A stretch of 35,258 bases of DNA, taken from the NCBI GenBank assembly GCA_018003015.1, contig JAGNEZ010000061.1, forward strand, positions 1 to 35,258. Direction: 5' to 3'. This document shows, one piece after another, positions 1-35,258 of this stretch. A program made the position numbers and the translations under genes. This DNA is from Phycisphaerae bacterium (GTDB taxonomy: Bacteria > Planctomycetota > Phycisphaerae > UBA1845 > PWPN01). The notes below the pieces were generated by a model, which worked only from the letters and a program-made list of their open reading frames with translations, ran no database searches and was not told the origin of the DNA. Position 1 is the first letter of the stretch; each line of letters opens with the position of its first letter.

Positions 1-166
1 GGCGACAACGTGCGATACATTCGTCGAATCCGTTCGATCACTGTTGCATCCTGCATCCACCCAATATCGGAACAACGCGATCGAACCTATCAACAATTGT
101 TCAGGTTATTCTTTTGCGGGCCCTAAGGCCCTTGCTTGGTGTGCGCCGGCAGACAGGAGAAGGCCC

Positions 167-3100
167 ATGAGAAGCCAACGATTCTCGTATGTCCTCGGGA
201 TACTGCTGGCCTGGTCGACCGGAACAGTTAAAGAAGTCTTGGCAACTATATGGAATCCTCAGTCGAGCGGCACGACGATGACCGAGCACGTCTACCGCAC
301 AGACGCCGACCACCGCAAGATCATCTGGGCAGAACACGCTGGCTTCACCATGGCCGTCGATGACGACGACGTCTACGACAACTGGACGAGCGCGGATGAC
401 GCCCCGCAGGTACGCATGAGCCTGAGCGGAGATCTCAATCATCTTCGTGCGACGGACTTCGCCGTCACCGTCCGAACCAGACTCAGTGTTGACTACGGCA
501 CCCGATTTCACGCCGGACTGTGCATCGCGTTCGGTGCCAACGACTTGCTGGTCTTCGGACCGCACGGGGCCACCGACCTTCGCCTCCGGCGGCCTGGCGG
601 CATCGACCATACGGTCACATTTTCAAGTCGCACTGCCTATCTGAAGATCAAACGCTCCGGAACGGTCTATGCCGCGTGGTACAGCTCGGACGGCGCCAAC
701 TGGACGCTCGCCACCACGACCACCATCACCGCCACACCGCTGCACATCGGCACCATTCTGAAGACCTGGTCCACCCCCCACAGCGAGACCGTCGGATTCC
801 AGTATTTCGACATCACCCACGTCGACAATGAGCCCACCGGAGGCATCTACAGCAACAACGTGAGATACGGCGATACCGATGCCACCGCCGTTCACTTCGT
901 GTACGACCTCTCCGGCATCGACATCATGCTCCGCATCTTCAAGCGCAAGGCGGCCGGCAATACCGCCGACCCCAACAACACCAAACTCTACGTGATTCAC
1001 GGCTCGGATAAGACCGCGACCCTCCAATATGACTCCTGGTTGAACTACGACCGGATCTGCGATGACCTCACCGGCACCGGATTCACGTACAACCAGACCA
1101 ACACTCTGGTGGTCGCTCCCAGATTCCTGCGAACCGGTCACCCCTACCCCGACCGCCTCAGCTTCTCCTACCAGGAACTCAACGGCGAGGAAGACTGGAT
1201 CCTGCTGGATGTCCACGAAAACTTCGTGCGCGAGCGTTTTCCCGCCACCGCGGCCTCGACAGACAACAAGTTCTACATCGTCGGCCACTCGGGCGGCGGG
1301 CAATTCGTCGCCCGCTTCCTGATGGGACACGCCAACAAGATCTACCGGGCCGCCCCTTCAAGCCCGGCCGGAACCGTCTGCCCTACCACGAGCTACAACT
1401 GGCCATATGGCACCCATCTGCCGTCGGACTTCCAGGGCAGCAACCCGCGGTTCACCGTGAGTCTGTCGGGGGCCTACGCTCTGCCCGTCGGCATGGTCAT
1501 GGGCGAGAATGACAACATCATCGATCGCGGCGAAGAGCTTTCTTCGACCTCACCCCCCGACAGCGACCACTACGATCCGTTCATCCTCGCCTACTCGCGC
1601 AAGGACGGGGCCATGAAATGGGCCCGCCAGATGCATCGCGCCAGCGGCGGAACGTCTCACGTCACCGTGTATATCCGCCCCGACAGCGGGCACGGCTTCG
1701 CGGCCAACAAGCGCGAAACGGCGCTGCTCTTTCTCTTCGGCACCGCCGCCGATCTCACGACCATCGGCAACTGGCGGTATTCGTTCGAACTCGACGGACA
1801 GGACACGGAAACAAGCGTCGGCCCGGCGGATGTGTCGGGCAACGTGTTCCGCTACTTCAAGTTCAACCGCTTTCGCGTGCCTCCAGATATAGCCGACCGC
1901 CGCTACGAGTTCGTGCCCGGCAGCACGACCTGCTTCGTGAGCGATAAGAACGGAATTGTCATCTCGACAAAGACCTACTCCCTCACCCACAACGCGACGA
2001 CACTGCGGCTGACCGTCGAGGGCGAAACCTACACTTCACCCAAGATCATCTACAACAAGCTGCGTCTCTACAGCCAGAGCGGCGACTACCTGCTCGAGGA
2101 GGCGCCAACCGCGACACCGACCTTCATCACTGAGCGAGTCGTGGGCCGCCACCTTCACTTCTACGAATCCACCGGCCGGGACCCTACCGGCCCCCTGGCG
2201 GACCCCCTGCCTTGGAGCGCTATTCAACTCAACGCCGATCTCACGGTGACCAACCCCGATACCGGCGCCGCGTTCGCCAGATCGACCATGCGGCGGTGGT
2301 ACTACGACAACGTCAAGCACCTGCTCTACTTCACCGACACCGCCGGCAACAAGGACATGTTCCGAATCGGGGACTGGCGATGGGGAACAGACGCCGGCTC
2401 CCATCTTTTTGTCGCCGGGGCGAGAACCCGCGACGAACACAACGAACCGCGGGCCGAGATCCAATCCGACGCGATCTACAACCCTCGTTATTTCGAAGAG
2501 TGGGACGTGGCCACCACCGACTTCGACGATGACGGCACCACGGACATCCTCGACAACTGCCCGGTCACCACCAATGCCCCACAGACCGATTCCGATGGTG
2601 ACGGCATCGGCGATCTGTGCGACCCGATCCCCATCCCCGCACCGACCGGCGTGGACGCCGATGACGGGACATTCCGCGGCCATCTCTGGGTCTACTGGAA
2701 TGCGGTGACGGGCGCCACCCATTACCGCGTCTACCGCAACACCAGCGACGATCCGGATGGCGCGGTACAGGTCACCGACTGGCAGGTCGCCCGCGGCTTC
2801 CAGGACACAAACCTGATCCCCGCAGAGAATTACTGCTACTGGGTCAGAGCGGCCACCGATGCCACCGGCACGATCGTCAGCCCGCTCAGCACGCCAAACT
2901 GGGGCTGGGCAAAAATCATGCCACCGCCCAACCTGACAGCTTCAGACGGCACCTACACGACCAGGATCCGGGTCGATTGGGATACAACCCAGGGCGCAAA
3001 CTGTTACCGCGTCTATCGCAACACCAGCAACGTCGTAGGCACGGCCGAGGCCCTGACTGGCTGGCAAGCCACCACAATCTACAGCGACACCAGCGCTCTG

Positions 3101-4654
3101 CCGGGAGTGACTTATTATTACTGGGTGTCGGCTGCGGTGAACCAGTCCGGCTGGCGGCCGAGTGATCTGCTCACATCCGTCATCGGCCGGCGGGCACGCG
3201 ACTGCAACGGCAACACCGTACCCGACCCGACCGATATCAGCGAAGGTACGAGCCAGGACTGCAACGAGAACGACGTCCCCGACGAGTGCGATCTGGCCGG
3301 CGGCACGAGCCAGGACTGCAACGAGAACGGCATCCTCGATGAGTGCGACCTCAAAACTCACCCCGACTTCGGACTGCCGGCGCAGTACCCCGCAGGTGAC
3401 GGGGCCCACGCGGTCGTCACCGCCGATTTTGACGGCGATGGCGACGTCGATGCGGTCACCGCCAACCACCTTGCGGACACCGTCTCGCTGCTGAAAAACG
3501 ACGGCCACGGCGCGTTCGCCGCTCCGGTTGACTTCACCGTGGGCGATAGCCCGTATTCGGTGGCGGCCGCAGACTTCGACTGGGACAACGATGTCGACCT
3601 CGCAGTCGCCAACTTCGGCAGCGACAGCGTCTCGATCCTGCTGAACGACGGCCACGGCGCGTTCGCCGCGGCGGTCAATTACCCTGTCTCCGACGGACCC
3701 TTCTTCGTGTACGCCGGCGAGGTGACCCGCACCGGGGTCGCCGATCTGGTAGTGGCATGCGCCCTGGCGGACAAGGTCCACCTCCTGTTCTACCGCGGCG
3801 GAGGCGCTTTCCTCGACGGCGGCAGCCACACGGTCGGCAATTACCCCGTGGCCGCCGTCGCGACCGACCTGAACAACGACAGCCACCCCGACCTGGCGGT
3901 AGCCAACTTCACCGCCAACACGGTCTCAATCCTACGCAACGACGGCGGCGGCAGCTTCACCTCAATCGGCGTCTATCCGGTCGAACGAAACCCTCGCGCT
4001 ATCCTCGCCCGCGACTTCGACACCGACGGAGACAACGATCTGGCCGTGGCCACGGCCAACACCACCCACGTCTGGGTCATGTACAATAACGGCACCGGCG
4101 GCTTCCCAACACTGTTCCCATTCGTCGTCGGGACCAATCCCCAGGGCCTGGCCACTGCAGATCTCGATGCGGACGGCGATCTGGATCTCGTGGCCGCCAA
4201 TCGAAGTACGGATGACGTCTCCGTCAAGCTCAATTACGGCAACGGCACATTCATGTCCGTCCCTCACTTTCCCGCCGGGGACGGCGCCGTAGCAGTGGCC
4301 GCCGCCGATCTGAACGGAGACGCCATGCCGGACCTCGCCGTGGCAAACGTCGACGCCGACGCGGTCTCGGTACTTTTCAACACCACCGTCCTGCCCGCCG
4401 GGTGGGACCAGAACGGCAACGGCATCCTCGACGGCTGCGAGATCCCCGGCGACTTCAACCGCGACGGGCACGTCGATCTCGACGACCTCGCGGCCTTGGT
4501 GGCATGCTTCACCGGACCCGAAATGCTTGTCCCCACCACCTGCAAAACCAAGGACTTCGACCGCGACGGCGACGTCGACCAATCCGACTTCGGGGTATTT
4601 CAGCGGTGCTTCAGCGGCCCGATTGTGCCGGCTGACCCGAACTGCGTGAAGTGA
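167..4654 (+). CDS. Secreted esterase/FG-GAP beta-propeller mosaic protein with dockerin-like tag
   Basis: This is a very large exported protein of 1495 residues. The ATG at 167 is preferred over upstream in-frame starts because AGGAGA lies at 155-160 and the product then begins with a signal peptide (MRSQRFSYVLGILLAW). Domains in order: a concanavalin/DUF1349-like beta-sandwich (about 70-215); an alpha/beta hydrolase with nucleophile elbow GHSGGG (Ser375), probable acid Asp449 (GEND) and probable His509 (DSGHG); a beta-rich stretch; a thrombospondin-3-type calcium segment (about 785-821); two fibronectin-III domains; two DCNEN...DECDL motifs; seven FG-GAP/VCBS repeats (about 1070-1410), enough for a seven-bladed propeller; and a C-terminal pair of dockerin-like calcium loops (about 1428-1495) with four cysteines. 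The role is inferred: an extracellular esterase acting on decorated polysaccharide or polyester. A short hairpin (GGGCC-CTAA-GGCCC, 118-131) precedes the RBS. The hydrolase is fairly certain; its substrate is unknown. Confidence 0.85.
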   Translation: MRSQRFSYVLGILLAWSTGTVKEVLATIWNPQSSGTTMTEHVYRTDADHRKIIWAEHAGFTMAVDDDDVYDNWTSADDAPQVRMSLSGDLNHLRATDFAVTVRTRLSVDYGTRFHAGLCIAFGANDLLVFGPHGATDLRLRRPGGIDHTVTFSSRTAYLKIKRSGTVYAAWYSSDGANWTLATTTTITATPLHIGTILKTWSTPHSETVGFQYFDITHVDNEPTGGIYSNNVRYGDTDATAVHFVYDLSGIDIMLRIFKRKAAGNTADPNNTKLYVIHGSDKTATLQYDSWLNYDRICDDLTGTGFTYNQTNTLVVAPRFLRTGHPYPDRLSFSYQELNGEEDWILLDVHENFVRERFPATAASTDNKFYIVGHSGGGQFVARFLMGHANKIYRAAPSSPAGTVCPTTSYNWPYGTHLPSDFQGSNPRFTVSLSGAYALPVGMVMGENDNIIDRGEELSSTSPPDSDHYDPFILAYSRKDGAMKWARQMHRASGGTSHVTVYIRPDSGHGFAANKRETALLFLFGTAADLTTIGNWRYSFELDGQDTETSVGPADVSGNVFRYFKFNRFRVPPDIADRRYEFVPGSTTCFVSDKNGIVISTKTYSLTHNATTLRLTVEGETYTSPKIIYNKLRLYSQSGDYLLEEAPTATPTFITERVVGRHLHFYESTGRDPTGPLADPLPWSAIQLNADLTVTNPDTGAAFARSTMRRWYYDNVKHLLYFTDTAGNKDMFRIGDWRWGTDAGSHLFVAGARTRDEHNEPRAEIQSDAIYNPRYFEEWDVATTDFDDDGTTDILDNCPVTTNAPQTDSDGDGIGDLCDPIPIPAPTGVDADDGTFRGHLWVYWNAVTGATHYRVYRNTSDDPDGAVQVTDWQVARGFQDTNLIPAENYCYWVRAATDATGTIVSPLSTPNWGWAKIMPPPNLTASDGTYTTRIRVDWDTTQGANCYRVYRNTSNVVGTAEALTGWQATTIYSDTSALPGVTYYYWVSAAVNQSGWRPSDLLTSVIGRRARDCNGNTVPDPTDISEGTSQDCNENDVPDECDLAGGTSQDCNENGILDECDLKTHPDFGLPAQYPAGDGAHAVVTADFDGDGDVDAVTANHLADTVSLLKNDGHGAFAAPVDFTVGDSPYSVAAADFDWDNDVDLAVANFGSDSVSILLNDGHGAFAAAVNYPVSDGPFFVYAGEVTRTGVADLVVACALADKVHLLFYRGGGAFLDGGSHTVGNYPVAAVATDLNNDSHPDLAVANFTANTVSILRNDGGGSFTSIGVYPVERNPRAILARDFDTDGDNDLAVATANTTHVWVMYNNGTGGFPTLFPFVVGTNPQGLATADLDADGDLDLVAANRSTDDVSVKLNYGNGTFMSVPHFPAGDGAVAVAAADLNGDAMPDLAVANVDADAVSVLFNTTVLPAGWDQNGNGILDGCEIPGDFNRDGHVDLDDLAALVACFTGPEMLVPTTCKTKDFDRDGDVDQSDFGVFQRCFSGPIVPADPNCVK

Positions 4655-4857
4655 ATACCGATCCTGGGACTGAACCGGCGAGCAGACGATCCGAACGGAA
4701 CCGGCGACCGGTGGGAACCGGGCCTCGCCCTTCTGACGCAGCTTACGCCTCACTGAGATGAAGTAAGCCGTTGAGTATCATGGGGTTGAGCGAGGATTTC
4801 GATTTCAACGGTGTGGCTACGCAGAGGTTCGGCGGGGTCTGCTGAGGGCTTGGGCGT

Positions 4858-5187
4858 TCAGAGGCGGACGCTGAGCAGATCGAGGATGCGTTGTTGGTCC
4901 TCGTCCGGCGTGGTCTTGAGCGCGACCTCGGTCTTGTCGAAGACCACGGTTTCCTGGCGGATGCCTTTCAGGCTTTCGAGTACCCCGACGAACGTCCAGC
5001 GGCGGTCGGCAACACAACGCGAGCGGGTCGGTCATCCCCGGCCGCCAAGGCGGAATCCCCCCAGCCGAAGACCGTCCGGTTGGTGTTGAGCAAGGCAGAC
5101 GAGCCATCGGCCAACTGCAGAGACATCGTGCAGCCGTCACTGCCCAGCGCCGCCGAGTATACCCCGGCGCGACCGGCCTGGCTGCTG
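4858..5187 (-). pseudogene. Frameshifted 3' remnant of an unidentified gene
   Basis: On the minus strand, directly after the stop of the 5188-6714 gene, a coding-like frame begins without any start codon (YNSSQAGRAGVYSAALGSDG, then TVFGWGDSALAAGDD). Near position 5000 the signal moves to another frame (RRWTFVGVLESLKGIRQETV, then ILDLLSVRL) and ends at a TGA at 4858-4860. Both halves have GC-rich third positions and sensible protein composition, unlike the third frame. The simplest reading is the last hundred or so codons of a lost gene, carrying one single-base frameshift. I do not recognise the family. A sequencing error could explain the frameshift but not the missing 5' part. The gap from 4655 to 4857 shows nothing else. 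Confidence 0.5.
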
Positions 5188-6714
5188 TTATACGTCCCAC
5201 AGACTCTGAGGAATGATGTCAGCGCCAGGGTACAGCTGTGCGTATGGATCACCAACCGGTATCTTGTTGCCGCCCGTGTCGAGAACGTAACTGCCGTCGT
5301 CATTGGTCTCCCACGTCCAATACTTCGGTGGGTCGTAAGTCGCCGAGGCAAGCGGGGCGCTTGGAGTCCAGGTGTAATCCGAGACCACCGCTCGGGCCAC
5401 GTCAATGTTGCCTGCCGCCACCTTGATGACCATGAGATCCGAAGCGATCACGACGTCACCGCTGGGATACCACACCCGGAGATCCTCCAGAGCACTGTAG
5501 ATCGTGTCGTCCTCGGCCGGAAAGTGAGTACCCACTGCAAGCCGGGGAGCTTTGCTGAGCAGACTGAGAACGTAGCCGTACGCCTTGGACTCGGTGTGCG
5601 AACTCTGCTGCACTCGGTTCAGGTCCGCAAAAACCACATCGTAACCGGTGTCGCCCTCCTGCAGTCCCGTGAACTTCTCGACCCAGATCTCCGGCGGGGG
5701 GGTCATCTCATGAATCAGTACGTCGACGCCATTCGTCGCCTGCCGGACGACATGGTAGTTGGGCTTCGTATCCCCGGTGAAGATCATGGACATGCCGTTC
5801 CACTCAAGTTTGTAGCTGATCGCCCCCTGCCGGGCGTGCACCGCCGGGAAATGGGTAATCTTCACCCCGCTCGCCGGATTGTCGTAAGCGACGTTGTTGC
5901 TGACCGGCTGTCCATTCGCATCAAACCCCTCCTTTGTCCAGTCCAGCTCGAAAGCCACGAGATCATAGCCGTCCTTCCCGACCGGGGGAGCCGACGGAGT
6001 GGCACTGGGGCATGTCCAGCCGGGGGTAAGCTGGTTCCGACGAATGTAATCATCCGTGAAGGCGGTGGTTTGAAAGCTGAAGCTCTCTGTGTGCCAGCGC
6101 GCCGCCTCCCGGAGAAGCTGGCAATAAGCGGCCGTACCGTCGGCGTAAGGGCCGGATGCGTTGCCCGCGAGATCGGTGTACTGGAAACCGGAACTCCTCG
6201 GGCCCCAGACATACAAGGGCGATTTGCGATCCGCCGATGGACCAAAGCAGTAGATGTGCATCAGATCGCTCATGTGGTCCCCGTGCAGGTGGGTCAGGAA
6301 GACCTTGGTCATCTTCGACGCGGGAATGCCCATCGCGTTGTACTTGGCCATCACGCCCGTGCCACAGTCGAAGACAAACTGGTCGGACTGGCCCAGGGCG
6401 TTGCCCACCTCAACGAAGATGCTGTTGGCGGCCTGCGAGATCCGCGGCGAGAACCACGAACCCAGGAACGTGATTCGCATTTCATCGGCGGCCAGCGGCT
6501 CGCTCCCCAGGCAGAAAGATCGCATCGCCCTGAAATACGTGTTCCGGTTGGCCGATCCGGACTGAACGTCGGGGCAGGCGACCGGGTCCAGGTCCGGGCA
6601 GTTGCCGCCGGGAACACAACCTCCGACGGCCAGCCCGCCGAGAGCCAGACTTTGTAGCTTCAACACTTCTCGTCTTGACAAACCTGCGGAGTCTACTTTC
6701 TTGGGAGTGTCCAT
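5188..6714 (-). CDS. Tat-exported lipoprotein, metallo-beta-lactamase-fold hydrolase
   Basis: A 508-residue binuclear-metal hydrolase of the MBL superfamily. The N-terminus has a twin-arginine motif (SRREVLK, Arg14-Arg15), a hydrophobic stretch and a lipobox ending at Cys33 (AVGGC), so it is probably folded in the cytoplasm, exported by Tat and lipid-anchored. Metal ligands are visible: HLHGDH (His142, His144, Asp146, His147), Asp315 in TGDTKPN and His397 in GTHFP; His293 (AVHARQG) may also contribute. The start is supported by AAGGAGA at 6721-6727, six bases upstream. The sequence resembles the long arylsulfatase/RNase Z-like MBL enzymes, including those annotated as GntH-like in planctomycetes, but I cannot assign a substrate. 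It is divergent from the glucanase gene at 7041 and followed immediately by the decayed tail at 4858-5187. Confidence 0.85.
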   Translation of the reverse strand: MDTPKKVDSAGLSRREVLKLQSLALGGLAVGGCVPGGNCPDLDPVACPDVQSGSANRNTYFRAMRSFCLGSEPLAADEMRITFLGSWFSPRISQAANSIFVEVGNALGQSDQFVFDCGTGVMAKYNAMGIPASKMTKVFLTHLHGDHMSDLMHIYCFGPSADRKSPLYVWGPRSSGFQYTDLAGNASGPYADGTAAYCQLLREAARWHTESFSFQTTAFTDDYIRRNQLTPGWTCPSATPSAPPVGKDGYDLVAFELDWTKEGFDANGQPVSNNVAYDNPASGVKITHFPAVHARQGAISYKLEWNGMSMIFTGDTKPNYHVVRQATNGVDVLIHEMTPPPEIWVEKFTGLQEGDTGYDVVFADLNRVQQSSHTESKAYGYVLSLLSKAPRLAVGTHFPAEDDTIYSALEDLRVWYPSGDVVIASDLMVIKVAAGNIDVARAVVSDYTWTPSAPLASATYDPPKYWTWETNDDGSYVLDTGGNKIPVGDPYAQLYPGADIIPQSLWDV

Positions 6715-7040
6715 TCATATTCTCCTTGCCTGATATACATCTCTGGGTACTACTTCCGTATGCCCCGAGAGCACCCCATGACGTGCGCCTAGCCACACCG
6801 CCAAGCTGTGTACGGACATCCTACAGCGCTCCACGCGTTCTGCCTACCGCCCTGGCCTGAGTATTCCGCTTCAACCACTTGAACCGTTCGGCGAGTCGAT
6901 CATTCCCCATACACCCCCACTTCATGTGAACAAGAAACCCGGCACGCCTCCCGAACCGCAGCCCTGCCCCGCGGCGGCGTGTTCTTCACCCACGGCATTC
7001 TGTACAATGGCGGGGGAGAGCGCCGCTTGGGAGGATTCCG
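6715..7040. other. Divergent intergenic region
   Basis: This is a 326-base gap between the divergent MBL-fold and GH17 genes. It holds the ribosome-binding sites of both (AAGGAGA at 6721-6727 on the minus strand, GGGAGGA just before 7041) and a possible plus-strand -10 at 7003-7008. No further gene or RNA was recognised. Confidence 0.6.
7003..7008 (+). promoter_or_regulatory. Possible -10 element for the GH17 gene
   Basis: TACAAT occurs in the context TTCTGTACAATG, 32 bases before the GH17 start. The same 12-base context recurs upstream of the gene at 24391, where a good -35 is also present. No convincing -35 is seen here, so the call is tentative. Confidence 0.3.
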
Positions 7041-8879
7041 ATGACCAGTGCTGAGAAGACCGTTCTGTTCACCGTCGTCTGCGGTCTCATGCTGGGTGCG
7101 CAGGGGTGCCCTCAGCCGCCGGACCCGACCCCGCCCGGTCCAGCGGCACCGCTCGCTCCAGAGAACGAAGCCACACTGGTAGATCTGAACACTGCGATCA
7201 GCTGGATGGCCGGTGACCATGCAGACGTTCACCGAGTGCACTTTGGAGACACCAATCCGCCTCCGTTCGTGCTCGAGCAAGTTGGCACGACGTTCGATCC
7301 GGGTGAACTTGACCCGAACAAGACCTACTTTTGGGCTATCGATGAGGTGAACGGAGCAGGAACCCGCGTGGGCGATGTGTGGAATTTCACGACCAGGGGG
7401 GCATCGCCGATCGCGACGGATCAGCCCGTGACGATCCCCTTCAATACCGCGACCGATTTCACGCTCGTCGCAGTGGATCCCGACTCTCCCTCGCAATCAC
7501 TGACTTACGAAATCGTCGCGCAGCCCGCTCACGGCTCGATCAGCGGCACCCCGCCCAACCTCTCCTATACACCTGCACCAGACTTCGTTGGAGTCGAGGA
7601 CTTCGCATTCCGCGTTTCCGACGGCGTGAGCTCCAGCAACACGGCGCAAGTGAGCCTGGTGGTATGCTCACGGTATCGATTGCCGGGCATTTGCTTCAGC
7701 CCGTACGTGGACGGCCAGGATCCCAACCAGGGCGATGTCGTCACCGAGGATCAGTTGCGGGCCCGGATGCGCCTGATCGCTCCGTATGCCCAGGCCATCA
7801 GAACCTACGGGTGTACCAACGGACTCGAGGCTGCCGGCCGCGTTGCCCATTCACTTGGCCTGAAGGCGGCGATCGGAGCGTGGTTGGGAAGCGACGCCAC
7901 CGTGAACCAGAACGAGATCACCAGCCTGATCACGGTGGCGAACGCAGGCGAAGCGGATATGGCCATCGTCGGAAGCGAAACGCTGTACCGAAATGACCGG
8001 ACTCCCGAGCAGCTGGTAGCCCACATCACCGCCGTCAAGCAGGCCATCCCTGCACAGATTCCGGTGGGAACGGCCGATGTCTATGGCCAGTTCTTGGACC
8101 ATCCGGAAGTGATCTCGGCGAGCGATTGTCTGTGGGTACATTACTTCCCCTACTGGGAAGGCGTGCGAATCGATGTCGCCATGGCGTACGTTCATGCGGG
8201 TCACCAGTTGGTGCTCAGCGCGGCCGAAGGCAAAACCGTCTACGTGGGCGAGACAGGACATCCAAGCGGCGGCGCCTCCGTGGACGAGGCCGAGGCAAGC
8301 CCGGAGAACGCCGCTTTCTACCTGCTCAATGTGGCGTCGTGGGCTCAGCTCACCGGTACCCCCGTTTACTACTTCGCCGCCCTGGACGAGGATTGGAAGG
8401 TGACCTCGGAGGGCGAGACCGGCCGCCATTGGGGAATCGCCGACAAGAATGGGACCCTGAAGCCGGGAATGCGCCAGGCCTTCGATGGGGAGACCATGGC
8501 AGACAACTGGACGCTGCTCGGCGGGCCGGGCACGCCGGAGATCGAACTGACCCATGTTCCAGTTTACGGCAGCACCGAGGACCTTGCGGGACGAGTCTGG
8601 CACGTCGCCTCTGCCGCCGACTACCGGATCGTGGTCTACATCCAGGTCATGGGCGACAGCAGCTGGTGGGTCAAGCCGTACGGCGACCAGCCCTTCACCG
8701 CAATGGACACGGATGGCCGATTCGTCGTCGATGTCACCACCGGCGGCATCGATCAGAATGCCGTACGAATCAACGCCTACCTCATTCCAGTTGACGATCT
8801 GCCTTCACTCTCCGACCTGAGCACGGACAGGATCGTGCAGGCCGCCGTAGCCAAGGCCGAGATTGAACGGGCCCCTTAG
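7041..8879 (+). CDS. GH17-type beta-glucanase lipoprotein with cadherin-like Ig domain
   Basis: A 612-residue exported lipoprotein. The N-terminal hydrophobic segment ends in a lipobox (LGAQGC, Cys23) followed by a proline-rich linker. A fibronectin-like segment (about 38-118) and a cadherin-like/tandem-Ig domain (about 122-208, containing YTPAPDFVGVEDFAFRVSDG) precede the catalytic barrel (about 212-480). The barrel resembles glycoside hydrolase family 17: the probable acid/base is Glu313 (VGSETLYRND) and the probable nucleophile is Glu404 (YVGETGHPSGG). A conserved beta-rich C-terminal domain follows (about 500-612). GH17 enzymes cut beta-1,3-linked glucans such as laminarin, which would suit a surface-attached glucan degrader. 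The start is supported by GGGAGGA a few bases upstream. The family assignment rests on motif and layout, not on a search. Confidence 0.82.
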   Translation: MTSAEKTVLFTVVCGLMLGAQGCPQPPDPTPPGPAAPLAPENEATLVDLNTAISWMAGDHADVHRVHFGDTNPPPFVLEQVGTTFDPGELDPNKTYFWAIDEVNGAGTRVGDVWNFTTRGASPIATDQPVTIPFNTATDFTLVAVDPDSPSQSLTYEIVAQPAHGSISGTPPNLSYTPAPDFVGVEDFAFRVSDGVSSSNTAQVSLVVCSRYRLPGICFSPYVDGQDPNQGDVVTEDQLRARMRLIAPYAQAIRTYGCTNGLEAAGRVAHSLGLKAAIGAWLGSDATVNQNEITSLITVANAGEADMAIVGSETLYRNDRTPEQLVAHITAVKQAIPAQIPVGTADVYGQFLDHPEVISASDCLWVHYFPYWEGVRIDVAMAYVHAGHQLVLSAAEGKTVYVGETGHPSGGASVDEAEASPENAAFYLLNVASWAQLTGTPVYYFAALDEDWKVTSEGETGRHWGIADKNGTLKPGMRQAFDGETMADNWTLLGGPGTPEIELTHVPVYGSTEDLAGRVWHVASAADYRIVVYIQVMGDSSWWVKPYGDQPFTAMDTDGRFVVDVTTGGIDQNAVRINAYLIPVDDLPSLSDLSTDRIVQAAVAKAEIERAP

Positions 8880-9268
8880 CCCCGCGACCCGTCCCGTCAT
8901 CACCAACGAACAAAGGACAACGAATGATCCACGCCTTGAATCGATGTCGTTCTTGAATCCCGAGGCCACAACCTCTCCTGTCACACCTCTTTAAAGGGTC
9001 TTGATGAGGTTGCTACCTTCTCAACCGCCCCTCGGCTTTTCGACTTCCCTTTTCTCTCCGGCTGATCCCTAACCGCTGACTACTGGCCTCCAACCCCTCT
9101 CCTCCAGACGGTCTTCGCTGCTCCTGCCTGGGGTCGAGAATCAACTGAACTTGTTGTACGACAAGGTTTTAAGATGATCCGCGATGATTCCCTGCAATAC
9201 CACGGTGCCGTTCAGGGTGGCAAGCGGGTCCCATCGCACGTATGGTGGGGGGAGACAAGGAGGCCACG
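8880..9268. other. Intergenic region upstream of the sulfatase
   Basis: This gap of about 390 bases has no convincing coding frame. A near-palindrome at 9150-9165 and an AAGGAGG ribosome-binding site just before 9269 are the only signals seen. A ten-codon frame at 8923 (MIHALNRCRS) follows AAAGGA but is too short to call. Confidence 0.5.
9150..9165. promoter_or_regulatory. Near-palindrome, possible operator
   Basis: CTTGTTGTACGACAAG is an inverted repeat of 16 bases, with arms CTTGT/ACAAG and core GTAC, broken only at the sixth and eleventh bases. It lies about 100 bases before the sulfatase start and is followed by the AT-rich TTTTAAGAT. This is a typical shape for a dimeric regulator site, but with one copy the call is weak. 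Confidence 0.25.
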
Positions 9269-10810
9269 ATGAGACGACTCCCTCTGGCTCGTGCTCTCCG
9301 GTTGTGCCTGGTTGTGTTTTCTGCGTCGCCGGCGTTCGCGCCGGCAGCCAGCAGCAAGGGTACGCCGCCTTCTTCCGCCACCGTGCCTGCCCGCCGAGTC
9401 AATGTCCTGCTGATCACGGCCGACGACTTGTATTGGAAAACTCCGGCGAGCTTCGGGGGGAGACTGCTCGACCTGACACCCAACATCGATCGGCTGGCTC
9501 GGGAGGGCATGAGGTTCATGCACGCCCATGTGACCATCGCCGTCTGCCAGCCTTCCCGGCAAGTCCTGATGACCGGCCGTTATTCTCACCGCAATGGAGG
9601 TGAAGGCTTCGAACCGATCCACTTGGATGTGCCCACCTTGCAGGAACGACTGCACGCCGCGGGTTATCTGCTCGGTTGCTTCGGCAAGCTCTCACACCTG
9701 GCGCCGGCCAGCAAGTACCATTGGGATTCTGCTTGCGACCAGAGCCAACTCGGTATCGGGCGAGATCCTGAGAAGTACCACCAGGCGGTCAAGTCACTGC
9801 TGGATCGTGCCCGTGCCGAGAACAAACCCTTCTTCATCATGGCGAACTCCCATGATCCCCATCGACCTTTCTCGGGCAGCGAGAGGGAGCGAATGGGCTT
9901 CGGGACGCGGCTTGCCGGCGTTCCGGCACCGTCCCGGCGATACCAGCCTGATGAAATCTGGGTCCCTGGGTTCCTGCCGAATCTGCCCGACATCCGCGAG
10001 GAGATCGCCGAGTACAACAGCTCCTCCCGCCGATGCGATGACACGGTGGGGGCGGTCCTGAGAGCCCTGCGCGAGTCCGGATACGAGGACAGTACACTGG
10101 TCATTTTCCTCTCTGACAATGGGATATCCGTGCCGTTCTCCAAGGCCAACTGCTATCTGAACAGCACGCGCACCCCCTGGATCGTGCGCTGGCCCGGGCA
10201 GGTCAAGCCCGGTACGGTGGATGACCTACATCTCATCTCCGGCATCGATTTCATGCCGACCATCCTGGAGGCCACGATCGGCACCGACGTACCCGGCATG
10301 GATGGCAGATCGTTTCTGCCGCTGTTGCGGGGCAACACCCAAGCCGGTCGCGAGTACTGCTTCACGCAGTTTCATCAGACATCGGCGAGGAACCGCTATC
10401 CGATGCGCTGCGTGCAGAGCCGGGATTTCGGCTACATTTTCAACTTCTGGGCCGACGGCAAGACAGTCTACCGCAGCGAACCGCAGACGGGGCTGACCTT
10501 CAATGCCATGCAGGCCGCCGCTGTGGGCAATCCAGCCATCGCCGCCCGCGTGCACATGCTCCAGTATCGGGTGCGCGAGGAGTTCTACGATCTGAAAAAC
10601 GACCCGGATGCGCTGCTCAACCTTGCTGGTAACGATCAGTACACTCGGCGAATCGAGGAGTTTCGGGGCATCCTGCTCGACTGGATGAAACGAACGAACG
10701 ATCCGGCGGCGGCAGCTTTTGAGAACCGCAATTCGGAGGCGGCGATAGCCGCGTTCATGAACCAGGAGCGTGCCAAGACGCAACCCGCCACAGAAGATCG
10801 CCACCCGTAG
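9269..10810 (+). CDS. Secreted formylglycine-dependent sulfatase
   Basis: A 513-residue type I sulfatase. The ATG at 9269 is preferred over the in-frame ATG at 9242 because AAGGAGG precedes it by five bases and it gives a clean signal peptide (MRRLPLARALRLCLVVFSAS, then PAFA). The metal-binding Asp52-Asp53 (LLITADD) and the sulfatase signature CQPSR (Cys93 to Arg97, followed by LMTGRYSHRNG) are intact, so Cys93 should be converted to formylglycine. The later SDNG motif and a C-terminal subdomain are also present. The organisation resembles heparan N-sulfatase (sulfamidase)-like planctomycete enzymes. It probably removes sulfate groups from external polysaccharide. It converges on the lyase-like gene at 10922-13444, which may act on the same polymer. 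The activating enzyme (FGE or anSME) is not in the window. Confidence 0.9.
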   Translation: MRRLPLARALRLCLVVFSASPAFAPAASSKGTPPSSATVPARRVNVLLITADDLYWKTPASFGGRLLDLTPNIDRLAREGMRFMHAHVTIAVCQPSRQVLMTGRYSHRNGGEGFEPIHLDVPTLQERLHAAGYLLGCFGKLSHLAPASKYHWDSACDQSQLGIGRDPEKYHQAVKSLLDRARAENKPFFIMANSHDPHRPFSGSERERMGFGTRLAGVPAPSRRYQPDEIWVPGFLPNLPDIREEIAEYNSSSRRCDDTVGAVLRALRESGYEDSTLVIFLSDNGISVPFSKANCYLNSTRTPWIVRWPGQVKPGTVDDLHLISGIDFMPTILEATIGTDVPGMDGRSFLPLLRGNTQAGREYCFTQFHQTSARNRYPMRCVQSRDFGYIFNFWADGKTVYRSEPQTGLTFNAMQAAAVGNPAIAARVHMLQYRVREEFYDLKNDPDALLNLAGNDQYTRRIEEFRGILLDWMKRTNDPAAAAFENRNSEAAIAAFMNQERAKTQPATEDRHP

Positions 10811-10921
10811 TCGAATGAAGAGTACAGAGGGCCAGCGGTGCAGGGTCCTGGTGAGCCTCCGTCGCCGCTCCATGTCCCATCCGCAGGAACCCACGTAAGG
10901 ACAGCCCGAAATCCTGAGGAC

Positions 10922-13444
10922 TCACTGCGGCAGGAATGTCGCCCGGACATTGTCAAAGCGAACACCTTCGCCCTTGTAGGTCACGAAGCCGATCGAGCCC
11001 GACGGATACGAGCGATCCTTGGCGTTGAGTACCTCTTGGCCGTCGACAAGGCAGGTGATCGTATCGCCGCGAACATGAACCGCCAGGTGAAGCCACCGGC
11101 CATGAGCTACAGTGGCGGGGGCTCTGCCCTCGCTGAGCAGCACCGGGTTGGAGAACTCGTTTCTCTCGAATTGGGGGACCGCCTTCCCAGCCTGATCTGG
11201 TATGACCCGGCCATCGCAACGAGCACGCCAGAGTCGACATTGAGCACGTGAAGGGAGAAGCACGAAGTGATAGCCCTGGACCCAGCGGCCGTTGCCACCG
11301 CCCTCATCGTGCACATTGGCCCGCACCCAGAGCCCAAGACTGCCCTTCTCCGCATATCCGTCAGCCTCGAACGCGTAGTCCGTCCAATGCTCTCCGCCCC
11401 GAAGGACGATCGCGGCATCATGGGCGCCGCGCTCGCGTTCGCGGACGCCGAGGTGGGCATCGTGCCCGAGGCACCCGCCGGATCGGCCGCCGGTCGCATC
11501 CCAGTGCCACTGCTCCGGCTTGAGCCGCCAGTAGTTCAAGAAAGGAACCCATCGGGCGTCTGGTGCGTCGCAGGCCGTTTCGAACGGCAGTTCGACCGGC
11601 TGACTGAACTCCTCAATGAGCACCGGAGAGCGGGCCGGATTGACGTTGATCGTCAACCGGTGAGGACCGAAACGCATGAGCACTATCCCTGAATCCCAGA
11701 CCGAACTGAGATACGGAGACTCGATCATACCGTAGGATTCGAGTTCGATCGGCCGGTCATCAACGCACGGCAGGTCGCCGTAGCGAAGGGTCAACTTGAA
11801 GGGCTCGGCAGCTGGACCCGAGTCTGCAGACGAACAGCTCTGATACGTAACACCCTCGGGGTGTTCTTCGATCTGATTATCGAGCACATCGGCGCGAAAC
11901 CGTGCGAAATCGCGCTGGTAGTCGGATGCCCTGGCCGCTTCGAGAACGAAGGCGGCGTCGGGCCGGTCAAAGCGAATGAAATCCCCATAGAGGCCGGGTT
12001 CTTGAGAATGCTGCCAGGTGTGGCCTGAGCCGACAACTCGATAGGCGGCGAACGTCTCTCCCGCGCGCACGAGCAGCCAGCCTTGTTGTTCGATCAGCTC
12101 ATCGAACTCTTGCGTGGCCAGATACGCTCGGCCAGCCGCGCCGCGGCCCATGCTCACATTCTTGTGCTGCACACAGTCGACGGTTGCCGGCCCCTGCTGG
12201 GTTCGGTCTGCGGGCAAGAGATCGGTCAAAATGGTGCGGCGCGGATTCCCGGCGATCCGAAGTACGCTCATGAGGGGCAAAGACCTCGCGGCACCGTACC
12301 GCCCCTGAACTTCCTGAAACGAGCCGAGCACGAAGTCCGGCGTGACCCAGCCATAGACACGGGCATTGAAGACCTCCGGGGGCGGTTCCGCCGTCCCGGG
12401 TCTCTGACGGAGTACCCGGTGGCCTTGTCCCGGACGACGAGCCTTGACGACATACGAACCGCGTTCCTGCCCGGCCGTCGCCAGAGCCGATACTGCCGCC
12501 GGAGGAACGTATGTGCTCGTGGCCAGTAGCGGGGCTCCCAGCACGCCATAGAAATGAGGCTTCCCCGTCCCGAAAAGCATGTACATCATCGGATAGGTAC
12601 CGCTGCACCGAGCATCGTAACGGCTGTTGTGACCCAGTTCCTCTCTGAGAATCCCGTCATAGCTGGGCCGGTAAACCCGGCAAGCTGGCCCCCCCAACAC
12701 GCCTTCAAGGCTCAACAAGGCGTGCTCGGCAAACAAAACATCGAGGCCAAGCTTGGCCTTTCGCCGGAGCAGCGGGTCCTCCGCCCACTCGGACAGCAAC
12801 AGCAGGCACCCAACGTTCTTCTCGACGTAGCATGGCGAGTTGTACTCCAGCCACCCTTTTCGGATGTGCTCAATCACGAAGGAGTCGAGATGCCGCGTGA
12901 CTCGCTCGGCAGTTGCGCGGTCGCGGTCGAGCTGTGCCGCCAGCAGGCACCACACATGACCCATGAACGCATGATTCTCCGTGGCTCCGAACTCCCAGAC
13001 CGAGGGGTTGAGCCGGCGAGGCGCCGGCTCGACATGGATGAGTTCGAGCAGGCGTTTTCGGGCAGCGGAACTCAAGCCGGGATCATCGCGAAACAGGTAG
13101 TAGGCATGCAGACCTTCGCACACCCGCATGTCCGGGTCAACCACGGGGTCAATGGGCATGGCCTCAAAGAAAGCGTCGGCCTTGGCGATTTCGGCAGGTG
13201 AGCGCTTGAGGTACATGGCCGCCAATGCCCCTGCCCAATTGGGTTCGATCTCGTCGAACTTCCATTCCGCGTGTGCCCATGCAACAGGGGCGCCGGCCCG
13301 CATCCAGTTGTCCGCCAACTGCTCAAGAAACGCCCGCCTGCGCTGCTGGACGGCTGCAGTTGGCTGGTCTGCACCCGCAGCGCCGGCAGTGAGAGTGGAC
13401 GCACACAGAATCAACACGCATAACTGTTGCACCCTCGATCTCAT
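10922..13444 (-). CDS. Secreted lyase-like alpha/alpha-toroid protein with C-terminal concanavalin-like domain
   Basis: An 840-residue exported protein with a signal peptide (MRSRVQQLCVLILCASTLTA, then GAAGA). The first 350 or so residues are helix-rich with aromatic and His/Asn motifs such as GATENHAFMGH (Glu156-Asn157-His158) and WLEYNSPCYVEKN. This resembles the (alpha/alpha)6 toroid of alginate/heparinase-type polysaccharide lyases. A beta-rich middle region follows, and residues about 645-838 form a concanavalin-like sandwich (GSLGLWVRAN, then HGRWLHLAVHVRGDT and VRFDNVRATFLPQ) of the kind found in DUF1080 proteins. The start is supported by AGGAGG at 13455-13460. A role in cleaving uronic-acid or sulfated polysaccharide is inferred from fold likeness and the adjacent sulfatase. 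It could instead be a glycoside hydrolase or a binding protein. Confidence 0.65.
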   Translation of the reverse strand: MRSRVQQLCVLILCASTLTAGAAGADQPTAAVQQRRRAFLEQLADNWMRAGAPVAWAHAEWKFDEIEPNWAGALAAMYLKRSPAEIAKADAFFEAMPIDPVVDPDMRVCEGLHAYYLFRDDPGLSSAARKRLLELIHVEPAPRRLNPSVWEFGATENHAFMGHVWCLLAAQLDRDRATAERVTRHLDSFVIEHIRKGWLEYNSPCYVEKNVGCLLLLSEWAEDPLLRRKAKLGLDVLFAEHALLSLEGVLGGPACRVYRPSYDGILREELGHNSRYDARCSGTYPMMYMLFGTGKPHFYGVLGAPLLATSTYVPPAAVSALATAGQERGSYVVKARRPGQGHRVLRQRPGTAEPPPEVFNARVYGWVTPDFVLGSFQEVQGRYGAARSLPLMSVLRIAGNPRRTILTDLLPADRTQQGPATVDCVQHKNVSMGRGAAGRAYLATQEFDELIEQQGWLLVRAGETFAAYRVVGSGHTWQHSQEPGLYGDFIRFDRPDAAFVLEAARASDYQRDFARFRADVLDNQIEEHPEGVTYQSCSSADSGPAAEPFKLTLRYGDLPCVDDRPIELESYGMIESPYLSSVWDSGIVLMRFGPHRLTINVNPARSPVLIEEFSQPVELPFETACDAPDARWVPFLNYWRLKPEQWHWDATGGRSGGCLGHDAHLGVRERERGAHDAAIVLRGGEHWTDYAFEADGYAEKGSLGLWVRANVHDEGGGNGRWVQGYHFVLLPSRAQCRLWRARCDGRVIPDQAGKAVPQFERNEFSNPVLLSEGRAPATVAHGRWLHLAVHVRGDTITCLVDGQEVLNAKDRSYPSGSIGFVTYKGEGVRFDNVRATFLPQ

Positions 13445-13541
13445 GACCGACCGTCCTCCTAAGATGGCAGAGTCCCTGCTCCGATGTGCTTGCCGACATC
13501 ATACTGCGGACGGAGCACTCCGGAGAGCCTGGCCCCACCGC

Positions 13542-13682
13542 TCAGCAATCCGTGAACGGCCGCATCCAGGCCGGCCAAGTGTCCGCAAGACAGCCGCCCG
13601 CGCAAACCTGACGACCCGCAGAGCTGAAGTTGCGGTGCCACTCGAGCTTCCACAACTCCTTGAGGCCCACCCTGCACACCGA
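13542..13682 (-). pseudogene. Decayed 3' end of a second pseudopilin gene
   Basis: The minus strand encodes VGLKELWKLEWHRNF...AGGC..D.WPAWM..F.D and a TGA. This matches the last 45 or so residues of the intact pseudopilin at 16306-17145. The DNA of 13543-13682 aligns without gaps to 16307-16446 at 116 of 140 positions by my count. Upstream of this block the similarity stops abruptly and no start or GFTLIE segment is present, so it is a truncated paralogue rather than a gene. Confidence 0.75.
13543..13682. repeat. Direct repeat, copy 1 (pseudopilin 3' end)
   Basis: A 140-base block about 83% identical, in the same orientation, to 16307-16446. The two copies flank the dockerin-like gene at 13888-16212. 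Differences cluster at third codon positions, as expected if both copies were once translated. Confidence 0.75.
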
Positions 13683-13714
13683 CGGATGCCCGCGCGGATG
13701 GGTCCGCTGGACAA

Positions 13715-13850
13715 TCAGCCCTTCAGCATCACGTTGTGCCAGAATGGGACCGCATGGGGTTGGGTCTCGACCTGAAACGCCAGCGCCGGCTCTGGCCTGG
13801 GGGATCCGGTAAGAGAGCCTCACCTGCTTCCGGGTCCGGACCACGCCCAA
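13715..13850 (-). pseudogene. Decayed 3' end of an unidentified secreted-protein gene
   Basis: A second coding-like tail on the minus strand reads ALAFQVETQPHAVPFWHNVM, then LKG and a TGA at 13715-13717. Its beta-strand-like ending resembles the last strand of secreted sandwich domains. Further upstream the protein-like signal shifts frame (QVRLSYRIPQA), after which the first frame meets a stop. No start is visible. It lies between the pseudopilin tail and the next gene. It could be chance, but the frame is unusually protein-like. Confidence 0.3.
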
Positions 13851-13887
13851 TTCGGCTTGCCCGGATCCCGGCTTGCCCGGTCAGATT

Positions 13888-16212
13888 TCAGTACGGGATG
13901 CAGCCGCTCGGCGGTGCGGCCGGGTCAAGGGCAATTGCCGGGCCGGTCACACATCTCTTAAACTCGTCCAGGTCGGCCGCGTCCACATCGCCGTCCGCGT
14001 CGCGATTGAAACGTTGACAAGCTTGTGTCGCGACGCCTTTGGCCCCGGTGTAACAGAGTTGCACTGCCGCAAAGTCGACCTGATCGACGTCGCCGTCCTC
14101 GTCGGCGTCCGGCCATAGCGCTGCCACCCCTGCCAGCCCTTCACCGCCCCAATAGGGGCAGCCCGGTATGCTCATGCTGACCACACGCACCCAGTCGAAC
14201 TCGAAGTCCCACTTGAGTCCGACACCGCGATTGCCCATCTCGCCAAGAGAGATGTAAGGTCTCCTGATCAGGGTACTGGCACCCCCTTCAGTTCGGAAAC
14301 TGAAGGTCGCCCCGCCGGGGCCAGCGACGGTCCCCTCGATACCTCCAAAAAGAAGTTTCTGACCGTCCAGCCACAGGTTCCAGTAGGCGTAGCCGGGGGT
14401 GAAAGCCGCATCGTAGCACCCGGAAGCGGCCCAGGTGTGAAACTGCCCATCGGCGACCGATTCGGCAAGCTCCAGTTCGTGCAGACCCGGGTAAACTTTG
14501 CCGTCGGCATTCAGAATGCCGACCACAGCCCCCTCGTTGATTCTGACATAGAGGGTGTAGTTGGAGACACTCGTCGAATAACCGCCGCCCGGAGAGCCCG
14601 GCTTGGTGGGGAGCAGGATCTGAATCGGCCCTTGCTCCATGACGTAGTCGCCCACCTTCAATCGCCAGGCCGCTGCAATGCCGAAGGCGGGTTCAAGCCG
14701 GTCGTCAAAGGGGAGATCAGCCTGAAATCGCTCTCGAGCCGCTATGTCCCAGTCGTACCAGAACTTGACGGCCGTCGGCCCCCCCTCGATATGGCTCTGC
14801 AAAAGCCAGTCGCCGCCAGGATAGTCACGGTAGAAGGGGTTCTCGTCCGTGTCCTGGGTCTTGAAACGGGCAACTTCGTAGCCCTCGGGATAACGAATCA
14901 GCGGACTCTCGGCATAGAGATTCTTATTCCAGAACGTCTGAAACTCGCCATTGAACTGCTGATGAACACAGGAAGGGTCAAAGACGCTCAGCACGACGTT
15001 TCTCGAGTGCTGATTCTGCGGAGAGCAGGAATCCGTGAACTGGAGCGTGGCGGTGTAGACCCCCATGGCGAGGCCGGATGCGTCAATCGTGCCCGTCACG
15101 ACGTGCGGCGGATCGCCCGGGGCAATCGTTCCACCGCTGTCGTCAAGCTGCAGCCAGGCTGCTCCCGGCGACACCGCAACCGTCCAGGTAACGGATGTCA
15201 TGCCGCCGTTCCTGATCTTGTACACCACCGGTTGCGACGCCGAGTCAGAGCGGGACGAGGACGTATACGTGTCACCCACGGGCGAGATCTCCAATCCGCA
15301 CTCGACGACCACCAGATCGATCTGCCTGACCAGCCTGTTCGCAGGATCGCAGCCATCGGTGAACGTCACGTAGGCCGTGTACGTGCCTTGAGGCAGGTCG
15401 GTGCTGTCCATCTGGATCCGGACGGTGCCGGTTTCCATCAAATCAAGCGGCCCGCCGGACGCCGGCGGTACGATCGACAGCCAACCGTAATCCGTCGGCA
15501 TGGCACCGGTCGCATCAGTCTCCTGGACTTGCCAGGTCAGGTCATCTTGCCTTCCAATGCTCTGGACGGCATAGGTGAGGCTGGCCGGCTCCGCCGCTTG
15601 GCCCCGAACGGCCGTGACGGTCTGTACATCGGCCGGCAGAACCCGGATACCACAACTCGGCAGCACATCGTCGTCCACGATCACCCGGTTGAGATAGAAG
15701 GACTCCTGGGCGCCGGCCTCCCGGAGAACGCGGAAATCACTGCCGCTGTTCAGACCGTTGGCGAATCTGGCATCGGACAGATGGAAGGTATGCCACTTCC
15801 AGACGTTCGTGTCTGTCAGCGGCGCACCGCCGACCCTCCCGAGGCCGCCAGTGGAATCGTACTCCAAATAGAGTTCACCAGTCCCGACATCGAAGTACTC
15901 GATCGTGACGTAGAGCACCGGCTTGTTTCCATTGAAGACGAAGGCGTCATCCACGGGGAACAGGAAGTAGATGTCCACGGTGTTGTTCCCGGTGCGCCCG
16001 AAGGGAACAGCGTTCCGGCGACAATTCACCCCCCCCATCCAGGCACGAATCGTCTGGCCGGCCTTGTGCTCGGCGGCGTTGGGCACCGTGCCGTGAGTGA
16101 TGCCGTTTTCGATGTTGACCGTTCCCAGGTCGATGGAGACGCTGTCCGAATGGGCCCTGTTCGCGGAGCACAAAACCAGTCCAAGTGCGAGAACTCGGAT
16201 CGCGGGCTTCAT
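13888..16212 (-). CDS. Secreted BACON/concanavalin protein with dockerin-like tag
   Basis: A 774-residue exported protein with a signal peptide (MKPAIRVLALGLVLCSANRA, cleavage probably near HSDS) and AAGGAGGG at 16217-16224 before the start. Domains: an N-terminal beta-sandwich (about 25-190) with a carbohydrate-binding-like motif (WKWHTFHLSDARFANGLNSG); two tandem BACON-like Ig domains (about 200-415), each with a LPQGTYTAYVTFTDGC or MGVYTATLQFTDSC strand; a concanavalin/laminin-G-like domain (about 420-690); and a C-terminal pair of calcium loops (about 698-774, DADEDGDVDQVDF and DADGDVDAADLDEF). No catalytic motif is evident, so it is probably a binding or scaffolding protein for polysaccharide. 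The gene lies between the intact pseudopilin gene and the decayed copy of its 3' end. Confidence 0.8.
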   Translation of the reverse strand: MKPAIRVLALGLVLCSANRAHSDSVSIDLGTVNIENGITHGTVPNAAEHKAGQTIRAWMGGVNCRRNAVPFGRTGNNTVDIYFLFPVDDAFVFNGNKPVLYVTIEYFDVGTGELYLEYDSTGGLGRVGGAPLTDTNVWKWHTFHLSDARFANGLNSGSDFRVLREAGAQESFYLNRVIVDDDVLPSCGIRVLPADVQTVTAVRGQAAEPASLTYAVQSIGRQDDLTWQVQETDATGAMPTDYGWLSIVPPASGGPLDLMETGTVRIQMDSTDLPQGTYTAYVTFTDGCDPANRLVRQIDLVVVECGLEISPVGDTYTSSSRSDSASQPVVYKIRNGGMTSVTWTVAVSPGAAWLQLDDSGGTIAPGDPPHVVTGTIDASGLAMGVYTATLQFTDSCSPQNQHSRNVVLSVFDPSCVHQQFNGEFQTFWNKNLYAESPLIRYPEGYEVARFKTQDTDENPFYRDYPGGDWLLQSHIEGGPTAVKFWYDWDIAARERFQADLPFDDRLEPAFGIAAAWRLKVGDYVMEQGPIQILLPTKPGSPGGGYSTSVSNYTLYVRINEGAVVGILNADGKVYPGLHELELAESVADGQFHTWAASGCYDAAFTPGYAYWNLWLDGQKLLFGGIEGTVAGPGGATFSFRTEGGASTLIRRPYISLGEMGNRGVGLKWDFEFDWVRVVSMSIPGCPYWGGEGLAGVAALWPDADEDGDVDQVDFAAVQLCYTGAKGVATQACQRFNRDADGDVDAADLDEFKRCVTGPAIALDPAAPPSGCIPY

Positions 16213-16305
16213 GTTGCCCTCCTTTGCGTCTGCCGACGCCGACTGGACGCCGCACTGCAGGAACTCGAGATCGCGGGGAGCGCGACGATATCACGACGAT
16301 ACCAG

Positions 16306-17145
16306 TCAGTAATCCGGGAACCGCTGCATCCAGGCGGGCCAACTGTCCGGAGGGCAGCCACCCGCGCGAGTCCAACGGCCCGCAGTGTTGAAGTTGCGGT
16401 GCCACTTGAGTTTCCACAACTCCTTGAGGCCTACTCTCCGCACCGACCAATCCACAAACAGGTGATTGACGTATCCGTCGTGCCGGTTGATGCAGAAATG
16501 CTCCATCTCCGCGCTGGCGCCGCTCCACGCACCGTCGCAACGAGGCGGGGCTCCTCTCTCCCCTTTGTCAAACGGCCCTCCACCCCGCCACATGCAATCG
16601 GCGAATACCGGCACCCGATTGGGGTACTTGACCTGGCTCGCACGCCGCCAGTTGTTCACCGTCGGCCGATCCTGAATCTCGGTCACCCCAGGCGGGGGAT
16701 TCGAGACCCAGTCGTTCATTCCGTAGCTGGGTTCCTCGCCTCCTGTATCAGTGCTACTGCCACCGACCGGCATATAGTAAGTGTTGAAAGGTCCACCGTG
16801 CGTCTCTCCAGCAAGACGTGTCGTCGCGAGGGGACAACGCAGTATTTCCATCTTGGTGTAATACTGCGATCGGAGGCAGGTGATCCACTCGCCCCGATGC
16901 CAACTGGCATCCTCAACAACGCCATTGTTGAAACTATCATTGTTCACCTGGCAATACATCGCCCAGATCTTGCCCCACTCGCTGAGATTCGCCTGACAGA
17001 GCACGTTCCGAGCCTGCTTCCGTGCTCGAGCCAACTGCGGCAACAACAGCGCGCACAACACGCTGATAATCGCCACAACGACGAGAACCTCGATCAAAGT
17101 GAAACCCTGGAGCCCAGGAGCGTAACGCCTAACCTTGACATGCAT
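16306..17145 (-). CDS. Type II secretion/type IV pilin-like pseudopilin
   Basis: A 279-residue prepilin with the N-terminal cleavage/methylation motif GFTLIE, preceded by a short basic leader (MHVKVRRYAPGLQ), and followed by a long hydrophobic helix (VLVVVAIISVLCALLLPQLA) and the usual ARKQARNVLCQANLSEWG segment. Prepilin peptidase should cut after the Gly. The globular part ends in the planctomycete pattern INRHDGYVNHLFVDWSVRRV and GLKELWKLKWHRNFNTAG. Such proteins are abundant in planctomycetes; they are assumed to assemble into a pseudopilus or surface fibre, but the role of this copy is not known. AAGGAGG at 17154-17160 supports the start. The 3' end has a decayed copy at 13542-13682. No secretion ATPase or secretin gene is nearby. 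Confidence 0.9.
   Translation of the reverse strand: MHVKVRRYAPGLQGFTLIEVLVVVAIISVLCALLLPQLARARKQARNVLCQANLSEWGKIWAMYCQVNNDSFNNGVVEDASWHRGEWITCLRSQYYTKMEILRCPLATTRLAGETHGGPFNTYYMPVGGSSTDTGGEEPSYGMNDWVSNPPPGVTEIQDRPTVNNWRRASQVKYPNRVPVFADCMWRGGGPFDKGERGAPPRCDGAWSGASAEMEHFCINRHDGYVNHLFVDWSVRRVGLKELWKLKWHRNFNTAGRWTRAGGCPPDSWPAWMQRFPDY
16307..16446. repeat. Direct repeat, copy 2 (3' end of intact pseudopilin)
   Basis: This block is the 3' coding end of the pseudopilin gene and matches 13543-13682 at about 83% identity without gaps. It is the intact, presumably parental or sister, copy. Confidence 0.75.
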
Positions 17146-17817
17146 CGGATGGGCCTCCTTCGAGCCGGTCTCGCCAAGCGGCCAAACCTGAGAGGACCCC
17201 CGGTCCGAAACGATTCCGTATCATCTTGCCCGGCCATGCGCCGGAGACATGGGGCACAGCAAACTATCCTACAGTCATCCCCCGCCGGCGCCTATCCGCT
17301 TCTCCGCCAGTTGTCGAAATCACCAACCCGGCCTGTTATCATCCAGCAGGACGTCGGAATCCCCCCCGAACGACCATGCTCGGATCCCATGGGGACCATT
17401 TCCACGCCCCCCAGGTGATACGGCCGCATTTCAGAAGCCGTGTAGGAACCACCCTAACCATCTGCCAAAAAACAAGTTAAGGCGCTTCGGGCGACTGCCC
17501 TCGCCAACAGCGCCCGGTGCCCAGGGGCCAGCGGCAGCCAAGGCCCAAATGTCCACAATCCTTCGGACGCCGCCCACCACCTCGCTCACCGGGTCGCTGA
17601 CGCCTTCACAACTGTACCCCAATCGACCACCACATGGGGCCCCCTCCCCCACCCCAGCTTCTCCACCTCGATCAACCCACCACTCGCCTCCATCGGCGGC
17701 CAGCACGCCGGGCAGAAGCCACAGCAGAAACGGGCCGCCAAGATCGCCGCTGATCCAGGAAACTCGCTTCTCTTCTTGGGCCACCCAGCTCAACACTTCT
17801 TGCCCTGTAACCTCGGC
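17146..17817. other. 672-base gap, no confirmed gene
   Basis: Apart from the pseudopilin ribosome-binding site at its start, I see no certain feature. A minus-strand frame of 121 codons (17431-17796, GTG start) begins 21 bases after the PEP-CTERM stop and contains GLSWVAQEE-like and GVRRIVDIWALAAAGPWAPG stretches, but has no clear ribosome-binding site or recognised domain. The segment about 17690-17760 reads like an interspersed intergenic repeat (CGGCGATCTTGGCGGCCCG on the minus strand); I cannot confirm other copies. Confidence 0.4.
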
Positions 17818-18543
17818 TCAGCGCCGACGACGGAGCAGGAGCAGCATCGGCAGTCCGAACAGCAGTAACGCCGTCGGCTCGGGAGTGAACGTCAGGTCGT
17901 CGAAGAACATCCTGACTTCCGCCCGGCCGCCAACCTTGACAAAGAAAGCGACCGTGCTGGTCGTGTTCTCGAGCGTCAACGAACCACTGCCCGTCAGCCA
18001 GCCCTTGTCTAGCACATTCGGGTCGTGCAGCGGCGTTCCGTCCGCCTGATCCCACCTCTTGATCAAGACAAGCTCGCTGAGTGGATCGTTGGGGTCTACA
18101 GCGGTGGCGTCGTTCGGAACGTCCTTGACATAGCCGATCTCGACCCAGTAGTTGTACTCGTCCTGGGCAATGAGCTTGGGATACAGAGCGTAGCTATAAT
18201 CCACCGTCTTGCCACCGGTCATGTCCGAGCCGAGGATCTGGTACACGGACACACCAGCGGGGTTGTTCTGAATGACGATTCTCATCGCCTGCAGCCCGGT
18301 ATGCGCATTGGCGATTGAAGGACCGATCGTCACCTTACACAGCGGGGCAGGGTCACCAAGAGGGTAATGGTCAATGTCGTACATCCAGGGCAACTCCGTC
18401 AGGCTGCCCGCCGTCGGACCACTGACTACGACGCCGCCAGAGCCGGATGCGCCGTCCTCGAAGCCACCGTCTGCCAGCGGCCACGCGGCAGACGAGGCCG
18501 TGACGGCCAACAATACGAGCCCACACAACAGTAATGCTTTCAT
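17818..18543 (-). CDS. PEP-CTERM surface protein
   Basis: A 241-residue exported protein with a signal peptide (MKALLLCGLVLLAVTASSAA) and a typical PEP-CTERM tail: TPEP, a hydrophobic helix (TALLLFGLPMLLLL) and a final RRRR. In known systems this tail is recognised by an exosortase, which cleaves it and transfers the protein to the cell surface or exopolysaccharide. The body is a beta-rich domain of unknown function (ADGGFEDGASGSGG near the start, RMFFDDLTF before the tail), resembling carbohydrate-binding jelly rolls. GGAGGAGG precedes the start by six bases. No exosortase gene lies in the window. Two hairpins occur in its leader (18572-18611). Confidence 0.88.
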   Translation of the reverse strand: MKALLLCGLVLLAVTASSAAWPLADGGFEDGASGSGGVVVSGPTAGSLTELPWMYDIDHYPLGDPAPLCKVTIGPSIANAHTGLQAMRIVIQNNPAGVSVYQILGSDMTGGKTVDYSYALYPKLIAQDEYNYWVEIGYVKDVPNDATAVDPNDPLSELVLIKRWDQADGTPLHDPNVLDKGWLTGSGSLTLENTTSTVAFFVKVGGRAEVRMFFDDLTFTPEPTALLLFGLPMLLLLRRRR

Positions 18544-19061
18544 TCTGAGCCTCCTCCCGAAGACATGCGAACAAACATTCCTGTTTGCCCTTGGCGGCTA
18601 CGAAGCCAAGGCATGCGGTGCCGGGACACCTTGATCATTCTATGGCGCCTTCCCTCCCTGCGCCTAGCCTTCTTCGGAAGGTCTTCCCCTTTTTCGCAGG
18701 CGCCCAAACGGGCGGAGACTACCTTCCAGCCCCCGGAAACCAGGGCTGCAGTGCGGCCCTCCACGTGCCGTGAGAAACGCGCCGGGAGATCGTAACCACC
18801 GCCTGGGAACAGCACATCAACAAGACGTCGCAACTTCCTGTCGACGCCTGACTTGGGTCGTAGACAGGGTTGATGCACGATGCCGCAAGGCAGGGTATGG
18901 TTGGGTTTCACCCATTCCAGCATGACAAACGGAACACCTCCGCAAGCCGCCGGGCCACGAATCCCCTGCAACCGGCCGGCCTCCCATCCGGATCCTTGCC
19001 CCGAAAACCAGATCCTCCGATACCCAGCCGGTGTGGATCACCGGGCGAATGGAACCGAAGG
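18544..19061. other. 518-base gap upstream of the PEP-CTERM gene
   Basis: This gap contains the leader hairpins of the PEP-CTERM gene at 18572-18611 and a possible minus-strand -10 (TAGAAT in CCATAGAATG, near 18639-18650). A minus-strand frame of 143 codons (18540-18971) is open but has no ribosome-binding site or recognised domain, so I do not call it a gene. Confidence 0.4.
18572..18611 (-). promoter_or_regulatory. Two leader hairpins before the PEP-CTERM gene
   Basis: Read on the plus strand, CCTTGGC at 18589-18595 pairs with GCCAAGG at 18605-18611 around a nine-base loop. CAAACA at 18572-18577 pairs with TGTTTG at 18582-18587 around TTCC. Both stems are perfect and lie in the presumed 5' leader, 30-70 bases before the start codon. 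They could influence translation or transcript stability; no known riboswitch consensus was matched. Confidence 0.35.
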
Positions 19062-20756
19062 TCACGGCTTGTGCTGTGCGTACAGCTCCGCCAGATGGTC
19101 GGCGCGGACGGCTACGTAGTCGGCCCCGAGAGCTTGCTGGATGTCGCGAATCACCTCGCAGGACAGCATGTTCGTGGGCTCACCGACGCACCAGTTCTGA
19201 AGGGTGACATGAAGGAAGGCCGGCCGGCTGACCGGCGTGAACTCGCGGATCTGGGCGAGGACGCTCTGGATCTTGGCCGGCCAACTTTCGCCTTTGACCT
19301 CCGGCCCCACGGTAACCGAGCGGAACACAGGAACGCCGTTGACGCTTTCCGTTGCGTTGTCGGCGGTAGTGTCGGGCTCGCGATCGTAGTTCAGGAACAG
19401 GCCGTCAAGTCCTTCGATGTGCGCGTACTCCTCCACCAGCGATGGTGAACTGGTCTTGTGGGTGTGAATGTGATGCAGATCCATGCGCTTCATGTACTTC
19501 GCGGTCAAGCGGCGGAACTGCTCAAAGCTTTGGCTCCGCATCTCCGGTGAGAGCTCGGCGCCGTAAAGGTTCTCCCGCGTGTAGCCGATCCCGGAAACCG
19601 CGACCATGAAGTGGTCGTTGGCGGAGGCGTACCGGTAAAACCAGTCCATGATGTCCGGGATGAAATCGCTGGCCATGGGGCCAATGGGCCAGCTGATCGC
19701 GACCCGGCCATGCTGGGGGTCGGACCAGCGTCGGAGGAACTCCTGCCGCCAAAAGTTGGTCCCGTCGCCGTCAGTCCTCACGAACGAAAAGTACACCTTG
19801 TTCTCGAGCTTCGGCACGGGCGGCGCTGCTTTCTGCTTGAAGACGGCTCGGGTGCCCGAATGCACCGACACGTTGGATGTACCCTGGCAGTGACCGTCCA
19901 GGTCCATGCAGTCGGTAAACAGACCGTACTGGGCGATGAGATCCACGCCCGGGCCCTCGCCGATGCCGCGGGATTCCGCCTGACCGTGCGCACCCCACCA
20001 GCCGACGACCGGATGGTTGGGACCGATGCGCTGGAAGACCTCGCGGGCCAGGGCGACCTCTTTGTGGCCGTTGTCGTCGTCTTTGCCTGACAACCAGAAG
20101 GTGAAGACCTTGAACTCGGTCATGTAATCGCGCAGACGGCAGGAGTAGGCGCCCATATGCGCAAGAAGTTGCCTGCTGGCCGAATCAAACAGATTCTCGT
20201 AGGCCCAGCGATAGGCGTCGGCGGGTTGGCTCCATCGGCCACGGAGGTCCTCGTGGATCGGCAGGTCAAAGGCGTCCAGTAAATCGGGGGAAACAACCAG
20301 GCAATCATCGATGCTGCCCAGCAGCATGGCCACGTTATTCGTTGCGGGCAGGGCAGGGTCGGTGACGATGCAGCCCTTGATTTGACCCCGGACGCGGCGA
20401 AAGATGTCGTAACGCCCAATCCACTCCACCCTGTCGACATCGCCGCGTTCCTGAAGCCAATGAAGCCAGTACGCATCCTCCACGTCGTGCACAAAATACA
20501 CCCGCGGTTGCGTGCGGTTGACGAGGCCTTGCATCACGGTGAACGCGGATGCCTCACCGGGGGAAAGTCCCTGCAAGGTGGCGACAAGCACGCTGCCAGC
20601 CGGGGGCCTGGAACGTGGGACGATGGAATCACCCTCCGATGAATTCGCGGCACCTGCCTCATCCGGCCGGCTCAGCGCAACCCCCATGGCTGAGGCGGAC
20701 CACCCCAGAGCGGCCGAACCGACGGCCGCCCCCAGCAGTTCTCGACGCGTGTGCAT
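19062..20756 (-). CDS. Tat-exported GxGYxYP-family protein (putative glycoside hydrolase)
   Basis: A 564-residue protein of the GxGYxYP family, a group regarded as putative glycan-active proteins. The start at 20756 is chosen over the upstream in-frame start at 20927 because it is preceded by AAGGAG, starts with a Tat signal (TRRELLGAAVG, Arg4-Arg5) and lies downstream of a good promoter at 20802-20830. The N-terminal half (about 55-310) matches the family layout (LQGLSPGEASAFTVMQGLVN). The C-terminal half has TDGDGTNFW (about 328-336) and the name motif region GIGYTRENLYG (389-399). Here the usual YP of the motif is replaced by Arg394-Glu395. It ends in a regulatory-looking beta/alpha region (GADYVAVRADHLAELY). 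It probably acts outside the cytoplasm on a polysaccharide, but no catalytic residues can be assigned with confidence. Confidence 0.8.
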   Translation of the reverse strand: MHTRRELLGAAVGSAALGWSASAMGVALSRPDEAGAANSSEGDSIVPRSRPPAGSVLVATLQGLSPGEASAFTVMQGLVNRTQPRVYFVHDVEDAYWLHWLQERGDVDRVEWIGRYDIFRRVRGQIKGCIVTDPALPATNNVAMLLGSIDDCLVVSPDLLDAFDLPIHEDLRGRWSQPADAYRWAYENLFDSASRQLLAHMGAYSCRLRDYMTEFKVFTFWLSGKDDDNGHKEVALAREVFQRIGPNHPVVGWWGAHGQAESRGIGEGPGVDLIAQYGLFTDCMDLDGHCQGTSNVSVHSGTRAVFKQKAAPPVPKLENKVYFSFVRTDGDGTNFWRQEFLRRWSDPQHGRVAISWPIGPMASDFIPDIMDWFYRYASANDHFMVAVSGIGYTRENLYGAELSPEMRSQSFEQFRRLTAKYMKRMDLHHIHTHKTSSPSLVEEYAHIEGLDGLFLNYDREPDTTADNATESVNGVPVFRSVTVGPEVKGESWPAKIQSVLAQIREFTPVSRPAFLHVTLQNWCVGEPTNMLSCEVIRDIQQALGADYVAVRADHLAELYAQHKP

Positions 20757-20801
20757 GCCGCTCCTTCCGGTGATATTAAGACCTCTGGAGCATCGGCTGG
20801 C

Positions 20802-20830
20802 ATTATGCCCAGCTTGTCGCGGGCAGACAA
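20802..20830 (-). promoter_or_regulatory. Promoter for the GxGYxYP gene
   Basis: On the minus strand TTGTCT (20825-20830) and CATAAT (20802-20807) are separated by exactly 17 bases, a good match to the housekeeping -35/-10 pattern. Transcription would start near 20795, about 40 bases before the chosen ATG, which supports that start codon. Confidence 0.6.
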
Positions 20831-20996
20831 GACGACTGCCTTCCGTGGCCCCCAGCTTGACGACCAACGACTCTCTGAGTCCCCAGATCTTCTCGCCCGG
20901 CTGCGCCACCGGACCTCGTTCGGCCATCGTTCAGCGCTCCGGTCACAACTGTCTCAGGGAAGCGTCCCCGGCCGCGCATCCGGGCGATCATGGTCT

Positions 20997-21184
20997 CAGA
21001 GAATGTGCCCGGACGAGTACCCCTACGTGGGATACTTCTTCGAATACGGGTTCAGGAACTCGCACATTCATCCCACGACCTGCCCGTGATCTGAGACCTC
21101 GACCCCGCCGAGATCACGTTAAGCGACTACGGCATCGATCGGCTCTTGAAGTCAATGGATGACACGGCTCAAGTCGATAGATGA
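20997..21184 (+). pseudogene. Possible frameshifted coding remnant
   Basis: A plus-strand frame reads MCPDEYPYVGYFFEYGFRNS, then HIHPTTCP and a TGA (21087-21089). Directly after, another frame reads DLDPAEITLSDYGIDRLLKS, then MDDTAQVDR and a TGA at 21182-21184. Both have GC-rich third positions. They look like a decayed 3' end with one frameshift, but the family is unknown and the segment is short. Confidence 0.3.
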
Positions 21185-21188
21185 CATG
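21141..21188. repeat. Short imperfect tandem repeat
   Basis: Two adjacent units of about 24 bases share the pattern GGCTC..AAGTC.AT.GATGACA (starting at 21141 and 21166). Each unit encodes similar residues at the end of the decayed segment. It may be slippage within the remnant. Confidence 0.3.
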
Positions 21189-21333
21189 GGCTTAATGAAG
21201 GCCGTGCCTGTACACCCTGGAGACCAATCCGCACGCTGCGAACTGCTCCGGCAGCCGCCTGAACCGAGGACCGGCCTTGCCACCCCCCCAGAATCTCATC
21301 CCGACAGGCGAGAGCAAGAAGACCGGCTGACCT

Positions 21334-21363
21334 TTGATCTTGCACCTCGTCGTGGGGTACACT
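21334..21363 (+). promoter_or_regulatory. Promoter for the repeat-protein gene at 21634
   Basis: TTGATC (21334-21339) and TACACT (21358-21363) are 18 bases apart. The same -10, TACACT, is used in the good pheA promoter candidate. The leader to the start codon would be about 265 bases, long enough for regulation. Confidence 0.45.
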
Positions 21364-21633
21364 TGAGGTGTAGCTTGGGCTTGCCTGCCCCCATGGCCCG
21401 GCGTCCCGCAACAGGTCTCTGCCCAGGAGGGAAGACAAGCGAAGAACGCCGCCGATGAGCGGCACCCACATCCGACCCAGACGAGTCGATGACGCGCCGG
21501 GGAAACCGGCGGCGCTCCGCAGGGTGCGCCAGTACCCAACACTTCAACGACTCGCCGAGAGAGCCGTGCCGCAGACCGGCGTCGTTGCCGGCTGCATTCC
21601 CCGCGGCTGGAGGCCCATCTGGGGAGATAAGCC

Positions 21634-23877
21634 ATGCGTCTCACTGTCCGGATCCGAGCGGCGGTCGTTCTGCTGGTCGCTTGCGGCCCCGCAGTTGCCG
21701 ACCCCATTCCCGCTCGATATCGAATCGTCGAAGGCAGCACGCTGACCGATGATTGCCCAGTATGCGGCCGGCCCACCGTGACCGTCCCCGTCCGGGGCAG
21801 CTTCTGGCTGCATCTGACCGTGCAGGATTCCCTCTTCTCCAACTACGTGATCCGCGATCTGGTCATTCGCAGCCTCGGCGGGGAGCTCGGCTATGAAGGC
21901 AAGGGCCAAGGTGCCTACCGAATAGGCGGCGAGGTGGCTCTCCTCCAGCGAATGACGCTCGAGGGATCCATCAACGAGTTTGACCACCTGGAGTTCGACA
22001 GCGGGCAGGTGCCCACGCAGGCACCTTTCTCTTGGATTGAGATCGACCTGCCGCAGGTCTCGCCCGTCAATCCACTGCGCATGTTCACCCTTCACCTGGT
22101 GGCCGTGCCGTGGCCGTCCCTGTGGTTCTCAACCGAAGTCGGCTTCCACGCCTCGACAGGGGCAATCCCTGTCAGCGAAGGCGACCTGCTCAGTCCTACG
22201 GGCCAAGTGGTTCGGACGAATGCCCAGCTCACGGCGCGGTTGGGGATCATGCCGATGGTACCTGACCTCGGCCTGGACGCTGTAGCCCTCGTGCTCCCGT
22301 CGCGGCCACCGGCGACGAAGGCCCTGGAGATCTGGTTCTCGACCCTCACCGACGCCGTCAGCACATCGCTCGGCCCGCTGGGCCATGGCGACCTGCTGAG
22401 CGATGCGGGCACGATCGTCCGTCACAACGCCGAGTTGGTCACTCCGTTCTTGCCCCAACCCCCGGTGCCCGACTTCGGTCTGGACGCCGTGAGCATCGGC
22501 CCGGACGGGGCCCTGCTCTTCTCGATCGAGGAGAGCTTCTTCTCGCAGAAGCTGGGCGTGATCATCGGCGATGCCGACCTGCTGTCCGACAACGGCCGAA
22601 TCGTCAAGACCAGTGCCCAGCTGATGGCCGGTTTTCAGCCGGTCGAACCCGTGCCGAAGAGCTTTGGCCTGGACGCCGCTTATGCGTGGCCCTGGGGAGA
22701 GGTTTGGTTCTCCACCGGAGCGAACTTCGTGGACCTGAAATGGGGATCGGTCGGAAAAGGCGACTTGCTCAGTGACACGGGCCGCGTCATCGCGCGAAAC
22801 CGCGAGCTGATGGAGGTTTTCGGCCCACTGGAGGACTTGGCCGACTTCGGTCTCGACGCCTTGCACGTGCTGCTGCCGATTCAGTTCGACGGTTGCGGCG
22901 TGATCACGTACGGCCCCTCGAATTGCCTCCTGTTCCAGGCCGATACCGGAGACCTCTACGTTCTCGACAACCTGGGCGACTTCCGTCTGGGCGATCGAGT
23001 TCACGTCACTGGGATCGTGAATCCAGACCCGGGCTGCGCCCCCGGCTGCCTGGGCGCCAGCGGCTGCATCGAGGGCAACACCATCCACAGCTGCATTGAG
23101 GCTTGTGGTGTGCTCGTGCAGGGAGTGGAGTGTGTCTTGTTCCAGGCTGACCGCGGAGGGCTGTACATGCTGGAGTATCTCAACGGCTTCGGTGTGGGCG
23201 ATCGGGTCCGGGTAACCGGCGGCTGGAATCCCAATTGCCCCACCGCTTGCCAGCAGGGTAACAGCTGCATCGTGAACAACACGATCTCGGCTTCGACTCC
23301 GGCCGACTTCGACTGCGACTGCGATGTAGACCTGGACGATCTCGCGGCGTTCGAAGCCTGCGTTTCGGGTCCGGCCGTGGCCTGTGCGGGCGACTGCGCC
23401 AGGACCGACTTCGATCGCGACACGGACGTAGACCAGTCTGACTTCGGCATCTTCCAGCGATGCTACAGCGAAGCGAATAAGCCGGCGGATCCGCATTGCG
23501 CTCCCGAGGGGCCTCAAATCACGGGGAGTCGGCGAAGCGACTGCAGGCCGGGTCATTCCACCGAGAACGGCTATCCCTGGTGCGGCAAGGATGAACTCGA
23601 CATTATCGCGCAGGGCCATTCCCTTCAGGTGACGCACCGCAACGCGGCCTACAACTGCTGCCTCGATAGTATCCAGGTCACCCTGAACGCTCAGGGACCG
23701 AACCTGCGTTTCTACGAGACAGAGACCCTCACCACCCCGTGTTTCTGCCTGTGCTGCTACGACACAACCACAACGGTTGAGGGCCTGACGCCCGGCGCTT
23801 ACACCATCGAGTACTGCTGGCAGGATGAGGAGAGCGAGTATATGTGCCTGACCAGAGACGTGATGGTGTTGCCCTAG
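21634..23877 (+). CDS. Secreted repeat protein with internal dockerin-like module
   Basis: A 747-residue exported protein with a signal peptide (MRLTVRIRAAVVLLVACGPA, cleavage near AVA-DP). After an N-terminal beta domain containing DDCPVCGRP, there are four repeats of about 58 residues (about 162-412) with the core GDLLSDTGRVV..N..L...F...DFGLDAV and a preceding WFST strand, which suggests a small beta-propeller. Two OB-fold-like cysteine-containing repeats follow (about 419-553, LFQADTGDLYVLD and LFQADRGGLYMLE, each ending GDRV.VTG). A paired calcium-loop module lies at about 558-623. Unlike the other dockerin-like proteins here, a further cysteine-rich domain of about 115 residues closes the protein. 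No catalytic motif is seen; a surface or binding role is inferred. GGGGAGA lies a few bases before the start. Confidence 0.8.
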   Translation: MRLTVRIRAAVVLLVACGPAVADPIPARYRIVEGSTLTDDCPVCGRPTVTVPVRGSFWLHLTVQDSLFSNYVIRDLVIRSLGGELGYEGKGQGAYRIGGEVALLQRMTLEGSINEFDHLEFDSGQVPTQAPFSWIEIDLPQVSPVNPLRMFTLHLVAVPWPSLWFSTEVGFHASTGAIPVSEGDLLSPTGQVVRTNAQLTARLGIMPMVPDLGLDAVALVLPSRPPATKALEIWFSTLTDAVSTSLGPLGHGDLLSDAGTIVRHNAELVTPFLPQPPVPDFGLDAVSIGPDGALLFSIEESFFSQKLGVIIGDADLLSDNGRIVKTSAQLMAGFQPVEPVPKSFGLDAAYAWPWGEVWFSTGANFVDLKWGSVGKGDLLSDTGRVIARNRELMEVFGPLEDLADFGLDALHVLLPIQFDGCGVITYGPSNCLLFQADTGDLYVLDNLGDFRLGDRVHVTGIVNPDPGCAPGCLGASGCIEGNTIHSCIEACGVLVQGVECVLFQADRGGLYMLEYLNGFGVGDRVRVTGGWNPNCPTACQQGNSCIVNNTISASTPADFDCDCDVDLDDLAAFEACVSGPAVACAGDCARTDFDRDTDVDQSDFGIFQRCYSEANKPADPHCAPEGPQITGSRRSDCRPGHSTENGYPWCGKDELDIIAQGHSLQVTHRNAAYNCCLDSIQVTLNAQGPNLRFYETETLTTPCFCLCCYDTTTTVEGLTPGAYTIEYCWQDEESEYMCLTRDVMVLP

Positions 23878-24390
23878 CCCTCATTCGGCAAAACCGATGC
23901 TCGTGGGTGCCCGCCTGGCGAGCTGCGGCAACAACATGTTCCCGGGTCCGCCTACTCCTACGGAGATGTTCGACCTTGTCTGCATGGCTGTCGGCCGCGT
24001 TGAACACTACCTGGCTCGTGGCCGGTCGGTGGGCAAGATGACCCGGAGGTGCTTACTGCACGGGCTGGCTGACGGGTAAGGGGCTGGAGGATCGCGAGCC
24101 CTCTTCGGCTCTGCGGCGACCCAATACGAGCAGAATCATGCCGATGGGCAGGTATCGCATCGCGTTCATCCTGTATTCAGCTTCTCCTTCCTGCCGTGGA
24201 TGGCAGTCTGCAGCAAGATGGACACGGTATCGACCGGACGACAAGCCGCCGATCACCCCGTGATGTGCCGACGACAGCCCTGGACACCCTTTGGAGGGTT
24301 CTGTACAATGCAAACAATGTCTCCAGAGGCATGGTCGGGCATCACGGGGGATTGCCCAGTGTCTCTGATATCCCTGCGCGGGGGGTGCTC
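23878..24390. other. 513-base gap with promoter
   Basis: The gap contains a good plus-strand promoter (24281-24309). Two small open frames were considered: plus 23897-24079 (60 codons, GC-rich third positions, no recognised domain) and minus 24053-24169 (38 codons; MNAMRYLPIGMILLVLGRRR, a possible membrane segment, with AAGGAG about 14 bases upstream). Neither can be confirmed. Confidence 0.4.
24281..24309 (+). promoter_or_regulatory. Promoter for the gene at 24391
   Basis: TGGACA (24281-24286) and TACAAT (24304-24309) are 17 bases apart, five of six matches to each housekeeping consensus hexamer. The leader to the ATG at 24391 would be about 75 bases. Confidence 0.6.
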
Positions 24391-25839
24391 ATGGCTCTTA
24401 CCAAGCGATCAGGTCTGATGTTGAGTGGCCTGGGCGTCGCCGCCGCGCTGTGGCTGGTCGTGGTCACGCGGTCGTTTGCGGAGCTGCACGCGAGCAACTG
24501 TGTCTCGCCGTCCGGCCCATCCGAGATCGTACGGGCGAATCTCACGCAGATCATGGCCGCGCTGTACACGTACGCGAATGCTAACGACGAGGCGTTCCCT
24601 CCCCGGCTCTCGATGCTCTACCCGGAGCTGATCTCCAACCCTGCGGTATTCTGGAACCCCGGCGACAGCGATCCGTGCCCGACGACGATCGACAACGATG
24701 ATCTGAACGGGATCAACAGCGACCAGGTGAGTTTCCGATACATCGGCGGCAGTGCAGCCGACGCACCATTCCTGGTGGTCCATGATCACTCGACCTCCAA
24801 CAACGGCGGCCTCGGGGTCCACGCCGCGATCAGCTCGAGGGGCGGCATCAGTTTCCTGGCCCCAACGATGTCCCCGCCGTCGTTCACCGCGGCGGCCCGT
24901 GCCAACCTGGAGGCCATCGGGGCAGCGCTCCGCAGCTATGCTGAGGACCACGAAGGCCACTATCCGCCGGCACTTTCGAAGCTGTACCCGGCATACATCG
25001 CCACCCCCGCAGTGTTCTGCAACCCGGGCGATACCGTCGGCCCGGGGAGCGTACCCCCAGCGACCATCAACAACGACACACCCAACCAAGCCAATAGCGC
25101 CCAGATTAGTTTCCAGTACATGGCTGCCGGGCAGAACCTGTGGGAGCTTTCGGCCGACGCCGTGCTCCTGCGAGAGAATCAAACTGGACTGGGAGGCAGG
25201 CAAGTGGCCCTGGAAGCACGCGCCAATGGGATCTACTCGATGCCGATCCACCAACTGACGCAGTTGACCATTTCCGGTCCTGATGCCGTGGCCGAAGGAC
25301 ACGCCGCGAACTTCGCCTGTCTGGCCACCTTCGATGACGGCACCATTCAGGATGTAACCCTGTCGGAGCACTGCCACTGGTTGGTATCCAACGGCCAGGG
25401 AGCGTTCGTCTTGCGCGGGCAGTATCTGGCCACACCGCTCATGCCAAACGACACGTCCGTCACCATCGAAGCGATCTACTACGGAGGGTCAACAAGCGAG
25501 CAGCAGACAAGCAAGACGATCACGGTTCTCGCCGACGCGGATGCCGACGGCGTTGAGGATTCGAAGGACCAGTGCCCCTGCACGATCGCTGGAGCGGCCG
25601 TCGACGCATTCGGCTGCCCGGCCTTGGTCTTCGGCGACGCGGATGGGGACGGCGATGTTGACACGGCGGACCTGGACACGTTCGTCGCGTGCGTATCGGG
25701 ACCAACGGTGCCGGCGCGGGCGGGATGCAAGGCTTTCGACCGAGACCGGGATTCCGATGTCGATCAGAGCGATTTCGGCTATCTCCAGCAATGCTACAGT
25801 GGGACAGGACGGCCAGGAAATCCGAACTGCGCGGGATGA
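24391..25839 (+). CDS. Secreted protein with two pseudopilin-like modules and dockerin-like tag
   Basis: A 482-residue exported protein. The ATG at 24391 is preferred over longer in-frame starts because it gives a signal peptide (MALTKRSGLMLSGLGVAAAL, then WLVVVTRSFA) and lies downstream of the promoter at 24281-24309; its ribosome-binding site is weak. Two tandem modules (about 47-155 and 168-285) resemble the globular part of planctomycete pseudopilins (ARANLTQIMAALYTYANAND then FPPRLSMLYPELI; ARANLEAIGAALRSYAEDHE then YPPALSKLYPAYI), each with a cysteine-containing loop (NPGDSDPCP, FCNPGD). Neither has a GFTLIE helix. An Ig-like domain (about 290-380), a thrombospondin-3-like calcium segment (DADADGVEDSKDQCPC) and a paired calcium-loop tag (about 413-482) follow. 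Function is unknown; it cannot polymerise as a pilin without the helix. Confidence 0.8.
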   Translation: MALTKRSGLMLSGLGVAAALWLVVVTRSFAELHASNCVSPSGPSEIVRANLTQIMAALYTYANANDEAFPPRLSMLYPELISNPAVFWNPGDSDPCPTTIDNDDLNGINSDQVSFRYIGGSAADAPFLVVHDHSTSNNGGLGVHAAISSRGGISFLAPTMSPPSFTAAARANLEAIGAALRSYAEDHEGHYPPALSKLYPAYIATPAVFCNPGDTVGPGSVPPATINNDTPNQANSAQISFQYMAAGQNLWELSADAVLLRENQTGLGGRQVALEARANGIYSMPIHQLTQLTISGPDAVAEGHAANFACLATFDDGTIQDVTLSEHCHWLVSNGQGAFVLRGQYLATPLMPNDTSVTIEAIYYGGSTSEQQTSKTITVLADADADGVEDSKDQCPCTIAGAAVDAFGCPALVFGDADGDGDVDTADLDTFVACVSGPTVPARAGCKAFDRDRDSDVDQSDFGYLQQCYSGTGRPGNPNCAG

Positions 25840-26045
25840 AGCTCCTCACCAGCGGCTTGCACCCCCAGGCCACTAAACAACGTCCCTACGGGACACGAAG
25901 CCCTCGGGATGCGAGAGCCGCCCGAACAAGAAGGCGGCCGGGACACAATCGCGAGGTGAAGCCGTGTCACCCCACCAGTCGCCACAGCACTGCGAAAGAT
26001 GTCCCGCCAGGCACGGATCGAACCCATGCCGTCCCGAGATCTTGA

Positions 26046-26054
26046 TGCTATGCT
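26046..26054 (+). promoter_or_regulatory. Possible extended -10 for the gene at 26118
   Basis: TGCTATGCT gives a TG dinucleotide one base before TATGCT, an extended -10 shape, about 64 bases before the start codon. No good -35 was found, as is common for extended -10 promoters. The gap 25840-26117 also has a hairpin GTCCC-TAC-GGGAC (25882-25894) without a T-run. Confidence 0.3.
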
Positions 26055-26117
26055 GGCGGTCGAGAAGGGCTGGACGCCCCGATCATCAGCACCTCCCCAG
26101 TTGAGGAGCGAAAACAC

Positions 26118-27878
26118 ATGCCGACTGTTCAGTCAACCCACCCGATTCGCACAACTGTCACCCTGCTGCCGGCCTTTCTTGGAGGTTGGATCTGGACTGC
26201 ACCACTCGCCTCGGCGGCGGAACAACGGATGATCGACGCCCCGCCGGTCGGTAGCCAGGTGTGGCCGTCGGAGCCGCCCAACGATTGTCCGTTCGAGCTG
26301 TCCAAGAGTCTGACGGGGGTGTTCTTCACCGGGCGGCACAGCAACTACCACTGCGGCGACACATGGTATCCGTCCTGGGCCAGCGACGGCAATCTGTACT
26401 CGCCATGGACCGATGGCAACACGGACGGCGTGAGTTCGGGCTCGGGCGGCGAGCAGGCCGTGGCCGGACAGGGTGTACTGATCGGCGACGATCCGCTCCG
26501 GCTGACGATCAAGAACACCGCCCCGCCGCAGCCGGCCAGCCCCCGGCCGTACGAGGGCCGTTACCCGTGCGGCAGCCTGGTCCACAACGGTATCTGGTAC
26601 TACGGCACTTACTGTCTGGGCCCGTCCGGCTCGGTGACCCACCAGGGCTTCACCTACAACTGGCCGGTGCTCGGGCCGATGCCGGGCTTCCGCATCTCCC
26701 GCGATGACGGCAAGACGTGGACGCCCTCGCCGCTGTCGCCGGTAAAGCCGCTCTTCCCCGAGCCGGCCAAGTTCATGGGTTCGGTCAAGATGGGCTGCCC
26801 GCACTTCGCCGATTTCGGCAGGAACATGGAGCATTCGCCGGACGGCAAGGCCTACCTCGTGGGTATGGGGGCCGAGGAGAACGATCCCAAACCCCGCTAC
26901 GCAAACCTGAGCTGGATCACCGGCGACCAGGTCTATCTGGCCCGGGTCACGCCCAGCCTGGAAAACATCAACGACGTGAAGAAGTACGAGTTCTTCGCCG
27001 GGCACGACGGCCAGGGCAAACCGGTGTGGACGGGTAGTTTCGCGAAGATCAAGCCCGTACTGGAGTGGAACAACAACATGGGCTGCGTAACGGTCACCTA
27101 CAACCCGCCGCTCAAGAAGTACCTCATGTGCGTGACCGACGGCTGGCCAACCTGCGCGAAGATGCGATCGTACATTCTGGAAGCCAACGCGATCACCGGC
27201 CCCTGGAGGCTGGTTACCTACATGAAGGACTTCGGCGAGCAGGGCTATTTCCTCAACTTCCCATCGAAGTTCATCAACAAAGACGGCCGGACGCTGTGGC
27301 TGTGCTACTCGGCCAACTTCGCACCCGACTGGAACGGAATAAAGCTCAGGATCAACCCGCCAGGCGGGCGATACGGCCTGTGCTTGCACGAGGTCAAGCT
27401 GCTGGCACCCGGCGAGAAGCCCACCATCGCGCCGAACCCGCTGGCCGGCCGGGAGAATGTGGCTCAAACCGCCCAGGTCGAAGCCAGCTCTGTCTACGAC
27501 GGCTACTATGCGAAAGGTGCGATCGACGGCGTGGTCGGCGGATTCCCAGGCAGCACCGCCGAGGAGTGGGCCTCCAAGGGCGAGACCCTGGGGGCGTGGA
27601 TCAAGTTGACCTGGGCTTCGCCGCAAACCGTCCGCCGGATCCAGCTTTTCGACCGACCGAACTCGCTCGACCAGATCATCGCCGGCAAGCTGGAGTTCAG
27701 CGACGGGACAACCCTCGAGTTGACCCAGCCGCTACCCGACGAGGCCGGGCAAGGTGTGGAGGTGTCCTTCGAGCCGAAGACCATCAGTTGGGTCAGATTC
27801 ACGGTGACTGCGGTCAAGATGAGTTCGCCGAATATCGGGCTGGCGGAGCTGGCTGTGCTGGCGAGCTCGCAGTCATGA
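26118..27878 (+). CDS. Secreted beta-propeller protein with C-terminal discoidin-like domain
   Basis: A 586-residue exported protein with a signal peptide (cleavage probably near LASA-AEQ, residue 34) and GAGGAG just before the start. Residues about 40-440 are built of repeated beta motifs with Trp and Asp (SRDDGKTWTPSP, HSPDGKAYLVGMG, TGPWRLVTYM, DGRTLWLCYSANF), like the five-bladed propellers of GH43/GH62/DUF4185-type or sialidase-like proteins. Residues about 445-584 form an F5/8-type C (discoidin, CBM32-like) sandwich (AQVEASSVYDGYYAKGAIDG, then VRRIQLFDRPN and SWVRFTVTAVKM). The combination suggests a glycan-active enzyme or a glycan-binding protein. Three acidic catalytic residues cannot be assigned by eye, so the activity is left open. 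Confidence 0.72.
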   Translation: MPTVQSTHPIRTTVTLLPAFLGGWIWTAPLASAAEQRMIDAPPVGSQVWPSEPPNDCPFELSKSLTGVFFTGRHSNYHCGDTWYPSWASDGNLYSPWTDGNTDGVSSGSGGEQAVAGQGVLIGDDPLRLTIKNTAPPQPASPRPYEGRYPCGSLVHNGIWYYGTYCLGPSGSVTHQGFTYNWPVLGPMPGFRISRDDGKTWTPSPLSPVKPLFPEPAKFMGSVKMGCPHFADFGRNMEHSPDGKAYLVGMGAEENDPKPRYANLSWITGDQVYLARVTPSLENINDVKKYEFFAGHDGQGKPVWTGSFAKIKPVLEWNNNMGCVTVTYNPPLKKYLMCVTDGWPTCAKMRSYILEANAITGPWRLVTYMKDFGEQGYFLNFPSKFINKDGRTLWLCYSANFAPDWNGIKLRINPPGGRYGLCLHEVKLLAPGEKPTIAPNPLAGRENVAQTAQVEASSVYDGYYAKGAIDGVVGGFPGSTAEEWASKGETLGAWIKLTWASPQTVRRIQLFDRPNSLDQIIAGKLEFSDGTTLELTQPLPDEAGQGVEVSFEPKTISWVRFTVTAVKMSSPNIGLAELAVLASSQS

Positions 27879-28065
27879 GATCAGCAGAGCCCGCACGCCG
27901 GAGGCTGAAGACCGGCCCACAAACCGGAGTTCCCTCACTGAAGCGCCGGTGCCGCACGGAAACCTCGCTGGCGAGACGACCACCGTCGACCACGGAGGGA
28001 GCCCGGACAAGACATACGACGCTTCGGTTCAGACCCCCGTGCCACACACGTGCCCCAGAATCGGG

Positions 28066-28071
28066 TATAGT
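28066..28071 (+). promoter_or_regulatory. -10 element directly before the start codon (possible leaderless transcript)
   Basis: TATAGT lies six bases before the ATG at 28078, so transcription would begin at or next to the start codon. No ribosome-binding site precedes that ATG. The -35 region is poor. This suggests, but does not prove, a leaderless mRNA. Confidence 0.35.
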
Positions 28072-28077
28072 ACCCCC

Positions 28078-29106
28078 ATGGGCGTGATGCGGGTCGGACT
28101 GATGGGACTTGGCCGCGGCGGCCGGCGGATTGCCCAGATCCTGAGGCAGAGCTCCTGGTGCGAGCTGACGGCCGTCGCCAGCCAGAAGTCCAAGGCCATC
28201 GAGCAATTCGCGGCCGAGCATCCCGGCGTGACCACGTATGACGATTTCCGCTCGATGATCGTGGCCAGCCCGCTGGACGCCCTGTTTGTGGCCGCCCCCC
28301 CCTACCAACGCGTCAAGTACCTGCCCCTGGCCGCCGAACGAAAGATCCCGGTGTGGATGCTGAGCCCGGCCATGCGCCAGTTTGCCGAGGCGGTCGAGCT
28401 GATGGACCGGTTTGAGAAGGCGGAATGCCCGATCGCCGTCTCGCGAAGCTGGGGGGTCGAACCGGCCATGCAGCCCGACTCGCTGGCTCTCGAACAAGCG
28501 GGCAAATTCTTCCTGGGCCGTGGCGAGGCGATGATCTGCTGGGACGACGACCTCGACTGGCGCGGCGATTCGCAGCGGGCCGGCGGCGGAGTCCTGCTCT
28601 ACCGGGCCTACACCGTGGTCGATGCTCTGGTTCAGGCGATGGGTACGCCCAATCAGGTCTACGCCCGAATGGCCGGCGTCTCGCGGCCCGGCGGACGGTT
28701 CCCGTACGACACCGAAGACACCGCCGGCCTGGTGTGCCAGTTCCCTGGCGGAGGCGTCGCGGTCGTCACGACCTGCTGGACGGCGGGTCCAACGGCCACT
28801 ACCTTGGTTCTGTTTGGCACCGGGGTTTCCATCCACATCGAGCCGGAGCAGATTGTGGTCCGCGACCGGACGGGAACAAAGGTGCTCAGCCGTCGAGAAC
28901 GATCTCCCAATCCCCTGCAGCCCCAGATCGAGGGCTTCCTGAGCGAGCTGGCGGCATCCCCTCGACGCATCCGAGCCACGCTGCGTCAGCACCTGCCGAC
29001 CATGGCCGTGATCCAGGCGGCGTACCTTTCAGCACAGACCGGCCAGCCGGAAAGCCCCGCCCGCCTGTTCGCGATGCACAACCTGGGAGCACCCCGCTCG
29101 GGCTGA
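28078..29106 (+). CDS. Gfo/Idh/MocA-like oxidoreductase lacking catalytic motifs
   Basis: A 342-residue protein with an N-terminal Rossmann fold (MRVGLMGLGRGGRRIAQILR, nucleotide loop GLGRGG) and the C-terminal alpha/beta domain of the Gfo/Idh/MocA family (GGGVLLYRAYTVVDALVQAM). The position of the usual EKP motif, which supplies the active-site lysine, reads RKIPVWMLSPAM here. In the usual GGGxLxDxGxHxxD segment the Asp and His are replaced by Tyr and Thr. It is therefore probably not a standard NAD(P)-dependent sugar dehydrogenase and may be a binding or regulatory pseudoenzyme. No signal peptide is present, so it is cytoplasmic. An alternative start is the ATG at 28087. It precedes pheA but is separated from it by a promoter, so it is likely a separate unit. 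Confidence 0.75.
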   Translation: MGVMRVGLMGLGRGGRRIAQILRQSSWCELTAVASQKSKAIEQFAAEHPGVTTYDDFRSMIVASPLDALFVAAPPYQRVKYLPLAAERKIPVWMLSPAMRQFAEAVELMDRFEKAECPIAVSRSWGVEPAMQPDSLALEQAGKFFLGRGEAMICWDDDLDWRGDSQRAGGGVLLYRAYTVVDALVQAMGTPNQVYARMAGVSRPGGRFPYDTEDTAGLVCQFPGGGVAVVTTCWTAGPTATTLVLFGTGVSIHIEPEQIVVRDRTGTKVLSRRERSPNPLQPQIEGFLSELAASPRRIRATLRQHLPTMAVIQAAYLSAQTGQPESPARLFAMHNLGAPRSG

Positions 29107-29188
29107 GGCCAGACCAGCTCATGGAAGACCTCAACCTATTGCCACAAAGGATGTTACGCACCATGCAACGCAATCCAACAGCGGCACT

Positions 29189-29217
29189 TTGCATTCGGGA
29201 CCCGGGCGGATTACACT
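29189..29217 (+). promoter_or_regulatory. Promoter for pheA and possibly the downstream cluster
   Basis: TTGCAT (29189-29194) and TACACT (29212-29217) are exactly 17 bases apart. Transcription would begin near 29224, which rules out the in-frame GTG at 29218 as the pheA start. Confidence 0.6.
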
Positions 29218-29313
29218 GTGGGGTTCTCGACCTGCGCGGGGGATCCCCGCGCCGGCGTGCCAGACGAAAAGACGAAGCAAGCCGTCGCGGTCGGCTATCC
29301 AAGGTGGCTGGGC

Positions 29314-30384
29314 ATGGGCATCGAAGAACTGCGCCAACAGATCGACAACATCGACCAGGAGTTGGTCGCCCTGCTCAACCGTCGCGCCACAGTCGTGGTC
29401 GAGGTCGGCAAGTTGAAGAGCACCTCGGGCGCCCCAATCTATGCCCCGGATCGCGAGAAGGCGGTCCTGGAGAAGATCTGCCGGGCGAACCAGGGACCGT
29501 TGCCCGACAAGACCCTGATGGCGATCTGGCGGGAACTGATGAGTGGGTCGTTTGCCCTGGAGCGGCCCCTGCGGATCGCCTACCTTGGCCCCCAGGGAAG
29601 CTACTCCCATCTGGCGGCGGTGGAGAAGTTCGGCCAGAGCGTCGAATACGAACCCGTGGCCAACATTCAGGGCGTCTTCCACGAGGTGTCGCACGAGCAT
29701 GCCGATTTCGGCATCGTGCCAATCGAGAACTCCGTAGGCGGCGGCGTGATCGATACCCTGGACGCACTGGTCGAAACCGATGTGCAGATCTGCGCCGAGA
29801 TCAACCGGGTGATTCATCACAACCTGCTGGCTAACTGCCCGTTGGAGGAGGTCAAGCAGGTTTACTCGAAACCGGAAGTCTTCGCCCAATGCCAGCGATG
29901 GCTGGCGGAGACGGATCTGGCGGGGACCACGATCCCGGTCGCAAGCACGAGCAAGGCGGCCGAGATGGCTCGATCGGAACCGGGAGCGGCGGCGATTGCC
30001 AGCACCCTCGCCGCGGAGCTGTACTCGCTCAAGATCGTGTGCGCCAATATCGAGGACAACGCCAAGAACGTCACTCGGTTCTTCGTCCTGGGAAACGAGG
30101 CGGCCAGACCGACCGGCGATGACAAGACATCCGTGGTCTTCACTACCAAGGACGAGCCCGGGGCCCTGGTGAACGTGCTGCAGGCTTTCCGCGAACAAGG
30201 GGTGAACATGTCGTTCATCCAGTCCCGGCCGAGCAAGAAACGGAACTGGGAATACTACTTCTTCGGAGATCTTAAAGGCCATCAGGAGGAACCTCGACTG
30301 AAGAAGGCCGTCGAGGCCGCCCGGGGCCACTGCCTGAGACTTAACGTGCTGGGGTCATTCCCCAGAGCTTCCGAGGATTCTTGA
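29314..30384 (+). CDS. pheA: Bifunctional chorismate mutase/prephenate dehydratase (P-protein)
   Basis: A 356-residue cytoplasmic enzyme that converts chorismate to prephenate and prephenate to phenylpyruvate, the phenylalanine branch. Residues about 1-80 form the AroQ chorismate mutase helix bundle (MGIEELRQQIDNIDQELVAL, later APDREKAVLEKI). Residues about 86-262 are prephenate dehydratase (IAYLGPQGSYSH, VPIENSVGGGV, and the TRF triad at Thr254-Arg255-Phe256). Residues about 273-345 are the ACT regulatory domain, with GALV at 283-286 and QSRP at 303-306, where ESRP is usual for the phenylalanine-binding motif. The ATG at 29314 is preferred because of the upstream promoter at 29189-29217 and AAGGTGG just before it. 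The next gene, tpiA, starts 22 bases after the stop, so the two may be cotranscribed. Confidence 0.95.
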   Translation: MGIEELRQQIDNIDQELVALLNRRATVVVEVGKLKSTSGAPIYAPDREKAVLEKICRANQGPLPDKTLMAIWRELMSGSFALERPLRIAYLGPQGSYSHLAAVEKFGQSVEYEPVANIQGVFHEVSHEHADFGIVPIENSVGGGVIDTLDALVETDVQICAEINRVIHHNLLANCPLEEVKQVYSKPEVFAQCQRWLAETDLAGTTIPVASTSKAAEMARSEPGAAAIASTLAAELYSLKIVCANIEDNAKNVTRFFVLGNEAARPTGDDKTSVVFTTKDEPGALVNVLQAFREQGVNMSFIQSRPSKKRNWEYYFFGDLKGHQEEPRLKKAVEAARGHCLRLNVLGSFPRASEDS

Positions 30385-30406
30385 ACGAACCAGAGTGGAG
30401 ATGACG

Positions 30407-31174
30407 ATGCGACGCAAGTATGTGGCGGGCAACTGGAAGATGAACCTGAATCTGGCCGACGCCAAGGCCTTGGTCAAGGGGATCCAGGCGGGTCTGCCGG
30501 CCAAGCCCGGGATCGACGTGGGAGTCTTCCCTCCATCCGTCTACCTGAAGAGCGTGGCCGAGGTCCTGCCGCCTTCCATCATCATGGGCGCTCAAAACTG
30601 CTACTTCGAGGCCGGCGGGGCGTTCACCGGCGAGGTTGCACCCCAGATGCTCAAGGACGTGGGTTGCACCTGGGTAATTATCGGACACAGTGAGCGTCGG
30701 CACATCCTGGGCGAGACGGGCGAAGTGCTCAAGAAAAAGGTCAAGGCCGCTCTCGCCGCCGGTCTCAAGGTGATCTACTGCGTGGGCGAACTGCTCGCCG
30801 AACGGGAAGCCAACCAGACCGAGCTGGTCCTGCGCCGCCAGATCCGGGAGGTCCTCGGGGTAGACGTCACTCTGGACTCAGTGGTCATCGCCTACGAGCC
30901 GGTTTGGGCGATCGGCACGGGTAAGACGGCCACACCAGCCCAGGCCCAGGAAGCCCATGCCTTCATTCGCGGCGAGATCGCCAGTCTGTATAATAGTACC
31001 GTCGCCGGCAAGCTGATTATTCAGTACGGCGGTAGCGTCAAGGCAAGCAACGCCCAGGAACTGATGGGCCAGCCCGACGTGGACGGGGCTCTGGTCGGCG
31101 GCGCAAGCCTCAAGGCCGAGGAATTCCTCGGGATCATCAACGGCGGGATCGCCGCTCAGGCTGGCGGAAAGTGA
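30407..31174 (+). CDS. tpiA: Triosephosphate isomerase
   Basis: A 255-residue cytoplasmic glycolytic enzyme interconverting dihydroxyacetone phosphate and glyceraldehyde 3-phosphate. All hallmark residues are present: Lys11 in GNWKMN, His94 in IIGHSERR and Glu164 in AYEPVWAIGTGKTAT, followed by the flexible loop and the phosphate-binding IQYGGSV and GGASLK segments. The length matches the family. Three in-frame starts lie at 30395, 30401 and 30407; the last is chosen because GGAG lies six bases upstream and the product then begins MRRKYVAGNWKMN. It lies between pheA and secG, and tpiA-secG is a common bacterial neighbour pair. Confidence 0.97.
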   Translation: MRRKYVAGNWKMNLNLADAKALVKGIQAGLPAKPGIDVGVFPPSVYLKSVAEVLPPSIIMGAQNCYFEAGGAFTGEVAPQMLKDVGCTWVIIGHSERRHILGETGEVLKKKVKAALAAGLKVIYCVGELLAEREANQTELVLRRQIREVLGVDVTLDSVVIAYEPVWAIGTGKTATPAQAQEAHAFIRGEIASLYNSTVAGKLIIQYGGSVKASNAQELMGQPDVDGALVGGASLKAEEFLGIINGGIAAQAGGK

Positions 31175-31185
31175 TTTCAAAGACC

Positions 31186-31202
31186 GTCCCCGCCAAGGGG
31201 AC
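31186..31202 (+). promoter_or_regulatory. Hairpin between tpiA and secG
   Basis: GTCCCC pairs perfectly with GGGGAC around a five-base loop (GCCAA), just before the secG ribosome-binding site AGGAAGGA. No T-run follows, so it is not a classic terminator; it may separate expression of the two genes. Confidence 0.35.
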
Positions 31203-31221
31203 CCAGGAAGGATAACTCGAG

Positions 31222-31596
31222 ATGCAGATTCTGGCTTCAGGGACCACGTGGGTGCACCTGCTCGTCACGACCATGTTCGTGGGCATCTGTACTCTGCTGA
31301 TCATCGTCGTCCTGCTCCAGAAGGGCCGGGGCGGCGGACTGGCCGGGGCCTTCGGCGGTGCGGGCGGCCACAGCGCGTTCGGCGCCAAGACCGGCGACGT
31401 GTTCACCTGGATCACCGTCGGCTTGACCGCAGCCTTCATCCTGGCGTCGATTCTCGGCAACTACTACTTCGTCCCCGTCACCGGAGCGTCCGTGACCACG
31501 CCGGTCGTGGCCCCCGTCGGGGCGCCGCAGGACAGCGGCGATGCGTCGGACGAGGCGGCACCAGCCGAGAAGACGCCGACCACGCAGCCCGGCTGA
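31222..31596 (+). CDS. secG: SecG, preprotein translocase subunit
   Basis: A 124-residue inner-membrane protein of the SecYEG channel. Two hydrophobic helices (about 12-32, [19 protein letters not shown], and about 57-78, [18 protein letters not shown]) flank the conserved cytoplasmic loop [20 protein letters not shown] with the FGAKTG segment. The C-terminal 40 residues are a low-complexity Pro/Ala/Thr tail, longer than in Escherichia coli but common in this phylum. AGGAAGGA lies about eight bases before the ATG. The exported proteins in the first part of the window would depend in part on this channel. Confidence 0.93.
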
Positions 31597-31641
31597 CGGT
31601 CACCGTCGTAGTCGCGGCCACGCTTGGAGGCCAGCGCGTCC

Positions 31642-32520
31642 ATGATTCACTCCATGACGGGTTACGGCGAGGTGCAATGCAGCGACGACGGCGTGGCGTA
31701 TCTGCTGGAGGTGCGGAGTCTGAACAACCGTTACTTCAAGGCCACCATCAAGTTGCCGGAGCACCTCTCGCTTTTCGAGTCGGAAATCGAGAAGCTGCTT
31801 CGCTCACGGCTGAATCGCGGCAGTGTCTCCTACCATCTCCGGGTCCGGGACACGACCGCGGACGCGGCCCAGGAAATCAACGTGGCAGCCCTGAAGAGCT
31901 ACCTGCAGCAGCTGCGGGCAGCCTCGGCAGACGCGGTCACCAGTATCGATCTGGCCGCCCTGCTGGGCCTGCCGGGCGTGTGCCAGCCCCCGGAGATGGA
32001 CGATGCTCAGCGCGAGCATCAGTGGAAGATCATCGAGGGCATCTCGAAGCGGGCTATCGAACGCCTGCTCCAGATGCGTGAAGTTGAAGGACAGGCCCTC
32101 TGCGAGGACTTGGTTGCCCAGTGCGAGCAGATTCGCCGAAACCTGGCGTCGATCGCCGAACGGGCTCCCATCGTCCTGAAGGAGTACCACCAGCGGCTGA
32201 CCCAGCGGGCCAACGAGCTGATCGGAGAGGCCAAGCTCCAGCTCCAGCTCGATGACGTGAAACGCGAGGTCGCCCTGTACGCCGAGCGGTGCGACATCAA
32301 CGAGGAGATCGCCCGGCTGGGCTCGCACCTCGACCAGTTCGAGAAGCTGTGCCGCGAAGGCCGCGAGGCCGGGCGAAAGCTCGATTTCCTGGCCCAGGAA
32401 ATGCTCCGGGAGACCAACACGATCGGCAGCAAGGCCAATGATGCCCGGATCGCTCACCATATTGTGGAGGTCAAGGGGGCTATCGACCGGCTCAAGGAGC
32501 AGGTCCAGAACATCGAGTGA
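31642..32520 (+). CDS. yicC: YicC-family endoribonuclease
   Basis: A 292-residue cytoplasmic protein of the YicC/YloC family, which includes RNA-cleaving enzymes. The N-terminus has the family signature MIHSMTGYGEV and LEVRSLNNRYF. The C-terminal DUF1732-type domain carries DINEEIARLGSHLDQF, then FLAQEMLRETNTIGSKAND and the closing LKEQVQNIE. The ATG at 31642 is chosen because MIHSMTGYG is the usual family start; TTGGAGG lies 11 bases upstream. Its TGA overlaps the GTG start of gmk in the four bases 32517-32520, a sign of translational coupling. Confidence 0.95.
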   Translation: MIHSMTGYGEVQCSDDGVAYLLEVRSLNNRYFKATIKLPEHLSLFESEIEKLLRSRLNRGSVSYHLRVRDTTADAAQEINVAALKSYLQQLRAASADAVTSIDLAALLGLPGVCQPPEMDDAQREHQWKIIEGISKRAIERLLQMREVEGQALCEDLVAQCEQIRRNLASIAERAPIVLKEYHQRLTQRANELIGEAKLQLQLDDVKREVALYAERCDINEEIARLGSHLDQFEKLCREGREAGRKLDFLAQEMLRETNTIGSKANDARIAHHIVEVKGAIDRLKEQVQNIE

Positions 32521-33095
32521 GCGGCATGGGCGGTATCCTGGTATGTGTCAGCGGGCCCAGCGGGGTCGGCAAGACGACAGTGTGCAAGCGGCTTGCTCAG
32601 CGGCTCGACGCCCTGCTGAGCGTGTCAATCACCACCCGGCCCCGGCGAAGCCACGAGGTGGATGGTCGGGATTACTGGTTCATCAGCCGCGAGGAGTTCG
32701 AGCGGCGGCTTGAACGTGGAGCGGTGATCGAACACGCCCAGGTGTACGGGGGGCAGTACTACGGTACGCCGGCCGAGCCGGTGATCGAGGCCCTTGCCGC
32801 CGGGCGAGTCGTCATCCTGGAGATCGAAATCAACGGCACGATCCAGGTGAAGCGCCGTTTCCCGGACATGGTGGGCGTCTACCTCACCGCCCCGACGACT
32901 GAAGAGCAGCGCAGCCGCCTGGTGGGCCGGGCGGAGGACTCTCCGGCGGCCGTGGCCGAGCGACTGAGCAAGGCCGAACAGGAAACGGACCAAGCCCGCG
33001 CGTGCGGGGCCTACCACTACTTCGTGGTCAACCAGGACGTGGAAAAGACCGTCCTGGAGCTTGAGCGGATTGTACAGGAGAAACGACGAGCATGA
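32517..33095 (+). CDS. gmk: Guanylate kinase
   Basis: A 192-residue cytoplasmic kinase converting GMP and ATP to GDP and ADP. The P-loop GPSGVGKTT (residues 13-21) and the GMP-binding segments (SITTRPRRSHEVDGRDYWFI, then YGGQYYGTP) are intact, and VILEIEINGTIQVKRRFPD corresponds to the usual LEID.QGA..V segment. The GTG at 32517 overlaps the yicC stop; an ATG at 32526 is a reasonable alternative start. The 3' end overlaps rpoZ by the ATGA at 33092-33095. The order yicC-gmk-rpoZ is widely conserved. Confidence 0.96.
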   Translation: MSGMGGILVCVSGPSGVGKTTVCKRLAQRLDALLSVSITTRPRRSHEVDGRDYWFISREEFERRLERGAVIEHAQVYGGQYYGTPAEPVIEALAAGRVVILEIEINGTIQVKRRFPDMVGVYLTAPTTEEQRSRLVGRAEDSPAAVAERLSKAEQETDQARACGAYHYFVVNQDVEKTVLELERIVQEKRRA

Positions 33096-33334
33096 TCGAG
33101 GCATTGAAGGACGACACGATCATCAAGAAAGTGGGCGGCCGGTTCAAACTCACCGCCCTCATGCAGAAACGGTGGGTCGAGCTGATGCAGGGCAGCCGCC
33201 CGTTGGTCGACACCGCCAGCAAGACGGAGCTCGACATCATCGCCGAGGAGATCATCGGCGAGAAAATCACCGCCGAGATCGGCGAGGACTCGGCCGTGAC
33301 GCCGGAGGCCGGAAGTACCGACGATGACACCTGA
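33092..33334 (+). CDS. rpoZ: RNA polymerase omega subunit
   Basis: An 80-residue protein matching the omega subunit, which helps assemble the beta' subunit into RNA polymerase. Visible family features are the opening MIEALKDDTIIKKVGGRFKL, then TALMQKRWVELMQGSRPLVD and a final helix ending in an acidic tail. The start codon overlaps the gmk stop by four bases and its own stop overlaps coaC by 11 bases. Small size and position between gmk and coaC support the call. Confidence 0.9.
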   Translation: MIEALKDDTIIKKVGGRFKLTALMQKRWVELMQGSRPLVDTASKTELDIIAEEIIGEKITAEIGEDSAVTPEAGSTDDDT

Positions 33335-33899
33335 CCTGAACGGGTACGAAGTGATCGTGGCCGTGGGCGGCGGGATCGCCGCATACAAGGTCTGCCACGT
33401 CGTATCCCGGCTGGTCCAGCGAGGCTGCGGGGTCAACGTCGCCATGACCGACGCCGGGACGAAATTCGTCACCCCGCTCACCTTCCAGGCCCTCACCCGG
33501 CGCCAGGTCTTTACCACCCTGTGGCAGACCGAAGGACACTATGACCCCCAGCACCTGAGCCTCACCGAACTGGCCGACCTGTTGCTCGTCGCACCGGCTA
33601 CCGCCGACCTGATCGGCAAGTTCGCGGCCGGCATCGGTGACGACCTCGTGACTACACTCATGCTGGGGCGCGGTTGCCCCGCCCTGCTCGCCCCTGCCAT
33701 GAACACGCGGATGTGGGAGAACCCCATCGTCCAGCGGAACGTGATCTCGCTCCGCGAATGGGGTTACGCCTTCGTCGAGCCGGGCGAGGGCTGGCTGGCC
33801 TGCGGAACGACCGGTACCGGCCGCATGGCGGAAGCCGACACCATCCTCGACGCGGTCACTCAGCTACTTCGACTGAAGCCACCCAGACAATCTCCCTGA
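33324..33899 (+). CDS. coaC: Phosphopantothenoylcysteine decarboxylase (separate CoaC)
   Basis: A 191-residue flavoprotein that decarboxylates phosphopantothenoylcysteine to phosphopantetheine in coenzyme A synthesis. The catalytic residues fit the Escherichia coli CoaBC pattern with a constant offset: His77 (PQHLSL), Asn127 (APAMNTRMW) and Cys160 (LACGTTGTGRM). The flavin-binding GGGIAAYK and PATADLIGKFAAGIGDDL segments are present. In most bacteria this domain is fused to CoaB; here the reading frame ends and a separate gene starts 10 bases later. The start overlaps rpoZ by 11 bases. Confidence 0.94.
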   Translation: MTPDLNGYEVIVAVGGGIAAYKVCHVVSRLVQRGCGVNVAMTDAGTKFVTPLTFQALTRRQVFTTLWQTEGHYDPQHLSLTELADLLLVAPATADLIGKFAAGIGDDLVTTLMLGRGCPALLAPAMNTRMWENPIVQRNVISLREWGYAFVEPGEGWLACGTTGTGRMAEADTILDAVTQLLRLKPPRQSP

Positions 33900-33909
33900 G
33901 GCACATCAC

Positions 33910-34545
33910 GTGAACGTGCTCATCTCGGCCGGTCCGACTCGCGAGTACTTCGACTCGGTACGCTTCATCTCCAACGCGTCATCGGGAAAGATGGGCTACG
34001 CCATCGCCGGCGCGGCGGCCAGACGAGGCCACCGGGTCACACTGGTAAGCGGGCCGGCGACGATCCATGCCCCCAAAGGCGTCAAGGTCGTCCGCGTCGT
34101 GACTGCCGCCGACATGGCCCGGGCCTGCAAGCAGGCGTTCAAGACCGCCGACGTCGCGGTCATGACGGCAGCCGTCTCCGATTACCGCCCCGCGACTCGG
34201 GCAGGCCGCAAGATCCCCAAGCCAAAGAAGGTCATGCGCGTCCGACTCGAGCCGACCGAAGACATCGCCGCCGCACTCGGCAGTCGCAAGGGAAACCGAC
34301 TGCTGGTCGGCTTTGCGATGGAGGACCACGGAGGCTACGCCAAGGCCCGGCGCAAGTACCAAAAGAAGAACTGCGATCTGATCGTGCTCAACGGCCCCGA
34401 GAACCTCGGAGCAGACCACGCACGAGTCGAGCTCTACACCACCCGCCAGGGTTGGTCGCGCCCGATCCAGGGCACCAAAGCCCAAATCGCCCGCCGGCTT
34501 GTCCTGGCCATCGAGCGCCTCGCGACCCGTCCGGCAGACGTGTAG
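33910..34545 (+). CDS. coaB: Phosphopantothenate-cysteine ligase (separate CoaB)
   Basis: A 211-residue enzyme that joins cysteine to phosphopantothenate using a nucleotide triphosphate, the step before CoaC. The signature ISAGPTREYFDSVRFISNAS, then SGKMGYAIA, and the AAVSDYRP segment are present, followed by the lysine-rich KIPKPKK loop expected near the active site and VGFAMEDH. It starts with GTG at 33910, as the frame opens with LISAGPTRE at the usual distance. It probably works with CoaC as a two-protein replacement for the fused CoaBC. Confidence 0.93.
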   Translation: MNVLISAGPTREYFDSVRFISNASSGKMGYAIAGAAARRGHRVTLVSGPATIHAPKGVKVVRVVTAADMARACKQAFKTADVAVMTAAVSDYRPATRAGRKIPKPKKVMRVRLEPTEDIAAALGSRKGNRLLVGFAMEDHGGYAKARRKYQKKNCDLIVLNGPENLGADHARVELYTTRQGWSRPIQGTKAQIARRLVLAIERLATRPADV

Positions 34546-34658
34546 CGTGCGAATCATCCCCCCGCCGGTCTCACCCGCTATCGGGCGCTTCTCACCCTGT
34601 GCAAGAGGCGTTATCCTCTCCGTCGCGGCACCTGTCGCCGCCTGGAGATCAACCGCCC

Positions 34659-35258
34659 ATGCTCAGCCTGCTTGACGCCATCCGCCAGCAGATCGGCTAC
34701 ATGGTCAGTCTGCCCGAACGAACCATCCGCTCCCTTGCGGCTGTCGTCGGAGGGACGACGTCGCTACTGACCGAAACCCTCTTTCCCGAGGCACTCCGCG
34801 GCACGACAATGTACCGGATATTCCTCGGCGACACGCAGCGGTTCCTGATCGAGAAGATCGCCCGGATCGAAAAAGAGACCAAGACCGCCGCGGGTGAAGC
34901 GGCCGACCCGGCGTTCGTGCAGAAGAAACTCGTGGGCGGGGCACTTGAGACCGCCGGCCTGTTCGCCATGCACTTCTCACCGTTGTGGGTCTTCGCCATC
35001 GCCGGCGACGCCGCTGCGGGCAGCAGCGTCTTCCTCGACCGGTTGGTGCAACAACTCAAGAGCAACGGCGTCATCCCGCTCGACGCGAGCATCTCCGGCC
35101 TGACCGACCTGTTGGCCGCCGTGCAGACAACCGCCAGCCAGAGCGCTTCCGCAATCGACACCCCACCGTTGTCCCGCGACGAACTCGGCAAGCTGGCCTC
35201 GGACATGACCGCCAACTACGGTCGCATGTTCACCGGCGTGACCGACCTGGCCCCACGC
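34659..35258 (+). CDS. Unrecognised protein, 3' end outside the window
   Basis: An open frame of 200 codons from an ATG at 34659 runs to the window end without a stop. It begins MLSLLDAIRQQIGYMVSLPE, then RTIRSLAAVVGGTTSLLTET, and contains TMYRIFLGDTQRFLIEKIAR, AGLFAMHFSPLWVFAIAGDA and a later helical region ending VTDLAP. GC-rich third positions and a TGGAG about 11 bases upstream support it as a real gene. It has no signal peptide; the segment GLFAMHFSPLWVFAIAG might lie in or on the membrane. It is 113 bases after coaB. I do not recognise the family. Confidence 0.7.
   Translation, partial: MLSLLDAIRQQIGYMVSLPERTIRSLAAVVGGTTSLLTETLFPEALRGTTMYRIFLGDTQRFLIEKIARIEKETKTAAGEAADPAFVQKKLVGGALETAGLFAMHFSPLWVFAIAGDAAAGSSVFLDRLVQQLKSNGVIPLDASISGLTDLLAAVQTTASQSASAIDTPPLSRDELGKLASDMTANYGRMFTGVTDLAPR

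Follow-up and report, generated by a model that had tools for sequence, protein, structure and literature searches.

The window, by which we mean the whole stretch of 35,258 nucleotides that was analysed, is contig 61 of a Phycisphaerae bacterium genome (GCA_018003015.1; 6.86 Mb, 98.67% complete). It carries an open reading frame for a protein of the Gfo/Idh/MocA fold, with its stop codon at 29104-29106, and downstream of this the genes pheA and tpiA (Table 1).

Table 1. Genes, motifs and residues of the locus (positions are those of the window).
Feature	Position	Strand	Basis or remark
Putative pseudo-oxidoreductase, Gfo/Idh/MocA fold	28078..29106	+	342 aa plus stop; translation, Pfam, predicted model, structure matches
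Dinucleotide-binding loop GLGRGG, residues 10-15, intact	28105..28122	+	Translation
Ser35	28180..28182	+	Ser in 10/13 own-family members; mostly Asp in the group (102/142)
LSP, residues 95-97, at the EKP site; catalytic Lys gone	28360..28368	+	Translation, alignments, census
Arg100, three residues after the EKP proline	28375..28377	+	113/144 group members vs 1/17 out-group proteins
GGGVLLYRAYT, residues 169-179, at the GGGxLxDxGxH site	28582..28614	+	Translation, census
pheA (chorismate mutase / prephenate dehydratase / ACT)	29218..30384	+	Likely start ATG 29314; not a conserved neighbour
tpiA (triosephosphate isomerase)	30395..31174	+	Pfam; not a conserved neighbour

The Pfam scan found PF01408 (GFO_IDH_MocA; 42.4 bits, cut-off 24) and PF22725 (GFO_IDH_MocA_C3; 43.2 bits, cut-off 27) in the protein. 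Its AlphaFold model, built from seven input sequences, had a pTM of 0.82 and a mean pLDDT of 80.3 (65.7-72.6 in the other four models), with low confidence at residues 161-169 and 202-205. Matches of the model included Gfo/Idh structures with bound NAD, namely 5uhw (Z 32.2, 318 residues) and 6o15 (Z 31.3, 321 residues), and by its domains and its fold the protein belongs to the Gfo/Idh/MocA superfamily. WlbA UDP-GlcNAcA 3-dehydrogenase and others (3q2k, 5uhw and 6o15; Z 31-32 over 317-321 residues, 16-17% identity) share with it the two-domain fold, the length, the Rossmann loop and the GGG segment, and 3q2k was also the best sequence match of the profile of the orthologue group described below (115 bits, among the matches listed). 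In the NCBIfam scans no model among those listed reached its cut-off, either for the window protein or for eight relatives. The best NCBIfam profile for all eight relatives was that of IolG, the myo-inositol dehydrogenase of the same superfamily (TIGR04380), for which the window protein scored 29.4 bits, below the cut-off of 355.

Active-site motifs of the window protein

PMC5969746 proposes a catalytic role for Lys106 of the EKP motif, Asp191 and His195; the lysine touches the sugar, the lysine and the aspartate are described as conserved across the family, and the histidine as conserved in inositol dehydrogenases. In the window protein we found four changes at these sites (Glu95 to Leu, Lys96 to Ser, Asp175 to Tyr and His179 to Thr), while Pro97, the glycines 169-171, Asp182 and the GLGRGG loop are retained. 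HMMER alignments to solved Gfo/Idh proteins pair LSP with the EKP of 8qc3 and Thr179 with the histidine of 8zn9, and the group profile, when aligned with WlbA (3q2k) and KanD2 (6jw6), gave the same result at both sites. The protein therefore has Ser96 where a Gfo/Idh/MocA enzyme has the lysine of EKP, and Tyr175 and Thr179 in place of the aspartate and the histidine (or tyrosine). The preliminary description had read both catalytic motifs as replaced and the Rossmann loop as kept, and this reading holds at every one of these positions: the loss of the triad is shown.

This loss sets the protein apart from 3q2k, 5uhw and 6o15, which it otherwise resembles, and from IolG. The glucose-fructose oxidoreductase of Zymomonas also matched the model (Z 28.9-29.2). 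This enzyme uses NADP(H) and has a tyrosine at the histidine position while keeping EKP, whereas the window protein has threonine at the former and LSP at the latter.

Two ways in which the active site might have been restored were rejected. There are no indels between GGG and Asp182 and the spacing is kept, so a register shift does not restore the motif. The preliminary description had also raised the possibility that a lysine and a histidine enter the active site from other positions; we looked for these and found that no lysine of the window protein is conserved across its own family and that histidine is conserved at two positions only, His305 (13/13), where a C-terminal helix starts, and His334 (12/13), just past the last helix.

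Distribution and evolution of the orthologue group

We searched for orthologues with a profile of 53 group members, accepting matches at E ≤ 1e-48. Exactly one match each was found in 59 of 114 genomes of the order and in 120 of 298 sampled genomes of the class. The gene is therefore dispensable, since 55 of the 114 order genomes had no match (32 of 65 among those of good quality). In a sample of 392 genomes of the phylum, scores above 200 bits occurred in the class only (11 genomes). Outside the class, the best score in this sample was 156.7 bits, modestly below the 174.9 bits of the weakest full-length match accepted (G035). The nine top-scoring proteins from outside the class all keep both EKP and the histidine. 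A single-sequence search of the 13 genomes of the window's own family (f1) gave one match in each of 12, and in the remaining genome the gene is present as two pieces, which lie at contig ends. The six named relatives identified by sequence all come from metagenome-assembled genomes; three carry the label Planctomycetota, and the others are labelled Phycisphaerae, Phycisphaerales and simply "bacterium" (one each). Among the papers listed by our search of open-licence PMC articles, none deals with a group of this kind or with Gfo/Idh pseudoenzymes.

We then compared residues across 145 rows from 144 genomes, including the window and one genome represented by two fragments. The matched genomes G035, G046, G233, G257 and G284 were left out of this census, as was L247, a canonical Gfo/Idh protein from a genome (G102) without a match at 1e-48. 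Column 96 holds lysine in 1 of the 144 members readable there and column 179 holds histidine in 28 of 144, and 115 of the 143 members readable at both sites had neither; in the window's own family both counts were 0 of 13 readable rows. In the control, 17 of 17 out-group proteins (those used in the tree) had the lysine and 16 of 17 the histidine, the remaining one having tyrosine. As a control within the source genome, which has 76 PF01408 matches, 67 of the 75 besides the window protein keep the lysine, four have valine, one has isoleucine and three were unreadable, so that five of the 72 that could be read (L265, L269, L273, L282 and L283) have lost the lysine.

The rows with His179 fall in f17 (22/24), f15 (3/6), f16 (2/2) and f9 (1/1). 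The only member read with both the EKP lysine and the histidine is L110 (genome G121) of f16, and the second f16 member has threonine at the lysine site. The preliminary description had asked whether orthologues across the phylum share the same replacements: the loss of the lysine is shared by nearly the whole group, but the loss of the histidine is not always shared.

Two residues before the lost lysine, Lys94 is present in 78 of 144 group members, and therefore some relatives may still be enzymes. Met94 takes its place in the window protein and in 12 of 13 members of its family. The 28 members with His179 have Lys94 in 24 cases, Glu175 in 24 and both in 21 (e.g. L099, L101 and L102 of f17), and Lys94, Glu175 and His179 are a possible shifted catalytic triad in these members.

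Several other positions are near-fixed in the group: Asp56 and Arg58 (142/142 each), Pro97 (144/144), Trp161 (131/143), Gly171 (143/144), Asp214 (143/144), Tyr316 (142/143) and Thr321 (143/143). The out-group also has Trp161 (16/17), Pro97 (17/17), Asp182 (15/17) and Asp214 (13/17). More typical of the group are Arg100 (Table 1) and Tyr178, next to Thr179, which is found in 116 of 144 members (aromatic in 135) and in none of the 17 out-group proteins. Tyr178 also occurs in His-bearing families and therefore did not arise as a replacement of the histidine.

The GxGxxG loop is intact in f1 (12/13), f17 (22/24) and f15 (5/6) and degraded in f3 (intact in 0/23), f7 (1/18), f21 (0/14) and f25 (0/8), so cofactor binding is not the common function of the group. 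These sequences suggest that dinucleotide binding has been retained in the window's family, with a possible preference for NADP(H) because Asp35 has become serine, and that several sister families do not bind a dinucleotide in the usual way. The binding of NAD(P) proposed in the preliminary description is thus plausible for the window's family, but sisters such as f3 and f7 have lost the loop.

A quick maximum-likelihood analysis of 160 proteins gave a tree in which one branch (SH-aLRT 97) separated the 143 group members from the 17 others, and f1 (12 rows) also had a support of 97. The group follows taxonomic family lines in this tree: among the 13 sets listed, 11 need one change each, f23 two and f17 three. 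With the out-group as root, f16 branches first and f17, with the histidine, stands apart from a mostly His-less remainder; it should be noted that the deep branches are partly weak (support 19 and 44). The minimum number of changes on the tree was two for the lysine and five for the histidine. As the two f16 members differ at the lysine site and the tree needs two changes there, the lysine was either lost twice, or lost once and regained once. The pattern suggests a stepwise loss of lysine and histidine with inheritance inside lineages, although a single origin is not proven by the tree.

The gene is under purifying selection. By the Nei-Gojobori method, the window gene has a dN/dS of 0.12 when compared with that of its genus mate, L058. 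In the 22 most similar pairs with 75 to 98.5% identity the ratio ranges over 0.08-0.21, values which are rough in the seven pairs with dS above 1. On this basis we rejected the idea of a decaying pseudogene.

Gene neighbourhood

The likely start of pheA lies 207 nt after the end of the putative pseudoenzyme gene. The position beside pheA and tpiA noted in the preliminary description is true of the window and of one sampled genus mate but was not seen beyond the genus: neither gene lies in the stretches, some of them short, that were retrieved for the other 59 of the 60 loci. We therefore rejected a functional link to pheA and tpiA as unsupported beyond the genus. Between positions 27800 and 31300, scanning gave no sigma-70-like promoter, and the one terminator-like site lies on the minus strand; a scan for Shine-Dalgarno sequences did no better than chance. 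The end of the hexamer TATAGT lies 6 nt ahead of the start codon of the putative pseudoenzyme gene (window 28066-28080), as it also does in L058. The gene may be leaderless, although the promoter scan gave no full sigma-70 match.

No cluster of neighbours common to the whole group was found, so orthologues do not share the window's neighbours; neighbours were instead family-specific. The counts that follow are approximate, as the Pfam scan covered one member per cluster and gene calling relied on a simple codon score. A glyA gene was found in 37 of 50 loci of f19, f21, f23, f25, f28 and f29, in 26 of them immediately upstream in the same orientation. In 22 of 23 f3 loci the next gene downstream encodes a GH123-like lipoprotein, and 14 of 19 measurable f3 gene pairs overlap by 4-22 nt; at the one f3 locus scanned (L170:3981-6866), this gene carries PF13320, PF22680 and CBM9. 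The group gene also lies near a BatA-like gene in 12 of 18 f7 loci, a gene for S-adenosylhomocysteine hydrolase in 5 of 6 f15 loci and surE in 8 of 24 f17 loci. At one end of each stretch, L099, L102 and L105 have another Gfo/Idh-like ORF and an ORF that on reading resembles lpxC, about 5-6 kb from the group gene.

Possible functions of the protein

The preliminary description had proposed a pseudoenzyme, and this is well supported by the missing lysine and histidine throughout the window's family, the losses in most of the class-wide group and the purifying selection. The window's family is very probably inactive as an oxidoreductase. Since the residues needed for catalysis are lost while selection maintains one copy of the gene in many related bacteria, the protein probably has a non-enzymatic job, for example sensing or holding other molecules. 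Our main reading, to which we give a probability of roughly 45%, is a maintained pseudo-oxidoreductase which in the window's family probably retains dinucleotide binding, perhaps of NADP(H), and serves as a regulator or scaffold; sensing or regulation would be the likeliest role.

Under this reading, a Gfo/Idh/MocA sugar dehydrogenase would have given rise to a non-catalytic descendant which retained the two-domain fold and which, in the window's family, would still bind a dinucleotide, probably NADP(H). The old substrate pocket, now with Arg100 and Tyr178, would hold a ligand without oxidising it, and a ligand-dependent conformation or dimer state could then regulate or scaffold a partner protein. 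Such a protein might work like yeast Gal80 without being Gal80. Gal80 is a Gfo/Idh relative without catalytic residues, and a Gfo/Idh fold lacking the catalytic triad is the trait that the window protein has in common with it. As described in PMC8801411, yeast Gal80 has an N-terminal NAD(P)-binding Rossmann fold and a beta-sheet C-terminus for dimers, and acts through protein binding. However, Gal80 is eukaryotic, with Gal4 as its partner, and no candidate for such an activator was found for the window protein; Gal80 was absent from the 50 structure matches listed and from the 60 of 79 group-profile matches listed, which excludes nothing. Gal80 would be the precedent for a protein of this kind. 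A bolder version, which we regard as unlikely, would make the group a class-wide regulator that arose by loss of the lysine and then the histidine, a bacterial counterpart of Gal80 that in f1 changed over to NADP(H) and reads the NADPH or sugar-nucleotide state of the cell, while its sisters gave up the cofactor.

Arg100 and Tyr178 are both group-typical and, in sequence, close to the former active site. This placing would also fit a pocket rebuilt for another, non-redox reaction on a sugar or acid (isomerisation, hydrolysis or lyase), with Asp182 and Asp214 taking part, as would the GH123-like lipoprotein gene directly after the f3 gene. We think this doubtful, because both aspartates are common in the out-group too, members of the family have T, P, E, G, D or A in the column of the catalytic histidine and none of the NCBIfam models listed reached its cut-off. 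The protein could instead be a pure scaffold or subunit, which would bind no ligand and would form heteromers with some other protein, for instance a Gfo/Idh paralogue that is still active. The 75 other PF01408 matches in the genome are possible partners, and several sister families have lost the dinucleotide loop while the protein is still conserved. The intact GxGxxG in 12 of 13 members of the window's own family and the lack of a neighbour gene common to the group nevertheless make this reading, too, an unlikely one.

Continued activity as an oxidoreductase through unusual residues is more improbable still: the possible shifted triad in 21 of the 28 His-bearing relatives speaks for it, but the window's family has Met94 in 12 of 13 members, no His179 and no conserved lysine of the window protein. 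The least credible alternative by far is a decaying copy without function, which would account for the lost catalytic residues and for the order genomes without a match but is at odds with the low dN/dS in all 22 pairs, the open frame and the presence of the gene in 13 of 13 genomes of the family.

Gfo/Idh/MocA genes are routinely annotated as oxidoreductases, and a maintained orthologue group without the triad would be a warning against such automatic annotation. Living intermediates (with lysine and histidine, with histidine only and with neither) would form a natural series from enzyme to non-enzyme, in which L110 of f16, having kept both residues, would be a natural active control. If ligand binding were confirmed, the window protein would provide a bacterial case for a fold best known as a yeast regulator.

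Two further features were observed elsewhere in the window. The halves of CoaBC are split between adjacent separate ORFs, with the PF02441 flavoprotein domain at 33324-33899 and the PF04127 DFP domain at 33910-34545. Three large ORFs (44-4654, 13888-16212 and 24196-25839) end, by their translations, in repeated DxDxDG dockerin-like motifs.
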